Shown here in pieces: positions 1 to 64,000 of a stretch of 64,000 bases of DNA. How positions within the stretch are numbered: position 1 is the first letter of the stretch; every line of letters begins with the position of its first letter. A program made the translations under genes and the position numbers. The notes beneath the pieces are model-generated. The model made no database searches, was not told where the DNA came from, and saw nothing but the letters and a program-made list of their open reading frames with translations. This DNA is from Halobacteriovorax marinus SJ (GTDB lineage: Bacteria > Bdellovibrionota > Bacteriovoracia > Bacteriovoracales > Bacteriovoracaceae), in NCBI RefSeq assembly GCF_000210915.2, contig NC_016620.1, forward strand, positions 682,001 through 746,000. The letters run 5' to 3'.

Positions 1-46
1 GATACGCGTTAAGAGCTTGAGTATTGGTATTATAAAAAAGAAAAGG

Positions 47-62
47 GCCTCTTTAGGCCCTC
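47..62 (-). terminator. Rho-independent terminator after the zinc-ribbon gene
   Basis: The inverted repeat gggcct-ctt-aggccc sits just downstream of the minus-strand gene that ends at 67. Read on the minus strand it is followed by a T-rich run (CTTTTCTTTTTT), the usual intrinsic terminator layout. Confidence 0.75.
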
Positions 63-66
63 ATAT

Positions 67-321
67 TTACCAGAGTACGTTGATACCCTTTATTAAATCC
101 TCTTCATGGAGTTCATCTGAGCTTAGAAAGAGGTTCTTAAAGTCAGTTGAATTCTTTGCGTGAACTTTTCCAAAATAGTTTGCTGGTAGGAATGACTTTT
201 TACAGCTTGGGCATTTACTAGCTTCTTTAGCTGTCTCTAATATATGTCCACAGCAGTGGCATTTCTTTATAAGTATTTTTTCAGTTACTTTTCTAGTTAT
301 GATATCCGATTTCATTTTCAC
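67..321 (-). CDS. small zinc-ribbon protein, function unknown
   Basis: This 84-residue protein has two Cys pairs, CHCCGH and CPSC, spaced like a rubredoxin-type or treble-clef zinc ribbon in its first half. The C-terminal half is acidic and carries no motif I recognise. There is no signal peptide, so it is probably cytoplasmic. It is transcribed alone, with its own terminator. Such mini zinc ribbons often act in nucleic-acid or protein binding, but nothing in the sequence shows the partner. The start gives MKMKSD; the second Met two codons later is equally possible. Confidence 0.7.
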   Translation of the reverse strand: MKMKSDIITRKVTEKILIKKCHCCGHILETAKEASKCPSCKKSFLPANYFGKVHAKNSTDFKNLFLSSDELHEEDLIKGINVLW

Positions 322-471
322 TCCTCATAAGTACTATTTCGCAACATCTATCCCTGAAGTCTTCAACCTCTTTCCTTAGAGGCGATATATAACTAATCGT
401 GAATAGTTAGGAAATATTTAGAAAAAAGTGGAAAAAAGTGCCGGTATGAATTGGTCAATTTTAGAATAAAA

Positions 472-497
472 AAGGGGACTGAATTAGTCCCCTTTTG
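472..497 (-). terminator. terminator of the 491-residue coiled-coil gene
   Basis: A long hairpin (aaggggact, loop gaatt, agtcccctt) lies directly downstream of the stop at 512. A-rich DNA on one side and T-rich on the other would let it work in both directions; the only gene end beside it is on the minus strand. Confidence 0.75.
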
Positions 498-511
498 TAA
501 GTGATTAATTA

Positions 512-1987
512 TTAGAAGCTATAGTATCCACTTGGGTTTCTTGACGACTCTGGTTGAAACATTTCTCTGATAGAGAAGTCGTTATTAAATCCACCGTATG
601 GCTGCGTCTGTTGGTAGTAGTTATTCGTAATGTACTGTGGTGCCGCATATGGGTCGTACATCTTCATTCCTGTTCCACCAAAGCCATTATTCATCTGAGG
701 AATTTGTTGTCCATACCCAGTAAGTGGATTCGTTAAGTAGTTAGGAGTAAATCCCATTTGACTCTGGTTCATAAAGCTTGAGAACATCTGTGGAATTCTC
801 ATGAAGTTTGCCATCATCATTTGTACTACGTAATCAAATTCTTTTTTCTCTTTTTGGAAAGCCTTATTTTCCTTTTCGAGTTTTTCAATTTTAGCAACTC
901 TTTCTTCTTTCTCTTCTTTTAGAGTTTTAATAGCATCTTTTGATTCTTTGATCGCTTTAGTACTATCGTTAATGAGTGCCTGAAGTTCAGTTATCTTATC
1001 TGTGTTAACTTTGATCTCTTGCTGTTGGCAAGAAATAGTATTGTCCTTCTCTAGAATAGACTCATCTCTCTTTGTGATTTCTTCATTCTTTTGAGAGATC
1101 TCTTCTTCCTTCATTTGGATTTGCTCTTCTTGCATTTCAGAAACAAGAGTAATTTCAGCGATTCTTTGATCTAGCTCTTCTTTAGCCGATTTAAGATCAC
1201 TATGGTCTTGTTGTAGAGAAACAAGTGAAGTGTCTAATTCAATAATTCTCTCATCTTTTTCACTAATACTTTCATTTAGTTTCGCTATTGATGAGTTCAA
1301 TTCCTCAACGCTTTTGTTAAGATCATCATTTGCACTAACGGCTTGGGCCAAAGCGATATTCTTTGCATCTACTTGTGCCTTTAGTTCATTAAGAGCAATA
1401 TTTAAATCATTTGATTTCTTATTCTTTTCTTCAAGATTAGATCTTAGCTTTGCTAATTCTTCTGCACTGGCTTTACCTGAAGCTTCAAGTTGCGAGATCT
1501 TCTTCGCTAACTCTTTCTTTGCCTCTTCTGAGCTTAAGAACTCTTTAGCCAGCTTGTTATTTATTTTAGTTAAGCTATCAATAGATTCTTTATGCTTAAC
1601 TTTTAATCCTTCCATTTTCTTTTCAACGGCAACTTTATCGCTCTTAGCTTTTGCTAATTCATTTTTTAATTTAGAAATCTCAGCAATATTTGAATAGGCT
1701 ACACCCTTTTCCATTTGGGCCGCTAACTTAGTTTCTATTTCAACTAGTCTCTTTGTTACTTTAATCATGTCACCATTGGCGTTTTTCATTTCTAAAGTAA
1801 CTTCTTCCATTCTAACTTTTTGCTCTTTAATAAACTTTGCAGATGCATACTCTGCAATGATTGGATTCTCTAAAGAAGCAATTGTTCTAGAGTTAGAGTA
1901 GTTAATAGTTTGGTATACTTTTACTGCTCCAAAAGTTGCACTAAACATACTTAAGGCAATGAGTGTTTTTGCTACTGGCTTTTTCAT
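512..1987 (-). CDS. exported coiled-coil protein with Met/Asn/Gln-rich tail
   Basis: The protein has 491 residues. An N-terminal signal peptide (MKKPVAKTLIALSMF...) is followed by a short segment with RTIAS at about residues 34-38. From about 50 to 390 it is almost continuous Lys/Glu/Leu-rich heptad coiled coil. The last 100 residues are low complexity, rich in Met, Asn, Gln, Phe, Gly and Tyr. It should be periplasmic or surface exposed and fibrous. A strong ribosome site (GGGAGAG) precedes the ATG, and it has its own terminator. The next upstream gene encodes a protein of the same plan with the same RTIAS motif, so the two look like diverged paralogues. No family assignment or enzymatic motif is visible; a structural or prey-contact role is only inference. 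Confidence 0.8.
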   Translation of the reverse strand: MKKPVAKTLIALSMFSATFGAVKVYQTINYSNSRTIASLENPIIAEYASAKFIKEQKVRMEEVTLEMKNANGDMIKVTKRLVEIETKLAAQMEKGVAYSNIAEISKLKNELAKAKSDKVAVEKKMEGLKVKHKESIDSLTKINNKLAKEFLSSEEAKKELAKKISQLEASGKASAEELAKLRSNLEEKNKKSNDLNIALNELKAQVDAKNIALAQAVSANDDLNKSVEELNSSIAKLNESISEKDERIIELDTSLVSLQQDHSDLKSAKEELDQRIAEITLVSEMQEEQIQMKEEEISQKNEEITKRDESILEKDNTISCQQQEIKVNTDKITELQALINDSTKAIKESKDAIKTLKEEKEERVAKIEKLEKENKAFQKEKKEFDYVVQMMMANFMRIPQMFSSFMNQSQMGFTPNYLTNPLTGYGQQIPQMNNGFGGTGMKMYDPYAAPQYITNNYYQQTQPYGGFNNDFSIREMFQPESSRNPSGYYSF

Positions 1988-2140
1988 ATTATCTCTCCCA
2001 GATAAATTGATTAAAAAGTTTTCATTTTTAAATTCAGTTTATTAATTCCAAGAAATGTGCCAAAAAAACACGGCGTAAGTGGTTGAAAGTACTTTGGGGA
2101 TAGTGTCTAAAACATAGACAGTGTGTGAAATTTATTCAAA

Positions 2141-2168
2141 AGGACCTAAGCTATTATGCTTAGGCCCT
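2141..2168 (-). terminator. terminator of the 334-residue coiled-coil gene
   Basis: The hairpin cctaagc-tattat-gcttagg lies 22 bases past the stop at 2190. On the minus strand it is followed by TCCTTTTG, a modest T tract. Confidence 0.65.
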
Positions 2169-2189
2169 TTGATAATAGGGGGAGAGATA

Positions 2190-3194
2190 TTAATTAAAGC
2201 TAATTGTCTCAGCTTCAATAGTTGTTCTATTAAACTTTGGTACGAAAAGGTGTGATGAAGCGCCTACAAATTGATTAAAAGTAGCACTTTCTCCAACTCT
2301 TGAAGAAGAGTGGTTTATCATCTTCTGAACACCTGAAAAGTCTCTTTGCATAAGATTAAGCCAAGAAGAATTCCCATTATTAAAAGTAAACATTGGGTTG
2401 AAATTCATAAATGGATTAGTAAAGTGTCCGATTCCTGGCATCTGAAAAGATTGCTGAAACCCTCTTCCAAAAACCATTCCCATGGATAGAAGTTGTTGAT
2501 ATCTACTAAAATTAGCTTCTTCCTTATGTGAATCTTTACGATCATTATCTTCCTTATGTGAATCTTTACGATCATTATCTTTCTTATCTTCTTTGTCTTT
2601 CTTCTCTTCTTTACCTTCTTCGACCTTTGCAATGGCCTTCTCTTTGTCTTTTAAAAGGTCTTTGATTTGTGCACTTAATTCATCAATTTCATTTCTAAAT
2701 TCACAAACAGTGACGTCTCTTTTTATGACTTTAAGTGCAGCCACTTCCTCTTTAAGAGCGCTTAGGTTTTCTTCTTCCTTACTAATTTCTTTTGATATTT
2801 CTATAGCTTGTTCGTCTTCTTCTTTATCACTTTCTTCTTTATGCTTATTAACTTGATCTTTGATCTTCTTTAGATCTTTATCTATTTCTGCAATAGTCGC
2901 GTCTATATCTTCTTTTTCACGTTCAGTTATTTCTTTGATTTCCTTAAGGGATTCTCGAGTTTTACTCTGTCTATCTATGATTGCTGATAAGCTTTCTCTT
3001 GCCCCATCAATACTAAGGTTTTGAGTCTCTTCCTCATTTTCTGTAGGCTCTTTTTCTGCGTTATGGGCTTCTCTTCCATCTGAAGCAATAGTTCTAAAAG
3101 ATTTCTCTGCTGAAGAGTAGCTGAATTGATCGACAATATTGGGTGTGCTTAGAACACAAAGTGCTGTGAACCCAAGTAGAATTGGTTTCTTCAT
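2190..3194 (-). CDS. exported charged coiled-coil protein, paralogue-like to the neighbouring 491-residue gene
   Basis: The protein has 334 residues: a signal peptide (MKKPILLGFTALCVL...), an RTIAS segment near residue 35, a Glu/Lys-rich coiled coil from about 55 to 215, then a Phe/Met/Asn-rich tail. A 30-bp perfect tandem duplication encodes two copies of DNDRKDSHKE in the charged region. The leader (GGGAGAAATATC before ATG) closely resembles that of the neighbouring coiled-coil gene. Both the layout and the shared RTIAS motif suggest an old duplication followed by divergence of the coil. It is probably periplasmic or on the surface. No known family is recognised, and the function cannot be named. 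Confidence 0.8.
   Translation of the reverse strand: MKKPILLGFTALCVLSTPNIVDQFSYSSAEKSFRTIASDGREAHNAEKEPTENEEETQNLSIDGARESLSAIIDRQSKTRESLKEIKEITEREKEDIDATIAEIDKDLKKIKDQVNKHKEESDKEEDEQAIEISKEISKEEENLSALKEEVAALKVIKRDVTVCEFRNEIDELSAQIKDLLKDKEKAIAKVEEGKEEKKDKEDKKDNDRKDSHKEDNDRKDSHKEEANFSRYQQLLSMGMVFGRGFQQSFQMPGIGHFTNPFMNFNPMFTFNNGNSSWLNLMQRDFSGVQKMINHSSSRVGESATFNQFVGASSHLFVPKFNRTTIEAETISFN
2521..2580. repeat. perfect 30-bp tandem duplication inside a coding region
   Basis: Bases 2521-2550 and 2551-2580 are identical. The unit is a multiple of three, so it adds ten residues (DNDRKDSHKE) without shifting the frame. Perfect identity points to a recent slippage event and possible length polymorphism between strains. 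Confidence 0.95.
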
Positions 3195-3348
3195 GATATT
3201 TCTCCCTATTAAATATAATATCTCTGAAGAAATGTATTACAAAAAGGATGCCACTAAAATTTTGAGCTAAGTTATTGGTAAGTAATTCGAGTTAAATTTC
3301 AATATGTATAAAAAAAGGGAAGGCCGTAAAAATTATGAACAAAAAAAA

Positions 3349-3366
3349 GCCGCATTTAAATGCGGC
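3349..3366 (-). terminator. terminator of the small exported coiled-coil gene
   Basis: The palindrome gccgcat-ttaa-atgcggc is flanked by A8 on one side and a T-rich stretch on the other. On the minus strand it ends in a run of eight Ts just after the stop at 3376. Confidence 0.85.
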
Positions 3367-3375
3367 TAAAATTTT

Positions 3376-3678
3376 TTACTGAATATTATTTAAATTTTGC
3401 ATCGATTGATTAAATGCATTTTGAATTTTCTTCATCATTTCGAGTTCTTGCTTATATCTAAGCGTTTCAATTTTCTTCTTAACCATCAGCTCATTTCTTT
3501 TCTCAAGTTGCTCTCTAAAGAGTTTTAATCTTTGAGCAGAAGTAAGTTGCTTTCCATTGTTGGATGCAGCAAAGTTCCCGTCTACGTCAATTGGCATTTC
3601 AAAATCAATATTTGATGACTCATATTGAGCGTAAGATGTGCTTGTAAATAAAAGTGCAACTAGAACTAATTTTTTCAC
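3376..3678 (-). CDS. small exported coiled-coil protein
   Basis: I take the GTG at 3678 as start: it gives a clean signal peptide (VKKLVLVALLFTSTSYA) and has GGAG eight bases upstream, whereas the longer frame begins with an unlikely Cys-rich leader. The product is 100 residues. After the signal peptide come a short linker and a Lys/Glu/Leu coiled coil, ending in an Asn/Gln/Met-rich tail. It is the third exported coiled-coil protein in a row on this strand, with its own terminator. No family is recognised. Shared tail composition hints at a role linked to its two larger neighbours, but this is inference. Confidence 0.7.
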   Translation of the reverse strand: MKKLVLVALLFTSTSYAQYESSNIDFEMPIDVDGNFAASNNGKQLTSAQRLKLFREQLEKRNELMVKKKIETLRYKQELEMMKKIQNAFNQSMQNLNNIQ

Positions 3679-3766
3679 TGCTATTCTCCATGTATAAATT
3701 TTCCTTTTTCTAGCTTTTTTGTTGCAGAATGTAAAATCATCTGAAGAAAATATAGATGCGGTGCAG

Positions 3767-4159
3767 CTATGTGTTGGGAAAGTCAAAGAGACAAGTTGTA
3801 CTGCTTAGATCAATTCTCTCATTAAATGTGTCTGATTTTAGATATTTAGAGTATTTTAAAGTGTCTTTATCAAAAGAGAAAAACTCCTTTCGATAACAAG
3901 TTCCACTATTGCAAGGCCATTGTTGTTGGTCTTTAAATCGAAGGACACCATATGAGGGGATAACTAGATCAGAGAAAAAAGTAAGCTGTTCCCAGTGGCC
4001 ATCCTTACTCAATGTTTCAAGAGTAAAGTATTGACCTTGATCTGTTAGAGCAATTTTCAAATATTTATTTGAGTTTAAATTATCGCAGATAAGCAGATGT
4101 TCAGAAGCGATTGTGGAAGAGTTTATAAAGATAATAAGAGAAGAGAGTAGAGCGATCAC
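3767..4159 (-). CDS. exported protein of unknown function
   Basis: The GTG at 4159 overlaps the TGA of the upstream receiver gene by four bases (GTGA), which argues for translational coupling and against the longer frame. The resulting 130-residue product has a signal peptide (VIALLSSLIIFINSSTIAS) and three to four cysteines in the mature part (ICDN, PCNSGTC, TTCLF), consistent with disulfides in the periplasm. I recognise no domain. The coupling to a pseudo-receiver gene is the only clue to its role. Confidence 0.65.
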   Translation of the reverse strand: MIALLSSLIIFINSSTIASEHLLICDNLNSNKYLKIALTDQGQYFTLETLSKDGHWEQLTFFSDLVIPSYGVLRFKDQQQWPCNSGTCYRKEFFSFDKDTLKYSKYLKSDTFNERIDLSSTTCLFDFPNT

Positions 4160-4542
4160 TTTTCTTTCTTTCTCTTTACATACTTCTTGAGCTTTTCCAT
4201 TAGTGAAGCGAAGCACTTATCTGAGTAGACAATAATATCATTAGCTCCATACTCAAAAGCTGTGAGTACTTCCTCTTGGTCTTTTCCATTTGAGATAAAA
4301 ATAATTGGAAGCTCTTCCTTGCTTTTAGCAGCTCTCGCTAGAGAGAGAATTTCTAATCCTCTCATGTCGGGGAAGTTTCCCATGAGTATGAGGGCAGCGT
4401 ACTTATTCTCTTCGACAAGATGAATTGTTTGAAATCCTTCTAATGACTGCTCAATTTGATAGCCTTGAACTCTAAGTCTAGAGGAGAAGTTATTTCTTCT
4501 ATCTGGATCGCTGTCTGCAATTAAAAGTTCTAGATTTTCCAT
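4156..4542 (-). CDS. degenerate response-regulator receiver protein (pseudo-receiver)
   Basis: This stand-alone 128-residue protein has the CheY-like fold pattern: an acidic pair region (IADSD), a P-D-M-R-G loop, the Ser of beta4 (FISNG, S84) and the conserved Lys (SDKCF, K109). Aligning on the loop Pro58, the phospho-acceptor Asp site is occupied by Met54, so normal phosphorylation is not expected. Such pseudo-receivers usually work by protein contact. It is translated together with the small exported protein downstream. The larger receiver-TPR protein nearby (5294-6616) is also degenerate. Confidence 0.8.
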   Translation of the reverse strand: MENLELLIADSDPDRRNNFSSRLRVQGYQIEQSLEGFQTIHLVEENKYAALILMGNFPDMRGLEILSLARAAKSKEELPIIFISNGKDQEEVLTAFEYGANDIIVYSDKCFASLMEKLKKYVKRKKEK

Positions 4543-4590
4543 AGATTATAAATATAGCCTTAAAGTGTGATTTGAGGCAAGGGTGAAAGA

Positions 4591-5232
4591 TTACACTTTG
4601 GGCTTAAAACTAAGAGTGTGAAAAGTTCTAAGAACTAAATCTCCCGCCTTACTTTTAACCTCTTCAACTTGAGTACATGAGTTGAGTAATTCAAACTCGT
4701 TTTTAAATAGGGCGCAAACCTCATCTACGGAGTAGAGTTGAAAGTTATCTTGAGTAAAAGGGAGTGTTTTCATAAATTCTTTATCAGCAAAGCTTATGGA
4801 GAAAATGCCACTAGGTTTAAGAATTCTTAAAACTTCAGAGATAAGCTTCTTAGGTTCTCTCCAAAAATATATGGTATTACTAGTAGTGACTTTTTCAAAA
4901 GATTGATCGCTTAGTGGAAGTATCTCTCCATCAAAGCATTCGAATTCACAATTTAAAAATTCGTTTAATTTTGCTTGCTCAACCATGAGGTTAGAGACCT
5001 CAAGACCATAAAACTTAAAGTTTCCATATTGCTCTCTTAGTTTACTTAAGTAGCTAGCATTGCCATGTCCAAGCTCAAGTACTTCATCTGATGGAGTAAT
5101 ATTTAAATGCTTATATGCACTCTCAATCATGGTGAAATTGCTCTCACTCATTTGCTTTGCTACTTCAATGCCAGTCTTTCCTTCTGGTTTTGAGAGTTGT
5201 TTAGATAAATCTGATAAACTTAGTTTAGACAT
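4591..5232 (-). CDS. class I SAM-dependent methyltransferase
   Basis: The protein has 213 residues with a Rossmann methyltransferase core from about residue 45. Motif I is VLELGHGNASYL, an acidic residue follows at the end of beta2 (YGLEVS), the DGEILPLSD stretch is typical of the UbiE/Methyltransf_11 group, and motif III is LKPSGIFSISF. The substrate cannot be read from sequence. The first 45 residues are a helical lead-in. It is cytoplasmic (no signal peptide) and is separated by short gaps from the receiver genes on both sides. Confidence 0.85.
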   Translation of the reverse strand: MSKLSLSDLSKQLSKPEGKTGIEVAKQMSESNFTMIESAYKHLNITPSDEVLELGHGNASYLSKLREQYGNFKFYGLEVSNLMVEQAKLNEFLNCEFECFDGEILPLSDQSFEKVTTSNTIYFWREPKKLISEVLRILKPSGIFSISFADKEFMKTLPFTQDNFQLYSVDEVCALFKNEFELLNSCTQVEEVKSKAGDLVLRTFHTLSFKPKV

Positions 5233-5280
5233 AGCTAAATCATATGAACTTAAATATTTAAAGTAAATATAGATTTAGCT
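5233..5280. promoter_or_regulatory. nested inverted repeat between the methyltransferase and receiver-TPR genes
   Basis: AGCTAAATC (5233-5241) pairs with GATTTAGCT (5272-5280). Inside the loop lies a second AT palindrome, ACTTAAATATTTAAAGT (5248-5264). It lies between the stop of one operon (5294) and the start of the next gene (5232), so it could be a terminator, an operator or both. No strong T tract is present. Confidence 0.35.
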
Positions 5281-5293
5281 TTGTCTATTAGAT

Positions 5294-6616
5294 CTACTCT
5301 TTATACATAGACTGAAAGTGCTTTGATGAGTCAGGGTACTTCGCAACGGCCTTGTCGATAAGGTGAATAATTGAGTTTGTTTTTCTTTGGGCCTTAATCG
5401 AACTTAAGATAACAGCTTCAAAAACTTGAATACTTGCAGCACCAGACTCAGCTAGTGGAATACCTTTCTTAAGCACACTGTTGATATCTTGGTTACAATA
5501 GTCAATTTGAATTTCTAAACTTTGATAGAGAGGGTTGTCTCCGTGCAAAGATTCAAATTGTCTAAGAACATCGAAACCAAGCTTTACTTCCTTATATTCA
5601 ATAAATGTCATAATAATATTTTCTATAATGGAGAGCTTTCCTGAAGAGCACTTCACTGCTTCTAGGAGAGTTTTGATTCCCTTTTGTCTATCACCAGTTC
5701 TTAAAAAGAATTTACTACATATAACTAAACTTGCAGCAATATTAGTTTTTATACTCGGTGATTGAACTTCAAGAGATCTAAAGAACTCTGCGTATTTTAT
5801 CAAGTCTTCGTATTGATGATTGGCAATTGATAGCCTAATTAACTCTGGAAGATTATCAGGGTTAATAGGGTAGTGCTTTAGAATCTTTGCCGTATGATCA
5901 TAGGCCTTCTTCCACATCTTCAAATCCGAGTATTCGGTTGCTAGAGCTTGGAGAGAGAGGTAGTGAGCATGATTCACTTCGAGACTCTGTTCAAATAACT
6001 TGAGTGCCTCTTCTATATTTCCTTCCTCTTGATTGATTCTCGCATCTAAATAGAAAACCTCGTCGAGATTATCTAGTTTTTGCTTTAGTGGTTCGAGAAT
6101 TGTCTTAGCTCTATCTAGATTATTTAAAAAGATTGCTTCTTTAATTGCGTGATAGAAGTTTAAAAAAGGACTTCTCTCCATCTTTCTCTCGACAGTTTTT
6201 AGAAAACTCTCAGAAAGAGATTTTGCTGTAAATGGTTCAGCAATATAGTCGTCAGCTTCTGTATCTAAAACAAGACATGAAGAGGCAACACTATTTGGCC
6301 CTGATATCAAAGTGAAGATAGAGTTTTGTCTATTTGGAAAAACATTCATATGAGTTTTAAGAATATCTATTCCTTTCTGACCTTGGACTTCATATCCAGC
6401 AAAGACAATATCAATTTTTAGGTCATTAATAATTTCGCAAGCATCAGAATTATTATCGGCAACAAAGATATGTTGAACCTTTATTCCAAAATTTGTAAAA
6501 ATCTTTTTAAGCGTAGTTCGTGTCGTCTTTTTATTATCAACAATCAACGCCTTCTTATTTTCTAAGTAAGACTTTATAAGTTCAACTTTCTTTGGATTCA
6601 TATCTTCAAAGATCAT
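5294..6616 (-). CDS. receiver-like domain plus TPR repeats, adaptor-type signalling protein
   Basis: The protein has 440 residues. Residues 20-140 resemble a response-regulator receiver: IVDN at the first acidic site, LISG at beta4 and AEPF at the Lys-Pro site. The acceptor Asp position falls in VFAGYE, with no Asp between residues 71 and 82, and the usual Lys before PF is Glu, so the domain is probably not phosphorylated. From about 160 to the end are helical TPR-like repeats (for example LDEVFYLDARINQEEGNIEE), suggesting a protein scaffold. The start overlaps the upstream gene by four bases. It is the last gene of a five-gene minus-strand run that starts with the exonuclease at 9234. Confidence 0.75.
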   Translation of the reverse strand: MIFEDMNPKKVELIKSYLENKKALIVDNKKTTRTTLKKIFTNFGIKVQHIFVADNNSDACEIINDLKIDIVFAGYEVQGQKGIDILKTHMNVFPNRQNSIFTLISGPNSVASSCLVLDTEADDYIAEPFTAKSLSESFLKTVERKMERSPFLNFYHAIKEAIFLNNLDRAKTILEPLKQKLDNLDEVFYLDARINQEEGNIEEALKLFEQSLEVNHAHYLSLQALATEYSDLKMWKKAYDHTAKILKHYPINPDNLPELIRLSIANHQYEDLIKYAEFFRSLEVQSPSIKTNIAASLVICSKFFLRTGDRQKGIKTLLEAVKCSSGKLSIIENIIMTFIEYKEVKLGFDVLRQFESLHGDNPLYQSLEIQIDYCNQDINSVLKKGIPLAESGAASIQVFEAVILSSIKAQRKTNSIIHLIDKAVAKYPDSSKHFQSMYKE

Positions 6617-7092
6617 TTCTTCACCTCCTCAATTAAAGAGGTGATACCTTCTTGCTTTTTTAAGTATGCATTAAGGATCTCATTCCATTCATTGGCCTTA
6701 TACTGAGTGAACTTCACTTCAATATAAATTTTTTCTTCATCAGCAACTTGCTGATCTATTACCTTTCCAATGATAGTGATAGATTCTTGATTTTCTGGTG
6801 TCGGAAATTTTACAATTCTCTTTGGTGTTTCTTTAAAGAAAGCAATTGAGAGATTGTGTCCCGTCTGACATAGATTCTTTGGGATACATAGACAAACAGA
6901 GTCCTCTCTCAGTTCATTTATTTTAATGAACTGAGCACTTAGAAATGAAATACCTGAAGTGTCGTTTCTAAGAACAACTCCATAATTTAATTCTTGGTAC
7001 TGTTTCAAATCTAATGAATCTGATAATGATATTTTCTTAGCAGCGTTTTCATTCATGAGTCTCATTTTAAATGGAAAACTAATTTGAGACAA
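6613..7092 (-). CDS. conserved protein, possibly a divergent PilZ-like domain
   Basis: The 159-residue product overlaps the next gene by four bases and begins at a TTG five bases after the radical SAM gene. An ATG at 7065 or 7056 is an alternative start, since no clear ribosome site marks the TTG. The strand pattern KRIVKFPTP... GKVIDQQ... IYIEVKF recalls the beta-barrel of PilZ domains, but the RxxxR and D/NxSxxG c-di-GMP motifs are not evident, so I rate this as weak. Its place before a receiver-TPR protein suggests signalling. It is cytoplasmic, with no membrane segment. Confidence 0.55.
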   Translation of the reverse strand: MSQISFPFKMRLMNENAAKKISLSDSLDLKQYQELNYGVVLRNDTSGISFLSAQFIKINELREDSVCLCIPKNLCQTGHNLSIAFFKETPKRIVKFPTPENQESITIIGKVIDQQVADEEKIYIEVKFTQYKANEWNEILNAYLKKQEGITSLIEEVKK

Positions 7093-7097
7093 ATGGC

Positions 7098-8120
7098 CTA
7101 TATATATGGAACTTTAGTTCCTTTTCTATTAATGAGGTGACCACTAAAGTTGTAGGTCTCAGGATTATAGGCGCTTACTTTACCTTCTCCCCCTGGAATA
7201 TCAATAATATATTGTGGAAGTGCCCATCCTGGAAGATGATTTCTTAAGGTTGCGTAAAGGTTGCGACCTTCTTCAAGTGTGAGCATGAAGTGAAGACCAC
7301 CTTTTACTTTGTCTGGGTGGTGCAAGTAATAAGGCCTAATATTGAGTTTAATAAGTTCATCGATAAGCTTAAGAAGTGCTTGTTTACTGTTGTTTACACC
7401 TTTTAGTAAAACACTTTGAGAGAGTAAGTTTGAACAATGAGCATGCAGTAAACTTAGTGCAACTTTATTTTCTTCATTAAACTCTTGAGAGTGGTTTACG
7501 TGAATAATAAAATTTATCTGTAAAAAATCTTTCTTGAAATTCTCAATAATTTTACAAAAGTTTTCAGTAATTCTGCTGGGGAGAATAATAGGAGTTCTTG
7601 TGTGAAAACGAATAAATTTTATGTGAGGAATTTTTTTAAATTCGTTTAGATAAAATTCAATTCTCTCATCACTTAATATAAGTGGATCTCCTCCACTAAA
7701 TATAATCTCATTTATTTCTGAGTGTTGTTTAAGATATTCTAAAACTTTTTCAAAGTTCGCTTTAAATAATTCATCATTAGTACCAAGCTCATTCTTCCTA
7801 AAACAGTATCTGCATATTACGGGACAGACCTGTGTTGGAAAAAAAAGAATTCTATTTTCATAACGGTGAACTATCTGAGCAAGGGGAGATTGATTATGGT
7901 CACCAATTGGATCACTCTCTCCGCCTAAGTCATTTTCACTAACTTGTGGAAGGAATTGATTCGCCAGAGGAGAATCGAGTCCAGCTTTCTTTATGTGTGT
8001 AGCAAATTTTCTTGGTATTAAGAGGGGGAAATCTACTTTGGGAAATTGAGCTTCAAAGAACTCTTCAAGAGCAGCATGAGTTTTAATTGAGTCTCTATAC
8101 TCGCTCTGCCATTTCTCCAT
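7098..8120 (-). CDS. KamA-family radical SAM aminomutase (EpmB-length)
   Basis: The protein has 340 residues. The radical SAM cluster is CPVICRYC (Cys 99, 103, 106), followed by the family residues FRKNEL and the glycine-rich EIIFSGGDPL. The C-terminal part includes YYLHHPDKVKGG, the PLP/lysine region seen in lysine 2,3-aminomutases. Its length fits EpmB (about 340) better than the fermentative KamA (over 400). EpmB converts alpha-lysine to beta-lysine for elongation factor P, but no efp or epmA lies nearby, so the substrate remains open. Its start overlaps the previous stop by one base. Confidence 0.85.
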   Translation of the reverse strand: MEKWQSEYRDSIKTHAALEEFFEAQFPKVDFPLLIPRKFATHIKKAGLDSPLANQFLPQVSENDLGGESDPIGDHNQSPLAQIVHRYENRILFFPTQVCPVICRYCFRKNELGTNDELFKANFEKVLEYLKQHSEINEIIFSGGDPLILSDERIEFYLNEFKKIPHIKFIRFHTRTPIILPSRITENFCKIIENFKKDFLQINFIIHVNHSQEFNEENKVALSLLHAHCSNLLSQSVLLKGVNNSKQALLKLIDELIKLNIRPYYLHHPDKVKGGLHFMLTLEEGRNLYATLRNHLPGWALPQYIIDIPGGEGKVSAYNPETYNFSGHLINRKGTKVPYI

Positions 8121-8350
8121 TAATCATCAAGTCCTTTTATATATCTTCTCTTTGCCCACATAGCGCAACCAAATATTAAAAGAGCACCCATGAGTCCAAT
8201 GCCACTAAAGTGAAGTAAGACTTCTGTTGTATTCATTGCCCCCGTATTATTGAGTGTGTACCAAATCCAACGTAGCAGAACGAGGTGGAGAATAAGAATG
8301 ATTAACTGCTGTATTCTTAAGTTAAGGTTCTTCTTAGTGATATAGCTCAT
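8120..8350 (-). CDS. small two-helix membrane protein
   Basis: The protein has 76 residues with two hydrophobic helices (about 16-34 and 45-66) and a basic C-terminal end (AKRRYIKG). It overlaps the exonuclease gene by four bases and the KamA gene by one, so it is translated within this operon. No family is recognised. It may be an inner-membrane accessory protein; the sequence gives no function. Confidence 0.7.
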   Translation of the reverse strand: MSYITKKNLNLRIQQLIILILHLVLLRWIWYTLNNTGAMNTTEVLLHFSGIGLMGALLIFGCAMWAKRRYIKGLDD

Positions 8351-9234
8351 TTCTTTACCATCTTTGCTTTAAGTTCATTCTTTTGTTCATCTGATAGCTC
8401 TCTTAACTCTGCTATCTTTTTTAACGAGAACGATTTGTACATATCACTAACAAGACAGTGCGCATAGAGCATATTCCCCTGTGGCATTGGGAGAAAGCTG
8501 ATTGGGCGAATAGGTCTAAATTGATTCTTTAGGCTTCCACCGCGGTACTTTATTTCAATCATCTCTTGATCTTTCACTTTGTCTTGAAGTGGTTTAAGTT
8601 TTTTTGGAATTTCAAAGTCATCTTGTTTATCAAAGTCTTTTAATTTAAAGAGATGGCCTTCATTAAGTATTTTACGATCAGGCTTTTTAAAAACTCTTAA
8701 TCCTCTCTCATAAACTTTTAAGCAAGCTATAGCATCATCTAGGGCGCGGTGATGATTCTCTAGTGGGATTTCTAGCTCAGTCGTTAAAGTTGAAAGTTTA
8801 AAATTTGTACTACCTCTTAGGGCATATCTTGAAAATTTACATGAACAATAGACGTGGGATTCGTGAAGAGGAAGACCAATTTGGTGCATTCCAAATACGA
8901 TAAAACCTAAATCAAATTTCGCATTGTGTGCTACTAGGGGAAGACTTCCAATAAAATTTATAAACTCAGGGAGAACTTTGTCGAGGGTTCTCTTTCCTTG
9001 CACCATGTCGTTTGTGATGCCATGAATATCAATAGTAAATTTTGGAATTTCAATTTTTGGATCTATTAACTCGTCAAAAACTTCTTCACCGTAAGGCGTC
9101 ACTTTTATGGCCGAAAGCTCTATCACCTTGTCTATAAGGGGTGAGAGGCCCGTGGTCTCTAAATCTAGAGCGACAATTCCGTTGGGAAAAGATCTTAGGA
9201 GAATTTCTCTTTCAGCTTCGGTGAAGTGGGCCAT
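8347..9234 (-). CDS. DnaQ-like 3'-5' exonuclease fused to a WYL-like domain
   Basis: The protein has 295 residues. Residues 18-180 carry the three DEDDh exonuclease motifs: DLETTG (D24, E26), HNAKFD (D108) and HHRALDD (H162, D166 region), so catalysis should be intact. Residues 222-280 look like a WYL domain: IEIKYRGG, RPIRPISFL, LYAHCLVSDMYKSFSLKKI. WYL domains bind nucleic acid or nucleotide ligands and usually sit in transcription or defence regulators. An exonuclease-WYL fusion is unusual. It heads the five-gene minus-strand run. A repair or RNA-processing role is possible; the polymerase epsilon subunit proper is usually shorter and lacks this tail. Confidence 0.8.
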   Translation of the reverse strand: MAHFTEAEREILLRSFPNGIVALDLETTGLSPLIDKVIELSAIKVTPYGEEVFDELIDPKIEIPKFTIDIHGITNDMVQGKRTLDKVLPEFINFIGSLPLVAHNAKFDLGFIVFGMHQIGLPLHESHVYCSCKFSRYALRGSTNFKLSTLTTELEIPLENHHRALDDAIACLKVYERGLRVFKKPDRKILNEGHLFKLKDFDKQDDFEIPKKLKPLQDKVKDQEMIEIKYRGGSLKNQFRPIRPISFLPMPQGNMLYAHCLVSDMYKSFSLKKIAELRELSDEQKNELKAKMVKK

Positions 9235-9405
9235 TTTTTACCTTGAGTCTTGCGTTATTTGTTAAGTCCTAAAGATCACTTTGGATGACACTTTTCATGG
9301 CCAAACTCACAAAGTATTGATATTAAACATGAACTTTTATTTGCTGATATTTTCAACTTATTTTTGAGTAGTCATATATCTTAAAACACCAAAGGATACA
9401 AATCT

Positions 9406-10794
9406 ATGAAGAGTTTTGATGTTGTTGTTATTGGAGCTGGGCCAGGTGGTTATATTGCCGCAATTCGTGCTTCTCAACTTGGTAAGAATGTTGCCATCGT
9501 AGAAATGGATAAGTTTGGCGGAGTTTGTTTAAACCGCGGTTGTATTCCAACTAAAGCTGTTCTTAAGTCAGCGCACTCTGTTCATGAAATTGCCGATATG
9601 AAAGATCTTGGGATCAACGTTGAGCTTAAGTCTCTTGACGGTGGTCAAGCGGTAAAAAGAGCAAAGGGAATTAGTGAGAAAATCTCTAAGGGTGTTGAGT
9701 TCTTAATGAAGAAGAATAAGATCACTTCTTATGAGGGGAAAGCAACTTTAAAAGACAAGACAACTATTGAAGTTAAATCTAAGAAAGGTCACACAGAAAC
9801 AATTAAGGCCACAAATATAATTCTAGCAACTGGTGCTCACTACAGAAGTTTTCCAGGACTTGAGCACGACGGAAAGAGACTGATTGGTGCTTGGGAAGCC
9901 ATTAAAATGGAAAACCTACCTAAGTCTATTGGTATCATTGGTGCCGGTGCAATTGGTGTTGAGTTTGCTTACTTTTGGAATGCATTCGGTGTTGATGTTC
10001 ACATTTTTGAACTTCAAAAGAACCTTCTTCCAATTGAAGATACTGACTCTTCTAAAGAAGTTGAAAGGGCCTATAAGAAGTATGGAATCAAACTCTCTCT
10101 TGGAGTTGAGAAGGTTTCTGCTAAGAATAATGGAAATGACGTGACAATCACTGCCGTTGAAAATGGAAAGTCAGTAGACTACAAATTTGAGATGGGTTTA
10201 ATTGCTGTTGGTATGACAGGAAATATTGATGGAATCGGACTTGAAGCCGCTGGAGTAAAAACAGACAGAGGTTTTGTAGCTGTAAATAATATGTATCAGA
10301 CTAGTGCCTCTAATATTTACGCTATTGGTGATATTGCTGGTCCACCACTACTTGCTCACGCAGCTTCTCACGAAGGTGTTGTTGCAGCTGAGCACATTGC
10401 AGGACTTCACCCGCATGCAATCGACCCAATGAATATTGCTGGTTGTACTTATTGTCAGCCACAGGTTGCTTCAGTTGGTTACACAGAAAGAGCGCTTAAA
10501 GAAAAAGGAATTAAGTATACTGTTGGTAAGCTTCCTTTCCAAGCAAATGGAAAGGCCATGGCTTCAAATGAAACGGCAGGTTTTGTTAAGACGCTTATGG
10601 GAGAAGACGGAGAGATGCTTGGTGCACATATCGTTGGAACTCAAGCAACTGAGCTTATTCACGAGTATGTTCTCTTTAGACAAATGGAAGGGATTGATGA
10701 AGAGATGTTCGCCACTGTTCATCCTCACCCAACACTAGGGGAGTTCTTAGCTGAGTCAGTAATGAATGCTAAGGGTAGAAGTTTAAACTTCTAA
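9406..10794 (+). CDS. lpdA: dihydrolipoyl dehydrogenase (E3)
   Basis: The protein has 462 residues, the normal length. The FAD-binding GAGPGGY is near residue 10, the redox disulfide motif GGVCLNRGCIP near 40, the NAD-binding GAGAIGVEFAYFW near 178 and the C-terminal active-site His-Glu in HPHPTLGE. It reoxidises the lipoyl groups of 2-oxoacid dehydrogenases with NAD+. The E2 gene follows after 36 bases, so the two form an operon, but no E1 gene is in this window. Confidence 0.95.
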   Translation: MKSFDVVVIGAGPGGYIAAIRASQLGKNVAIVEMDKFGGVCLNRGCIPTKAVLKSAHSVHEIADMKDLGINVELKSLDGGQAVKRAKGISEKISKGVEFLMKKNKITSYEGKATLKDKTTIEVKSKKGHTETIKATNIILATGAHYRSFPGLEHDGKRLIGAWEAIKMENLPKSIGIIGAGAIGVEFAYFWNAFGVDVHIFELQKNLLPIEDTDSSKEVERAYKKYGIKLSLGVEKVSAKNNGNDVTITAVENGKSVDYKFEMGLIAVGMTGNIDGIGLEAAGVKTDRGFVAVNNMYQTSASNIYAIGDIAGPPLLAHAASHEGVVAAEHIAGLHPHAIDPMNIAGCTYCQPQVASVGYTERALKEKGIKYTVGKLPFQANGKAMASNETAGFVKTLMGEDGEMLGAHIVGTQATELIHEYVLFRQMEGIDEEMFATVHPHPTLGEFLAESVMNAKGRSLNF

Positions 10795-10830
10795 AATTTG
10801 AAGAAAGAATTTAAAGAATAGGAGAAATAT

Positions 10831-12459
10831 ATGAGACACGATATCGTAATGCCACAAATGGGAGAGTCGATCACAAACGGGACGATCACAAAATGGCATA
10901 AGCAACCAGGTGATATGGTTGAAATTGATGAAACTCTTTTAGAGATTTCTACGGATAAAGTTGAATCTGAAATCCCTTCACCAATTGCTGGTAAGGTTGT
11001 TGAAGTTATCTACCCTGAGGGAGATACAATTGACGTAGGAATTCTCATTGCAGTTATTGATGATGATGCCAATGCTACAGTTGGTGGTTCTGCTCCTGCA
11101 GCATCGGCACCAGCTTCGACTGAAGCGCCGGCGGCAGCTAGTTCTGCACCAGCAGCTGGAAGTGAGAGAATGGATGTCGTAATGCCACAAATGGGAGAGT
11201 CGATTACAAATGGAACGATCACAAAATGGCACAAGCAACCAGGTGATATGGTTGAAATTGATGAAACTCTTTTAGAGATCTCTACGGATAAAGTTGAATC
11301 TGAAATCCCATCTCCTGTTGCAGGTAGAGTGGAAGAAGTTCTCTTTGCTGAAGGTGAAACTATTGATGTTGGAATAAAGATTGCTTCTATTGAGCAAAAT
11401 CTTGATGTACCTTTTGGTGCGAGTGCAGGTGCTGCTCCTGCGGCAAATGCATCAGCTGCGCCAGCTACTCAAGCGGCATCAGCTCCTGCTCAAAATACAA
11501 CGGCTCAAAATTCTGGAGAAAGAAGATTCTATACTCCTCTAGTAAAAGCGCTTGCAAATAAGCACGGTGTTGCACTAAGTGAGCTTGCCAATATTTCTGG
11601 AAGTGGTGCTGGTGGAAGAGTAAATAAAGCAGACTTTATGAACTTCTTAAATAATAGAGGATCAGCTCCTGCAGCCGCGACTTCAGCTCCAAGAGCTGCT
11701 GCGCCAAGTGCTCCTGCTGCTCCAGTTAAGTCATCTGTTCCTGCGTTTAGCTCAACTGATAGAGTTGAAATTGTTCCAATGGACAATATGAGAAAGGCCA
11801 TTGCTAAGAATATGATTGCATCTAAAATGACTTCACCACACGTGAATTCAATTGATGAAACAGATATGACAAATATCTTTAAGTTTAGAGAAGGCTTTAA
11901 GAATGAGTTCAAAAAGCAAGAGGGATTCTCTCTTACTTATACTCACTTCATTCTCTACGCTCTAGTTCAAGCATTGAAGGAATTCCCAATTGTGAATGCT
12001 TCAATTGATGGAGACAATATTGTTTACAAGAAAGATATCAATCTTGGTTGTGCGGTAGCTGTACCAGGAAATGGACTTGTTGTTCCTGTTATTAAGGGTG
12101 CTGACAATCTAAATATTAGAGGTATCGCAAGAAAGCTTGATGAATTAGTTCAAAAAGCGAGAGCAAGAAAGTTAACTATGGATGATATGAGTGGTGGAAC
12201 TTATACATTTACTAATAATGGTTCATTTGGAATTCTTGCTGCAACTCCAGTTATCCTTCAACCACAACTTGGTATCTTCTGCGTTGGTACAATGAAGAAG
12301 CGTCCAATTGTTACTGAGGATGATGCTATTGCTATTCGCCAAATGATGTATGCAACACATACATATGATCATAGACTAATTGATGGTGAAGTTGGTTCTA
12401 AATTCCTTAGACATGTAATCAACACACTTCAAACTACAGATTGGTCTCAATTATTCTAA
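10831..12459 (+). CDS. dihydrolipoyl acyltransferase (E2) with two lipoyl domains
   Basis: The protein has 542 residues. Two lipoyl domains (about 1-75 and 112-186), each with the lipoylated Lys in STDKVES, are joined by Ala/Pro-rich linkers. A peripheral subunit-binding domain follows (YTPLVKALANKHGV, about 230-270), then the catalytic domain ending in THTYDHRLIDG. The two lipoyl modules are nearly identical in DNA. The sequence does not settle whether the substrate is pyruvate, 2-oxoglutarate or a branched-chain acid, so no symbol is given. It is coupled to lpdA and ends in a strong terminator. Confidence 0.9.
   Translation: MRHDIVMPQMGESITNGTITKWHKQPGDMVEIDETLLEISTDKVESEIPSPIAGKVVEVIYPEGDTIDVGILIAVIDDDANATVGGSAPAASAPASTEAPAAASSAPAAGSERMDVVMPQMGESITNGTITKWHKQPGDMVEIDETLLEISTDKVESEIPSPVAGRVEEVLFAEGETIDVGIKIASIEQNLDVPFGASAGAAPAANASAAPATQAASAPAQNTTAQNSGERRFYTPLVKALANKHGVALSELANISGSGAGGRVNKADFMNFLNNRGSAPAAATSAPRAAAPSAPAAPVKSSVPAFSSTDRVEIVPMDNMRKAIAKNMIASKMTSPHVNSIDETDMTNIFKFREGFKNEFKKQEGFSLTYTHFILYALVQALKEFPIVNASIDGDNIVYKKDINLGCAVAVPGNGLVVPVIKGADNLNIRGIARKLDELVQKARARKLTMDDMSGGTYTFTNNGSFGILAATPVILQPQLGIFCVGTMKKRPIVTEDDAIAIRQMMYATHTYDHRLIDGEVGSKFLRHVINTLQTTDWSQLF
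10846..11308. repeat. near-identical duplicated lipoyl-domain coding segments
   Basis: Bases 10846-10975 and 11179-11308 differ at only about five positions, all synonymous third-base changes. The offset is 333 bases (111 codons). The encoded segments are identical. This points to a recent duplication or ongoing gene conversion. Confidence 0.9.
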
Positions 12460-12485
12460 GAATTTTGAAAAGATATTAAGGAATT

Positions 12486-12512
12486 GGCCCAAGTTTACTT
12501 GGGCCTTTTTTT
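12486..12512 (+). terminator. terminator of the lpdA-E2 operon
   Basis: The stem ggcccaag-ttta-cttgggcc is followed directly by seven Ts on the plus strand, a textbook intrinsic terminator 27 bases past the E2 stop. Confidence 0.95.
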
Positions 12513-12520
12513 GGTCTTTT

Positions 12521-12961
12521 TTAGTAATATTGTCCAGACGAGTAAGTCGCATCATACATTCTTGCTACGCCATAAACACGAACATTGCCTTTTAATCCAG
12601 CAAATCCATAGATTCTACTATCTCCAAAGGCCATTGCATTTTCCCAAACACCTGCTTCTTCGAAAACTTCAGCATTATCAAATACCATAGCATTGCCCCA
12701 AACTCTGGCGTAGTCATATACTTTTGCATTACCTTTAATGATAACGTTCCCTGTTACTTGGGCGTATCCAAAGACATGAGCGTTTTCACAGACGCTAGCA
12801 TTTTTACCAATGTATGCATTTCCTGAAACTCTAGCGGTATGGGCCACAAAACCACCTTTTTCTCCAGAGAGGTTTGTGTAGTATTCACCAGCAGCTCCTT
12901 GGCATGGAGAATTGTTGGCCATAATTGGTAGAGAGATAAGTGAGAGTAATAGTGCTTTCAT
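12521..12961 (-). CDS. exported hexapeptide-repeat (left-handed beta-helix) protein
   Basis: The protein has 146 residues. A short signal peptide (MKALLLSLISLPIMA) is followed by about 15 turns of a six-residue repeat of the type V-x-G-N-A-x (ARVSGNAYIG, AQVTGNVIIKGNAKV). This is the pattern of left-handed parallel beta-helix proteins. Most proteins with such repeats are cytoplasmic acyltransferases or YdcK-like proteins, but this one is exported and lacks any transferase domain. It is probably a small structural or scaffold protein in the periplasm or on the surface. It converges on the E2 terminator. Confidence 0.75.
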   Translation of the reverse strand: MKALLLSLISLPIMANNSPCQGAAGEYYTNLSGEKGGFVAHTARVSGNAYIGKNASVCENAHVFGYAQVTGNVIIKGNAKVYDYARVWGNAMVFDNAEVFEEAGVWENAMAFGDSRIYGFAGLKGNVRVYGVARMYDATYSSGQYY

Positions 12962-13075
12962 AAAAAATCCTTTTTTTAATTTCCTTAAATTATAGAGAGT
13001 GATTTTTCATATGTAAATTTGATGTATTGAGAATGAGAGGATAGGATTAGATAAATAACTAATTTAAGGAGAGCT

Positions 13076-13816
13076 ATGAGGGCCTTACTTTTTCTATCGC
13101 TAATATTTCTAACTTCATGTGCAACTAAGAAGAGAAGTGTTCTCGACTTTGATTTTCAATTAGAAGAAGATGAGAATAAGTCTCTCACACTTTGGGCCAC
13201 AAATTACTATACTCCTATCTATCAAGTACGAATGAGTGGAATTCCTTTAAAGGATCTAGGTGAAAACTCTTTGGTAAACGGAGTTTATCCAGTCCTCTTA
13301 TCTAAGAAGGAGTGGTGCTATAGTGCTATGGAAGGATCAGTGGCGATTCGCTTTCCAGGTGGAGATCAGAAAACCTATAACTATGCTGGAAAAACTTCCA
13401 CTCAAGTCGATTGTAGTCCGTACTTTGGAGGCGACTTTCCTGCGACAAATAAAGTACGCTTTCGTCCAGCGAGGAGTCGATGGGGAGATGGTACTAAACA
13501 ATACTCTCTCATTCCTTATAGAACGATTGCAGTAGACCCTAATATTATTCCTTTTGGAAGCGTCGTTTATATTCCTAGAGCAAAAGGTGTTAAGTTTAGA
13601 TGGATTGGTAAGGAATTTACTCACGATGGATTCTTCTTTGCTGGGGATAGAGGTGGAGCAATTAAAGGGGCCCACATAGATGTCTTTACAGGAAATTCGA
13701 AGAATCATGAATTTGATTTTATTGGAAATTCAAAATCAAAAACTTTCACGGGCTTTATTGTAGAAGATGGAGAGGCAATAGAAGATCTTACGAGACTACA
13801 TAAGATCTTCTACTAA
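13076..13816 (+). CDS. lipoprotein with a 3D (MltA-like) domain
   Basis: The protein has 246 residues with a lipoprotein signal ending in LTSCAT. The C-terminal half has the 3D-domain signature: PYRTIAVDPNIIPFGS, then an Asp-containing FAGDRGGAIKGAHIDVF. In MltA this double-psi barrel holds the catalytic Asp that cleaves peptidoglycan without hydrolysis. The protein is shorter than MltA (about 365 residues) and its first half does not clearly match the MltA barrel, so it is better called a 3D-domain protein, probably acting on murein. The ribosome site AAGGAG is strong. Confidence 0.8.
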   Translation: MRALLFLSLIFLTSCATKKRSVLDFDFQLEEDENKSLTLWATNYYTPIYQVRMSGIPLKDLGENSLVNGVYPVLLSKKEWCYSAMEGSVAIRFPGGDQKTYNYAGKTSTQVDCSPYFGGDFPATNKVRFRPARSRWGDGTKQYSLIPYRTIAVDPNIIPFGSVVYIPRAKGVKFRWIGKEFTHDGFFFAGDRGGAIKGAHIDVFTGNSKNHEFDFIGNSKSKTFTGFIVEDGEAIEDLTRLHKIFY

Positions 13817-13821
13817 ATTTA

Positions 13822-14223
13822 TTATTGAACTTTAAATAATCCAAGAACAGTCTTATCGCGTGAGTCGATGAAGCGAATTTCCCAGTATCCCATCATTTTT
13901 CGCATAAGAATTTTAGAAATTAAGTAGCTTCCATCATTAAGTTCTGTTGTGACAACTGGCCTTGTACCATGTTGCATATTTGGCATAATCATCCAAGGTA
14001 GAACTTCGATAAATTCTTTATCAATTGCAGCTTCACTTGCATCGTCTGCATCAAAGAACTTAACAGAAAGTTCTGAGAAGTCTCTCGCCGGTCCAACATT
14101 TAAGTAAGGACCTTCCGTCCAATTATACTCGACACAAGTATTTACTTCTTCTAGAAATACATCGCACTCGGCAAATGAATGAAGTGAAACTGCAAGTAGT
14201 AGTGAGATAAAAATCTTCTTCAT
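13822..14223 (-). CDS. exported FixH/YtkA-like protein with a MPxMxHG motif
   Basis: The start at 14223 gives MKKIFISLLLAVSLHSFA as signal peptide and has AGGAG seven bases upstream; the longer frame does not. The mature part of about 115 residues is a beta-sandwich-type sequence: GPYLNVGPA, then MIMPNMQHGTRPV and YWEIRFID. The MPxMxHG centre is characteristic of FixH/YtkA-type domains, which are associated with copper and oxidase biogenesis. Met and His there could bind Cu(I), but that is inference. It is the last gene of a four-gene operon that also has a second MPxMxHG protein. Confidence 0.75.
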   Translation of the reverse strand: MKKIFISLLLAVSLHSFAECDVFLEEVNTCVEYNWTEGPYLNVGPARDFSELSVKFFDADDASEAAIDKEFIEVLPWMIMPNMQHGTRPVVTTELNDGSYLISKILMRKMMGYWEIRFIDSRDKTVLGLFKVQ

Positions 14224-14231
14224 AGTAACTC

Positions 14232-15128
14232 CTATAATGGCCATCTCTCTAGCCAGCTAATTGATATTGTTCTTGAAAGGGTTGTATTTTCTGTTGGTCC
14301 AAAAATTGTTTGATCACTATAAGTGAGCGAGTAAGTTGAATCATTAATCATATAGTTGAGTCCAACCTCAAAGTCATAATACTCTTCTCGATTAGATACT
14401 TGATTCACGTTATTGATTAAAATATCTTTCTCTTGAAAATGGTGGCGGGAAAGTCCTAGTTGAGTTCTTATCGCTCCATTATTGGGGGAGTAGCCAAAAC
14501 TAAGGCCTTGAGTATCCCCGAAGGAGTGAGAAATTTCCTTATTCGAAATACTCTCTTGGTGAAGGTATTTGAACTCATTGTAAATTTGCCAATCAATACT
14601 TCTAAAGATCTTTGTAAAAACGAATCCAAGTGAGCTGATATGTTGTCCTTTCCCTGAAACATCAGTCAAAAGGCGAGTGTCAGTTTCAAAATTAGACTTT
14701 CCAGTTGGAAAAATGTGTTTTAGATAAACAAACCCTCTAGGTTTCCATACTGAATAGAAAGTTTCAGGAAGGTATTCATAAGCGAGGCTTAAGTCAGTAT
14801 CTCCCAGTAGAGTTTTTGTCTCTTTGGTCGTTCCATCTCTATTATCTTTACTAACTAGCGAGACTCCTGCCCCCACTTGAAAAAGAGGAGTGATAAGGTG
14901 AGCTCCTTTTAGAGAAGTTGTAAAAGTTTTATATTCTTTATTGTCAGTGTAAAAGACATTTCTATTTCTCTCATAAGTTCTCCCTACGACTGTTCCCATG
15001 GATTGAGATAGTGAGAATTGAGAATTATTATCTCCAGTTATTAGAGAGGGGATGGCCGAGCTTCCACCACAGCAAGCAGCTGCATAAATATTGACTTGAA
15101 TAAAGAAGCTAAGAATTACTCTTTTCAT
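14232..15128 (-). CDS. outer-membrane beta-barrel-like protein with N-terminal Cys-Cys
   Basis: The protein has 298 residues. After a signal sequence comes AACCGGSS, then alternating polar and aromatic beta strands to the end (for example TDLSLAYEYLPETFYSVW, YYDFEVGLNYMIND), consistent with an outer-membrane barrel. The paired cysteines right after the signal peptide could allow metal binding or lipidation. The start overlaps the upstream stop by four bases. It lies between two FixH/YtkA-like genes, suggesting a role as outer-membrane channel or receptor for whatever that operon handles. No exact family is recognised. Confidence 0.7.
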   Translation of the reverse strand: MKRVILSFFIQVNIYAAACCGGSSAIPSLITGDNNSQFSLSQSMGTVVGRTYERNRNVFYTDNKEYKTFTTSLKGAHLITPLFQVGAGVSLVSKDNRDGTTKETKTLLGDTDLSLAYEYLPETFYSVWKPRGFVYLKHIFPTGKSNFETDTRLLTDVSGKGQHISSLGFVFTKIFRSIDWQIYNEFKYLHQESISNKEISHSFGDTQGLSFGYSPNNGAIRTQLGLSRHHFQEKDILINNVNQVSNREEYYDFEVGLNYMINDSTYSLTYSDQTIFGPTENTTLSRTISISWLERWPL

Positions 15129-15580
15129 AGGTCAAGGCGAATCTTTGTTGCATCAATAGATTGGTTATTCTTATAGAGTTCTAAGTTAATTTCCCAGTCT
15201 CCACCCATATTAAAGTAGAATTCTCTTTGAAGGTAAATGCCTTTAGAAAGTCTTTCAGTATATCCATCATCGGCAGTGCCATGTCCCATTGAAGGCATCC
15301 ACCCCCAAATATAAAACTCACTTTCATTTGGAATATCGCTAAGATTTCCATTTCTATCTTGAACAATAATCATAAAAGAGTTTTCTAAACTCGCATCAGA
15401 AAAAGGGCCTTTAATCCACTGGATGCTGAGGCTCAGCTCAGAGTTTTTAAAATTAAGTTTAGAAAGAAGGGCACTTTGATTTTGTGTACTCTGATTGCGC
15501 TCAGTCTCGTGATTTAATAGAGGTGATTTTCCACAAGAGAACAAGAGAGTAAAAGAAAGTAGTAAAAGGTACTTCATCAT
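15125..15580 (-). CDS. FixH/YtkA-like lipoprotein with a MPSMGHG motif
   Basis: The protein has 151 residues with a lipoprotein signal (LLLLSFTLLFSCGKS). The mature domain contains IYIWG-type strands and the motif WGWMPSMGHG, then a beta-rich end (GGDWEINLEL). This matches the FixH/YtkA fold. It is lipid-anchored, unlike the related soluble protein three genes on. It overlaps the redoxin stop by one base (TAATG) and the barrel gene by four, so all are co-translated. Confidence 0.75.
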   Translation of the reverse strand: MMKYLLLLSFTLLFSCGKSPLLNHETERNQSTQNQSALLSKLNFKNSELSLSIQWIKGPFSDASLENSFMIIVQDRNGNLSDIPNESEFYIWGWMPSMGHGTADDGYTERLSKGIYLQREFYFNMGGDWEINLELYKNNQSIDATKIRLDL

Positions 15581-16104
15581 TATCTCACTATGTAGCAGCC
15601 TAGGGCCTTGGCAAATTTTTGTCTGACTTCCTTGTGATTTGTTATATCTTTAAGGGCATTATCTAGGTAGAAGTTCTTTGCCCTCTTTGGGTCAATACTA
15701 TTAGTGACTCCTCCATGGTAGAGAATCTCATCACTGGCGCTCACAACAAAAACGTGTGGAGTCTTCGTCGCCTTAAATTGATCTGCAATTTCACCCTTTT
15801 CATCATAGGCAATTGGAAAGTCGAAATTTGAAAACTCCTTCTTTGCTAAATCTAAATTCTCATTGGCATTGGAGTGAACACCTATAAATTGAAAGTGAGA
15901 GTATTCTTTACTAAGTTTTTGTAAGTAGGGAATATTCTTCTTCGTACACGGACAGGATGCACTTAGAAAGAAGACAACTAGCTTTTTCTCTTTGGCCGCG
16001 AGTGATTGAAAGCTCTCGCCATTTAAGAGTTTTGCTTTAGTCAGTGCTCCATTATGGGCGTGAGTTGTTATGGAAATAAGTAGGGAAATTAGTAGTGTTT
16101 TCAT
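15580..16104 (-). CDS. exported redoxin (thioredoxin-like/AhpC-TSA fold)
   Basis: I choose the ATG at 16104 because it opens a signal peptide (MKTLLISLLISITTHAH); the longer frame adds an unlikely charged leader. The 174-residue product has the thioredoxin fold with SASCPCTKKN (Cys51, Cys53) at the active site, a cis-Pro region in ATKTPHVFVV, and a C-terminal GCYI whose Cys170 could act as resolving cysteine. Similar redoxins occur next to c-type cytochromes. It is probably a periplasmic thiol oxidoreductase. It is the first gene of the minus-strand operon that diverges from regB/regA-like genes. Confidence 0.8.
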   Translation of the reverse strand: MKTLLISLLISITTHAHNGALTKAKLLNGESFQSLAAKEKKLVVFFLSASCPCTKKNIPYLQKLSKEYSHFQFIGVHSNANENLDLAKKEFSNFDFPIAYDEKGEIADQFKATKTPHVFVVSASDEILYHGGVTNSIDPKRAKNFYLDNALKDITNHKEVRQKFAKALGCYIVR

Positions 16105-16153
16105 GTAGCTTACATATCGTTTATTGGTATTTCTGTCCACGCATCATATTGTT

Positions 16154-16173
16154 GCGGCCCTATTTACGGCCGC
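16154..16173. promoter_or_regulatory. GC-rich palindrome between redoxin and sensor kinase genes, candidate RegA box
   Basis: GCGGCC, an eight-base AT-rich spacer, then GGCCGC, in the 97-base divergent intergenic region of an otherwise AT-rich genome. RegA/PrrA-type sites are reported as GCGNC...GNCGC half sites with variable spacing, and GCGGC...GCCGC fits that form. No T tract follows, so a terminator is unlikely. Confidence 0.5.
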
Positions 16174-16201
16174 TAGAGCATTGTCTATATTAGGCGTAAG
16201 T

Positions 16202-17440
16202 ATGAAGTATAGCTTATTAAATTACAGTCAGTTACAACATAAGAGACCGTCGAAATTCTCACTCTTAGTGAATTTGCGCTGGGCCGTACTCGCATTAATG
16301 AGTATTCTTCTATGTGTTCTCATGCTTCTCTATAAAATTGATCGATACACTTTTGCCTCGCTGTGCTTGATATTAATTGGAGTGGGTGTTTTTAACTCAT
16401 ATTCTATTAGTAAGCTTCGAGTTAGTGAGGCGCTCTCAGAGTGGGATATCTTCTTTAATATTCTCTTTGATCTTTCAACCTTAACGATTTGTATCTCAAT
16501 CTGTGGAGGACTAGCTTCTCCCTTTACTTCCTTTCTTTTTATATACTTTATTCTTGGGGGAGTTCTTCTAGAGAGTAAGCAATCCGCTCTCTTCTTTCTC
16601 TTCTGTCTATTGAGTATACTCTTTCTATGGTGGGCTCCTTTGCCGAGTCTTTTAACAGATGGAGTGGAACTTAGTTCTTTAAGTTACTTTATAGGAAATA
16701 TCGTTGTCTTAGGAATTCTATGGCCTCTGCTCATTTGGATTAAGAAGTCTCTTCAAATTATGGAGCGCAATCTTTCTCAAATTTCAGAACAGCTCCATCA
16801 AGCCGATAGACTTAAGGCCTATGGTCTTCTTTCGGCAGGACTTAGTCATGAATTGGCCACGCCGCTAAATACTATTCTCTTAAAAGTAAATCGCCTTAAA
16901 AGAGATAAGTCCCTTTTGAGTGATGAGGATATCGACATTATTGATCAGGCGACTACTAAGTGTTTACGCTCTCTTGGAAGAATTCAGCAAATATCAATTG
17001 ATAGTGAAGAGGTGAGCTTTGAAGAACTTAATGCAGTTGAGGCCATTAGAAATATTATACGCTTCAAAGGATGGAATTTAAAAATTGAGACCAAGTCCAA
17101 TGAGAGCATTTTATTTCTACCAATGATTAGCTTCTCACAGATCTTCGTCGATCTTCTAGAGAATGCGATCGAAGCTTCTGGTGAGGAAGGAACTTGGGTT
17201 GAGATTATTGATGAGCGAGAAAGACTTGAAGTTAAAATTTATAATCACTCCCAATTAGACCCTCTTGTTTTGAGGCACTTTGGTGAGCCCTTTGTTACGA
17301 CTAAAGAGAAGGGGACTGGATTAGGTCTTTATAATGCGAAGATCTTCCTCGATAGTATTGGCGCTTCTCTCACTATTTCTAATGAGACCGAAGAGCTAGT
17401 TTGTACTCATATGACTTTTAAGAAAAGGACTCATGTATGA
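16202..17440 (+). CDS. RegB/PrrB-like redox sensor histidine kinase
   Basis: I use the ATG at 16202 (412 residues). Six membrane helices span about 22-185. The segment GGLASPF (102-108) closely matches the GGxxNPF quinone-binding motif of RegB. The H-box is LSHELATPLNTI (His216), and Cys254 in ATTKCLRSL lies 38 residues on, the place of the redox-active Cys of RegB. The N-box is LLENAIEAS and the G-box GTGLGLYNA. In Proteobacteria RegB responds to the quinone pool and oxygen state. It overlaps the regulator gene by four bases and diverges from a redoxin operon. Confidence 0.85.
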   Translation: MKYSLLNYSQLQHKRPSKFSLLVNLRWAVLALMSILLCVLMLLYKIDRYTFASLCLILIGVGVFNSYSISKLRVSEALSEWDIFFNILFDLSTLTICISICGGLASPFTSFLFIYFILGGVLLESKQSALFFLFCLLSILFLWWAPLPSLLTDGVELSSLSYFIGNIVVLGILWPLLIWIKKSLQIMERNLSQISEQLHQADRLKAYGLLSAGLSHELATPLNTILLKVNRLKRDKSLLSDEDIDIIDQATTKCLRSLGRIQQISIDSEEVSFEELNAVEAIRNIIRFKGWNLKIETKSNESILFLPMISFSQIFVDLLENAIEASGEEGTWVEIIDERERLEVKIYNHSQLDPLVLRHFGEPFVTTKEKGTGLGLYNAKIFLDSIGASLTISNETEELVCTHMTFKKRTHV

Positions 17441-17955
17441 GCAAAGTAATTATAGTTGATGATGATAGAAACTTCTGTGAGAGTTTGGCCTTGGAGTTTA
17501 GAGACCGCTCCCATGAGTGCCATTTCTCAACGTCTCTTAATGAGTTAAGGGATAGAGGGGATATTTCAAGCTTTGAGTGGGGAGTCATCGATCTTCGTAT
17601 TGGTACTGGAAATGGATTGGATGCTCTAGAATTTATCAAGAGCCAAAATCCTTCTATTACTCTCGTTATGCTCACAGGGTTTGGATCAATTTCAACAGCA
17701 GTTGAAGCAGTTAAGAGAGGAGCAAAGCAATACCTCGCTAAGCCAATTCAATTTGAAGAGTTACTTTCAAGTTTTGAGGATTCTAACTTTAGTACCAACG
17801 AGCAACAATACCCAAGTCTTGCGCGAAAAGAGCGAGAGTATATTGAATTTGTTCTCAATGAGTGTGGCGGTAATATAACTCTAGCCGCTAAGAAGCTAGG
17901 AATTCATCGCCAGTCTTTGCAAAGAAAACTTAAGAAGTATTCACCACTTAAATAG
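17437..17955 (+). CDS. RegA/PrrA-like response regulator with Fis-type HTH
   Basis: The protein has 172 residues. The receiver has the acidic pocket VDDD, the acceptor Asp52 in VIDLRIGTGNGLDAL, the LTGFGSISTAVEAVKRGA segment and LAKP. This segment is very close to the RegA/PrrA/ActR signature. A short linker leads to a Fis-like helix-turn-helix (NITLAAKKLGIHRQSLQRKLKKY). There is no sigma-54 AAA+ domain, as expected for RegA. It is the partner of the kinase just upstream and probably binds the palindrome in the divergent promoter. Confidence 0.88.
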   Translation: MSKVIIVDDDRNFCESLALEFRDRSHECHFSTSLNELRDRGDISSFEWGVIDLRIGTGNGLDALEFIKSQNPSITLVMLTGFGSISTAVEAVKRGAKQYLAKPIQFEELLSSFEDSNFSTNEQQYPSLARKEREYIEFVLNECGGNITLAAKKLGIHRQSLQRKLKKYSPLK

Positions 17956-18023
17956 TTATTATAAATTTAGAGGGGAAGTAGTCTCCTGTATAAGTTGAAC
18001 CTACACAGGAGTAGATTGAGCGA

Positions 18024-18863
18024 TTAGAAGTCTTGAATAAAGTCTACTAGCTCTGGGTAATCGATAAATGGGTTTCTATTTTTTTGGACATCATAGACTC
18101 CATTATTTCTTGCAATCTCTGCTGCATCAACTGGATCTTCTTGGTGCCACTTTCTAAAAATTCTTTCAGTGTCTGCTTTGATTTTTCCGTTGTATCTAAT
18201 CGCGAAGTACATCATTGCTCTGGCAACATTTCCTCTATGATTAACGGCCGGTTGGAAAACTCTATTTCCACTTGAACTTACTTGAGACTCGTCACAATTT
18301 GGTGCTGGGTCTTTACCATTTCTCACTTCTCCAAAGTCGTGGTTTCCACGAGTGCTATTTGCTTTTGAATCTGTAGGAAAGAGGTGGTGAAGGTCTGATT
18401 TCTGGTGTCCTGATTGAGTACGAGTAAACTTACTCTGTGGCCAAGTGTGCTCGCAGTTAAGAACATTACTATTTGGAATACTCATTGGACCAATTGTTCC
18501 CGTATTTCTTGAGCTGGTAAATTTATTCTCACAGTAAACACCGTAGAGGTAATACTCATCATCTTTTTGTAGGTGACCCAGGGCCATATTTCCGAAGAGG
18601 TGTTTTCTAGCTGTCTTATATCCTAGGTTGATATGAGAATAACAATCTTTAGAATTAGAAGAGCAACCTAGTGTATCTGCCTTTCCATGATTCACTTGAT
18701 GTCTTGAAGTGAGGATCTTCTTTAACTCGTCCTTTAATCTTTCACCGTCAAGATCTCCTCTCTCCACTGCATCTTGAAATGATTGTGGGTAGTAAGAGTG
18801 ACCGGCAAATGTAGTTGAAGTAAAAGTGGCAAATAGGGTAGTCAAAATAAAAAGCAATTTCAC
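18024..18863 (-). CDS. secreted endonuclease I (EndA/NucM family), copy 1
   Basis: I prefer the GTG at 18863 (AAAGGA seven bases upstream) to the ATG at 18887, which has no ribosome site and adds a polar leader before the signal peptide. The 279-residue product contains the family core NCEHTWPQSKF, KSDLHHLFPTDSKANS and RGNHDFG, with the catalytic HH, and ends in RNPFIDYPELVDFI. It is an exported, metal-dependent, non-specific DNase. A close paralogue follows upstream on the same strand. Degradation of prey or environmental DNA is the likely role. Confidence 0.92.
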   Translation of the reverse strand: MKLLFILTTLFATFTSTTFAGHSYYPQSFQDAVERGDLDGERLKDELKKILTSRHQVNHGKADTLGCSSNSKDCYSHINLGYKTARKHLFGNMALGHLQKDDEYYLYGVYCENKFTSSRNTGTIGPMSIPNSNVLNCEHTWPQSKFTRTQSGHQKSDLHHLFPTDSKANSTRGNHDFGEVRNGKDPAPNCDESQVSSSGNRVFQPAVNHRGNVARAMMYFAIRYNGKIKADTERIFRKWHQEDPVDAAEIARNNGVYDVQKNRNPFIDYPELVDFIQDF

Positions 18864-18980
18864 GCTATAATCCTTTGAATTGGGCATGAAAATTTTACAC
18901 AGCTAACTTAAGGTCTGGCCAATTTTTTTTATTAGATTAGGCTTATAAAATTGTTAGGATTGTATTTTTAAATAAAAAAA

Positions 18981-18996
18981 CCTCACATTCGTGAGG
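18981..18996 (-). terminator. terminator of endonuclease I copy 2
   Basis: The hairpin cctcac-attc-gtgagg has A7 before it and T4 after it. On the minus strand it ends in seven Ts, thirty bases past the stop at 19026. Confidence 0.85.
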
Positions 18997-19025
18997 TTTT
19001 CGTATGAAATGTTAACTAAGTTAAC

Positions 19026-19841
19026 TTAAAAATTTGAAATATGATCAACTAATTCAGGGTAGTCGATAAATGGGTTTCTATTTCCTTGAACGGCGTAAAT
19101 CCCATCATTTCTCTCTCTTTCTTCTGCATCTACAGGATCTTGAATATGCCACTCTTTAATTGTTTGCTCTTGCTCAGCGCTGATTGGCATTCTGTATCTT
19201 ACAGAGAAGTAGAAAAGTGCTCTTGCAACATTACCTTTGTGCTCAGTTGGTGGCTCAAAGTGACCTGGAGCTTCGGAGTGTGAAGCTTCACAGTCTCTGA
19301 TCTCTCCCCAGCTATCAACGTTACCAAATTCAAAGTTACCTCTGATGCTGTTGGCCTTTGAGTCTGTAGGGTAGAGGTGGTGAAGATCACTCTTTTGCAT
19401 TTCTTTTTCAAAGTTTCTTGAGAATTTACTCTGTGGCCAAGTGTGCTCACAGTTTACAATATTGCTATTTGGGATTCTATTTGGTCCGATATTCGTCTGA
19501 CTTGAAGTAATAACTTTACGACAGTACACGTCTTTTAAGTAGTAACCGTTTGCGCCTTCTTCTAGGTGAAGTTTACCGAAGAGAACCTTTCTTGCTCCTC
19601 TATAACCTAGAACCTTTTGCGAGTAGCAAGTTCCTTCTTTACCAGTACATCCGAGGATATCGGCTTTACCTTTTCTCTTTGTATGAACTTGAGAAAGTAC
19701 ATTAAAGAGGGCTTCTTTAAGTTGCTCTCCTTTAAGAGTTCCCTTAGTTAGTTTTGCGTTTAAATCAGAAGGGTAGTAGTTGCTTGCAGCTTGTGAGCTT
19801 AAAGAAATAGTTAAAAGAAATAGGGCTAGGATTGCTTTCAT
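19026..19841 (-). CDS. secreted endonuclease I (EndA/NucM family), copy 2
   Basis: The protein has 271 residues with signal peptide MKAILALFLLTISLSSQAA. It shares with copy 1 the core NCEHTWPQSKF, KSDLHHLYPTDSKANS and the RNPFIDYPELVDHI end. The middle differs, so this is a duplication of some age. Eight cysteines in all suggest disulfide stabilisation outside the cell. It has its own promoter and terminator, so the two nucleases can be expressed separately. Confidence 0.93.
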   Translation of the reverse strand: MKAILALFLLTISLSSQAASNYYPSDLNAKLTKGTLKGEQLKEALFNVLSQVHTKRKGKADILGCTGKEGTCYSQKVLGYRGARKVLFGKLHLEEGANGYYLKDVYCRKVITSSQTNIGPNRIPNSNIVNCEHTWPQSKFSRNFEKEMQKSDLHHLYPTDSKANSIRGNFEFGNVDSWGEIRDCEASHSEAPGHFEPPTEHKGNVARALFYFSVRYRMPISAEQEQTIKEWHIQDPVDAEERERNDGIYAVQGNRNPFIDYPELVDHISNF

Positions 19842-19891
19842 TGGGTTTATTCCTCTGTACTTTTAAGTACTGTTTAAAAGTGTGTGGGGCG

Positions 19892-19921
19892 TTTATAGGT
19901 TTCTGAATTCTATATGGCCAA
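19892..19921 (-). promoter_or_regulatory. sigma70-type promoter of endonuclease I copy 2
   Basis: On the minus strand: TTGGCC (19916-19921), 18 bases, then TATAAA (19892-19897), 50 bases upstream of the start codon. A run of A lies just upstream of the -35, like an UP element. The same TTGGCCA after an A tract occurs 53 bases upstream of copy 1. Confidence 0.5.
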
Positions 19922-20097
19922 CATTTTTTTAAGTTTTTCTAATATTTAATATTAGGTCTTGTTTTATTAAAGGCTTTGGCCTGCGTCACTTAAGGGCTTC
20001 AAAAATTGACTAAAAGACTTTGATTGTTGCTGCCTAACTTGCTATACATTTAGCCCACAAAACACTTACACACACGATAAGCTTCAAGGAGCGTTAG

Positions 20098-20505
20098 ATG
20101 AAATTTGCGAGATTTGTAGTTGTAACAAGCTTTCTTTTATTTGCTGTTTCAGAATTTGCAAGTGCAGATGAGACAAGATGTATTAATAGATTAACAAATG
20201 ACTTTAATACAGATTCAATTTCTCACACACTTAGTTTAGATGATTATGAAGTTAGAGATTATGGTAATGACCACCTAGCTCTAGCGATTAAGATGATTAG
20301 AATCTTAATTGATGAAGTTGGTTGTTCTCCAAAAGCTATTAACTTTGGTAGAAGTGCAAGAGGACGTTCACACAATAGATGTGATCAAATCCTAAGAGGA
20401 GTTCCTTCTTCTAGAGTTTGCTATGTTGAGACTAATTTGGGTTACTTCTTTGTCACAACGAATATGCTGACAGATATGCACATTACTTTTAATCGTTGGG
20501 ATTAA
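20098..20505 (+). CDS. exported small protein of unknown function
   Basis: The protein has 135 residues with a clear signal peptide (to about residue 23, SASA type) and a strong AAGGAG ribosome site. The mature 112 residues hold four cysteines (TRCIN, VGCSP, NRCDQ, RVCYV), probably two disulfides. No domain is recognised. It is transcribed alone, with its own terminator, between secreted nucleases, so it may belong to the same exported set. No function can be given. Confidence 0.75.
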   Translation: MKFARFVVVTSFLLFAVSEFASADETRCINRLTNDFNTDSISHTLSLDDYEVRDYGNDHLALAIKMIRILIDEVGCSPKAINFGRSARGRSHNRCDQILRGVPSSRVCYVETNLGYFFVTTNMLTDMHITFNRWD

Positions 20506-20531
20506 TAATAAGCAAATCATAAATACTTAAG

Positions 20532-20556
20532 GGCCACTTTGATGTGGCCTTTTTTA
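20532..20556 (+). terminator. terminator of the exported small protein gene
   Basis: The hairpin ggccac-tttgat-gtggcc is followed by seven Ts, 26 bases past the stop at 20505. Confidence 0.93.
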
Positions 20557-20618
20557 TTTGCGCATAAGGCCTTATTTTTTCATATCCAATCAATTTCCTG
20601 TAACGCTAGAATTTAGTT

Positions 20619-21467
20619 ATGAATAAATTATTTAGAAAATCACTTGTCTCTGTTTTCGCTCTCCTAATGGCGAATACAGGTTTTGCTTACACTTCAATTG
20701 CTGGTTATACGACGCCTCCACTAGATGAAATTCACATGGTGACTGGTAGGGCCTCTAAAGATGCGCTTGATCCCAATGATATTTCCTTACTTATTTGGAA
20801 TATCTATAAGGGAAAAAAGGAAAGTTTTAAGAATGACTTCCCAAAGATTATTGAAGATAAAGATCTTATCCTTATTCAAGAGACGGACTCTAATCCACAA
20901 TTACAAGACGCTTACTCTGAAGTGAGTGGCTTTCGTTTTGATACAGGAATTAGTTTTACATACGCCAAGTATCCTAACTCTTTCTCTGGCTCGGCCATTG
21001 CCTCAAGAGTTAACCCAACGAATGTTGAGCTTTTTAGAACAAAGTATCGTGAGCCTATAGTTTCTACTCATAAAGTGATTACAACAGCAACTTACCCAAT
21101 GGAAAACCGTGCAGAAGAGCTGCTTACAATCAGTATTCACGCAATTAACTTCTCGCCAATACAAGGCTTCTTTCATCAGTTAGAGCAAACGAGTGAACTC
21201 ATAAAAAACCACAAAGGACCAATTGTCTTTGGAGGTGACTTTAACTGTCGTTCTTGGACAAAGACCAACTACATGAGAAATTTCTTTAAGAGACATGGCT
21301 TCGAAGAGGTGACGTATAAGGAAGATACTCGTTATAGATCGGGAATGACTGGTCGAATAATCGATTATATCTTCATTAAAGACCTTAAACTTCACAGCTC
21401 AAGAGTTCACGGTGAGCTAGAATCCTCTGATCATAAGGCCATGTCTATCAGAGTTTCATACCCGTAA
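20619..21467 (+). CDS. exported endonuclease/exonuclease/phosphatase (EEP) family protein
   Basis: The protein has 282 residues with signal peptide MNKLFRKSLVSVFALLMANTGFA. The EEP fold motifs are all present: the Asn in SLLIWNIYKG, the Glu in LILIQETD, the His in ISIHAINF, the Asp and Asn in FGGDFNCRSW, and the C-terminal RIIDYIF and SSDHKAMS. The family covers DNases, sphingomyelinases and phosphatases; the exact substrate is not fixed by these motifs. Its setting next to two secreted DNases favours a nuclease for prey material. Confidence 0.88.
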   Translation: MNKLFRKSLVSVFALLMANTGFAYTSIAGYTTPPLDEIHMVTGRASKDALDPNDISLLIWNIYKGKKESFKNDFPKIIEDKDLILIQETDSNPQLQDAYSEVSGFRFDTGISFTYAKYPNSFSGSAIASRVNPTNVELFRTKYREPIVSTHKVITTATYPMENRAEELLTISIHAINFSPIQGFFHQLEQTSELIKNHKGPIVFGGDFNCRSWTKTNYMRNFFKRHGFEEVTYKEDTRYRSGMTGRIIDYIFIKDLKLHSSRVHGELESSDHKAMSIRVSYP

Positions 21468-21513
21468 GCTAGTTATTGCCAATGCGTAGAGTGATTTGTT
21501 AGCTTTACGCATT

Positions 21514-22833
21514 ATGAAAAGAACCAATAAGCTTATAATCTCAGTTATAGCACTCTTTTTATCGTGCTCAACTCTTGCTTCTAAACATCATATCTTTATG
21601 ATTCACGGAATCGGCGATTCTGATAAGGCCTTTGGGGCTGCCAATATTGTTTTAAATGGTCTTTTAAATGAGAACTCAAGGGAGACTCAATTCTTTCTAG
21701 AGAGCTTTGAATATCAAACTGGAAATGATGATTTAACGACCGTTGACTTTGCTAAGAGCTTCTCAGTCTTTTTTCGCGAATATTTTAAAGGAAGAGAGTT
21801 GGAAGAGGGAGATCATTTCTCTATCTTGGCACACTCTCAAGGTGGACTCGTCACAATGAACTGGCTTTATCATAGTTATAAAGGTGATAGTGAGTTCACA
21901 GACTTCTCTCTAATTAAGAGATTTATGAAAACATATATTTCTGCAGCGACACCATATGGTGGAACAGAGATCACGACTATACCTCTTCTCTCAAGAAGGC
22001 TTAGACAGATCATGTCCCTTGGAAAGAAAGAGTTGGAAGATATGTATTTTCCAAGTGCGATGATTGATAAAATGCAGTCGCTTCTCATGGGAAAGGAAAA
22101 GCCCTTTCTTAACTTCCTTCACTCATTAAATATTTTGAATATTGTGGGGGTTGTTCATAGGCTTCCATCGCTCTCTAGTTCTGCTGGTAATTTACAGGAC
22201 GATACAACTGTTCCTGTTTCATCAGCGACCATGAATTTCTATTACTTAAAGAACCATAAAAAGTACTATCCTGGATTTGGAGATAAGATTCCTGCCAAAG
22301 AAACGAAGTTCTTTAATAATGCTAAGACTATTGCTGTAAATGCTGCTCATATTCCAGTGCTCTTTGTGCCTGGAGTGGTTAAGATTCCTGTGGAATGTCG
22401 AATTCTTTCTGAGTGTGATCATCCAGCGATAAATTTCTATTTAAATCACTTTTTAGAAAAGCCAGCTCCAGAGGTCACTGAGCAGGCAAGAAGTTTTGTG
22501 GTTAAGTTAAAATTGGAAGTCACTAAGAACTCAATTAATTTCTCTGGTAGAGAGCCTGAGTTTAAATTTAATTTTGATGCTAAATCATTTAAGGCCAATA
22601 AGGTTATTGGAAAGAGTTTCTTTCTGGATGATGTGAAGGAAAAGAAGAACTCTCGAGTCTACGAGTTTTACTATGCAGGTAAATTGGATAAAGAAAATTT
22701 AAAAGAACATATCGTGAATATAAAAATAGAGGGGCCAACAATTTTCCATATCGAGAGAAGTGTGGACTTTAAAATTGCACCTGGAAACCAGACGACAATT
22801 GATTTAAAGCTTATGTCTCTGGGAGATTATTAG
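21514..22833 (+). CDS. exported alpha/beta hydrolase, lipase-like
   Basis: I start at the ATG at 21514 (439 residues); an upstream TTG adds only six residues. The signal peptide ends near LSCSTLAS, and a Cys there could instead serve as a lipoprotein site. The motifs are the oxyanion-side MIHGIGDS and the nucleophile elbow FSILAHSQGGLV. The region SAATPYGGTEI resembles bacterial lipases and PGAP1-like hydrolases. The last 130 residues form a separate beta-rich domain (LDKENLKEHIVNIKI). It is followed after nine bases by oligoendopeptidase F, so the two form an operon. Confidence 0.8.
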   Translation: MKRTNKLIISVIALFLSCSTLASKHHIFMIHGIGDSDKAFGAANIVLNGLLNENSRETQFFLESFEYQTGNDDLTTVDFAKSFSVFFREYFKGRELEEGDHFSILAHSQGGLVTMNWLYHSYKGDSEFTDFSLIKRFMKTYISAATPYGGTEITTIPLLSRRLRQIMSLGKKELEDMYFPSAMIDKMQSLLMGKEKPFLNFLHSLNILNIVGVVHRLPSLSSSAGNLQDDTTVPVSSATMNFYYLKNHKKYYPGFGDKIPAKETKFFNNAKTIAVNAAHIPVLFVPGVVKIPVECRILSECDHPAINFYLNHFLEKPAPEVTEQARSFVVKLKLEVTKNSINFSGREPEFKFNFDAKSFKANKVIGKSFFLDDVKEKKNSRVYEFYYAGKLDKENLKEHIVNIKIEGPTIFHIERSVDFKIAPGNQTTIDLKLMSLGDY

Positions 22834-22842
22834 GAGAGTAGA

Positions 22843-24648
22843 ATGGAGATCATTCAAGATACAACAACGTGGGATAATACAAATATCTATAAGTCTATCG
22901 AAGACACTAAAATTGGTAGTGATTTAGAAAAGGCCCAGCAATTAATTAATACTCAAAGAGAAAACTCTGAGATCCTCTCAAGAGCACTAGATGCTAGAGA
23001 GCAAGAGAGTAAAGAGTTAGTCTCTATTGCTAGAGAGATGACAAAAGTTAATATGGAATTAACAGTTTCTCTTAGAACAGTGAGTACATTTATTCATTCA
23101 ACTTTGAGTGTCGACTCTTCAAATGAAGTTGCAAAGTCTTTACGCTCTAAAGTTGCTAAGATTATGGCCGAGAGATCAAAAGTATATTCTCCTTTGTCAG
23201 TTTATCTCACAGTCGTTACAGATGAAACTTTAGAAGAGTTCTTTACGCCAGAGCTTGAGGCGAAGAGATTTCAAATTTCATTAAGTAGAGAATTTAAAGA
23301 CCATACACTTGATGCCAAGAGAGAGTCTCTAATTAATGGATTGTCTACAGACGGCTTAATGGCATGGGGAAAATTATATAATGATCTTTGTGGAAGACTT
23401 GTCTGTGATGTGAATGGAGAGAAAGTAAATTATGCAATGGCGGCCTCTATGACAAGAGGATCTGATGCTAAGCTTAGAGAAGCAGCTTGGAGAGGAGTTC
23501 AGGAGGCTTGGAAGGTTCACGAAGAAAGTGTTTGCGCTATTTTAAATGCTATTAATGGATGGAGACTTGAAGAGGCGAGTGTTCGTTCTGAAAAGAAAGA
23601 ACTTCACTACCTAGATATTTCTTGTTCTCAATCAAGAATTACTAGAGAAACATTAGATGCTCTTATAAATTCAACTTATGAGTCTAGAGGGATCGGTCAA
23701 AGGGCCGTAAAGTTGATGGCCAAGAAATTTGGAAAGGATCAGCTTGGTCCTTGGGATCTTCTTGCACCAGCTCCAAGTAAAGAGAGTGCTAAGATTTCTT
23801 TTAAAGACGCCATTGATACAATTGAAAAGGCTTTCAATAGATTAAGTCCAGACATGGGAGCCTTTGCTCAAATGATGTATGAGAAGAATTGGATCGATGC
23901 TAGACCGACAGAGTTTAGAAAGCCGGGTGCATATTGCACAGGTTTTGCTAGTGTGAGAGAGCCAAGAGTCTTTATTACATACTCAGGTTCAATGGGAGAT
24001 CTCATTACTCTTGCTCACGAGATTGGTCACGCTTATCACAACTGGGTTATGAGAGATTTACCTCTTGATGAAACTTACTATTCAATGACTCTAGCTGAAA
24101 CAGCTTCTATTTTTGCAGAAACGCTCGTGCGTGAATACCTCTTTGAAACTCTTGAGAGTGAAGAGGAGAAGTTAGAGATTGCTTGGCAAAATGCTGAGAC
24201 AGCTGGGGCGATGATCTGTAATATTCCTGCTCGCTTTGATTTTGAGAAGTCATTAGTTGAAATGAGAAAAGAGCAAACTCTTACGCCTGCTCAGATGAAA
24301 ACTCTAATGAGAGACGCATGGGAGAAGTGGTACGGAGACTCATTAAGTGAGTACGATGAAATGTTCTGGGCCTCAAAACTTCACTTCTCAATTGCAGAGC
24401 TTGGTTTCTATAATTATCCATACCTCTTTGGTTCGCTCTTTAGTTTAGGAGTTCTAGCGCAGAGAGAGAAGCTTGGTGATAAATTTAATGATGCTTACAT
24501 CGCTCTGTTAAGAGACACTGGAAGAATGAAGGCCGAAGACTTAGTACAAAAACACTTAGGGTTAGATATAACTAAGTGCGATTTTTGGAATGATAGTTTG
24601 AAGATTGTTAACGAACAAATTGATACTTTCGAAGGTCTTATTAAGTGA
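22843..24648 (+). CDS. pepF: M3-family oligoendopeptidase F
   Basis: The protein has 601 residues, the usual PepF length. The zinc site is LAHEIGHAYHNW (near residue 391), with the third ligand in LAETASIFAET. It has no signal peptide, so it is cytoplasmic and would cut imported peptides of prey origin to short oligomers. AGGAGAGTAGA precedes the ATG. It lies nine bases after the lipase-like gene and overlaps the next gene by four bases. Confidence 0.93.
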   Translation: MEIIQDTTTWDNTNIYKSIEDTKIGSDLEKAQQLINTQRENSEILSRALDAREQESKELVSIAREMTKVNMELTVSLRTVSTFIHSTLSVDSSNEVAKSLRSKVAKIMAERSKVYSPLSVYLTVVTDETLEEFFTPELEAKRFQISLSREFKDHTLDAKRESLINGLSTDGLMAWGKLYNDLCGRLVCDVNGEKVNYAMAASMTRGSDAKLREAAWRGVQEAWKVHEESVCAILNAINGWRLEEASVRSEKKELHYLDISCSQSRITRETLDALINSTYESRGIGQRAVKLMAKKFGKDQLGPWDLLAPAPSKESAKISFKDAIDTIEKAFNRLSPDMGAFAQMMYEKNWIDARPTEFRKPGAYCTGFASVREPRVFITYSGSMGDLITLAHEIGHAYHNWVMRDLPLDETYYSMTLAETASIFAETLVREYLFETLESEEEKLEIAWQNAETAGAMICNIPARFDFEKSLVEMRKEQTLTPAQMKTLMRDAWEKWYGDSLSEYDEMFWASKLHFSIAELGFYNYPYLFGSLFSLGVLAQREKLGDKFNDAYIALLRDTGRMKAEDLVQKHLGLDITKCDFWNDSLKIVNEQIDTFEGLIK

Positions 24649-25301
24649 TAAAATTCGTTCTCGCATTTATTGTCTCAATGGGAATCACTCACGCAGAGCT
24701 CTTAGAAGCTCAGTGTGAAGCGATTCCATCTTCTAAGAGATATATTGATTTTCCTAGTCAAACAAACTACCCGAAGATGTATAAATTCACTTGTGACTTT
24801 AGATGCATTGAAGGAAGTAAGCAGTATGAACTTAGTGCTCTTCACGAGGTCGAAGTTCATTCTTTAACTGCAGAGGCCCGCGATGTTGTTTGTTATGGAG
24901 TAAAAGTTAAGAGAGTGAGTTGGGGATATGACTTTGATAGAGTGGAGCCTTTCTTCGTTTACGCAGCAGGATTAGAGTCTCTAAGTGACTGGGCAAAATC
25001 TCTAGGTGTCTCTCCTGATCACTCAAGTTCTGCATCTTTAATGAATAAATTAGTTAAAGACTTAGAGGTGATTCTTCCAAGTTATCAAATGGCCGGAAGT
25101 ACTGGAGCTGATAGTTCTAGGGCGTTTGCGCAAGCCGCGCAGATGATTGAAAAATTATTAAAAGAACTTCCCGCTAGTACAGAATACTTAGATGAGCTAG
25201 TCTCACTTATACCAAAGAGAGATATCTCTTCTCATAATGGTCTTAATCTTGTTCTAAGAACACTGCAATCAAGTGCTGCATGGAGAGTTAACGCTTTATA
25301 G
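24645..25301 (+). CDS. exported protein of unknown function
   Basis: The protein has 218 residues and starts at a GTG that overlaps the pepF stop (GTGA). It has a signal peptide (VIKFVLAFIVSMGITHA). The mature part has four cysteines in its first third and a helical second half. No domain is recognised. It converges on rarA and shares its 3' end with a 9-bp inverted repeat. Co-translation with pepF is the only functional hint. Confidence 0.7.
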   Translation: MIKFVLAFIVSMGITHAELLEAQCEAIPSSKRYIDFPSQTNYPKMYKFTCDFRCIEGSKQYELSALHEVEVHSLTAEARDVVCYGVKVKRVSWGYDFDRVEPFFVYAAGLESLSDWAKSLGVSPDHSSSASLMNKLVKDLEVILPSYQMAGSTGADSSRAFAQAAQMIEKLLKELPASTEYLDELVSLIPKRDISSHNGLNLVLRTLQSSAAWRVNAL

Positions 25302-25309
25302 TTAACTCT
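25284..25309. terminator. perfect 9-bp inverted repeat shared by two convergent gene ends
   Basis: AGAGTTAAC (25284-25292), an 8-base loop, GTTAACTCT (25301-25309). It spans the stop codons of the convergent genes ending at 25301 and 25302. There is no good T tract on either side, so it may be a bidirectional but weak terminator or an mRNA-end stabiliser. Confidence 0.45.
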
Positions 25310-26600
25310 GCCACAGCTTCTTTAATCTCTCTTTTATATTCTTTTCCACACCAATCTCTGTTGGGAAATAGAACTCAGGCGTTTGTTCTGGAGAATAATC
25401 TTGCTTAACAAAGTGGTGAGGATAGCTATGTGGATATTTATACTTTGGAGTATCTTTAGGTGGAAAGTTTTTTAAATGATCTGGAACTTGAATTGTCTGA
25501 TTACTTTCAACATAAGCAAGGGCCGCATTAATAGCATTGTAAGCTGCATTACTCTTCACTGTTGAGGCCAAGTAGGTTGTTGCTTGCGCTAGGTTTATTC
25601 TCGCTTCTGGCATTCCTATCTGGGCAACAGCATGTAAGCAAGCCGTGGCAACACTCAGTGCTGTCGGGTCTGCATTGCCAATATCTTCTGAAGCAAAAAT
25701 GACAAGTCGTCTGGCTATAAAGACAGGGTCTTCGCCGCCATCAAGCATGACAGCGAGCCAAAGAATGGCGGAGTTAGGGTCACTGCCTCTCATACTTTTT
25801 ATGAATGCAGAGATAACATCGTAGTGCCGATCTTTATTTCTATCGTACTCTCTCGCGTTTTCTAGAACCAGTGGTCTAATCGTCTCAAGACCTAGCTCTT
25901 CTCCCTTGGAAGCTAAGCTCTTTTCAATGACCTCTAAAATATTCAATGCATTTCTTGCGTCACCGTTAGAGTAGTCACCAATAAATTGAATCGCCTCTGT
26001 AGTGATTTTAATATCAAACTTCTTAGAAACATTTTCAATGATGTGTACAAGATTTTCTTCACTAAGTTTTTTAAGCTCAATAATTTGAACTCTTGAAAGG
26101 AGCGCCTTATTAACAGAGCTTCTTGGATTCTCAGTTGTGGCCCCAATAAACTTAAAGCTTCCTTGTTCAACATAGGGAAGGAGGGCATCTTGTTGGGCCT
26201 TATTGAAGCGGTGAATTTCATCCACAAAAATAATGGCCTCTCTTCCAAAGTCAGCTTTAGTTTGCAGAGCTGTCGTAATGAGTTTCTTTAGCTCATTTAC
26301 TCCACCTAAGACTGCGTTGAAATTATATAATTCGCACTCACTATTTGCGGCGAGGATATGGGCCAAGGTTGTTTTACCTGTTCCTGGAGGCCCCCAAAGA
26401 ATGAGACTTGGAAAATTCTTCTCTTTTAAGAACTTATAACGAGTGAAGATATGCTCTTGGCCAAAGTAGTTTTCGAAACTCTCTGGTCTGGCCCTAAAAG
26501 GGAGAGGCCCATGAGTAGTATCTCTATGTGCGTCATTTGTGGCGCTAGAAGTTGTTGAAAATAGGTCAGATTGAGAGTTTTGCTTATTATTTTCATTCAT
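25302..26600 (-). CDS. rarA: replication-associated recombination AAA+ ATPase RarA/MgsA
   Basis: The protein has 432 residues. The Walker A is WGPPGTGKTTLA and the Walker B region IIFVDEIHRFNK, with sensor 1 at GATTEN. The C-terminal part has the MgsA tetramerisation segment SEDIGNADPTAL. RarA acts at stalled replication forks with SSB. The N-terminal 30 residues (NENNKQNSQSDLF) are poorly conserved in the family. It is divergently transcribed from rpsU. Confidence 0.94.
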   Translation of the reverse strand: MNENNKQNSQSDLFSTTSSATNDAHRDTTHGPLPFRARPESFENYFGQEHIFTRYKFLKEKNFPSLILWGPPGTGKTTLAHILAANSECELYNFNAVLGGVNELKKLITTALQTKADFGREAIIFVDEIHRFNKAQQDALLPYVEQGSFKFIGATTENPRSSVNKALLSRVQIIELKKLSEENLVHIIENVSKKFDIKITTEAIQFIGDYSNGDARNALNILEVIEKSLASKGEELGLETIRPLVLENAREYDRNKDRHYDVISAFIKSMRGSDPNSAILWLAVMLDGGEDPVFIARRLVIFASEDIGNADPTALSVATACLHAVAQIGMPEARINLAQATTYLASTVKSNAAYNAINAALAYVESNQTIQVPDHLKNFPPKDTPKYKYPHSYPHHFVKQDYSPEQTPEFYFPTEIGVEKNIKERLKKLWQS

Positions 26601-26640
26601 TTATTTACCCAACTATGGAAAACTATTGACTTTGTAACGG

Positions 26641-26668
26641 TTGCATCCTAACTTATGCATCTTATAAA
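26641..26668 (+). promoter_or_regulatory. candidate rpsU promoter
   Basis: TTGCAT (26641-26646), a 16-base spacer and TATAAA (26663-26668), 73 bases upstream of the rpsU start. A second -35-like TTGACT lies at 26626. The arrangement fits a sigma70 promoter but is only a sequence match. Confidence 0.45.
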
Positions 26669-26673
26669 AGCTA

Positions 26674-26708
26674 GACCCTGATTTGGGTCCAAGGCCTTCA
26701 GAAGAAGG
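26674..26708 (+). promoter_or_regulatory. two-hairpin rpsU mRNA leader
   Basis: Two short stems in tandem: GACCC-TGATTT-GGGTC (26674-26689) and CCTTC-AGAA-GAAGG (26695-26708), between the promoter and the ribosome site. Ribosomal protein mRNAs often carry leader structures for autoregulation, so S21 binding here is possible. Confidence 0.4.
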
Positions 26709-26740
26709 TAATATCAAGCCGAAGAGGGGGTGATTTTCAA

Positions 26741-26971
26741 ATGGCAAAAGACAAGAACTACTCAATTTATATTTCAATTGATGACAAACTTGGTGCAGAA
26801 CGTTCTCTAAGAAAATTCAAGAGACTTTGCGAATCTTTTGGTGTTGTACGTGAGTACAGAAAGAGAAAAGAATTCAAGAAGCCTTCAATTCGTAGAATCG
26901 AAAAGCTTGAAGCAGCAGAGAAACGTAGAAACAAATCTGCAAGCAAGATGAGAAGAACATCTAAAATCTAG
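26741..26971 (+). CDS. rpsU: small ribosomal subunit protein bS21
   Basis: The protein has 76 residues, basic throughout, with the S21 core FKRLCESFGVVREYRKRKEFKKPS and a Lys/Arg-rich tail. It joins the 30S platform and helps initiation. The gene is single, with its own promoter, structured leader and strong terminator, unlike the rpsU-dnaG-rpoD layout of many bacteria. Confidence 0.96.
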   Translation: MAKDKNYSIYISIDDKLGAERSLRKFKRLCESFGVVREYRKRKEFKKPSIRRIEKLEAAEKRRNKSASKMRRTSKI

Positions 26972-26982
26972 TTGAAATATGA

Positions 26983-27008
26983 GGCCCTCGAAAGAGGGCC
27001 TTTTTTTT
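26983..27008 (+). terminator. rpsU terminator
   Basis: The stem ggccctc-gaaa-gagggcc with a GAAA tetraloop is followed by eight Ts. It is 12 bases past the rpsU stop. Confidence 0.96.
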
Positions 27009-27849
27009 ACCTTCTTAAAATTAATTTTAAAATTGAATTCCAGCGGTTGTGCATAATATTTGTGACTTTCACTTTAGGCAGAGGGATGTCGTAATTACCC
27101 TTGGTCATATTCTTATGAAAGCTATTCCAATCGATATTGAGTCTTTCAAGATGAGCGAGAAGATATTCTTTATCGCTAGGAGTGAGAACTCTTTGTTCTA
27201 AAACTTTAATATAAGCAGACCAAACATTATCGAATTCAACTCTATACTTAAATGGAATGAGAATATTAATTTTTAAATCTAATAGCTCTAGCGAGTTATA
27301 GAGAAGACCTTCTATTTGGGAAGGACTTGAAGAGTATCTTTGAAAGTCTGTGGCCCTAAGCATTTTAAATTCATCAAAATGAGAATTAACTTTTGAATTA
27401 GAAAGTACTAACTCATCCATCAAATTTTTGTAGATCAGAGAGTCATTAATTCTCTTTGGTAGAATCTTAAAGTCTTCAATTTGCGAGTAGAGCTCTGACT
27501 CATAGAGTTTAAGTTTTCTTGAGAAGTCATTTATTTGGGTGACACAATTCTCTTTGGGAGTCGTATCTCTTGGGTCACATTCTTTAGTGAGCTCGGCGGA
27601 CTCTAAGTAAAGTTGTCTTAAATTTCTTCTAAGAGAAATTATAGGAGCTGACTCGGGGGATACTTTCTTTAGAACATGAAAGTATTCGTTGATAATACTT
27701 CTGATTTGAGGTTTAGCGTATCGTCTAAAACTCTCGTTGCTCATCCTAATATCTGATTTCTTTATTGCATAGAAAGAGTACTGACCCATTGATGGATAGG
27801 AGAGTAGAAGAATTACTAGAAATAAAGCTGCCTTAATTGAAGTCATCAA
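27007..27849 (-). CDS. exported helical protein of unknown function
   Basis: The protein has 280 residues with signal peptide MMTSIKAALFLVILLLSYPSMG. The mature part is mostly helical and charged, with two cysteines in CDPRDTTPKENC. No domain is recognised. It ends against the rpsU terminator, whose T tract overlaps its final codons. The next gene upstream (28391) is on the same strand at 38 bases, so they may be co-transcribed. Confidence 0.65.
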   Translation of the reverse strand: MMTSIKAALFLVILLLSYPSMGQYSFYAIKKSDIRMSNESFRRYAKPQIRSIINEYFHVLKKVSPESAPIISLRRNLRQLYLESAELTKECDPRDTTPKENCVTQINDFSRKLKLYESELYSQIEDFKILPKRINDSLIYKNLMDELVLSNSKVNSHFDEFKMLRATDFQRYSSSPSQIEGLLYNSLELLDLKINILIPFKYRVEFDNVWSAYIKVLEQRVLTPSDKEYLLAHLERLNIDWNSFHKNMTKGNYDIPLPKVKVTNIMHNRWNSILKLILRR

Positions 27850-27887
27850 TTAATTGTCGGTGCAATATAGGCCTTTGTCAAAGTGAA

Positions 27888-28391
27888 CTAAGCGGCAGTC
27901 TTATAGAGTGACTTAAATGGAGTTACCCAAGAGTCTTCGCTATAAGTGAAGTTCACAGAGATATTCTTTCTCTGTAAATTCTTATTGAGCTTCTTAGGAA
28001 TTAACTCTGTAGGTGTATCGAGAAGTTCAAATGATACCCTTAAATCTTTTGGTATCTTTCCCATTGAGATAGCCGCTAAACAAATATAACTACCAAAATC
28101 TTGTGTTGTTACCTTAATCCACTTCTTAGAGTCGGGAAGTGCACTTACAAATTCATCTACATATTCGAGTAGGGTTTTTGAATCAAGTGAAAGGTATTGT
28201 TGAATGATTTTTCTATGGTCTAAGCTGAGTTCTCTTTTTTCTTCTTTGGTGAGTTTTAATTTTGAATGGGAACACATGAGGAAATCGCTAAAGGAGGCTT
28301 CTTTTTCTGGGAGATCAAAGTTTAAAAGGGTTTTTCTTTGATTTCCAGTGACAAGTTTAATTTGTCCCTTAAAAGGTTGCGAGCAGGCCAT
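27888..28391 (-). CDS. cytoplasmic protein of unknown function
   Basis: The protein has 167 residues. It has no signal peptide or membrane segment, and TGGAG precedes the ATG by six bases. The sequence mixes charged helices (LTKEEKRELSLDHRKIIQQYL) and strands (WIKVTTQDFGSYI). I recognise no motif. It may be co-transcribed with the exported protein downstream. Confidence 0.65.
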   Translation of the reverse strand: MACSQPFKGQIKLVTGNQRKTLLNFDLPEKEASFSDFLMCSHSKLKLTKEEKRELSLDHRKIIQQYLSLDSKTLLEYVDEFVSALPDSKKWIKVTTQDFGSYICLAAISMGKIPKDLRVSFELLDTPTELIPKKLNKNLQRKNISVNFTYSEDSWVTPFKSLYKTAA

Positions 28392-28501
28392 AATTTTCTC
28401 CAGGATTTATCCTCGTATAGACAATAGTGTATATCTATTCGGCAGCTTCTCACTCAATTTTAGTTTAAATTTCAAAAAAAATGCTCAAGTATCGAAAATT
28501 A

Positions 28502-28521
28502 GGAGGGAAAGAGTTCCCTCC
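28502..28521 (-). terminator. ileS terminator
   Basis: The stem ggagggaa-agag-ttccctcc lies 12 bases past the ileS stop. On the minus strand it is followed by TAATTTT, a weak T tract. Confidence 0.8.
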
Positions 28522-28532
28522 TGATTATTTAT

Positions 28533-31500
28533 TTATGCTCTAATTATGGACAGATTGAGGTTTTCACCTTCAATCTCATATTCTGTCCCTTCAATTGAAT
28601 CTTTAGATGATAGAGAATTGGCAAGAGTTTCACCTGAAATATACTCAGTATGCTTCTCTATAGCGGCCTTAAGCTTATCACTTGCACTGAATTCGATATT
28701 AATTCTATCGTCAATATTGAGTCCTGAATCTTTTCTTTGTCTCTGAATTCTATTTACAACTTCTCTAGCAAGACCTTCCTCAAGAAGATCATCAGTAAGA
28801 ACTACATCCATATCAATAGAGATAAATCTATTTGATAGGGCCTGAGTTCCTTCCTTGGCCTCTCTAAAGATATCGATATCTTCAGAAATAAGTTTCTCAC
28901 CGTCTAAAGTAATACTTCCATCCTCTTCAAACTTTGCTAGCTCTTGAGCGCTTAGGGCCTGAATAAGTTTTCCAACTTGTCCCATTCTCTTTCCTAGCTT
29001 CTTACCAAGAACTTTGAAGTTTGGTTTTGCAAAGAGATTGATAAATTCATCTTCGTGAGTAGAGTATTTGATCTCTTTAATATTCAACTCAGTTTGAATA
29101 TAAGTTTCAAGTTTTGCTATTTCATCCAAGAGCTCTTGGTCTTTATGAATGATTGTTAAGCTCGCAAGTGGAGTCTTAACTTTAATTTGAACTTGGTTTC
29201 TCTTTTGTCTTCCTAGGAGAATAAGCTGTTGCATTCTATCGACAGCATCTTCAAGCATTGGCTTAATCTTCTCTTCTTTTGCAACAGGGTAGTCACAAAG
29301 ATGAACAGACTCCATCGTCTCATTTGCATTGAATTTCTTTAGTTCTGCATAAGTAAATTCAGATAGGAATGGAGCGAATGGCGCCATACACTTAGAAACT
29401 TCAGTGAGGACATAGTGAAGAGTAGAGTACGCTGCACACTTATCTTCATTGAGCCCTTCTCCCCAGAAGCGTGATCTGTTGAGGCGAATATACCAATTTG
29501 TTAAATCTTCAATAAAGTTAAAGAGGGCAGGAACGACGTTATATAATTTATAAGCCTCCATCTCTTTAGCAATATTTCTCTTCATTGTTTGAAGCTTAGA
29601 AACAACCCACTGATCGACAATATTGTCGCCTTCATTATAGTGCTCTGACACATTCCAACCGTCTACTTCAGCATATGTCTGGAAGAATTTAAATGCATTA
29701 AACCAAGGAAGAAGGGCACGTCTTACCATGTCCTTTACACCTGAGTCTGCAAATCGCTGCTCTTCTCCGCGCACAAGACCTGAGTTGATTAGATAGAGTC
29801 TTAGGGCATCTGCTCCGTACTCTTCCATCAAACTATCAGGTGGAGTGAAGTTTCTTAAACTCTTAGACATTTTCTTACCGTCTTCGGCCATTACAAGACC
29901 GTTTACGATAACGTTTTTAAATGCAGGCTTTTGAAAGAGAGAAGTTGAAAGCACTGTGAGGGTATAGAACCAACCTCTCGTTTGATCGAGTCCTTCCGCG
30001 ATAAACTCAGCAGGGTAACCTTGATCAAAAACTTCTTTATTCTCAAATGGGTAGTGAAGTTGTGCGTATGGCATTGAACCAGACTCAAACCAGCAGTCAA
30101 AAACTTCTGTGATTCTCTTATATGTTCCTTCTTCACCTTGGATTGTAAATGTCACAGCATCTGCATGTTCACGGTGAAGATCTTCTAATTCAACTCCAGA
30201 GAGTTCTTTAAGCTCTTCAATTGAACCAACGCAAATACACTTATCTGTTACATCGTTCTTCCAAATAGGTAGTGGAGTTCCCCACACTCTATTTCTAGAT
30301 ACGGCCCAGTCTCTTGCTCCTTCAAGCCACTTACCAAATCTTCCGGCCTTAATATGTCCCGGTACCCAGTTAATCTGAGAGTTAGATTCAAGAAGTTTGC
30401 TTACATTCTCTTCTACTTTGATATACCAAGATGGGATAGACTTGTAGATTAGAGGAGTGTTTGACCTTGGACAAAATGGGTAACTATGCACGAGAACTGA
30501 TTGCTCGTAGAGTTTTCCACTATCTTTTAAATCTTTAATGATTTGTTTATCGGCTTCTTTTACATGAACTCCACTATAAGGAGCTACTGTCGCCTTAAAC
30601 TTTCCAGCGTCATCAACAGGGCAAACGATAGCTTCGATCCCGGCTTCTTTCATAATTCTATTATCGTCTTCACCAAACGCCGGAGCAGTATGAACAATAC
30701 CTGTACCGTCTTCAGTTGTTACGTAGTCGTCATTTAGAATTTGAAACGCACCTTCTTCTTTGAACTCTTTAAAGAAGTCAAAGAGTGGTTCGTAGGTCAT
30801 ACCTTTAAGGGCAGAGCCTTTCATTTCTTCTACTACCGTTAAGTTTCTCTTCTTTGAGTAGTGCTCAAGGCGAGCCTTACCAAGGTAGATGAAAATATTC
30901 TTATCTTCGTCCTTCACTTTTACATAATCAATCTCTGGACCAACACATAGGCAGAGGTTTGAAGGAAGTGTCCAAGGTGTTGTTGTCCAAGCTGCGAAGA
31001 AAGTGTCTTCTTTGCCATCAACTTTAAAAAGAGCTGTGATCGCTGGGTCTTGAACGTCTTGGTAGTTAGACGATGCTTCAAAGTTTGAGAGCACTGTACC
31101 GAGGGCAGTTGAGAAAGGAACGACCTTAGTACCTTGATAGACTAAGTCCTTTTCCCAAAGTTGCTTGAATACCCACCAACATGATTCCATGAAAGTTGGG
31201 TCCATTGTTTTATAGTCATTTTCAAAATCAACCCAACGGCCAATTCTAGAAACAGTCTTTTCCCACTCATTGGTATAGCGCTGTACAATCCCACGGCATT
31301 CGTCGTTGTAGGCCTTAACGCCAAGTTTTTCAACGGCATCTTGAGCAGACATTCCAAGTTTCTTATCAATCTCATGCTCAACTGGAAGACCGTGGCAATC
31401 CCAACCAAATCTTCTCTCAACGTAGCGACCCTTCATTGTCCAATATCTTGGAACAATATCTTTAAGAGTAGAGGCCAAGAGGTGACCGTGGTGAGGTAGA

Positions 31501-31664
31501 CCTGTTGCAAATGGAGGTCCGTCATAGAAAATATATGGTTTCTTATCGCGAGTATTTTCTAGGGACTTTTTGAAAATATCATTCTCTTTCCAAAAAGCTA
31601 AAATATTGTGTTCATTCTCAACGAATGAAAAACTCTCTTGATTTGAATTCTCTGTCTCTGACAC
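28533..31664 (-). CDS. ileS: isoleucyl-tRNA synthetase, type 2 (eukaryote-like)
   Basis: The protein has 1043 residues. The class I signature HHGH is in FATGLPHHGHLL (residues 58-61) and KMSKS in DGKKMSKSLRN near residue 600. The FYDGPPFATGLPH context, length over 1000 and lack of the C-terminal zinc finger of the E. coli-type enzyme place it in the type 2 (IleRS2) clade, which includes eukaryotic and mupirocin-resistant enzymes. The editing domain (TTPWTLPSN) is present. It is a single gene, divergent from the FecR-domain gene. Confidence 0.95.
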   Translation of the reverse strand: MSETENSNQESFSFVENEHNILAFWKENDIFKKSLENTRDKKPYIFYDGPPFATGLPHHGHLLASTLKDIVPRYWTMKGRYVERRFGWDCHGLPVEHEIDKKLGMSAQDAVEKLGVKAYNDECRGIVQRYTNEWEKTVSRIGRWVDFENDYKTMDPTFMESCWWVFKQLWEKDLVYQGTKVVPFSTALGTVLSNFEASSNYQDVQDPAITALFKVDGKEDTFFAAWTTTPWTLPSNLCLCVGPEIDYVKVKDEDKNIFIYLGKARLEHYSKKRNLTVVEEMKGSALKGMTYEPLFDFFKEFKEEGAFQILNDDYVTTEDGTGIVHTAPAFGEDDNRIMKEAGIEAIVCPVDDAGKFKATVAPYSGVHVKEADKQIIKDLKDSGKLYEQSVLVHSYPFCPRSNTPLIYKSIPSWYIKVEENVSKLLESNSQINWVPGHIKAGRFGKWLEGARDWAVSRNRVWGTPLPIWKNDVTDKCICVGSIEELKELSGVELEDLHREHADAVTFTIQGEEGTYKRITEVFDCWFESGSMPYAQLHYPFENKEVFDQGYPAEFIAEGLDQTRGWFYTLTVLSTSLFQKPAFKNVIVNGLVMAEDGKKMSKSLRNFTPPDSLMEEYGADALRLYLINSGLVRGEEQRFADSGVKDMVRRALLPWFNAFKFFQTYAEVDGWNVSEHYNEGDNIVDQWVVSKLQTMKRNIAKEMEAYKLYNVVPALFNFIEDLTNWYIRLNRSRFWGEGLNEDKCAAYSTLHYVLTEVSKCMAPFAPFLSEFTYAELKKFNANETMESVHLCDYPVAKEEKIKPMLEDAVDRMQQLILLGRQKRNQVQIKVKTPLASLTIIHKDQELLDEIAKLETYIQTELNIKEIKYSTHEDEFINLFAKPNFKVLGKKLGKRMGQVGKLIQALSAQELAKFEEDGSITLDGEKLISEDIDIFREAKEGTQALSNRFISIDMDVVLTDDLLEEGLAREVVNRIQRQRKDSGLNIDDRINIEFSASDKLKAAIEKHTEYISGETLANSLSSKDSIEGTEYEIEGENLNLSIIRA

Positions 31665-31843
31665 GGAAAAACTCCAGATTTTAATTTCGAAATTAGTGGT
31701 TTTAAAGGGCCAAAGATTACCAAATTCTACATGAAATTAATAGCTTATTCTTGCTCCGCGTTCAGATTGGTCAATATTTGCCGAAATCCTACCCTTAGGG
31801 TGAGTTTGTTGAATTAAAGTCTCGAAATTCCGATACCTTAGCT

Positions 31844-33250
31844 ATGAGAATACTATTAATACTACTTTTTTCAGCTGCCCTAGCCAAAGTGTCTTTTGCC
31901 GACTCAAAGAAGTATCAAAAGAATTACTACTATAAGGGAATGAATAAGAGTCTGGTTGAGTGGGAGAAGCTAGATCCAATAGACTTCTTGGATTACGACT
32001 TATGGCTTCGCGATGTAAAGCTAAGAGATAAGTGGCCCGAGTGGGAGAAGACTGTAAGAGAGAAGAGTCAGCGCGAGATCGTTGGCAAGGTTCTTCATTG
32101 TGTTGGCAAGTGCCGTTTCTACAGAGGAATTGGATTCTACAATGGGCAATTTAGATCTACGGTCTTAGAGGGTGATGAAATACACACCGATGAAGATAGT
32201 TATGCTTGGGTCTTTTTAGTCGATGGAACAATGGTGAGATTATCTCCGTACTCGTCCGTCACATTTAAAGAATTTAATATTGGTGAGAAAACAAATTTCA
32301 TCCACGCCAGAATCAACTCGGGAAATATTCTCTGGTTGAGTAGAGAGCAGAATAAATTTGTTGAGAATAACGACCGTGAAACTGATGGTCTCTTCTTGCC
32401 GATGAAGTTCTACGATGCTCTTCCAACAAGTGAGAGTAATTCTTTCAAAGAAGATGATCTCATTTCTTCTCTTGAAGAAAGTCAAAGTACATTAAATCAA
32501 TATAAGAGACTTAATAAGTTAATCGAAGAAAATAATAAGAATCTTCCAAAGAGAGAGACTTTCTCATTTCTAGTCACTCCCAATGGATCAATTTCGGGAC
32601 AGTCCCTTAATGTTGAATTTATTTCTCTTATTGGAAATAAAGGCTACTTAAAAAGACGAAGCTTTTCGCAATTAGGTCTTGCTGGTGATGTACCAGAGCG
32701 AAGTGCGAACTTTTACTTTAGAGGGTTTGAGAATAAGTCTACGCCTGAGATTGCAGAGGGAACTTGGTATGAGATAGGAGAGAAGGGAAGAGAGTTTTCA
32801 GAAAATGGAGACAATCGACTTTTTCAAATGGGAGAGCTTGTAACAAAGAGGATACCCACTATTTATGTAGCGAGGGAGTTGCTGCTAAAAGAGTATAGTC
32901 AGTTCTTTAAAATTTCAGGTAATGCAAAGAAGTTAGCGCATGACTATGGTTACCGTCAGTGGGGAAGTTTTGAAAATCCTAAAAGTGATTTAAGGTTGCG
33001 CTTTGAATTCTTGAAAGAATACTCAAGAAGAATGGAGACATCTAATCTCTTGGCCTCAGAGAGACTTAGAGAAAAAATGAAAGCAACTGGCGGAATAAGT
33101 AACGATATGGTTTACTCATCTAAGTTCTTTAACTTAGCTCTCGTTGAATATATGAGAGGAGAAAATATTAATTTAAATATAGATAGTGAGAGAGAAGTTC
33201 TCAATTCTACTAAAAAGAAATTCTGGAAGATTATAAATGAAATTAAATAA
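31844..33250 (+). CDS. exported FecR-domain protein
   Basis: The protein has 468 residues with signal peptide MRILLILLFSAALAKVSFA. Residues 80-170 match the FecR barrel: VLEGDEIHTDEDSYAWVFLVDGTMVRLSPYSSV, including the typical GD and L-DG-x-V-x-L-P/SxS pattern. The C-terminal 290 residues are charged and helical with no recognised domain. FecR domains can be anti-sigma regulators or cell-surface modules; with no nearby sigma factor or membrane anchor, the second is more likely. Its stop lies inside the maf start region. Confidence 0.78.
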   Translation: MRILLILLFSAALAKVSFADSKKYQKNYYYKGMNKSLVEWEKLDPIDFLDYDLWLRDVKLRDKWPEWEKTVREKSQREIVGKVLHCVGKCRFYRGIGFYNGQFRSTVLEGDEIHTDEDSYAWVFLVDGTMVRLSPYSSVTFKEFNIGEKTNFIHARINSGNILWLSREQNKFVENNDRETDGLFLPMKFYDALPTSESNSFKEDDLISSLEESQSTLNQYKRLNKLIEENNKNLPKRETFSFLVTPNGSISGQSLNVEFISLIGNKGYLKRRSFSQLGLAGDVPERSANFYFRGFENKSTPEIAEGTWYEIGEKGREFSENGDNRLFQMGELVTKRIPTIYVARELLLKEYSQFFKISGNAKKLAHDYGYRQWGSFENPKSDLRLRFEFLKEYSRRMETSNLLASERLREKMKATGGISNDMVYSSKFFNLALVEYMRGENINLNIDSEREVLNSTKKKFWKIINEIK

Positions 33251-33884
33251 GAAAATGAAATTAATACTCGCAAGCTCAAGCCCTAGAAGAAAAGAACTTC
33301 TTGGATGGCTTAATATTCCTTTTGAGATCGTTGGGTCTGGGGTGGAAGAGATTACTGAAAAAACTATTCCAACTGAAGTTGCTACTGATTTAGCTGCTCT
33401 AAAGGGAAGAGATATTCTAGGTGTTCTAAGAAAACGCGGCGAGGAGAACCCCTTTATTATCGCCTCTGATACAATCGTTACTTATGAAGATAAGATCTAT
33501 GGAAAGCCAAAAGATGTAAGTGATGCTAAACGAATGCTCTTAGAGTTAGAGGGAAAGAAGCATAGTGTTGTCACTGGTGTTTACTTGAGTTACATAGATG
33601 ATAGTGGAGAAGTTCATGAGAGAATTTTTTCGGCCACAAGTCAGGTGACTTTTGAAAAAATTGATCGCGATATATTAGATATCTATCTTGAGAGTGGAGA
33701 GTCACTTGATAAGGCCGGTGCCTATGGAATTCAAGGGCGTAGCCTATGCTTTATCTCAAAAGTTGAAGGCTCATACTCCAATGTTGTTGGCTTTCCAATT
33801 TCAGATTTCTTGAGAGAGTTTAAAGACTTCTTAGGTCATGCTAACTCAACTAATGGAGAGTGGAGAGAGCTCTTTGAGCACTAG
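33237..33884 (+). CDS. maf: Maf-family nucleotide pyrophosphatase
   Basis: The protein has 215 residues with the Maf signature LILASSSPRRKELL at its N terminus, IIASDTIVTYE, and the catalytic GYGIQG-like segment GAYGIQGRS. Maf hydrolyses non-canonical or dTTP/UTP-type nucleotides. I use the ATG at 33237 because GGAAGA precedes it; the ATG at 33255 gives a more canonical N terminus and is possible. It overlaps the FecR-domain gene by 14 bases and the DUF167 gene downstream. Confidence 0.92.
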   Translation: MKLNKKMKLILASSSPRRKELLGWLNIPFEIVGSGVEEITEKTIPTEVATDLAALKGRDILGVLRKRGEENPFIIASDTIVTYEDKIYGKPKDVSDAKRMLLELEGKKHSVVTGVYLSYIDDSGEVHERIFSATSQVTFEKIDRDILDIYLESGESLDKAGAYGIQGRSLCFISKVEGSYSNVVGFPISDFLREFKDFLGHANSTNGEWRELFEH

Positions 33885-34254
33885 TGAAGTTTCTAATCTA
33901 GAGGAGTTATTTCAATCCTGTAAAGTGCAGGCCTATAAGATTGAGTGTTCAGATTCTTATCTATCTTTTGAATTAAATATCTGGGCGAAGCCTGGAGCGA
34001 AAGTTGAAAAGAGTATTGTAGGTGATGAAGGGGAGATCATTATCTACATCAAAGAGAGGCCAATTGATGGACAAGCGAATAAGGCCTTTATTAAGTATCT
34101 GGCAGCACAGCTCTCCATTACAAAATCCTCTGTCTCACTTAGTAGAGGATCTAAATCGCGCTTTAAGAGATTTTCTTTTCAATTCACTTTTACAGATCGT
34201 AAAGACTTCGATTACTATTTTAAAAAGATAAACTTATTTTTGAATAATGATTAA
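33838..34254 (+). CDS. DUF167 (YggU-like) protein
   Basis: The protein has 138 residues. The DUF167 core is residues 50-115: WAKPGAKVEKSIVGDEG, IKERPIDGQANKAFIKYLA, and the SLSRGSKSRFKRF end. The N-terminal 40 residues are an extension that overlaps maf by 47 bases; an ATG at 33853 is another possible start. The family is widespread and its function is not known. It sits in a maf/DUF167 arrangement and is coupled to the next gene. Confidence 0.88.
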   Translation: MLTQLMESGESSLSTSEVSNLEELFQSCKVQAYKIECSDSYLSFELNIWAKPGAKVEKSIVGDEGEIIIYIKERPIDGQANKAFIKYLAAQLSITKSSVSLSRGSKSRFKRFSFQFTFTDRKDFDYYFKKINLFLNND

Positions 34255-34720
34255 AATATTAGTACTACTCACATTCTTATTATCATCTAATAACCTCTTT
34301 GCTCAGGCGAAGAAGTCTTCGTTCGAATATACTAATGAGATTCATGGGAAAATTGCCAAGATCAAGGATATTTCGCCTAATGAATTTATAGGAACGCTAG
34401 AGGAACTCAAGGCGGATTTAGATAATTTCTTCGACCACAAGAGAAAGGTTTGTAACGGAGAGTTCTCCTCGTTAATTCTTGTGGCCAGTTCTCCAAAAGA
34501 TGGAGGTGGGAATAAGCTAAGTGACCAAGAGAGAAGTCTTTGCTTTAGAGAGCTAAAGGCCCTTCAGTCTACCTATATCAATAATCTCTTCCTCGCGAGG
34601 AAAAGGTTCTTAACATGGTCATTTGAAAAAAGCGTAAAAGATCTAGATGCTCAGAGAGAGCAGGCGATTAAAAGCTTACAGGAAAGCTTCGACAAAAAGA
34701 GGAAAACAAAGAGAGAGTAG
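34247..34720 (+). CDS. exported protein of unknown function
   Basis: The protein has 157 residues. The ATG overlaps the DUF167 stop. It has a signal peptide (MIKILVLLTFLLSSNNLFA) and a charged helical mature part with Cys pairs KVCNG and SLCFREL. The C-terminal end is coiled-coil-like and strongly basic (KSLQESFDKKRKTKRE). No family is recognised; it is probably periplasmic. Confidence 0.68.
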   Translation: MIKILVLLTFLLSSNNLFAQAKKSSFEYTNEIHGKIAKIKDISPNEFIGTLEELKADLDNFFDHKRKVCNGEFSSLILVASSPKDGGGNKLSDQERSLCFRELKALQSTYINNLFLARKRFLTWSFEKSVKDLDAQREQAIKSLQESFDKKRKTKRE

Positions 34721-34732
34721 TTGTAGTCAACT

Positions 34733-34942
34733 CTACTTTCCTTGGAATTCCTCAATTGATAAAGTGTTCTTTCTAATTCCAACAGCAGTTCTAGGTCTTA
34801 GACTCTTAACTCTACCAAAAGATCTTGATGGCTTTAAGCTAATGCTTGGAGCAGCAGATCTCTTATTTGCTTTGTTAATACTCTTTGACTCTAGCTTCTG
34901 AGCTGAATCTGTAATGTGAATGGTTTCGTTAGAATTGCTCAT
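34733..34942 (-). CDS. small basic protein of unknown function
   Basis: I take the ATG at 34942 (AGGAG seven bases upstream) rather than the long frame; this gives 69 residues. The C-terminal half is basic and Arg/Ser-rich (SRSFGRVKSLRPRTAVG), compatible with nucleic-acid binding. No signal peptide or domain is visible. It stands alone and converges with the plus-strand run that ends at 34720. Confidence 0.55.
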   Translation of the reverse strand: MSNSNETIHITDSAQKLESKSINKANKRSAAPSISLKPSRSFGRVKSLRPRTAVGIRKNTLSIEEFQGK

Positions 34943-35299
34943 GCAACTTCTCCTTATTTTATGTGTCTGAATTTTGTTCACCTTCAGATCACACTTATAA
35001 GAAGTCAAGTTACTTAATTGGTGATCTCAGGTCGGCACAAAGCCCGTTTCTTAAGTTTTTTAACAACGGCGATTCCTTTAGCCTATAATTGCTATATCTT
35101 GAACCATATCGGTCAAAAATTGTTTAAACTTAACTCGATTCCTCGAGTAAATATTTAAATATTTTAACACATTTTGCCAAAAAATACACCTCTTGCAAGT
35201 GGAAGATATGACCGCTTGCGCGTTGAGTTGTAAATACTTGAAATCTAGGGCAATCTAGAGGGGTAATTCACTTATTTTTGTCAAAAAGGAAGACGTTCT
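34943..35299. promoter_or_regulatory. non-coding region upstream of the TRAP operon
   Basis: This 357-base gap holds a 6-bp inverted repeat ACTCGA-TTCC-TCGAGT (35133-35148), immediately followed by an AT-only palindrome (aaatatttaaatattt). It also repeats the word CTTGC near 35193 and 35214. AAGGAAG precedes the TRAP lipoprotein start. I see no small gene. The inverted repeat is a candidate operator. Confidence 0.35.
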
Positions 35300-36283
35300 A
35301 TGACTAAAGTTCATCTATTTCTCAAACTGTTGTCACTTTTTACACTTGCGCTGCTAACTAGCTGTGGATCCGTACAAAAAATTGCTGTAGGAACTACAGG
35401 AAGCCTCATGTATGAAGCAACGAGAGGACTGGAAACTCAGGGAAATTGGGATAATTTCAAAAATGGGACTTTAGCAAACTTAACCCTAATCGATGGCCTA
35501 CTTCACTTAAAACCAGAAGATACTGAGCTTTTAGTGACTGCTATTAAGGGTTACACAGGTTATGCCTTTGCGGTGAATGAGAGTTTATACCTAGAGGATT
35601 ATTTTAAGGACGAATTACAGAGTCATGAAAAAGATCAGGCGATCTATAATTATGCAAAAGCATTCTCTTACGGAGTTAAGTTTTTAGAGTCAGAAGGAAT
35701 CTCTTGGGACACTCTAGTTAAGTCACAGAATCAAGAGGGTGGAGTCGTTCAAGTTCTCGATAATCATCTTTCAAAAAAAATGCTTCACTATGAGGGTGTT
35801 ATCTTCGCAGCTCAAGCTCTCGGAGGGATGATCAATCTTCAAAAAACAGATATGGCCCTAGTTGCAAACTTGCCAATAGTTAAGGGAATGTTCGATTGGG
35901 TTTGTAGTAATGAACCAAGTATTAACTTTGGCGCATGTCAGATTTTCTACGCCACTTATGAGGCATCTCGTCCAAGGATGTTAGGTGGAAATCCAGAAAA
36001 GGGTAAGGAAATATTCTTAAAATTAATTGCTGAACAACCAAATAACTGGTTAGCAAGAGTGGCATTTATGCAATATTATATCATCCCTATGGTTGAGGAA
36101 GATGATTATAAAACTCAGAAGTTCTTTATGGAGACGGCTCTTCGCAAGCACTATAAAGAGTTAATGGGAAGTCCTTCTAGAAAAATGGAGAGAGACTTCT
36201 CTGAGCCAAGACTGAGACTATATCAGTCATTGGCAATCAAGCGTTATGAAATTATTAAGAAATATGAAGAAGAATTATTTTAA
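35300..36283 (+). CDS. TatT-type lipoprotein of a TRAP transporter
   Basis: The protein has 327 residues with a lipoprotein signal (LALLTSCGSV). The mature protein is all-helical with TPR-like pairs (for example LVTAIKGYTGYAFAV, SYGVKFLESEG) and the family segments LIDGLLHLKPED and RYEIIKKYEEELF. It matches the TatT component, known from Treponema, which binds the TRAP solute receptor as a trimer. It is the first gene of the TRAP operon, 17 bases before the receptor gene. Confidence 0.88.
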   Translation: MTKVHLFLKLLSLFTLALLTSCGSVQKIAVGTTGSLMYEATRGLETQGNWDNFKNGTLANLTLIDGLLHLKPEDTELLVTAIKGYTGYAFAVNESLYLEDYFKDELQSHEKDQAIYNYAKAFSYGVKFLESEGISWDTLVKSQNQEGGVVQVLDNHLSKKMLHYEGVIFAAQALGGMINLQKTDMALVANLPIVKGMFDWVCSNEPSINFGACQIFYATYEASRPRMLGGNPEKGKEIFLKLIAEQPNNWLARVAFMQYYIIPMVEEDDYKTQKFFMETALRKHYKELMGSPSRKMERDFSEPRLRLYQSLAIKRYEIIKKYEEELF

Positions 36284-36299
36284 AAAGTAGGTGAGAGTT

Positions 36300-37265
36300 A
36301 TGAAAAAGATTTTAGCGACATTGACTTTATTATTTTGCACGAGTGCATTTGGTGTGACTTTAAAAGTCGGAGTTCTAGCTCCTGAGGGAACGAATTGGGC
36401 CAATAGTTTGAAGAAAATGGCAAAAGAGATTAGAGAAAAAACGAATAAAAAAGTAAAAATTAAATTCTACTTTGGTGGTTCACAAGGTGACGAACCAGAT
36501 GTTCTTAGAAAGATTAGAGTAGGGCAATTACACGGAGGAATTTTCACAGGAAAGACTCTAGGTGATATCAATGGTGATGTAAGAGTAATTGAACTTCCAT
36601 TTACATTTTACCACGACAGAAAGAAGGCCCTAGGTATAGTAAAGAAAATGGAGCCTTTCTTTAATGAGAAATTTGCAAAGAACGAATTTAAAAATTTAGG
36701 TTTCTTTGAAATTGGTAATGTTTACTTCGTCTCTCAAGAGAAAACAGACTCTCTTAAGAATATGATGGGAGTAAAGATTTGGTCTTGGGAAGGAGACAAG
36801 CTTGTATCGACGATGATTGAAACAATGAAGTTCGTATCAGTTCCACTTCCTCTTCCAGATGTTCTCTCTTCATTATCTACAGGAATTATTCAAGCGGCGT
36901 ATGCTCCACCTCTAGGAATCATTTCGCTACAGTGGAATACAAAAGTAAAATACGTAATTGATCTTCCAATTTCTTTCTCTGTTGGTGCATTCTTACTTTC
37001 AGATAAGGCATGGGCTAAAGTAAAGCCTGAGCATAGAAAAACAGTAGAAGAGATTGCAGCTAAGTACGTAAGTGAAGTTAACGCTGGGAATGAAAAAGAT
37101 AATAGCGATGCACTTGCCGCGCTAAAGTCTCAAGGTATCGAGTTCCTTAAGTTTTCAAAAGAAGATATTGAAAGAGGTAAGGGACTTAGAAAAGAAGTTA
37201 TCGGTAAATTAAAAGGTAATCTATTTTCAGCAGAAGCATTGAAGAAATTAGAGAGTAATTTGTAA
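36300..37265 (+). CDS. TRAP transporter solute-binding protein (DctP/TatP type)
   Basis: The ATG at 36300 starts a signal peptide (MKKILATLTLLFCTSAFG) and has AGGTGAG upstream; the GTG at 36291 adds three residues. The 321-residue product carries DctP-family features: LKVGVLAPEGTNWANSLKKMA, then YFGGSQGDEPDVLRKIRVGQLHGG, and an Arg expected to bind the ligand carboxylate. Presence of TatT upstream makes it a TPAT system. The ligand is unknown; hydrophobic acids have been proposed for Treponema. Confidence 0.9.
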   Translation: MKKILATLTLLFCTSAFGVTLKVGVLAPEGTNWANSLKKMAKEIREKTNKKVKIKFYFGGSQGDEPDVLRKIRVGQLHGGIFTGKTLGDINGDVRVIELPFTFYHDRKKALGIVKKMEPFFNEKFAKNEFKNLGFFEIGNVYFVSQEKTDSLKNMMGVKIWSWEGDKLVSTMIETMKFVSVPLPLPDVLSSLSTGIIQAAYAPPLGIISLQWNTKVKYVIDLPISFSVGAFLLSDKAWAKVKPEHRKTVEEIAAKYVSEVNAGNEKDNSDALAALKSQGIEFLKFSKEDIERGKGLRKEVIGKLKGNLFSAEALKKLESNL

Positions 37266-37759
37266 TGAAAGTATTGAGAGCTCTAGATCAATTAATTGAA
37301 AAATTGTCTACGTGGACGCTGCTCGTTTGCGTATTGTCGATGTTATCATTTAGTGTGATGGCCATTGTCCTAAGATGGTTCAATATAACACTTCATTGGA
37401 TCGAACCCTTGGTACGACATTTAGTTTTTCTAAGTACTTTCTTGGGTGGAGTTCTCGCTACAGGTAGAGGAACACATATTGGTATAGATATTCTTGGTAA
37501 GTATCTAGAGTCAATTCATAGTGAACATCTCTACCATTGGATAAGAAGAGTGATCTCATTGGCATCTTTCTTAACTCTGGCATGGCTTATTTACGCTTCT
37601 TATAATTTTCTCTTAGTTGAGCTTAAGTATGGGAAGCCAGTCTTTTGGGGAATTGAAAGTGGGTATCTCGTTGGGATTATCCCATTTGGATTTGCTCTCT
37701 TGGCCTATAGATTCTTTTACTTATTTGTGAATTCATTTACAGGGAGAAAAGCATGTTAG
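37265..37759 (+). CDS. TRAP transporter small membrane subunit (DctQ type)
   Basis: The protein has 164 residues with four hydrophobic helices, including the DctQ segment HWIEPLVRHLVFLSTFLGG and the conserved RGTHIGID. It links the receptor to the large subunit in the inner membrane. The start shares a base with the previous stop and the end overlaps the large-subunit gene by seven bases. Confidence 0.88.
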   Translation: MKVLRALDQLIEKLSTWTLLVCVLSMLSFSVMAIVLRWFNITLHWIEPLVRHLVFLSTFLGGVLATGRGTHIGIDILGKYLESIHSEHLYHWIRRVISLASFLTLAWLIYASYNFLLVELKYGKPVFWGIESGYLVGIIPFGFALLAYRFFYLFVNSFTGRKAC

Positions 37760-39024
37760 AAATTTTCTCTTTTATAGGAATCATTCTCTTAGCGGTAATG
37801 GGTGTGCCACTATTTATAATTATGGCCCTCGCCGCATTGGTTGCTTTTAGTTTTTCAGGTGTAGATACCTCAGCTGTTGCCGTCGAAATTTATAGACTCG
37901 CATCTGCTCCAACACTTCTAACCATTCCGCTTTTCACTTTTGCCGGTTATATCATGGCGGAGTCTAAATCTCCTCAGAGATTACTTCGGTTTGCAGAGGC
38001 CGCTCTAGGTTGGCTACCGGGTGGTGTGGCCATAGTGAGTTTGGTCATTTGTGCTTTCTTTACAGCATTTACAGGAGCAAGTGGTGTGACCATTATTGCT
38101 CTTGGTGGTCTGCTCTTTCCAATATTAAAGAACGAAGGTTATACAGAGAAGTTTAGCTTAGGTCTTATTACGACATCTGGCTCATTAGGTCTTCTCTTCC
38201 CACCATCACTTCCAATTATTCTCTATGGACTTGTTGCTAAGGTCGATATTGATCAGCTTTTTATTGCAGGTATCATTCCTGGAATTTTATTGATTGTTAT
38301 TCTCTCTCTTTGGTCAATTAAAAATGGGAAGATGTCATCAGAGAGAAAGAGCTTCGATTTAAAAGAATTCATTGATGCATTTAAAGGGTGTTTCTTTGAA
38401 GCGATTCTTCCTGTTGGTGTACTGGTTGGAATCTATGGTGGTTTCACTACTGCCACTGAAGCAGCTGCCATTACAGCTTTTTATATTCTTATTATTGAAT
38501 GTTTTGTTTATAGAGATCTTCATATCGTAAAAGATATTCCAAGAGTAACTGCTGATAGTATGAGTCTCGTTGGTGGTATTCTACTTATTCTTTGTTGTGC
38601 CCTAGGGTTAACAAATTATCTCGTAGATGAAGAAATTCCAATGCAGATTTTAGACTTCATGAGAGAGTTCTTAACGAATAAGTACTCATTCTTATTATTC
38701 TTAAATATCTTCCTCTTAATTGTTGGATCTTTAATGGATATCTTCAGTGCGATCATTGTTGTTGTTCCACTAATTGTTCCAATTGCTGAGGAATTTGGTG
38801 TTCACCCAGTTCACCTTGCAATAATCTTTTTAACTAACTTGGAGATTGGTTATATCACTCCTCCTGTTGGAATTAATTTATTTATTTCATCGTTTAGGTT
38901 TAAGAAACCTGTGACAGAGCTCTATAGGGCCTCGTTCCCTTTCTTACTATTACTCTTAGTTGCCCTAGCAATTATAACTTATGTTCCAGACTTAAGTTTG
39001 ATGCTCCTAGGGGAAGGGAAGTAG
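37753..39024 (+). CDS. TRAP transporter large membrane subunit (DctM type)
   Basis: The protein has 423 residues and about 12 membrane helices. Characteristic DctM segments are FTAFTGASGVTIIALGGLLFP, SGSLGLLFPPSLPIILYG and the C-terminal LTNLEIGYITPPVGINLF. It imports the substrate with sodium. It is tightly coupled to the DctQ subunit. The operon continues into the next exported protein after nine bases. Confidence 0.92.
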   Translation: MLEIFSFIGIILLAVMGVPLFIIMALAALVAFSFSGVDTSAVAVEIYRLASAPTLLTIPLFTFAGYIMAESKSPQRLLRFAEAALGWLPGGVAIVSLVICAFFTAFTGASGVTIIALGGLLFPILKNEGYTEKFSLGLITTSGSLGLLFPPSLPIILYGLVAKVDIDQLFIAGIIPGILLIVILSLWSIKNGKMSSERKSFDLKEFIDAFKGCFFEAILPVGVLVGIYGGFTTATEAAAITAFYILIIECFVYRDLHIVKDIPRVTADSMSLVGGILLILCCALGLTNYLVDEEIPMQILDFMREFLTNKYSFLLFLNIFLLIVGSLMDIFSAIIVVVPLIVPIAEEFGVHPVHLAIIFLTNLEIGYITPPVGINLFISSFRFKKPVTELYRASFPFLLLLLVALAIITYVPDLSLMLLGEGK

Positions 39025-39033
39025 ATTTAATTT

Positions 39034-40626
39034 ATGTTTAATAAGTTTATTCCATTCTTTATAACTCTCTCTCTGGTATTTAATACTAGTGCAGAGAGTT
39101 TATATGCCAATAATTACTACAATGAAACGTTCCTAGGTGAGCAACCTCTGCCTCAATACTATGGGCCATATTCTCCGGACTATTCTTTTAATAGCTCTAC
39201 GGGAAAAATAAAGTTTGAAGATGATCGCTACTATGAAGACTACTTACCCAAGCTTATCGAGGAAGAAGTCTTTAATTTAAGTAAGATGTGGAAAGTCGAT
39301 TTTCCAGTAAAGTCGAATTGTCCAGATTTCTATCTAAATGAGAATATTGAGTACATTCGCTACTTATATAGGCTTATTACGATTAGTTACTTATTTGAGA
39401 GTATGAAAGAGAGTCATGCTCTTATGTATGAAATTGATGGTAATGAGAAATTATGTTCTATTAACTGGAAAGATACTCTAGGGCAATGTCGTCCTAAGTC
39501 CCTAGAGATGAAAAAGTTTGTAAAGAGGGCGAAGACTCGCTACCTAAAAGACTGGAACCCTGGTGAGATGAGTAAGCTCAATAGTTCAGAGCGAGAAACT
39601 TGGTTAGAGAATTTTAAAAACCTAACTCCAAGAGGAGTGGCAAAGACGAGAACTTATGATCGTCTTATCTCAAAGGGCTTAGAAACAAAGAATTTTACAT
39701 TAGAAAAAACTCATAGCTCTATCGCTAGTATCTGCAAAGATGATAGAGACTTAATGATAAAGCTCTGCTCTGAAAATGATGACGTCTATGGATTAAGTCA
39801 GATTCCTAAAGTTATTGAACTTCTCTATGAATCAAATGCTGCCAATGTCATTAATACTGGTGGACATGGATTGAGTTGCTTAAAGCGATATGCATCACTC
39901 TTCTCTACTAAAGAGAGAGTTTATCCAGATCTTGAAATTATTTTCTCACTGGTATCAAGACAACTTGAAGCGAGTAATTCTCGCTATGTTCAAGGAGATC
40001 TCTTCTTGCCAGGAGCCCTAAAAGAGTTTGACGATAGGGGACTTGGAGATTTTCTCTTTGTTGAGAAGAAGCCTGAGCCTAAGCCGGAGCCAAAGCCAGC
40101 TCCAATAATAATAGTTAAGCCAAAACCTAAACCAAAGCCAAAACCTAAGCCTGTTGTTGTCGCAAAGCCAAAGCCTGCGCCTAAGCCAGTTGAGCTACCA
40201 AAGCCAGTTGTTATTAAGGTCTCAGCTTTTGAACAGGCAGTTAAAAAATTAAGTGAGCAAAAGTTAAGTACGTCTCCTGTTAATATGGCCGTTATGAAAA
40301 CAGACTTTAGCTTCTCTGAGCAAATGGTGGAGGCCTTAAAAGAGCCGCTTAAAGACTATCAAACAAGAGAAGCTCTCTCAGATATGAAGAAGTATGATGG
40401 GCTAGGGCAGAGAACTGAGCCAATGCGCTTGATTTTCTTAAAGTATCTTATAGAAAATAATTTACACCAAGGTCTATATAATATTGTTTCAATTGTTGGT
40501 GATAAGTTTTGGCTTCTAAATGATATCGATGCAAAGACTGAACCGGTATATGCAGAAATAGTTAATAATGAAAGTACGAAGTATAAATGGCAAATTAATA
40601 TTTTAGACTTTCATCAAAAGAAATAA
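39034..40626 (+). CDS. exported protein with a Lys/Pro-rich spacer, TRAP operon partner
   Basis: The protein has 530 residues with a signal peptide (to about residue 20). Residues 50-345 are a mixed charged domain with several cysteines and no family match. Residues 347-397 consist of PKPKP-type repeats like the periplasm-spanning part of TonB. The last 130 residues form a small globular domain. The gap to dctM is only nine bases, so it is in the operon. The spacer could let the two domains sit at different levels of the envelope. Function is not known. Confidence 0.68.
   Translation: MFNKFIPFFITLSLVFNTSAESLYANNYYNETFLGEQPLPQYYGPYSPDYSFNSSTGKIKFEDDRYYEDYLPKLIEEEVFNLSKMWKVDFPVKSNCPDFYLNENIEYIRYLYRLITISYLFESMKESHALMYEIDGNEKLCSINWKDTLGQCRPKSLEMKKFVKRAKTRYLKDWNPGEMSKLNSSERETWLENFKNLTPRGVAKTRTYDRLISKGLETKNFTLEKTHSSIASICKDDRDLMIKLCSENDDVYGLSQIPKVIELLYESNAANVINTGGHGLSCLKRYASLFSTKERVYPDLEIIFSLVSRQLEASNSRYVQGDLFLPGALKEFDDRGLGDFLFVEKKPEPKPEPKPAPIIIVKPKPKPKPKPKPVVVAKPKPAPKPVELPKPVVIKVSAFEQAVKKLSEQKLSTSPVNMAVMKTDFSFSEQMVEALKEPLKDYQTREALSDMKKYDGLGQRTEPMRLIFLKYLIENNLHQGLYNIVSIVGDKFWLLNDIDAKTEPVYAEIVNNESTKYKWQINILDFHQKK
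40072..40212 (+). repeat. Lys/Pro codon repeat region
   Basis: Imperfect repeats of the six bases aagcct/aagcca encode PKPEPKPKP-type sequence interrupted by IIIV and VVVA. It is a low-complexity region prone to slippage. Confidence 0.85.
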
Positions 40627-40630
40627 AAAA

Positions 40631-40648
40631 GGGGAGCGAGCGCTCCCC
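40631..40648 (-). terminator. terminator of the 217-residue lipoprotein gene
   Basis: The stem ggggagc-gagc-gctcccc lies 14 bases past the stop at 40662. On the minus strand it is followed by six Ts. On the plus strand there is no T tract. Confidence 0.8.
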
Positions 40649-40661
40649 CTAGGAAATTATA

Positions 40662-41315
40662 TTAGTAGCGTTTCGCTTGCTTCTTAAGTCTTTTCTTAAC
40701 TGATCCTTTCATATCAAGCATTAATAAGAAACCACCATTCTCACCATCTTGGTCTTCACCGATTAGTGATAAGTTACCAACTCTATCTCCACCAGCATAG
40801 AATCTAGCAGTGATAATAGAATTCTGTAGATTTAAACCTTTCACTGGGATGAAGATACCAAAAACATCTGGACCTAAATAAACACCCATATTGTGGAACT
40901 TCTCAATACTGAAGGCCACTGCAGGAAGACGTCCACTTGCAACACCTGGAAGTGCTCTACCACCTGGAAGTGATTGTGGATCAAGTTTAGATAAGTTTCC
41001 ATTGAATACATCATCTAATGAAATTGAAACGGCCATTAATGTTCCGTTAGACTGTAAATCTGGTGAGATCTCAATATAAGAGTTCGGATACTTCGGAATG
41101 GCATATCTAAGTCCACCTTGAAGTTGGAGGTTATCAAATACCATTGTGATGAGTACATCATCTTGTTGTAGAGAAACTACAGGTCCTGTTACACCTGGAA
41201 TTTCTAGGTTTGATCCATCTTTACCACTTCCACATGAAGTTGCAAAAAGGGAAATTGATAGTAGTAAAGACATGAATACAAGTTTCGATCTCTTCGCCAG
41301 TTCCATTGATTTCAT
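40662..41315 (-). CDS. lipoprotein of unknown function
   Basis: The protein has 217 residues. The N terminus MKSMELAKRSKLVFMSLLLSISLFATSCGSG is a lipoprotein signal; the ATG at 41306 is a possible start. The mature part is beta-rich with repeated GG/LPGG segments (DPQSLPGGRALPGVASGRLP) and no recognised domain. It ends with a basic tail (KKRLKKQAKRY), unusual for a lipoprotein. It is transcribed alone, with a palindrome just upstream and a terminator downstream. Confidence 0.7.
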   Translation of the reverse strand: MKSMELAKRSKLVFMSLLLSISLFATSCGSGKDGSNLEIPGVTGPVVSLQQDDVLITMVFDNLQLQGGLRYAIPKYPNSYIEISPDLQSNGTLMAVSISLDDVFNGNLSKLDPQSLPGGRALPGVASGRLPAVAFSIEKFHNMGVYLGPDVFGIFIPVKGLNLQNSIITARFYAGGDRVGNLSLIGEDQDGENGGFLLMLDMKGSVKKRLKKQAKRY

Positions 41316-41696
41316 AAATTTTCTCTCATTTTTTTAGAAACGTCGTTTCTATTGATATCTAAATAAGGGCCAACAAATTACGGACTAGGGGAACTGACGT
41401 ACAACTAAAGTCTTTATTTAGAATTTTCTCTTCTCACTTTATGAAGACCAAGATTATCAAATTGATTATTTTGGTCAATTACTATTTCGGAGAGCTATTG
41501 AAGAACTTGAGTAAATATGTAGGAAAAACTTCTAAACTCTATTAATAATGGGACTTTAGAGAGATTGATGACGACTATTTCTGCATTATTCTAATGCCAA
41601 GAAAAAATGACAGGTCTTGTTTTAGAAGTGCCAACAAAGAAAGAGTGAAAGAGTTTCCACGGCGAAATATCTGTGTTTATTCGCTACAATAGGGGC
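41316..41696. promoter_or_regulatory. divergent non-coding region with a 15-bp palindrome
   Basis: This gap of about 380 bases holds AGAAACG-T-CGTTTCT (41336-41350), a perfect 7-bp inverted repeat with one central base. It lies 21-35 bases upstream of the lipoprotein start, where an operator would sit. The rest is AT-rich; I see no gene. Confidence 0.4.
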
Positions 41697-42158
41697 ATGA
41701 AAGTCTTTACTGCTTTTAACGAAACATTGCCATCATCAGTTGAAAACACCTCAAGAAAAGGTGCACGTAAAACTGGTCCAAGTAAAGTCAAGAAATCCTA
41801 TCGACCACCTAGAGAAAATTTGTCTCCAGAGGAAATAAAGGCAAGAGTAGCAAGTAAGACAGGTGCAAATAAGAAGAAAGTTGAAAACCTTTCTGGAAAG
41901 CAGGTCAGTACCTTCATGTCTGAAGACAATGCAGCAGTTGCTAATATTCGAACATCAACGAGTACTATAGAAGCCGCAAAGAGTGAAAAGAGCGAAGTGA
42001 AAGGCGAGAAGAATGTCTTAGTGAATTCTGATGTTCAAAAGAATGATCCAAGCGATACCAATGTTCACCAAAAGTTAAAGGGTCTTTTAAATTCAGGAGG
42101 CTTTGGCTGGAATGATAAAGAGAGAGCTGCTCTATCTGAAATTCTAGGTAAGGACTAA
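41697..42158 (+). CDS. basic disordered protein of unknown function
   Basis: I use the ATG at 41697 (153 residues); a GTG at 41673 adds eight. The protein is hydrophilic and low complexity, rich in Lys, Ser and Asn, and is probably disordered up to about residue 115. The last 40 residues (LKGLLNSGGFGWNDKERAALSEILGKD) may fold as a helix pair. No domain is recognised. It converges with the DHH gene, overlapping it by four bases. Confidence 0.55.
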   Translation: MKVFTAFNETLPSSVENTSRKGARKTGPSKVKKSYRPPRENLSPEEIKARVASKTGANKKKVENLSGKQVSTFMSEDNAAVANIRTSTSTIEAAKSEKSEVKGEKNVLVNSDVQKNDPSDTNVHQKLKGLLNSGGFGWNDKERAALSEILGKD

Positions 42159-43138
42159 TCCTTAGACTTATCAATCATCCTTTGAATTTTTGCAATTGAT
42201 GACTTCACAACTTCATCCATTTTTCCCTCTAGAACAGTTGCTGCAGAATGATTATGTCCACCACCGCCTAGGGCCTGTGCCATTATTCCAACATCAACGC
42301 TAGTACAAGCTGATCTCATACTTAATTTAATACTTGTTCCATTTTGTCGAAACATACATGCAACTTTTATATTATCTAGAATAAGGAGATGATTTATAAA
42401 TCCATGGGTATCTTCTGGATCTGACTGATGTTTTTCAATCATTTCTTCATTTAAACATATCCACGCAACTTCTTCGCTCTCATTGGTCTGGGCAGAGCTT
42501 AAGACTTCACCGATCAGTCTCATATAGCCAATCTTCTTAGTCCCATTAATTTGATTGAAGGCTTCTGGTGGTTTAACTCCTGCATCCATTAATTTTGCAA
42601 TTAATCGATGTGTATCACCAGATACAGTAGGGTAGCGGAAACTAGAGGTATCTATCAAGATGGCTGTGTAGAGCGCCAATGACATATCTTTAGTGAACTC
42701 AACACCTAGACCTGTAATCAAATTTCCTACCAGCTCTCCAGTGGCCGCCATCGTTGTATCGATACAGTGAATTGCCGCAAGCTCTCTTGGACATGGATGG
42801 TGGTCGATAAAGAGTAGATCTTTTGAATTGAGAACAAGCTCTTGAGTATTTTTTCCAATTCTTGGCAAACTATTTGTGTCTGTCACAATGAAGAGGTCAA
42901 TTTCCTCAAATGGTTTTTCCATATACTCTTCATAGGAAATAATCACATTTTGTGGATCTAGATACTTATATCTTTCGAATAATTTCTTCTCGTTTACACA
43001 AATCGCTTTTTTGCCCAATTGTTGAAGGGCCATACAGAGCGCAATCTGGCTTCCAATACCATCGGCATCAGGAAAGACGTGAGTCGTAATGACAATTGTT
43101 TCTGCATTTTTTATGTGTTCTTGGAATAATTTATTCAT
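42155..43138 (-). CDS. DHH/DHHA1 phosphoesterase, NrnA-like
   Basis: The protein has 327 residues. The DHH domain has VFPDADGIGSQIAL, VTDTN and LLFIDHHPCP; the DHHA1 domain ends with LGGGGHNHSAA. Together these match NrnA-type enzymes that degrade short oligoribonucleotides and pAp. It is cytoplasmic and single. The symbol is withheld because the family also includes c-di-AMP phosphodiesterases, though the lack of GGDEF or PAS domains argues for NrnA. Confidence 0.88.
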   Translation of the reverse strand: MNKLFQEHIKNAETIVITTHVFPDADGIGSQIALCMALQQLGKKAICVNEKKLFERYKYLDPQNVIISYEEYMEKPFEEIDLFIVTDTNSLPRIGKNTQELVLNSKDLLFIDHHPCPRELAAIHCIDTTMAATGELVGNLITGLGVEFTKDMSLALYTAILIDTSSFRYPTVSGDTHRLIAKLMDAGVKPPEAFNQINGTKKIGYMRLIGEVLSSAQTNESEEVAWICLNEEMIEKHQSDPEDTHGFINHLLILDNIKVACMFRQNGTSIKLSMRSACTSVDVGIMAQALGGGGHNHSAATVLEGKMDEVVKSSIAKIQRMIDKSKD

Positions 43139-43272
43139 ACGATATTATATCGGTAAGTCAGTGAAAATTCTTGAAGAAAATGACCAATTTCTAACTATTT
43201 GAGGGAGTTAGTCTTTAACTTTCTCCATTTATTTTGCTAGGATTAATAATATTAATTTGGTGAGGTAGTTTT

Positions 43273-44163
43273 ATGGAAGAAAAGGCCATCCGAGTTGAAA
43301 ATGTTCACAAGAGCTATTCTTCGACTAATGCCCTAAACGGTGTAACTTTTGAAGTTTCTAAAGGAAGTATTCATGGCTTTCTTGGGCCCAATGGTGCAGG
43401 TAAGTCGACGACAATGAAAATCCTGACAAAAGAGTTAACTCTATGTTCGGGAGAAGTGACTATAAATTCAGAGAAACCAATTGGCTTTCTCCCTGAAATA
43501 CCTCCTCTCTATAAACATATGACAGTTAGTAATTATCTTGAATTCGTGAGAGATATATTTAATAGCAGATCAGATCTGTCGGAGATTTGCACTCGCTGTG
43601 GTCTAAGTGACGTTTCACACCGATTAATTGGAAACCTTTCAAAGGGATATCAACAAAGAGTTGGAATTGCTCAGGCCCTAGTGGTTGATCCAGAGATCAT
43701 CATTCTTGATGAACCCACTGTTGGTCTAGATCCCCACGCTATTAAAGAGATAAGAGAGCTTATTCTTTCTTTGAAGAAAGACCATACGATTCTCTTTTCT
43801 ACTCATCAACTCTATGAAGCAAGTCATCTCTGCGATGAAGTCACTATCATCAATCACGGAAAAATTTTAAAAACAGGAAAGATTGAAGATGTAAAAAATG
43901 ATCTCGTTGCAGGTGAGGTCATTCTAATTGAACTCGACTCAAAGCTTAGTGATGAAGATCGAAGTGAGTGTATTTCTAAGTTCAATGTTGAGATCTCTGG
44001 AAAAGAGAATCAATTAAGAATTGTTTCTAAGGAGAAGGCGGATCTTCGAGGAGAAATCAATCGCTTCCTATTGGATAAAAACTATATTGTGAGCTCTCTA
44101 AAGTCTGAAGAAATGGACCTAGAGCAAATCTTTCAAAAAGTAACGAGTAATATTAATGATTAA
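43273..44163 (+). CDS. GldA-like ABC transporter ATP-binding protein
   Basis: The protein has 296 residues. The Walker A is LGPNGAGKSTTMK, the signature LSKGYQQRVGIAQAL, the Walker B IIILDEPTVGLDP and the switch His in FSTHQ. The C-terminal 80 residues are the extension typical of ABC-2 exporters. With the permease and GldG-like genes after it this is the GldA position. It overlaps the permease gene by eight bases. Confidence 0.9.
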   Translation: MEEKAIRVENVHKSYSSTNALNGVTFEVSKGSIHGFLGPNGAGKSTTMKILTKELTLCSGEVTINSEKPIGFLPEIPPLYKHMTVSNYLEFVRDIFNSRSDLSEICTRCGLSDVSHRLIGNLSKGYQQRVGIAQALVVDPEIIILDEPTVGLDPHAIKEIRELILSLKKDHTILFSTHQLYEASHLCDEVTIINHGKILKTGKIEDVKNDLVAGEVILIELDSKLSDEDRSECISKFNVEISGKENQLRIVSKEKADLRGEINRFLLDKNYIVSSLKSEEMDLEQIFQKVTSNIND

Positions 44164-44881
44164 TTTATATAAAAGAGAATTAAAAGAATCACTTGGTTCT
44201 CCACTATTCTATATCTTATGTGCAATCTTTATCGCAATCACTGGGTGGATCTTCTATTACAGTGTTGTTGGTTCTAATCAAATGAATCAGAGTAGTTTGA
44301 CTACAAATGTTCTTCAACCACTCTTTTCAACGATTAGTTCACTCTTTATGTTCTTAACTCCACTGCTTACGATGAACTCTTTTGTGGAAGAGAAGAATAA
44401 TGGAACCCTAGATCTTCTAATGAGATCTAAGCTAGGGTTGTGGAATATTATTTTAGGAAAATACTTCGCGCATATGACGCTAATTCTCTTTATGCTCGTA
44501 TTATCTTTAATGTTTCCATTGATCCTTATGTTTTCAGGTTACACTGATTGGGGAGTTGTACTGAGTTCATACTTAGGCTTAATTTTAAATATTAGTGCTT
44601 ATGTCGTTCTAGGAATGTTTGCTTCATCTATCTCTGGTAATCAAATCGTTTCAGGCTTTATCTCTTTCGCTCTCATATTTGGAGTACTTCTCTTAAATTT
44701 AGCGGCCAATTCATCTCATAACTTTATTGTTGGACAAATCTTAAATTACTTAAATAATCAATTCCACTTTGCTAGCTTTATTAAAGGAAGTATTAGAAGT
44801 TTTAGTTTTGTGTACTTCATCTCTTTTATCGCAGTGGCCATGCTCTTTATTAATAAGTCTCTTAGTTCGAGGAGATGGTAG
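44156..44881 (+). CDS. GldF-like ABC-2 permease
   Basis: The protein has 241 residues with six membrane helices and the ABC-2 segment SFVEEKNNGTLDLLMRSKL after the first pair, as in GldF. It partners the ATPase upstream and the GldG-like protein downstream. It overlaps both neighbours by a few bases, which implies coupled translation. Confidence 0.88.
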   Translation: MINLYKRELKESLGSPLFYILCAIFIAITGWIFYYSVVGSNQMNQSSLTTNVLQPLFSTISSLFMFLTPLLTMNSFVEEKNNGTLDLLMRSKLGLWNIILGKYFAHMTLILFMLVLSLMFPLILMFSGYTDWGVVLSSYLGLILNISAYVVLGMFASSISGNQIVSGFISFALIFGVLLLNLAANSSHNFIVGQILNYLNNQFHFASFIKGSIRSFSFVYFISFIAVAMLFINKSLSSRRW

Positions 44882-46389
44882 TGAAAGCACTCTTTGGTAA
44901 TATCTTAATTATAGTGAATATCATTTTGTATATGGTAGGGGTCTTTCTTTGGATTTCAATCACTGACGAGATATATCTCAACTTAATTGTTTCAATCTGT
45001 GCCATTGTAAATACACTTATCCTTCTCATCTTTTATAGAAAGAAATTTAAAGATTACTATACAAGTTCTCAGTTTAAGTACCTATGTGATGCTCTTATTT
45101 CTTGTTTTCTCATTTGCTGTATTATTGGACTTGTTAACTATCTCGCATTTAAGAATCCAATTGAATTTGATGTCACTCAGAGGAAGGTACACTCTCTAAG
45201 TCCACAGACGCTGAAGGTGCTAGAGAGTGTTGATGATGAAATCTCTATTGATATCTATGCTAAGAGAGAGAATTTCCAACCAATAAGTACTTTGATGGAA
45301 CTCTATAGGTTAAAGAACTCTGCATTCAAATTTAATTATATAGACGCTGAATTAAATCCTGATCTCATTGCAAAGAATAGAATCACTCAAATACCAACTC
45401 TTATCATTAAGAAAGGAGAGAAGGTCGCAAAGGCGCAAAGAGTGAGAGAGCTTGAGCTAACAAGTGCAATCTTAAAGGTCATTAGGGAGAGAGAGACAAC
45501 TCTTTGTGTCGATAGCTCTCATACTAAATTTAGTTGGTATAACGATGGGAGAGATCACTTCAGTGCTCTTAGAAAATTATTAGAATTAGAGCTTTTTAAA
45601 ATTGAAGATATTAAATTAGTTGCCGGAGAGTCACTAAAAAGTTGTGATACCCTCGTTCTTTGGGGAACTGAAATTGATTTAAATAAAGATGAAATCGCAA
45701 ATATAGAAGCGTTTAGAGAGGGGGGAGGATCTCTTCTCGTGGGAATTAATCCTCAGTTTAACGGGGATACAATTTCTTTATTTAGAGATTATCTCGCTGA
45801 AGAAGGTGTCAATGTTCACAATATACTTTCTATCTCTCCGGACTCTACTATTGATGGGTCAAATGGAGCAGCTCCTATTGCTAAGACATTTGCAAAGAGT
45901 CATCCTATTTTTCAAAACTACAGTGGCTTTGTCTTCTTCCCACTTGCTACGGCAATTAGCTTCAAGGGAAATTTAGGGCTTAAGGCCGTGGAGTTGATTA
46001 AATCGACTAATATGAGCTGGGGTGAGAGCGACTTTATTAATCTCGATAAGAAGAAGTTTGATAAAGGAAAGGATCTTGCTGGACCTCTTAATTTTGCTGT
46101 TAGTAGAGAGTTTGAAAATGGATCTAGAATTGTTATCTATTCAAATACAAGCTTTGTAAGTAATGCTTACACTAAGTTTACGAGTAACTTCAACGTTTTA
46201 GTGAACACTCTTAACTGGCTTACAAAGAACGATCAACTCATAACATTTGATAGAATCGCACTTAAAGATGAGCCTCTATTTATAAGTTCTCCACAATTAG
46301 GAGTGATCTTCTTCTTTAGTGTATTGGTTCTTCCTATTACTTTAATAATTATTTCGATTCTACTTTATAGAAGGAAAGGAAAATTATAA
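44875..46389 (+). CDS. GldG-like membrane-anchored protein
   Basis: The protein has 504 residues. Three to four helices at the N terminus (to about 105) and one at the C terminus (about 475-500) flank a large extracytoplasmic domain. That domain starts LSPQTLKVLESVDDEISIDIYA, the DUF7088/GldG signature, and includes the ABC-type_uncharacterised segment. Together with GldA- and GldF-like genes it forms the trio needed for gliding in Flavobacterium. In predators such systems may drive surface movement or envelope export. Confidence 0.85.
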   Translation: MVVKALFGNILIIVNIILYMVGVFLWISITDEIYLNLIVSICAIVNTLILLIFYRKKFKDYYTSSQFKYLCDALISCFLICCIIGLVNYLAFKNPIEFDVTQRKVHSLSPQTLKVLESVDDEISIDIYAKRENFQPISTLMELYRLKNSAFKFNYIDAELNPDLIAKNRITQIPTLIIKKGEKVAKAQRVRELELTSAILKVIRERETTLCVDSSHTKFSWYNDGRDHFSALRKLLELELFKIEDIKLVAGESLKSCDTLVLWGTEIDLNKDEIANIEAFREGGGSLLVGINPQFNGDTISLFRDYLAEEGVNVHNILSISPDSTIDGSNGAAPIAKTFAKSHPIFQNYSGFVFFPLATAISFKGNLGLKAVELIKSTNMSWGESDFINLDKKKFDKGKDLAGPLNFAVSREFENGSRIVIYSNTSFVSNAYTKFTSNFNVLVNTLNWLTKNDQLITFDRIALKDEPLFISSPQLGVIFFFSVLVLPITLIIISILLYRRKGKL

Positions 46390-47675
46390 TGAAGAGAAAT
46401 CTAGGCTTACTTGCTGCACTTATTGTTCTTCTGGGCATTACTTACTTCACTCAGGAGAGGAGAGGAATACTAAAAGAACAAGAAAAGGATAATTATTCCA
46501 AAATTTTAGACACTAGTAAGTATGGAGATCTCGTAGAAATTCAAACCCCCTTTGGTCACATAAAAAAGTTTAATGATGGCTTTATCAACTTTACTGACGG
46601 ACATAGGGCCAATCAAAAAGTGGTGAATGAATTCTTAACTAGACTTTCTCATATTAGAAGTAAGAAGTTTTTAAAGGATATCTCAAAAGAAAAGATGAAG
46701 GAATTCTTTCCTGAAGATCATATGAAGATGACTTTTACTTTTGAAAATGAAGTTCTCGAATATCAACTAGGGGCCAAGCTTAACTTCTCTCAAGACTTCT
46801 ATGTTGCAATGAGAACTAAGAGTTCCGGTCTAGTCGTCGCTATTGCAAATGATAAAATGCCATTTGAAGGGGTTGTAAGTAAGGAAAATGAGCACCGCTC
46901 TGATCATAAGTACAATCGAGTGAAGGCCCTCTTTAATTTGGCCCCAAACTTCTTTCTCGACCTCTCTATATTTGAAGAAGAAGAGCTAGAGCGATCGATT
47001 GTATTTTCAAATTTAGCAAATGAATCTTTTGCTATAGACTTTAAGGCCCAGACGACAAATCCTCCTCCAGAACATCCGATTATTGTTTCTAAAGCTAAAA
47101 TGTCTCACCTACGAGAGAGGTTGCTATCTCTTAGAGCATTTAATTATTTGAGCAATGTCGATGATACGACAAATTTTTCTAGAAAAGTTGGAACGATTAA
47201 AACCTCTGAGGGACTTTATACTATTTATGAAAGGTATAAAGGAGATCAGTCTTATTATATATTTAACCCAAAGAATAATATCTATTATCAATTTAAGGCG
47301 GGAGAGCAGAAGCTTCTTCTTTTTAATATTCAAAATGTTTGGGACCTTAGAGTTGTTGAAGAGCTTGGAAGTAAAATAAAGATTACTTTTGATAATAATG
47401 AAACGCTAGAGTTGGAAGTTCATAAAATTGGAGAAGAAGCTAGTAAGTTATTTAAAATACTTCTTAGCCCTGCTCAATATGTTGAAAAAGTGAAAGATTT
47501 TTCAAAGTATAAGAATTGGAAACTTAAATTAATTATTAACTCAAGGGAATTAGAAGTACTTTTTACGGAATCAGAAATGTTAGTGCTAGATCGCAAGCAG
47601 AAATTAACATATCATTATACTAGATTTAGTAAAGAACCAATAAGCGTTGATCCAGATAAGTATAGAGTAAAGTAA
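46389..47675 (+). CDS. DUF4340 protein of the Gld-like operon
   Basis: The protein has 428 residues. One N-terminal helix (LLAALIVLLGITYF) anchors an extracytoplasmic beta-rich domain (VEIQTPFGHIKKF, LEYQLGAKLNF), typical of DUF4340. Such genes commonly follow gldG-like genes. The function is unknown; it probably contacts the GldG-like domain. The start shares a base with the previous stop. Confidence 0.8.
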   Translation: MKRNLGLLAALIVLLGITYFTQERRGILKEQEKDNYSKILDTSKYGDLVEIQTPFGHIKKFNDGFINFTDGHRANQKVVNEFLTRLSHIRSKKFLKDISKEKMKEFFPEDHMKMTFTFENEVLEYQLGAKLNFSQDFYVAMRTKSSGLVVAIANDKMPFEGVVSKENEHRSDHKYNRVKALFNLAPNFFLDLSIFEEEELERSIVFSNLANESFAIDFKAQTTNPPPEHPIIVSKAKMSHLRERLLSLRAFNYLSNVDDTTNFSRKVGTIKTSEGLYTIYERYKGDQSYYIFNPKNNIYYQFKAGEQKLLLFNIQNVWDLRVVEELGSKIKITFDNNETLELEVHKIGEEASKLFKILLSPAQYVEKVKDFSKYKNWKLKLIINSRELEVLFTESEMLVLDRKQKLTYHYTRFSKEPISVDPDKYRVK

Positions 47676-48349
47676 TGAATCAAATTTTGAGAGAATATAT
47701 ACTTACTTTTTTACATCCTTTTAAAACTCATGAAGTCCTTAGGGAGAGAGTTTCAAAAGAGCGTCCACTTACGCTTGCAAGTGAGCTTCAAAGGGACGAG
47801 GAAAATGAGATCATTGGCTTAAGCTTTGTTGAAGCGTTGAGTGTTTCATGGGTAATGGCCATGATTAATGGAATTTATTCTATAGGGCTTATATACTTCG
47901 GCTATTTGACTGGAGTTTTTATGAGTGAAAATGATTCTCTCTCTTCACTCATTGGAAATGGATTCTCTCTAGAGTATCAAAAAGTATTGGTTTCATGGTC
48001 AATCATGCAGGTGATTATCTTTCCAATTACTCTTTGGTTCTATGCAAAGGTTTGGACAGTAATTATAAAGTTCTTTGGAAGTCTCTTTGAGTTCGATGGC
48101 GACCTAGAGCAAAGTACGGCTGAGATTGTTAATCAATCAATGGTTAGTAATCTCTTTTTAGTTATTCCTATTTTTGGAGAGATGATCCGTCATTTTTCTT
48201 CAATAATTTATCTCTTCGCAGGGCTTAGAAATAATATGTCTCTTTCAATTTTACAGAGTCTTATTGTTATTTGTTCTCCATTAATTATATTTGTTCTCTT
48301 CATTACGTTTGTGATTATTTATTTTACCTCTCTTTTTGCAATGCTTTAA
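47675..48349 (+). CDS. Yip1-like multi-spanning membrane protein
   Basis: The protein has 224 residues. A cytoplasmic lead of 55 residues (HPFKTHEVLRERVSKERPLT) is followed by about five helices. The opening FLHPFKTHE is like the FxxPxxxF entry of Yip1-domain proteins. It ends the Gld-like operon, overlapping the DUF4340 stop by one base. The function is not known; it may modulate the exporter. Confidence 0.7.
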   Translation: MNQILREYILTFLHPFKTHEVLRERVSKERPLTLASELQRDEENEIIGLSFVEALSVSWVMAMINGIYSIGLIYFGYLTGVFMSENDSLSSLIGNGFSLEYQKVLVSWSIMQVIIFPITLWFYAKVWTVIIKFFGSLFEFDGDLEQSTAEIVNQSMVSNLFLVIPIFGEMIRHFSSIIYLFAGLRNNMSLSILQSLIVICSPLIIFVLFITFVIIYFTSLFAML

Positions 48350-48547
48350 AATACATCCTATTTTGACAACGTGCCAAAGTCAGGAGGTGTTAGAAAATTT
48401 ATTCTCACTATCTACTGGAATTCATTACAATAGATAAATGACACATGGAATGGCCTCATTTACAGATTCTCATGTCTCTGTAAAAATCATCTCACACATA
48501 CACACACTAAATGAGATTAGAAATCTACACATCAAAAGGAGAGAGAC

Positions 48548-49189
48548 GTGTCCCCGTATCTAGCAAGCTTCATGACAGGAAGTGTTGAAGTCGTTTGTGG
48601 CCCAATGTTTTCTGGTAAAACCGAAGAGTTAATTAGAAGAGTAAGAAGAGCACAAATTGCTAAGCAGAAAATCCAAATCTTTAAACCAGCACTCGATGAT
48701 AGATATCATGAGACAAAAGTCGTAAGCCACTCGTCTCAATCTGTTGCTGCTACACCTGTTAATTCAGCTGTAGATATTCTTAAAAGAATTTATGATTCAA
48801 CTAGAATAGTGGCCATTGATGAGGTGCAGTTCTTTGATGAAAATATTATTAAAGTTGTGAATAAGCTCTCTAGAAGAGGGGTTAGGGTTATTCTCGCTGG
48901 TTTAGACCAGGACTATAAGGGAGAGCCGTTTGGACCAATGCCACATCTAATGGCAATTGCTGATGACGTAACTAAGGTTAAGGCCGTTTGTACTTCTTGT
49001 GGAGCGCCGGCCTCTAAGACTCATAGAAAGTCTACTGATAACTCTGACCAGGTTCTAGTTGGAGAAGCAGACCTCTATGAAGCACGTTGTACTGCGCATT
49101 GGGATTATCAGCCAGATGATGAGGATCTACTCGCATTTTCAACAAATATCGAGGCCCAAGAGGGCTCAATGACTGAAGTTCAGATTTAA
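48548..49189 (+). CDS. tdk: thymidine kinase
   Basis: The protein has 213 residues. The P-loop is GPMFSGKTEELI, the catalytic Glu is in AIDEVQFF, the lasso GLDQDYKGEPF is present, and zinc is bound by CTSCG and a later Cys in EARCTAHW. A GTG start is chosen because AAGGAGAG stands six bases upstream; the ATG at 48572 is less well placed. It salvages thymidine, useful for a cell that takes up prey nucleosides. Confidence 0.94.
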   Translation: MSPYLASFMTGSVEVVCGPMFSGKTEELIRRVRRAQIAKQKIQIFKPALDDRYHETKVVSHSSQSVAATPVNSAVDILKRIYDSTRIVAIDEVQFFDENIIKVVNKLSRRGVRVILAGLDQDYKGEPFGPMPHLMAIADDVTKVKAVCTSCGAPASKTHRKSTDNSDQVLVGEADLYEARCTAHWDYQPDDEDLLAFSTNIEAQEGSMTEVQI

Positions 49190-49194
49190 TGTGA

Positions 49195-49222
49195 AAGGAG
49201 ACTGTTGTCTCCTTTTTTTTTT
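49195..49222 (+). terminator. tdk terminator
   Basis: The stem aaggagac-tgtt-gtctcctt runs into ten Ts, six bases past the tdk stop. Confidence 0.95.
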
Positions 49223-49261
49223 GATATACTCTCTATGTACTTTTTAAGATGAGAGGATCTT

Positions 49262-49780
49262 ATGTCATTCCCTGAATTAATATCTAGAGAAAAAATTCAT
49301 TCAAGAGTTCAAGAACTTGCAAAAGAAATCGAAAGAGATTTTGCAGGTGAAGAGATTATCGTTGTTGGCGTTTTAAAAGGCTCGTTTATTTTCTGTGCCG
49401 ACTTAATTAGAGAAATTAATCTTCCAATTACTTTAGACTTCATTTCTGTTTCATCTTATGAAGGAACAGAGTCTACGGGTGAGTTAAAAATTAACTTGGA
49501 TATAAAATCTAAGATTGAAGGTAAGAATGTCATTCTTGTTGAGGATATTATTGATACTGGCTTAACGATCTCATCACTAATAACAAGATTTAAAAAAAAT
49601 AATCCTAAGTCTTTAAAGGTTGCATCTCTTTTATATAAACCAGCAAGAATTCAACATAAGGTTGATATAGATTACCTTGCATTTGAAATAGAAGACCACT
49701 TTGTAATTGGTTACGGTTTAGACTTTAACGGTAGTTATAGAGAATTACCTTATGTAGGAATTTATAATGGCGAAGTATAG
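49262..49780 (+). CDS. hpt: hypoxanthine phosphoribosyltransferase
   Basis: The protein has 172 residues. The PRPP site is ILVEDIIDTGLTI, preceded by VVGVLKGSFIF and ISVSSYEG, and the purine-contact region is FVIGYGLDFNG. It forms IMP/GMP from free bases. It overlaps the GHMP kinase gene by 14 bases and sits close to tdk, so this is a small nucleotide-salvage cluster. Confidence 0.94.
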   Translation: MSFPELISREKIHSRVQELAKEIERDFAGEEIIVVGVLKGSFIFCADLIREINLPITLDFISVSSYEGTESTGELKINLDIKSKIEGKNVILVEDIIDTGLTISSLITRFKKNNPKSLKVASLLYKPARIQHKVDIDYLAFEIEDHFVIGYGLDFNGSYRELPYVGIYNGEV

Positions 49781-50774
49781 TGGGTCAGTAAGAGTTGATC
49801 TTCTTGGTGGAACTCTAGACCTTGAACCAATTAATTTAATTATTCCAGAGACAATTACTCTTAATCTTGCAACAAGCCTCAAGGCCGAAGTTGAGATTGA
49901 AAAATTCGAAGAGGGGAAAGTTCAGATCCACTCTCTTGATTACAATACTACCGAGACTTATCTCACTGAAGATTTTACGAGTGAGAAGTTAATCGGAGAT
50001 CACTTTGGACACTTTAGTTTTGTTTGCCAGATCTTAGACTACTTTAAATTAAATAGTGGCGTGCGAGTGATTCTTAAGTCGGGCTCTCCTCCAGGGGCCG
50101 GATTAGGTGGTTCTTCATCAATGGGAATTACTCTCTTCGGTGCTATTTGTAAGTATCTTGACCAGGACTTAGATAGAGATAAAGCCGTAAATGTTGTTAG
50201 GGGAATTGAAGGAAGAATGCTTGATTGTGGACCTGCTGGTTACCAAGATTATTATCCTGCCATCTTTGGTGGTGTACTCGCTCTATGCCCAACTCCTGGA
50301 AGCGTTATTGTAGACCAGCTCTTTAATGAAGACTTAAAGAAATTCTTAGAAGGAAGTATTACACTTGTTTACTCAAGACAAACAAGGCTCTCTGGAATTA
50401 CTAACTGGGAAGTGTATAAAGGCTTCTTTGATAGAGATGCTCGAATTAGAAAGGGACTCTCAGATATTGCAAAGCTCAGCCAAGAGGCCTATCAGAAGAT
50501 TAAAAATAGTGACTATGCTCCACTCGCTTCTCTCATCTCTAGAGAGGGTGCCATAAGAAAGGAATTATTTCCTGGAATCGTTTCTGAAAAAATGGATATG
50601 GTGTATAATAAAGTAGTGGAGAAAGTCCCAAGTGCCGGAATGAAAGTTTGTGGTGCCGGTGGTGGTGGTTGCTTTCTCATTGTTCATCCAGCCGATAAAA
50701 AGGAAGATGTCGAAAAAATCATTCAAGAGAATGAAATGGATATCCTTCCATTTGCCATAGAGAAACCTCTTTAA
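49767..50774 (+). CDS. GHMP-family sugar kinase
   Basis: The protein has 335 residues. GHMP motif 1 is RVDLLGGTLDLEP, motif 2 SPPGAGLGGSSSMG and motif 3 MKVCGAGGGGCFL. The family includes heptose-7-phosphate, galacto- and mevalonate kinases; the RxDLxGG opening is closest to heptose- or fucose-type kinases, but I cannot fix the substrate. No heptose pathway partner is beside it. It is coupled to hpt and lies eight bases before the DUF429-like gene. Confidence 0.85.
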   Translation: MAKYSGSVRVDLLGGTLDLEPINLIIPETITLNLATSLKAEVEIEKFEEGKVQIHSLDYNTTETYLTEDFTSEKLIGDHFGHFSFVCQILDYFKLNSGVRVILKSGSPPGAGLGGSSSMGITLFGAICKYLDQDLDRDKAVNVVRGIEGRMLDCGPAGYQDYYPAIFGGVLALCPTPGSVIVDQLFNEDLKKFLEGSITLVYSRQTRLSGITNWEVYKGFFDRDARIRKGLSDIAKLSQEAYQKIKNSDYAPLASLISREGAIRKELFPGIVSEKMDMVYNKVVEKVPSAGMKVCGAGGGGCFLIVHPADKKEDVEKIIQENEMDILPFAIEKPL

Positions 50775-50781
50775 CTAGAGA

Positions 50782-51735
50782 GTGATAGTGAGTGAATCTA
50801 AAAATATTGCAGGAATGAGTATGAAAGGAGGAAGAAAGGATAATTTCTTCTTCTGTCTTATTGAGTATTATGAAGATTCTAAAAGATGGTTTCTAAGATC
50901 AATGCTTCAAGTAAAAGATGAGGAAGGCCTAGAGGGCGATGATGCTATTAGGTCTTGGATTGAAGATTATAAAGTGAATCAATTGGTAGTCGATTTTCCT
51001 CTCACTTGGCCGGCATGTCACTCCTGTGAATTAGATTGTCCAGGTTCAAAGAATTGTCCTGTCGATGAAGTTGTCAGCGTGAGAGATAGAGTAAATTCTA
51101 TTTTAGAAGAAGATACAAAAATCAGAAATCATCATCCTAAGGAGTATGAGCGCTCTAGAAATAAAGATGATGAATTTGATATGGGAAGAGGCTTTTGGGA
51201 TAAAGAGTCTCACGAGCATTTACTATCTCGCTCTTTTAAAAGAAGACTCAAGAAGGGCTTTCTACCTTACTGGAATAGATCAGTTGATTTTTGGATTTGG
51301 AAATACTATTACGATCAATACCTTGAATTGTTTAATTCCTCGTATGATTCGTTTGGAAATACATCCCTTATGATCCTCTCTAGGTTTTCATACTTAAGGC
51401 GACACTTTCCTAGCAATATTGATCTCTACGAAGGCAACGTAAACCTAACTTTGATTGAGTTACTTCGCGGTAAAATTCTTCTCAATAGAGACATTCAAAA
51501 TATGAGTGATATTGAATTAGGTGTAGAGGCCAGATTAGATATCATTAAAAAGATTGAGGCCAAGCTAAATATTTTTATTTATGAACATGATCTTGAGCTT
51601 ATAGTTAAAAACCCTAGGGCCTTTGACTCTTTTATTTTAGCAGTGACAGGGCAGAGAAATCTCTTAGATAAAGTTAGAAACTTTCCTCTTTGGACAATGC
51701 CGTCTCAGACTAGGCTTTTGGTGCCAAAGTTTTAG
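50782..51735 (+). CDS. DUF429-like protein with a Cys cluster
   Basis: The protein has 317 residues and starts at a GTG (a second GTG is two codons on). The opening, a strand near NIAGMSMKGG, then QLVVDFPLTWP, resembles the RNase H-fold DUF429 group. Next comes CHSCELDCPGSKNCP, a C-x2-C-x3-C-x5-C set that probably binds zinc. The segment AFDSFILAVTGQ near the end also fits DUF429. Family assignment is tentative. Confidence 0.6.
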   Translation: MIVSESKNIAGMSMKGGRKDNFFFCLIEYYEDSKRWFLRSMLQVKDEEGLEGDDAIRSWIEDYKVNQLVVDFPLTWPACHSCELDCPGSKNCPVDEVVSVRDRVNSILEEDTKIRNHHPKEYERSRNKDDEFDMGRGFWDKESHEHLLSRSFKRRLKKGFLPYWNRSVDFWIWKYYYDQYLELFNSSYDSFGNTSLMILSRFSYLRRHFPSNIDLYEGNVNLTLIELLRGKILLNRDIQNMSDIELGVEARLDIIKKIEAKLNIFIYEHDLELIVKNPRAFDSFILAVTGQRNLLDKVRNFPLWTMPSQTRLLVPKF

Positions 51736-52186
51736 TATTGTATTGATTAAGGCCAATGAAAGCTAGAAACATTATAGCTCCGGTTAGCGCACAAAGTGGA
51801 TAGAGCCACCCCTTTAATAAACTAGAGAATCCAAATAAAAAGAGTAGTAGCCCTCCCAAGCAGGTTTGGATCTTAATGTACTTTCTCGCAAATTCTTTCT
51901 TCTTCAAAAAGAAAATATAATTAACTCCGTGAACAATGAGAACGCCTACAAACATTATAATGAGTGCTTGCTTTGAAAGCTGGAAGAGTTCATTGTAGAA
52001 ATTGACCGGTATCATTGATTTATCCAGTCCAGGACTCTTCATTACTTCCACAAAGACTTGCTTAAATATTCTAGGGAATGCATCTATCCAAATATAATAA
52101 AAAATGAGAACATCACCTAGAATACAAAAAACTATGGTGATTTTACTTAGAGTTTCCCTCGAAATATTTTTAAATAAATTTTCCAT
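51710..52186 (-). CDS. four-helix membrane protein of unknown function
   Basis: The protein has 158 residues with four hydrophobic helices (about 15-35, 70-92, 105-120, 122-145). It is convergent with the DUF429-like gene, overlapping it by 26 bases, and divergent from the cation exchanger. No family is recognised. Confidence 0.68.
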   Translation of the reverse strand: MENLFKNISRETLSKITIVFCILGDVLIFYYIWIDAFPRIFKQVFVEVMKSPGLDKSMIPVNFYNELFQLSKQALIIMFVGVLIVHGVNYIFFLKKKEFARKYIKIQTCLGGLLLFLFGFSSLLKGWLYPLCALTGAIMFLAFIGLNQYNTKTLAPKA

Positions 52187-52208
52187 AGCTTCATTATAGG
52201 ATAGATTT

Positions 52209-53144
52209 ATGGCCCTTCAAGTAGTTTTATTAATATTATCTATTGTAATGCTGTACTATGGTGCTGAGTTTGCCCTTGAGTCTGCAGAGAAGATTGGTCT
52301 CTATCTTGGTATGTCTCCACTTGTTATCGGACTTCTCATTGTTGGATTTGGAACATCTCTTCCTGAATTCTTTGTTTCACAGCTAGCGTGTCTAAGAGGG
52401 GAGAGTCCAATTGCTCTTGGAAATATCATTGGATCAAATATTGCGAACCTCTTTTTAATAATGGGTGTTGCTGGATTATTTGTACCTCTTCATTTGGCCA
52501 GACATGAAATTAAGGCCCAACTCTACTTTCATATTGTCCTTACGGGAATTCTCTCTATTCTTTTATTTCAAGCGAAGCTCTATTGGTGGGGGACGGCATT
52601 GCTGGTCGCTTTCTTTGCGATATACCTTTGGAATACGTTTAGAGAGATGAAAAAGCAAAGGCATCTTAGAACTGTTGCCAAAGAAGATCTTGAACATGAG
52701 ATGGGCCCAATGCTCTATATAAAACTCATCATCGGATTCATACTTCTCTTCTATGGGGGAGATCTACTCGTTTCTTCAGGTTCAAAAGTTGGAGTAATGC
52801 TAGGAATTTCTACTTACGTTATTTCAGCAGTATTTGTTGCCTTTGGGACTTCATTCCCTGAGCTTGTTACAGCGATACTTGCTTGCGTAAAAAAGAAAGA
52901 TACTGACCTTATTACTGGAAATATAATAGGTTCAAATATTTTTAATGTGGCCTTTGTTCTAGGTTCTCTTGGTTTCTATGATATTTCTATAGGGCAGAGC
53001 TACTCTCTTGAAGTCTACGTTCTAATTTTCGCATCTGTTTTTCTGATTGCACTAGCACTCTTTAAAAGAAACTTTTATAAGCTATCGGGATTTGTCTTTC
53101 TTGCGACATATCTTGGTGTTGTCTATCAATGGATTAGTGCTTAA
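52209..53144 (+). CDS. calcium/sodium antiporter (CaCA family, YrbG-like)
   Basis: The protein has 311 residues and about ten helices in two inverted halves. The two alpha-repeats are GFGTSLPEFFVSQLA...LGNIIGSNIANLFLIMG and AFGTSFPELVTAILA...TGNIIGSNIFNVAFVLG. The conserved Glu of each GTSxPE is present. It probably expels Ca2+ using Na+ or H+. It is a single gene. Confidence 0.92.
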   Translation: MALQVVLLILSIVMLYYGAEFALESAEKIGLYLGMSPLVIGLLIVGFGTSLPEFFVSQLACLRGESPIALGNIIGSNIANLFLIMGVAGLFVPLHLARHEIKAQLYFHIVLTGILSILLFQAKLYWWGTALLVAFFAIYLWNTFREMKKQRHLRTVAKEDLEHEMGPMLYIKLIIGFILLFYGGDLLVSSGSKVGVMLGISTYVISAVFVAFGTSFPELVTAILACVKKKDTDLITGNIIGSNIFNVAFVLGSLGFYDISIGQSYSLEVYVLIFASVFLIALALFKRNFYKLSGFVFLATYLGVVYQWISA

Positions 53145-53168
53145 GGCATAGTTCAAAAATCTAAGAGG

Positions 53169-54551
53169 CTATTCAACTTCTAGTGGGTAGCCTTGAGTGA
53201 TATTTATATACTTAAGATACTTCTTTAGAATCCAGTGACGTATTAGTCTTATAGTATAGGTATTGGAGAAGTTCTTAGTTCTCCATTTTTCGCCAGAGCC
53301 TAATTTTACATTATATTCATCGAGGTTGTCATAGAGATATGTTTGTCTTGTCACACTTAGTGGGATACCTGGATAGATTCTAGTAAAATATCCTCTGAGA
53401 ATCTTTAACATTCTGAGAGTCTCATAAAAGTTAAACCAGGTTTCACCGGGGAAGCCGATGAGTATTTGAGCATGAACTTCTATATTTGAATTCTTAGTAT
53501 GTTTTACAGTCTCTAAAATTTCAGAGAGCTTGTAGCGCTTCTTCATGAGGTTTAGAACATTCTGTGATCCAGATTCTATCCCATAATTTATATAGGTACA
53601 TCCAGCGTCTCTCATCTTCTTTAAAAGGGCAGGAGTGAGTTTATTACTGATACGGCAGAAGCCATGCCAATAGAAGGTATGCTTCTCTTCGAGAATAATG
53701 TCACACATATCCTCTAATAGACGATGGTTCCCATTCATAAGGGAGTCAACAATTCGAAATTGATTTACTCCATAGTTATCATAATGATATTTAAACTCAT
53801 CTACAATTTGCCTTGCAGATTTTGTTCTAAAGCTCACCCAGTAATTTGTCTCAGAACAGAAAGTACACTTAGCAACACAACCACGACTAAATTCAACAGG
53901 GAAACCATTAGAAGTGTAGCGGTCTAGATCAAATTTAGAAAAGTCGGGAATAGGAAGGTCTTTTATATTTAAAAGAGGCCTCTTCTTTCCCCAGATTACT
54001 TCACCACTTTTATTAAAGTAAACAGCTCCTAGAATCTCATCCCTCTCTTCATCTGAGCTCCAATATTCTAGAATTTCTGTCGTCGTCTGCTCACCCTCTC
54101 CCATGATAGCCGCATCAACTAACTTTAATTTGAAAAGCTCTGTCGCTAGAGGTTCATCGACTCGAGCTCCACTAATAAATATTTTTAGTTCTGGAAAAAT
54201 TCTTCTCAGATTTTGAATGACGATCATTGTTGGGTGGGAGTTAGAATTGTAAATACTAAAGCCAATAGCATCTAGTTTTTGCGAGAGAATATCTTTAACC
54301 AGCTTAAAGAGATAGGTTTTTATAAGTGGGTAAATTTCTTTCTTAAAAACTTCAATCTCGGCCCACTTTGGACTTTCATCCATGAGCCAAAGTTCACCAT
54401 GCTTATCTTTAATTTGATCATAAATATAGGCATTGTAGTCAAAGAGTGAAACTTCGTGCCCTTCTCTCTCTATTACTGCACTAATACAGGTAATCCCAAG
54501 TGGGGGATTATATGGGATCCATGCAGGAAGAAAGGCCAAGCCAACTTTCAT
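53169..54551 (-). CDS. B12-binding radical SAM protein (BchE/P-methylase-like)
   Basis: The protein has 460 residues. The N-terminal 150 form a Rossmann-like cobalamin-binding domain (PPLGITCISAVIEREGHEVSLFD). The radical SAM cluster is CVAKCTFC (C-x3-C-x2-C) preceded by FSRG. The C-terminal part includes YGIESGSQNVLNLMKKR and IGFPGET. Members of the class methylate or cyclise many substrates. The substrate is unknown and no biosynthetic neighbour helps. Confidence 0.87.
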   Translation of the reverse strand: MKVGLAFLPAWIPYNPPLGITCISAVIEREGHEVSLFDYNAYIYDQIKDKHGELWLMDESPKWAEIEVFKKEIYPLIKTYLFKLVKDILSQKLDAIGFSIYNSNSHPTMIVIQNLRRIFPELKIFISGARVDEPLATELFKLKLVDAAIMGEGEQTTTEILEYWSSDEERDEILGAVYFNKSGEVIWGKKRPLLNIKDLPIPDFSKFDLDRYTSNGFPVEFSRGCVAKCTFCSETNYWVSFRTKSARQIVDEFKYHYDNYGVNQFRIVDSLMNGNHRLLEDMCDIILEEKHTFYWHGFCRISNKLTPALLKKMRDAGCTYINYGIESGSQNVLNLMKKRYKLSEILETVKHTKNSNIEVHAQILIGFPGETWFNFYETLRMLKILRGYFTRIYPGIPLSVTRQTYLYDNLDEYNVKLGSGEKWRTKNFSNTYTIRLIRHWILKKYLKYINITQGYPLEVE

Positions 54552-54608
54552 TTCTACTCATTGTTAAGGTAAAAAACTATTTTATAGTATGTTAGAAAAA
54601 AATAAAAG

Positions 54609-55088
54609 CTATTTAAGTAAGTTCTTAATATCACTCTCAAGTGACTCAGGCTTACTCGTCGGTGCAAACCTCGTAATCTTTGCGCCATCTTTTGAGACTA
54701 GGAATTTAGTAAAATTCCACTTGATTTTCTTAGAGCCAAGAAGTCCAGGAGCTTGTTCTTTTAGGTATTGATAGAGGGGATGTGTTCCATCTCCATTAAC
54801 ATCGATTTTATCAAAAAGAGGGAAGCTAATATTAAATTGCAGATCACAAAAAGATGCAATCTCTTCATTACTACCTGGTTCCTGAGATCCGAATTGGTTA
54901 CATGGAAAGGCAAGCACTTCTAGACCTTGATCTTTATACTTCTTATAAAGTTCCTGAAGGCCTTCGTACTGGGGAGTGAATCCACACTTAGAAGCTGTAT
55001 TTACGATTAGGAGAACTTTATCTTTATATTCAGAGAGATCGATTTCTTCATTCTTATTATTCTTCACTTTGTAATCGTAAATGCTCAT
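54609..55088 (-). CDS. glutathione peroxidase-type thiol peroxidase
   Basis: The ATG at 55088 has AGGAG seven bases upstream and gives the usual 159 residues; the longer frame runs into smpB. The catalytic Cys is in VNTASKCGFTPQYEGL, Gln in FPCNQFGSQEPGS and Trp-Asn in IKWNFTKFLV. It has a Cys rather than selenocysteine and reduces peroxides with thioredoxin or glutathione. It follows smpB by 13 bases. Confidence 0.93.
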   Translation of the reverse strand: MSIYDYKVKNNKNEEIDLSEYKDKVLLIVNTASKCGFTPQYEGLQELYKKYKDQGLEVLAFPCNQFGSQEPGSNEEIASFCDLQFNISFPLFDKIDVNGDGTHPLYQYLKEQAPGLLGSKKIKWNFTKFLVSKDGAKITRFAPTSKPESLESDIKNLLK

Positions 55089-55101
55089 GGAATTCTCCTT
55101 A

Positions 55102-55551
55102 TTACTCGTAAATACCTTTTTGTAGTTTTCTTTGAACAGTCTTCTTCTGTTCATCAGCTCGCTTATCGTGTAACTTCTTACCGCGCCCAAGGGCAATTTC
55201 AAGCTTCACATTTGAGCCTTTAAAATAAATCATTGTTGGAACAATTGTTAGGTTCTGCGCTTTCATCTTATGAAAGAGTTTCGTGATCTCTTTGGCATTT
55301 AGTAAGAGTTTACGCTTTCTATCCTCTACATGATTATTAATATTTCCAAACTCGTATTGAGGGATTTTAATATTAAAGGCCCACACTTCACCATTACCAT
55401 CGATAGTAATATGTGACTCAGCAATGGAGACTTTTCCATTTCTAAGACTCTTAACTTCTGTTCCAACTAGAACAATACCGGCCTCTAACTTATCTTCTAA
55501 TTGATAGTCAAAGTGCGCACGTTTATTTTTTGCTATGACTTTTATTCCCAT
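55102..55551 (-). CDS. smpB: SsrA-binding protein SmpB
   Basis: The protein has 149 residues. The OB-fold opens with IAKNKRAHFDYQLEDKLEAGIVLVGTEVKSLRNGKVSI and the basic C-terminal tail (DKRADEQKKTVQRKLQ) that enters the mRNA channel is present. It carries tmRNA to stalled ribosomes. No ssrA gene is beside it. It sits in a run with the porin-like gene, rsmA and tsaD. Confidence 0.96.
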   Translation of the reverse strand: MGIKVIAKNKRAHFDYQLEDKLEAGIVLVGTEVKSLRNGKVSIAESHITIDGNGEVWAFNIKIPQYEFGNINNHVEDRKRKLLLNAKEITKLFHKMKAQNLTIVPTMIYFKGSNVKLEIALGRGKKLHDKRADEQKKTVQRKLQKGIYE

Positions 55552-55557
55552 ATAAAC

Positions 55558-56877
55558 CTAGTAATTGAAAGTTAGTCCAACGGAGCCAACGAGGATGGAT
55601 CCTCCAATCTTATATCCTGGTGCACCTATTTTATTGCCCGGGTCTCCATTCTCTAGACCAGGAGTCTTTGTAACACTCTGATCCTTAAGCATATGATACT
55701 GCAGAGAACCACCAAGCTGTAGTGGAAAATCAAAGAATTTACTCTTGTATAGGGCCCCCGCCGCTAAAATAGTTGAATCCGCATCAAGGGAGTTACCTGA
55801 TCCGCTAAAGTCTCCCTCTATTGGAGTAGGCTTATAGGCAAGACCTAGGTCTAGTTCAATATTCTCTGTTACATTAATTCCCATACCAACTTTTGGTACA
55901 AAGATATCTTTTACTTTTAGAACTTCATAATCACTACTTGGTTGAATTCCACCGCCACGCTTGGCCACTCTCATTAAAGGAGTCTTGTAGTTGCCCCACA
56001 TTTGATATTCAACTAAGCCGTAGAGTTTTAGCATTCCTAGTCTTGTTCCTGTTCCAAGTCTAAAGATATGTGGATCGTAGAAAATCATAGAAGTAATGTT
56101 GAGATCGAGAATATAGTCCGTTGTAGTAGAGATCGAAACCTTACCAAAGGCATTGGCCTCTAAGTTATTCTTCATTTCTTGCTGATAAGAGAAGTAGAGC
56201 TGAAAGTCATCACTAGGGCGATAGATCGTTGAGAATAAAAGTCCAAGTGAAGGCTTAACTTTTGATTTCATAGAGCCGTATGATCCGTAGTCACTTTGAA
56301 TTGAGACATTCGTATCAGCAGTGGCCGCCGCTTGAAACCCTAGTTGTGCTCCCAAACTAAATGCCCAGCTATCACCAAGCTTCTTGGCGTAGTTAAAAAG
56401 TGCTAGCGCTCTTCTATAGCGAGAGCGGTACATAATATATTCAGGTAAGAAAGCATTCCCTGAGTTTGTTTCAATTAATGATCCCACTGGAGTACTAAGG
56501 CTTACTGCAATTGTTCCAAGTTCTTTTGCAAGAGGAAGAGCAATATGCAAAGAGGCGCTATAGTATTTCTGATAAGATGTTGAGACAGATCCAACTTCTT
56601 CATCGAGAGCAGGGTCTTGAAAAGAATCATTTTTAATAACGACACCATTGATTGGCTCAAAGTCTGTCACTGTTGAAGAGAGTGAAGTCGAGAAGTTAAA
56701 AGTATCACTAAAGGCCATCTGCGCTGGGGCGTAGTAATTATTGGCCGGATCGTGTGGATTTAAATTGGCCTGATTTCCAATTCCTCTCGTCGTTACATGA
56801 GTACCAAAGAACTCAAAGTAATTTGCTTGAGTGCTTAGAGATATTAAAAGTAAAAGTGTAGGGATTAAACTCTTCAT
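55558..56877 (-). CDS. OmpP1/FadL-family outer-membrane protein
   Basis: The ATG at 56877 gives a signal peptide (MKSLIPTLLLLISLSTQA) and 439 residues; the longer frame enters rsmA. The mature N terminus (TTRGIGNQANLNPHDPANNYYAPAQMAF) resembles the FadL plug with its NPA-type motif, followed by about 14 amphipathic strands and an aromatic-rich end (GSVGLTFNY, final Tyr). It would take up hydrophobic molecules, such as prey fatty acids. Confidence 0.85.
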   Translation of the reverse strand: MKSLIPTLLLLISLSTQANYFEFFGTHVTTRGIGNQANLNPHDPANNYYAPAQMAFSDTFNFSTSLSSTVTDFEPINGVVIKNDSFQDPALDEEVGSVSTSYQKYYSASLHIALPLAKELGTIAVSLSTPVGSLIETNSGNAFLPEYIMYRSRYRRALALFNYAKKLGDSWAFSLGAQLGFQAAATADTNVSIQSDYGSYGSMKSKVKPSLGLLFSTIYRPSDDFQLYFSYQQEMKNNLEANAFGKVSISTTTDYILDLNITSMIFYDPHIFRLGTGTRLGMLKLYGLVEYQMWGNYKTPLMRVAKRGGGIQPSSDYEVLKVKDIFVPKVGMGINVTENIELDLGLAYKPTPIEGDFSGSGNSLDADSTILAAGALYKSKFFDFPLQLGGSLQYHMLKDQSVTKTPGLENGDPGNKIGAPGYKIGGSILVGSVGLTFNY

Positions 56878-56878
56878 A

Positions 56879-57682
56879 CTATCTAAGTTCCTTATAAAGA
56901 TTTTGGATAATTTCCAGGGAAAATGACTCCGCTCTATCAGTTCTAAGTACACCACTTTTTTCAAATGCATCTGCTAATTTCTCTGGAGAGTAGTGAGACT
57001 TTAAAACACTGCCTAATTGTTTTCTTTTAAATTGAAATAACTTTCTTAAAAAACTTTCAAATTGCTTAAATTCACTAAGAGCGATAACGGGATTCTCTCT
57101 TCGTTTAAAACTCACTACCGTAGAGTCAACCTTTGGTGGAGGTTGGAAGGCCCCTGGAGGAGCCTGGCAAAGAACACTGACATCAAAGTAAGTTTGAGAG
57201 AGCACAAGTAGTGAGCCCATAGACTTATTCTTCTTTGGATTCATAAAAGAAATCACTTTGTCAGCAACTTCTCTTTGAAACATCAGAGTCATATATTTTA
57301 TTTGAGGAGCTTTAATAAAACTAATTAAGAGGGGAACACTTACGTTATAAGGTAAGTTTGAAACGAGCCAAATATCTTTATTATTAATTTCTTTTTGCTC
57401 AAAGAAATCTTCTAAATGAATTTCAAGCGCATCACTTAATGTGATCGCTTCACTTGGAATAAATTGCTCCAAGTATTCAGGGAAGCGCTTATCTTTTTCA
57501 ATAACGAAGAAAGGAAGCTCGTGCTTGGCCAAGAATTCCGTTAAGATTCCCGGTCCTGGACCAACTTCGATGATGGCCTGAGCCTCTTCTTTAAAATCAT
57601 TGGTAATACTATCTATGACATTTTGACTTCTTAAAAAGTGTTGGCCTAAATTCTTATCGGCCCATGGAAGTGTCTTTGTCAC
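56879..57682 (-). CDS. rsmA: 16S rRNA dimethyladenosine transferase RsmA/KsgA
   Basis: The protein has 267 residues. The features are KNLGQHFLRSQNVI, motif I VGPGPGILTEFL, the catalytic NLPYNVSVPLL and the PPPKVDSTVV loop. It dimethylates two adenines of helix 45. It starts with GTG sharing one base with the tsaD stop (TAGTG). Confidence 0.96.
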   Translation of the reverse strand: MTKTLPWADKNLGQHFLRSQNVIDSITNDFKEEAQAIIEVGPGPGILTEFLAKHELPFFVIEKDKRFPEYLEQFIPSEAITLSDALEIHLEDFFEQKEINNKDIWLVSNLPYNVSVPLLISFIKAPQIKYMTLMFQREVADKVISFMNPKKNKSMGSLLVLSQTYFDVSVLCQAPPGAFQPPPKVDSTVVSFKRRENPVIALSEFKQFESFLRKLFQFKRKQLGSVLKSHYSPEKLADAFEKSGVLRTDRAESFSLEIIQNLYKELR

Positions 57683-58767
57683 TAGAGTTGTCCTTGTTTT
57701 AAAAGATCTTTCTTAGAGATGTAGCGTCCCTTAGCATCGAGAGTTAAGCACTCTGGAAAAGAGATCGCATCTTGTTCAATTCTATGGGCGTAATTGGCCA
57801 CCATTGCTCCGTTATCCGTACAAAATGCAGGTTGAACGAAGAAGACGTCTTTGTAAGTTTCAATAAGAACTTTTCTAAGATAACTATTGCAAGCAACTCC
57901 ACCACCCACGACAACTTCAAGTTTTTGCGGGTAGCGCTCATTAACTGCTTTCATGGCATATTTGAGCTTAAGCTTTAAGGCCCCAACAATGGCATGCTGA
58001 TAAGAGGCGCAGACATCTTTTAAGTCCTGCGAATATTGATCTCCACCAGGATGCTTTATATGTGGATTCTTTTCAACAAAGAGTCTAAGGGCCGTCTTAA
58101 CTCCGGAGTAACTTAGGCGACAGTCAGCTGAGCTCTTAAGGCCAATTGGAAAATTATACTTGAGAGGATCACCAAGTTTGGCCAGATCATCAATGATTTT
58201 TCCAGCAGGGTAACCAAGTCCAAGAATCTTTCCACCTTTATCAAAGGCCTCTCCTGCGGCATCGTCAATCGTTGAGCCGAGAACCTCAAAGTCTCTCTGG
58301 GACTTCACTAAGAGATAGAGAGAGTGTCCACCAGAAACGAGTAGACCAATATAAGGGTACTTCGTCGTTCTTGAGAGGTGAATGGCCTCTAAGTGAGCAA
58401 AGAGATGGTTCACAGGTATGATTGGTTTTTCAAAAATAAGTGAAAGTGTCTTGGCCGTATTGAGACCAGTGAGCAATGGACCTAAGAGTCCGGGCTGAGT
58501 CGTCACGCCAATGGCCGCAACTTGCTCCATTTTCATATTTACTGACTCGAGGGTCTGCTTTAGAAGGGGAACGAGTTTGGCGAGGTGATTACGCGCTGCA
58601 ATCTCTGGCACAACTCCGCCCCACTTACTTAAAAGATCTTCTTGAGAAAAGGACTTCTGTGTGATGACACTTGGAGGTGTATCTAAATCCTTGGAATCAG
58701 TTTCAATAATGGCAATAGATGTATCGTCACAACTGGTTTCGATACCTAAAATAAACTTTGTAGTCAT
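57682..58767 (-). CDS. tsaD: tRNA threonylcarbamoyltransferase subunit TsaD
   Basis: The protein has 361 residues. The features are GIETSCDDTSIA, the metal site HLFAHLEAIH, VSGGHSLYLL and the C-terminal NGAMVANYA. It makes t6A at position 37 of ANN-decoding tRNAs with TsaB, C and E. Coupled to rsmA, as is common. No tsaB/E is in this window. Confidence 0.97.
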   Translation of the reverse strand: MTTKFILGIETSCDDTSIAIIETDSKDLDTPPSVITQKSFSQEDLLSKWGGVVPEIAARNHLAKLVPLLKQTLESVNMKMEQVAAIGVTTQPGLLGPLLTGLNTAKTLSLIFEKPIIPVNHLFAHLEAIHLSRTTKYPYIGLLVSGGHSLYLLVKSQRDFEVLGSTIDDAAGEAFDKGGKILGLGYPAGKIIDDLAKLGDPLKYNFPIGLKSSADCRLSYSGVKTALRLFVEKNPHIKHPGGDQYSQDLKDVCASYQHAIVGALKLKLKYAMKAVNERYPQKLEVVVGGGVACNSYLRKVLIETYKDVFFVQPAFCTDNGAMVANYAHRIEQDAISFPECLTLDAKGRYISKKDLLKQGQL

Positions 58768-58826
58768 AGAATCAAAATCCTAGCATAATAGTCTGTATTT
58801 ATTAAATCTTTTAAGGTTTTAAGTCT

Positions 58827-59654
58827 ATGAAAAAGCTCTTTCTTCTATTGTTTCTGGCATTTTTAACTGGATGTTCATCTCTTTTCTACTATCCTACAAA
58901 ATACTTTTACGCCGATCCAAAGAAGCATAGCGTGCACTATGAAGATGTGGACTTTCTCTCTACTGATGGAACTCAGTTACATGGCTGGTTTATGTCGGAT
59001 AAAGAGGAGAAGAAGAAAAAGGGACTTATCCTCTTCTTTCACGGCAATGCTCAAAATATAACCTCTCACTGGCTTAACTTAGGTTGGATTGTAAAGGAGG
59101 GTTATGACGTTTTCATTTTTGACTATAGAGGCTACGGACTCTCTAAGGGTCAATCAAATCAACAAGGACTAAATAAGGATTCTATCGCCGCGCTAAAGTG
59201 GGCGAGGGAGAAGTCTAAGGATTATCCTAAATTTATTGTCTACGCTCAGTCACTTGGTGGGGCAGTGAGTATGAGGGCCATGAAAGATATCGACTTTAGA
59301 GATGAGATTGATCTCTATGTACTGGACTCAACTTTTAGTTCATACCAAGATATCGCCTTTGATAAATTAAGACATGCAGGAGTTTTCGTTGTGCTTAGTC
59401 CTCTTGCTTATATTTTAGTTTCTGATGAGTATGGGCCTTATAAGAATCTTGATATTTTTAAGATGCCCATTCTTATGATTCATGGAAAGAAAGATAGAGT
59501 CGTTCCCTATAAATTTGGAGAAGAGATTTATTCTAAATTAAAAACGCCAAAGAAGTGGTGGTGGGCGATTGAAGATGGCTCCCATACTGATGTCTTTCAT
59601 CCAAAGCATTTACAGTATAGGGCCAAGTTCGTAGACTTTTTAAAAGGAATCTAA
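58827..59654 (+). CDS. lipoprotein alpha/beta hydrolase (BEM46/YfhR-like)
   Basis: The protein has 275 residues with a lipoprotein signal (LTGCSS). The motifs are the oxyanion LFFHGNAQNI, DYRGYGLSKG, the nucleophile elbow YAQSLGGAVS, the acid GKKDRVVP and the catalytic His in EDGSHTDVF. The family acts on esters or peptides; the substrate is unknown. It is convergent with the tetraheme gene, overlapping its end by four bases. Confidence 0.87.
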   Translation: MKKLFLLLFLAFLTGCSSLFYYPTKYFYADPKKHSVHYEDVDFLSTDGTQLHGWFMSDKEEKKKKGLILFFHGNAQNITSHWLNLGWIVKEGYDVFIFDYRGYGLSKGQSNQQGLNKDSIAALKWAREKSKDYPKFIVYAQSLGGAVSMRAMKDIDFRDEIDLYVLDSTFSSYQDIAFDKLRHAGVFVVLSPLAYILVSDEYGPYKNLDIFKMPILMIHGKKDRVVPYKFGEEIYSKLKTPKKWWWAIEDGSHTDVFHPKHLQYRAKFVDFLKGI

Positions 59655-61252
59655 TTCTTAGGGCAACCAACTTTCTTCATCATGTCGACGAATTTATTTT
59701 CGTTGAGCTTAGTTCCTTGGTACCACTCAGGACTTTGATCTGGATCGTGGCAATTGAGACATTTATTTCTCATATTTTCATATTTAGCTTTAGGAGACGC
59801 TTCTTCTTCACTTGTTGAGAATGGGTGCTCTAAGTGTTTGTCGTGACAGTTTAGACATTGAACATTGGCAAAGTTGTGAGTCACTCCTTTTCTCTTATCT
59901 AGCTCACGCCATTTCTTTGATAAGTTCTCAATACTCTTTGGAGGTAGCTTTCTTACAGAAGAGAAGTCTAGAAAACTCTCTTTCAACTCTTTCATATAAT
60001 TTTCTTTTAACTTAGCCAGCTTTGTTTCATCCTTCTCTTCAAAGACGACCATATCACTCGCTTTCGCAAAGCCGTGAGGAGAGTTTTGTCCGAGGCTGTG
60101 GCACTTAATACAGGCAAGATTATTTTCCTCTTTAGCCTTAATGAGAGTTAGATAAGCAATAGAGTGAGGCGTTTTTTGCCAATGATCAGCTTGTGCTTGG
60201 TGACACTCTAAACATGAATTGGCCGTATTAAATTTTTGAACTCCAAAAGAGGCAACAGTCATCGCATTTTGCTCTTCTACTTGAATCTTTGAGAGCTGCT
60301 CTTTATGTTTGGTTAAAAACTCATGGTAAGGATTAGGGGAGAGAAGCTTTGCTGTCTCATCTCTGGTTTCGTGAATATTGAAGGAGTCTTTTGACTTATC
60401 ACTCTTAAGTGCGATCTTTATTTCTCCAATATAGTGGTTTCTTGAGAGAACTTGAACCATCTTTGTCTTACCTTCTTCAACAGGAAACTTGGTAAAACTT
60501 TGTGAGTGAGAACCGATGATCCAATCAAGTTCTTTAAACTTCTTCGCGATCTGTGTATCTACATCAATTCCAGAGTTGGTCATGGCAATGAGGCGATGAA
60601 AAGGGCTATCTTTTTTATAGCCGACCTTCTTTAACTCTTCTCTGATCTTATTAATCGATAGGAATTGATTTTCAAAAGCGCCTTTAAATTTTCCAGGAAA
60701 GATACTTGGATCAGAGAGGCCTATAATAAAAATTTTATGAGGACCTTTTGTAAGGATAGTTAGCTTCTCGTGCTTAAGAGGAAAAGAGTTCGTCGCATTG
60801 GAGACGAGGTAAGTAAATTTATTCTCTTCTTGTAGCTTCTTTAAAAAGTCCCATCCCATTGCGAGATCTTGTTCACCAGGTAGTTGATAAGATAGACCTA
60901 GTTGACCGAGACCTTTGGCCAAGTTTTGTGCCGTAAATGTGAGAGACTTTTGCAACGTCTCAGGAATAGAGGAAGATGCAAAGAAAGTATCACCACTATC
61001 TATATAGAGAGTATCGCTATTTTTTTGTATGTCGTGTAGAACTCCGGCCACTTGAGGAAGACCTCCAAGAGGGTGATGCCTACATCCACAAGGGTGAGTT
61101 TCACCATTGATATTGTGACTGAAAACAATAGAGAAGCTATCCTTCTTTATTCCCGTAACATTGTATTCTCCCTCATCAATTGTATTAATGAAATTAGTGC
61201 AAGAGGCGAGGGTAAGGCATAGGATAAATTTCCAGATAGAGCTTCTCTTCAT
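59651..61252 (-). CDS. lipoprotein: UshA-like phosphoesterase domain fused to a tetraheme cytochrome c
   Basis: The protein has 533 residues with a lipoprotein signal (LTLASCTN). The first 300 residues resemble a 5'-nucleotidase/UshA metallophosphatase (FSHNINGETHPCGC, DSGDTFF, GSHSQSF), with HPCGCRHHPLGG as an unusual Cys motif. The rest has four CxxCH sites: CLECH, CIKCH, CLNCH and CLNCH (about residues 347, 382, 467, 499), as in c554-type cytochromes. It probably acts in the periplasm on the outer or inner membrane. It is the last gene of the pal operon. Confidence 0.85.
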   Translation of the reverse strand: MKRSSIWKFILCLTLASCTNFINTIDEGEYNVTGIKKDSFSIVFSHNINGETHPCGCRHHPLGGLPQVAGVLHDIQKNSDTLYIDSGDTFFASSSIPETLQKSLTFTAQNLAKGLGQLGLSYQLPGEQDLAMGWDFLKKLQEENKFTYLVSNATNSFPLKHEKLTILTKGPHKIFIIGLSDPSIFPGKFKGAFENQFLSINKIREELKKVGYKKDSPFHRLIAMTNSGIDVDTQIAKKFKELDWIIGSHSQSFTKFPVEEGKTKMVQVLSRNHYIGEIKIALKSDKSKDSFNIHETRDETAKLLSPNPYHEFLTKHKEQLSKIQVEEQNAMTVASFGVQKFNTANSCLECHQAQADHWQKTPHSIAYLTLIKAKEENNLACIKCHSLGQNSPHGFAKASDMVVFEEKDETKLAKLKENYMKELKESFLDFSSVRKLPPKSIENLSKKWRELDKRKGVTHNFANVQCLNCHDKHLEHPFSTSEEEASPKAKYENMRNKCLNCHDPDQSPEWYQGTKLNENKFVDMMKKVGCPKN

Positions 61253-61261
61253 TTTAATGTC

Positions 61262-62029
61262 CTAGAGTTTTGCTAATAATGATTTAGCTTCTTTAACTTT
61301 CTTTGATTTTGGAAATCTCTTTATAAGTTCTTCTAAAGTTTGCTTGGCCTGCTCATTCTTCTTTAGTCTTTGCAAAGTCTTAGATAAATAGAGAAGTCCA
61401 TTGGCGTTGTAGTTAGAGCTTGGAAATTCAGTGAAGAGTTTACTAAAGTAAACAGTCGCATCGTTATTATTCTTATTGATGTAAGCAGACATTCCTAAGT
61501 TGTGTAGAATTCTAGCTCTTCTTTTCCCCTTAATTTTATTTTCAGCTTCCAGACCCGACAGGAGAGATTGAGCCCTTTTGTAGTTTCCCGATGTGTATGC
61601 TCCCATTGCTTCTTGGTAAGGAGAGTTCTTCTTTTTCTTAGTTGATGATGTCTTCTTTGAAAGAGTACTAAGAAGCTTCTTTAGGTACTCATCTTGTTGC
61701 TTAAGTTGAGCTTCAATTTTAGAGATCTTCTCTTCATTGGCCTTATCTTTTTCTTCTAAGATTGTTATTTTATTTCTTAGTTCTTCGACCTGCTTTGTGA
61801 GCTCTTCCTTAGTATTGTGACCAGTCTCTTCGACTTGTCCTGTTAGTAGCCCCAATCTCTCTTCAATATTTTGAAGTCGAATATTTGCGTCGGCAGTAAG
61901 CTTTTGATTCTCAACCATTTGGATTGAGATATTATCAACAACTTGTTCTCTTTGAATTTCTTCTTGGGTTTTACATGCGCCTACAGAAAGAAGCGATGCA
62001 AGCATCAGCCATTTCATTTGATGTTTCAT
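61262..62029 (-). CDS. ybgF: YbgF/CpoB-like TPR lipoprotein of the Tol-Pal cluster
   Basis: The protein has 255 residues with a possible lipoprotein signal (LSVGACKT). Residues 35-130 form a coiled coil; the rest has TPR repeats (GAYTSGNYKRAQSLLSGL, LIKRFPKSKKVKEAKSLL), the CpoB/YbgF plan. In E. coli CpoB links murein synthesis with outer-membrane constriction. It is between the DUF4398 gene and the tetraheme gene. Confidence 0.85.
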   Translation of the reverse strand: MKHQMKWLMLASLLSVGACKTQEEIQREQVVDNISIQMVENQKLTADANIRLQNIEERLGLLTGQVEETGHNTKEELTKQVEELRNKITILEEKDKANEEKISKIEAQLKQQDEYLKKLLSTLSKKTSSTKKKKNSPYQEAMGAYTSGNYKRAQSLLSGLEAENKIKGKRRARILHNLGMSAYINKNNNDATVYFSKLFTEFPSSNYNANGLLYLSKTLQRLKKNEQAKQTLEELIKRFPKSKKVKEAKSLLAKL

Positions 62030-62057
62030 AAAGATTCCTTTCTCTAATTAAAACGTA

Positions 62058-62360
62058 TTATAAATTTTCTAGGGTCTGTTTTCTAATGGCAATAAACTCT
62101 GCTCTTTCAGAAAACTTCTTAGATAGGATAGCGTATTGTTTCGCTTTATTGAAATACTTTCTCTTATACGCCGACTTAGCTTTTAAGTAATAGAATTCAG
62201 CTTTTCTAAAAATTCCGGGGGAGAGTGTCTGTGCTTTAGATTCCTTGGCGGCTAGAAATGCCACTTGGGCCAGACTCATTTCAAGCTTTGGGCGTGTGGT
62301 GGCTAAACCACACCCCCAAAATTGTATTAAAAGTAAAATTAAGACTACTTTTCTGATCAT
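62058..62360 (-). CDS. DUF4398-like small lipoprotein
   Basis: The protein has 100 residues. A lipoprotein signal (LLLIQFWGCGLA) is followed by a helical hairpin with KAEFYYLKAKSAYKRKYFNKAKQYA, as in DUF4398 proteins often seen beside OmpA/Pal genes. It overlaps the pal stop by one base. It may help anchor Pal or murein contacts; its function is unknown. Confidence 0.75.
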   Translation of the reverse strand: MIRKVVLILLLIQFWGCGLATTRPKLEMSLAQVAFLAAKESKAQTLSPGIFRKAEFYYLKAKSAYKRKYFNKAKQYAILSKKFSERAEFIAIRKQTLENL

Positions 62361-62869
62361 TATTTTGCAGTAATGATGAAATTACCTCTTCTATTTGAGG
62401 CCCATGCACTTTCATCGTGACCAAAAGCAACTGGTCTTTCTTTACCAAATGAAATTGTTGAGATTCTTGAAGAGTTAACTCCCATAGCAACTAGGTGGTC
62501 TTTTACAGCAACAGCTCTTCTCTCACCAAGTGCAAGGTTATACTGTACTCCACCTCTCTCATCACAGTGACCTTCAACTTGAATTTCAACAGATGGGTTA
62601 GCTTTTAAGAATTCAGCATTTGCATTTAATGTTTCACGTGCAGATGTTGAAAGAACAGATGAGTTGAAACCAAAGAATACAGTTTTGATTGGTCCAGCTT
62701 TACCTGAGTCAGAGTCAGCATTTAACTCAAGAGCAGAGGCGTCAGCACCAACTGATTCCATAGTTTGGTTGTCGTTTACTTCTTTTTTCTTAGTCGAACT
62801 ACAGCTCGCTAATGAAAGTGAAAGTGTTAATACAGCGAGTAAAGTCATTGGCTTGAAAGTAAATTTCAT
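62360..62869 (-). CDS. pal: peptidoglycan-associated lipoprotein Pal
   Basis: The protein has 169 residues. A lipoprotein signal (LSLSLASCSS) precedes an OmpA-like domain with EIQVEGHCDERGGVQYNLALGERRA, the diaminopimelate-binding region, and a terminal SNRRGNFIITAK. It binds murein and, with TolB, keeps the outer membrane attached. A strong AGGAG ribosome site and TATAAT box precede it. The downstream DUF4398, ybgF and tetraheme genes form its operon. Confidence 0.95.
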   Translation of the reverse strand: MKFTFKPMTLLAVLTLSLSLASCSSTKKKEVNDNQTMESVGADASALELNADSDSGKAGPIKTVFFGFNSSVLSTSARETLNANAEFLKANPSVEIQVEGHCDERGGVQYNLALGERRAVAVKDHLVAMGVNSSRISTISFGKERPVAFGHDESAWASNRRGNFIITAK

Positions 62870-62925
62870 TTGTGCTCCTTAAATATGTTTTAAAAAAGAT
62901 TTATATTCCTATAACTTATTGAGAT

Positions 62926-62931
62926 ATTATA
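62926..62931 (-). promoter_or_regulatory. -10 element of the pal operon
   Basis: A perfect TATAAT on the minus strand, 57 bases upstream of the pal start. No good -35 at 16-18 bases is visible, so another activator or a weak -35 is implied. Confidence 0.4.
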
Positions 62932-62962
62932 ACGAAAAAAACTCTTATTAGGTACAGTAAAT

Positions 62963-64000
62963 ATGAAAAATCATATTGGCCGAGCTTTGTTGTCGGTTAT
63001 TTTCTTTTTGTTCTCAACTCATCTTGTTAACGCCAGAATGGGAGGTAGTGTTGAAACCTCCCATCTAGAAGTGGACACGGCCTATGGCCCTTATCGCTTC
63101 GAAATTCATCTTCCAGATTACGAAGAGAATTTTAGAAATCGCGTACTCTCTATACTAGAGAAAAATACTGCTAAACTTGCCGACTATTTTAAATACGCCC
63201 CAAGTGCATTGATCCATATCACTTTAAAAGAAGGCGTCCAAGAGGCCAATGGAAGTGCAACAGTATTTCCATTTAATCATATTGTTCTTCGAAAATTTCC
63301 TCCTCTTGGAAGAGATCACTTAATCTCAAGTCCAAACTCTCTTGGACAGTTAATAATTCATGAACTCGTTCATATTATCCACATGGATCAAACGAGAGGA
63401 GTGTTGAAATTGTCCAAGGGAATCTTTGGAACTTTTGGAAAGTGGGGAGGTATAGCACCTAGGTGGTTCATAGAGGGAATAGCGACTTGGGCCGAGAGTG
63501 CGCTCACAGATTCGGGAAGACTTAGAAGTGAGCTCTTAAAAGTTGAGTGGGAACAGGCCTTTAAAGATGCGAACTTTTGCCAGACAATTGATTGTCTAGA
63601 CGATCCGGGAACTCCTCCTTATGGACAATATGCTTATTGGACGGGAGCGTTCTTTATGGAGTTTTTAGAGAGTAAGTCTAAGAACTCAGTACAGTGTTTA
63701 ATTTTTGCCAATAGTAATAATATTCCATTCTTTTTAAATAGCGCCTTTAAAGAGTGTTTTAATAAGAGTGCTGGGCAATTATATGATGAGTTTAGAGAGG
63801 ACTTTTTAAAGAAGTATAGGCAGCGTGAAATAGACGAGAAAGAATTTGTAAAAATAAAATATTTCTTCTCTAGAAAATCACTTCAAGAAGGTTTTGCTCT
63901 TGTTGATAATAAGCTTCTTAGTGTTGAGTTTAAAAATGATGTGAAAGTACTCTTAGAGCAACCTCTCGACTCTTCTAAAGTGAAAGAGATAAAGTTATCA
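62963..64000 (+). CDS. exported zinc metalloprotease (peptidase MA-like), 3' end outside the window
   Basis: An open frame of 346 codons begins at ATG 62963 and runs off the window. The signal peptide is MKNHIGRALLSVIFFLFSTHLVNA. The zinc site is HELVHIIHM (HExxH), followed by WFIEGIATWAES with the third ligand Glu, the gluzincin pattern of peptidase MA-like proteins. The C-terminal part is cut off; related proteins often end in a beta-propeller. It is divergent from pal. Substrate unknown. Confidence 0.85.
   Translation, partial: MKNHIGRALLSVIFFLFSTHLVNARMGGSVETSHLEVDTAYGPYRFEIHLPDYEENFRNRVLSILEKNTAKLADYFKYAPSALIHITLKEGVQEANGSATVFPFNHIVLRKFPPLGRDHLISSPNSLGQLIIHELVHIIHMDQTRGVLKLSKGIFGTFGKWGGIAPRWFIEGIATWAESALTDSGRLRSELLKVEWEQAFKDANFCQTIDCLDDPGTPPYGQYAYWTGAFFMEFLESKSKNSVQCLIFANSNNIPFFLNSAFKECFNKSAGQLYDEFREDFLKKYRQREIDEKEFVKIKYFFSRKSLQEGFALVDNKLLSVEFKNDVKVLLEQPLDSSKVKEIKLS

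Follow-up and report, generated by a model that had tools for sequence, protein, structure and literature searches.

A tetraheme UshA-like lipoprotein with a Cys/Sec motif encoded in the pal cluster of Halobacteriovorax marinus

What does a lipoprotein that joins a phosphoesterase-like fold to four heme sites do at the end of a pal gene cluster? The gene that raises this question is an open reading frame on the minus strand (59651..61252, 533 aa) in a 64,000-nucleotide stretch of Halobacteriovorax marinus SJ (contig NC_016620.1; genome of 3.44 Mb in two contigs), called the window here. Reading of the ORF confirmed the lipoprotein with HPCGC and four CxxCH sites described in an initial annotation and placed it as the last gene of a pal-DUF4398-ybgF series, and its designation as an UshA-like/tetraheme lipoprotein gene (hereafter the heme lipoprotein gene) also draws on profile matches and a 77-row alignment.

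Residue counts below refer to that alignment, of 77 non-redundant full-length relatives, and all features of the gene lie, like the gene itself, on the minus strand. The signal peptide comes with a lipobox cysteine that would serve as the lipoprotein anchor (Cys18, 61199..61201) and is present in 70 of the 77 rows. An N-terminal domain of the UshA/CD73/SoxB fold (fold Z about 27) occupies residues 36–303 (60344..61147), the span of a match to the NF041198 profile, and a C-terminal cytochrome-c554-like tetraheme domain occupies approximately residues 340–506 (59735..60235). Besides Cys18, one further signal-peptide cysteine and the heme cysteines, the protein contains only Cys55, Cys57 and Cys530, all three of which are conserved. 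The first two belong to PCGC (residues 54–57, 61082..61093), which closes the longer string GETHPCGC (residues 50–57); Cys530 (59663..59665) is a C-terminal non-heme cysteine and a candidate resolving thiol. An AlphaFold2 model built with 27 sequences had a mean pLDDT of 85.1 and a pTM of 0.81.

Structure comparison aligned the N-terminal half with CD73, UshA and SoxB at Z about 26–27 over ~270 residues. The term metallophosphatase-like, as used in the initial annotation, is therefore apt for the fold, but finds no counterpart in Pfam Metallophos (PF00149), which did not match the window protein at E<=1. Neither did PF02872 (5_nucleotid_C); a canonical paralogue (L067) carries both. An alignment with two canonical UshA-type paralogues from the same genome showed N/S and various other residues in place of the Asp and His of their NDLH motif, and G[DE]xD where they have GNHD. 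Taking the metal-ligand and catalytic roles of the aligned residues to be those of UshA, we read from the sequences a loss of the catalytic His and of both first-metal residues, Asp and His. Other positions are kept (Glu51 in 77 rows, Asp88 in 76, Asp/Glu127 in 76 and His249 in 77), His226 is found in 67 of 77 with Asn in 8 rows that include the window protein, and Gln251 varies (60/77). The GE-x-x-PCG[C/U] loop is near-invariant and comes after strand 1, at the former position of the lost ligands, and the tetraheme domain replaces the C-domain with which genuine UshA proteins bind nucleotides.

Within the C-terminal half, PF13435 scored 31.8 bits against a gathering threshold of 20.8. A profile of the heme domain matched 1bvb (E 2.3e-10); both heme pairs align, though the second does so weakly. 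A structure search returned 1ft6 as its top entry (Z 7.3, rmsd 4.3, 133 aligned), the next row having Z 3.1. A Foldseek search of the heme domain alone against the PDB gave no significant match (best E 4.7). Heme site 1 (CLECH, residues 347–351, 60200..60214) is kept in 75 of 77 sequences, and sites 2 (CIKCH, 381–385, 60098..60112), 3 (CLNCH, 466–470, 59843..59857) and 4 (CLNCH, 498–502, 59747..59761) are kept in 77 of 77. Two relatives on one branch, L046 (genome G017) and L123, have lost heme site 1 (SYLESH in L046) and keep the other three together with PCGC. A further copy, in genome G032 (L060:7338-8657, 440 aa), has SCNC for PCGC and three CxxCH sites, and is either degenerating or re-purposed. 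The loss of heme 1 in the first two and the altered third copy indicate that some parts of the protein are dispensable.

In the PCG[C/U] motif, Cys55 and position 57 are each conserved in 77 of 77 sequences; Cys530 is conserved in 75. Relatives in five genomes (L062 and its duplicate L172, L064, L168, L171 and L173) were found by direct reading to have an in-frame UGA at position 57, so the search for the same fusion with Sec at the Cys site, proposed with the initial annotation, was positive. From matching contig numbers and coordinates, we infer that L168, L171 and L173 correspond to genomes G307, G303 and G304. Sec machinery was examined in 16 genomes. Six contained an in-frame TGA copy (G039, G054, G303–G305 and G307), that of G305 not being placed at the Cys site by reading; all six had tRNA-Sec above the gathering score (56–76 bits), and five had SelB above its cut-off, G304 having only a contig-end piece of 167.6 bits. 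In G299, which also has an in-frame TGA, tRNA-Sec was marginal (47.5 against a cut-off of 47), and in the nine genomes for which no TGA copy was reported neither tRNA-Sec nor SelB reached its cut-off. The window protein has only Cys at this site, and the window genome contained no tRNA-Sec or SelB over the cut-off.

Sec loci have a hairpin 3' of the UGA, with a GGTC loop in several, and its SECIS folding energies are mixed (z -2.49 in L064; z -1.03 in L062, for a stretch starting 18 bases past the UGA). The four Sec rows included in a tree all fell within one well-supported set of seven, and three Sec/Cys changes are needed. Where Sec and Cys substitute for one another at a fixed position, the residue is usually a catalytic redox one. 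Since Sec replaces the second Cys in relatives that have tRNA-Sec, a redox site is much likelier here than a phosphatase, in keeping with the earlier suggestion that HPCGC is a redox site.

The heme lipoprotein gene closes a run of four genes in the same direction, preceded on the minus strand by pal (peptidoglycan-associated lipoprotein, 62360..62869), a DUF4398-like lipoprotein gene (62058..62360) and a gene for a YbgF/CpoB-like TPR lipoprotein (61262..62029). Spacing within the cluster ranges from a 1-bp overlap to 28 bp, with 9 bp between the ybgF-like and heme lipoprotein genes, and each of the four proteins begins with a lipobox-like signal peptide, as read by eye. The names originally given to the three upstream genes fared unevenly: Pal exceeded its cut-off (TIGR02802, Pal_lipo, 133.1 against 125.35), but the DUF4398-like protein scored just under gathering (27.0 against 27.9 bits) and the YbgF-like protein well below its cut-off (TIGR02795, 53.4 against 90.1 bits), synteny providing further grounds for both. 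Four promoter-like sites were found on the minus strand (62085, 62092, 61188 and 59643), the overall number of such sites not exceeding that in shuffled sequence.

On the downstream side, an alpha/beta-hydrolase lipoprotein gene of opposite sense (58827-59654) converges on the heme lipoprotein gene with a 4-bp overlap; among the 74 loci with room downstream, 27 have a next gene that runs in the opposite sense. Beyond it, again on the minus strand, lie what we take to be tsaD (57682..58767) and ksgA (rsmA, 56879..57682), names given from sequence for genes that synteny marks as the conserved downstream neighbour of the cluster and the next conserved neighbour after it. Divergent from pal is a gene that encodes an HELVH motif and is unmatched in Pfam (62963-64000; 903 aa in L037:8964-11675), which adjoins pal in many loci, including those of relatives without the heme lipoprotein gene. 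Reading by eye elsewhere in the window showed two adjoining paralogous genes for secreted endonuclease-I-like proteins (18024-18887 and 19026-19841), and, at 15580-17955, a thiol-redoxin-like gene that diverges from genes for a RegB/RegA-like pair of sensor kinase and response regulator.

Within the window's family, 25 of the 37 genomes surveyed had a match at E < 1e-30; the G018 match is truncated by a contig end and the G032 match is degenerate. The best 80 of 194 relatives in a named scan yielded 78 loci; among these best 80, the closest by name and genus was Halobacteriovorax marinus 36_234_T64 (68% identity). Once duplicates between the family set and the named scan were removed, 88 loci were left. 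In non-redundant loci with upstream room, pal lay upstream on the same strand in 73 of 75, DUF4398 in 70 and ybgF in 65; two of the ten loci missing ybgF (L163 and L166) were seen by eye to have a lipoprotein gene in its slot, too diverged for tblastn. Of the 74 loci with downstream room, 65 have tsaD within 12 kb and 52 have it directly next. These counts are not circular, since loci were collected by protein similarity and not by their neighbours. A lack of conservation of the operon and of the heme sites, named at the outset as grounds against the proposal, was thus not found, pal being upstream in nearly all loci and the heme cysteines retained in 75 to 77 of 77 sequences. The same gene order, partial in some cases, recurs in other families of the phylum at 24–27% identity (L062–L065). 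Together, the lipoprotein architecture and its placement beside pal are ancient and conserved, and no chance fusion.

Presence of the gene is nevertheless patchy. We picked 20 genomes without it or with weak matches only, 12 from the window's family and 8 from elsewhere, the latter including what is presumably Bdellovibrio bacteriovorus. In all 20, pal, tsaD and ksgA remain clustered in the absence of the heme lipoprotein gene, and most also have DUF4398 and/or ybgF; three of them (L200, L206 and L207) have a gap of 1.3–3.3 kb between ybgF and tsaD, the content of which is unread. Since pal and tsaD-ksgA are still together in genomes without the gene, it fills a slot between ybgF and tsaD. The gene is therefore an accessory part with a fixed slot, it has probably been lost more than once, and its position probably leads to co-expression with the Pal lipoproteins. 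Across the phylum, 216 of 368 genomes had matches, but canonical nucleotidase paralogues are among them, so this figure does not measure how many genomes carry the heme lipoprotein gene.

Other accounts of its distribution were tried and rejected. Plasmid carriage was dismissed because no record among 260 plasmid matches reached 80% query coverage and, of the 15 listed, those with an annotation were nucleotidases; viral contigs gave no match to the heme lipoprotein. Cytochrome-c maturation as the cause of the patchy presence was set aside as well: PF01578 occurred in 113 of 125 family genomes and is not discriminating, since many genomes with it have no heme lipoprotein gene. Two homologues were found outside the pal locus (L169:7944-10660 and L170:7926-10578), in each case immediately ahead of a muropeptide permease gene of the AmpG family (TIGR00901, above cut-off) that is followed by an SCO1/SenC gene, with a peptidyl-prolyl isomerase gene before the homologue on the other strand.

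The fusion claimed in the initial annotation is well founded, since NF041198 (UshA_like_PCGU, "UshA-like (seleno)protein") spans both halves, as does the 77-sequence alignment. The window protein scores 207.4 bits, below the NF041198 cut-off of 275, in three stretches, and each half alone also matches (heme half, model 403–456, E 3.9e-20). Relatives in the same slot exceed the cut-off (L062, 288; L063, 313.3; L064, 373.2), and L065, a Cys protein in the same type of locus, reaches 518.5 bits over model positions 1–518 of 519. Given this end-to-end match and the match of the heme half, the UshA-plus-heme architecture was already known, and the fusion is not new. Scanned members of the window's family score 169–214 bits, and their sequences suggest a divergent branch of NF041198 in which only Cys is seen among the scanned copies.

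This family has appeared in lists of selenoproteins, as a CxU member, since 2008 (PMC2398784; see also PMC9312934 and PMC13188914); the accessible portions of these papers give it no function and make no mention of hemes in an UshA-like selenoprotein. The literature searched contained no report of Pal-locus placement of an UshA-like (seleno)protein. What our analysis adds is the Pal-locus address, the occurrence there of the Sec form too, and the loss of the metal site combined with assignment of the heme domain to the c554 type. A selenoprotein family lacking a function thereby gains an anatomy: a C-x-C/U pair where a retired phosphatase had its site, a c554-type tetraheme domain and a deeply conserved address beside pal.

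We propose, with a probability of roughly 0.5, that a retired phosphoesterase has here become a lipid-anchored oxidoreductase of the periplasm. Cys55 and Cys57 (or Sec57), perhaps with Cys530, would form a thiol/selenol redox centre, the pair presumably lying at the vacated first-metal side next to a leftover single-metal site. The four hemes, if loaded, may shuttle electrons between this centre and a periplasmic donor or acceptor, in either direction, and turnover would take place beside the outer membrane, conceivably on a small substrate such as a peroxide or an oxidised compound of sulfur or selenium, or else on a protein disulfide. One point against an oxidoreductase is that Asp88, Asp/Glu127, His226 and His249 could hold a metal doing hydrolysis. 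A working phosphoesterase or nucleotidase with an attached heme domain would also account for the close fit to CD73/UshA and the retention of Asp88, Asp/Glu127 and His249. Such an enzyme is very improbable, however, given the apparent loss of the first-metal Asp/His and the catalytic His, a Gln251 that varies, and the absence of PF00149 (at E<=1) and PF02872 matches. The lost ligands and missing C-domain led us to reject phosphatase or nucleotidase activity as far as sequence can indicate, and "phosphoesterase", as an activity, is not supported in the initial annotation.

The metal remnant and the Cys/Sec pair might instead handle a thiosulfonate or persulfide in a SoxB-like sulfur enzyme, the tetraheme domain taking the released electrons. 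After NF041198, no named enzyme family scores better than SoxB (TIGR04486, E 7.4e-12 with the window protein and 2.2e-32 with the Sec copy L064), which is also a close structural match (Z 26.8). Yet the 44.3 bits of the window protein are far under the cut-off of 550, CD73 and UshA fit the fold equally well, and no sox genes were noticed adjoining in the loci read, so that we consider this an unlikely reading. It is doubtful, too, that the CxC and Cys530 bind a metal such as copper in an electron relay, with the hemes active as a reductase or electron buffer. Metal binding is common among CxC motifs and an SCO1/SenC gene lies two genes away in L169 and L170, but five genomes have Sec in place of the second Cys, a substitution characteristic of catalytic redox sites and not of structural metal sites. 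Finally, the heme state could set the Cys pair as a redox sensor or switch of the envelope machinery, regulating Pal, DUF4398 or CpoB, an idea consistent with the pal-DUF4398-ybgF-heme gene order of most loci and with the envelope setting that recurs at the AmpG-family neighbours of L169 and L170. Its support is neighbourhood only; tsaD and ksgA, which are not envelope genes, are equally near, and the 20 genomes with pal but without the heme lipoprotein gene indicate that Pal does not need it. We consequently hold the switch improbable.

For the oxidoreductase that we favour, a role in Tol-Pal function has gene order as its only basis and is unproved. It is a long shot that this Pal-locus tetraheme thiol/selenol enzyme of the Bdellovibrionota couples periplasmic electron flow to outer-membrane/peptidoglycan maintenance, with a heme-set Cys/Sec pair modifying or repairing a component of the Pal-CpoB lipoproteins; if true, such coupling would constitute a redox-wired branch of Tol-Pal biology. 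Any real envelope link would represent a new connection, from electron transfer to outer-membrane upkeep. Since Halobacteriovorax uses the Cys form, function can be tested in this genus without selenium chemistry.

Among known systems, NF041198 has in common with the window protein both the PCG[C/U] motif and an UshA-like domain followed by a heme region. The UshA/CD73 5'-nucleotidases share the fold of the N-terminal domain, but their metal and catalytic residues and 5_nucleotid_C domain are absent from the window protein. SoxB thiosulfohydrolase likewise shares this fold (2wdf) and differs in the TIGR04486 shortfall given above and in the tetraheme domain and CxC/CxU found here. MccSep (PDB 9wt8 and 9wt9) combines hemes and Sec in one protein; its similarity is weak and limited to the heme-1 stretch (E 0.0009), for which reason we rejected it as a homologue, and a literature search under that name returned nothing relevant. 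ExtKL (NF040886) is a multiheme cytochrome selenoprotein, listed for L063 only at 29.4 bits, and with MccSep it provides precedent for the pairing of heme and Sec in a single protein. The tetraheme domain, here fused to an UshA fold and lipid-anchored, resembles cytochrome c554 of Nitrosomonas (1bvb/1ft6).
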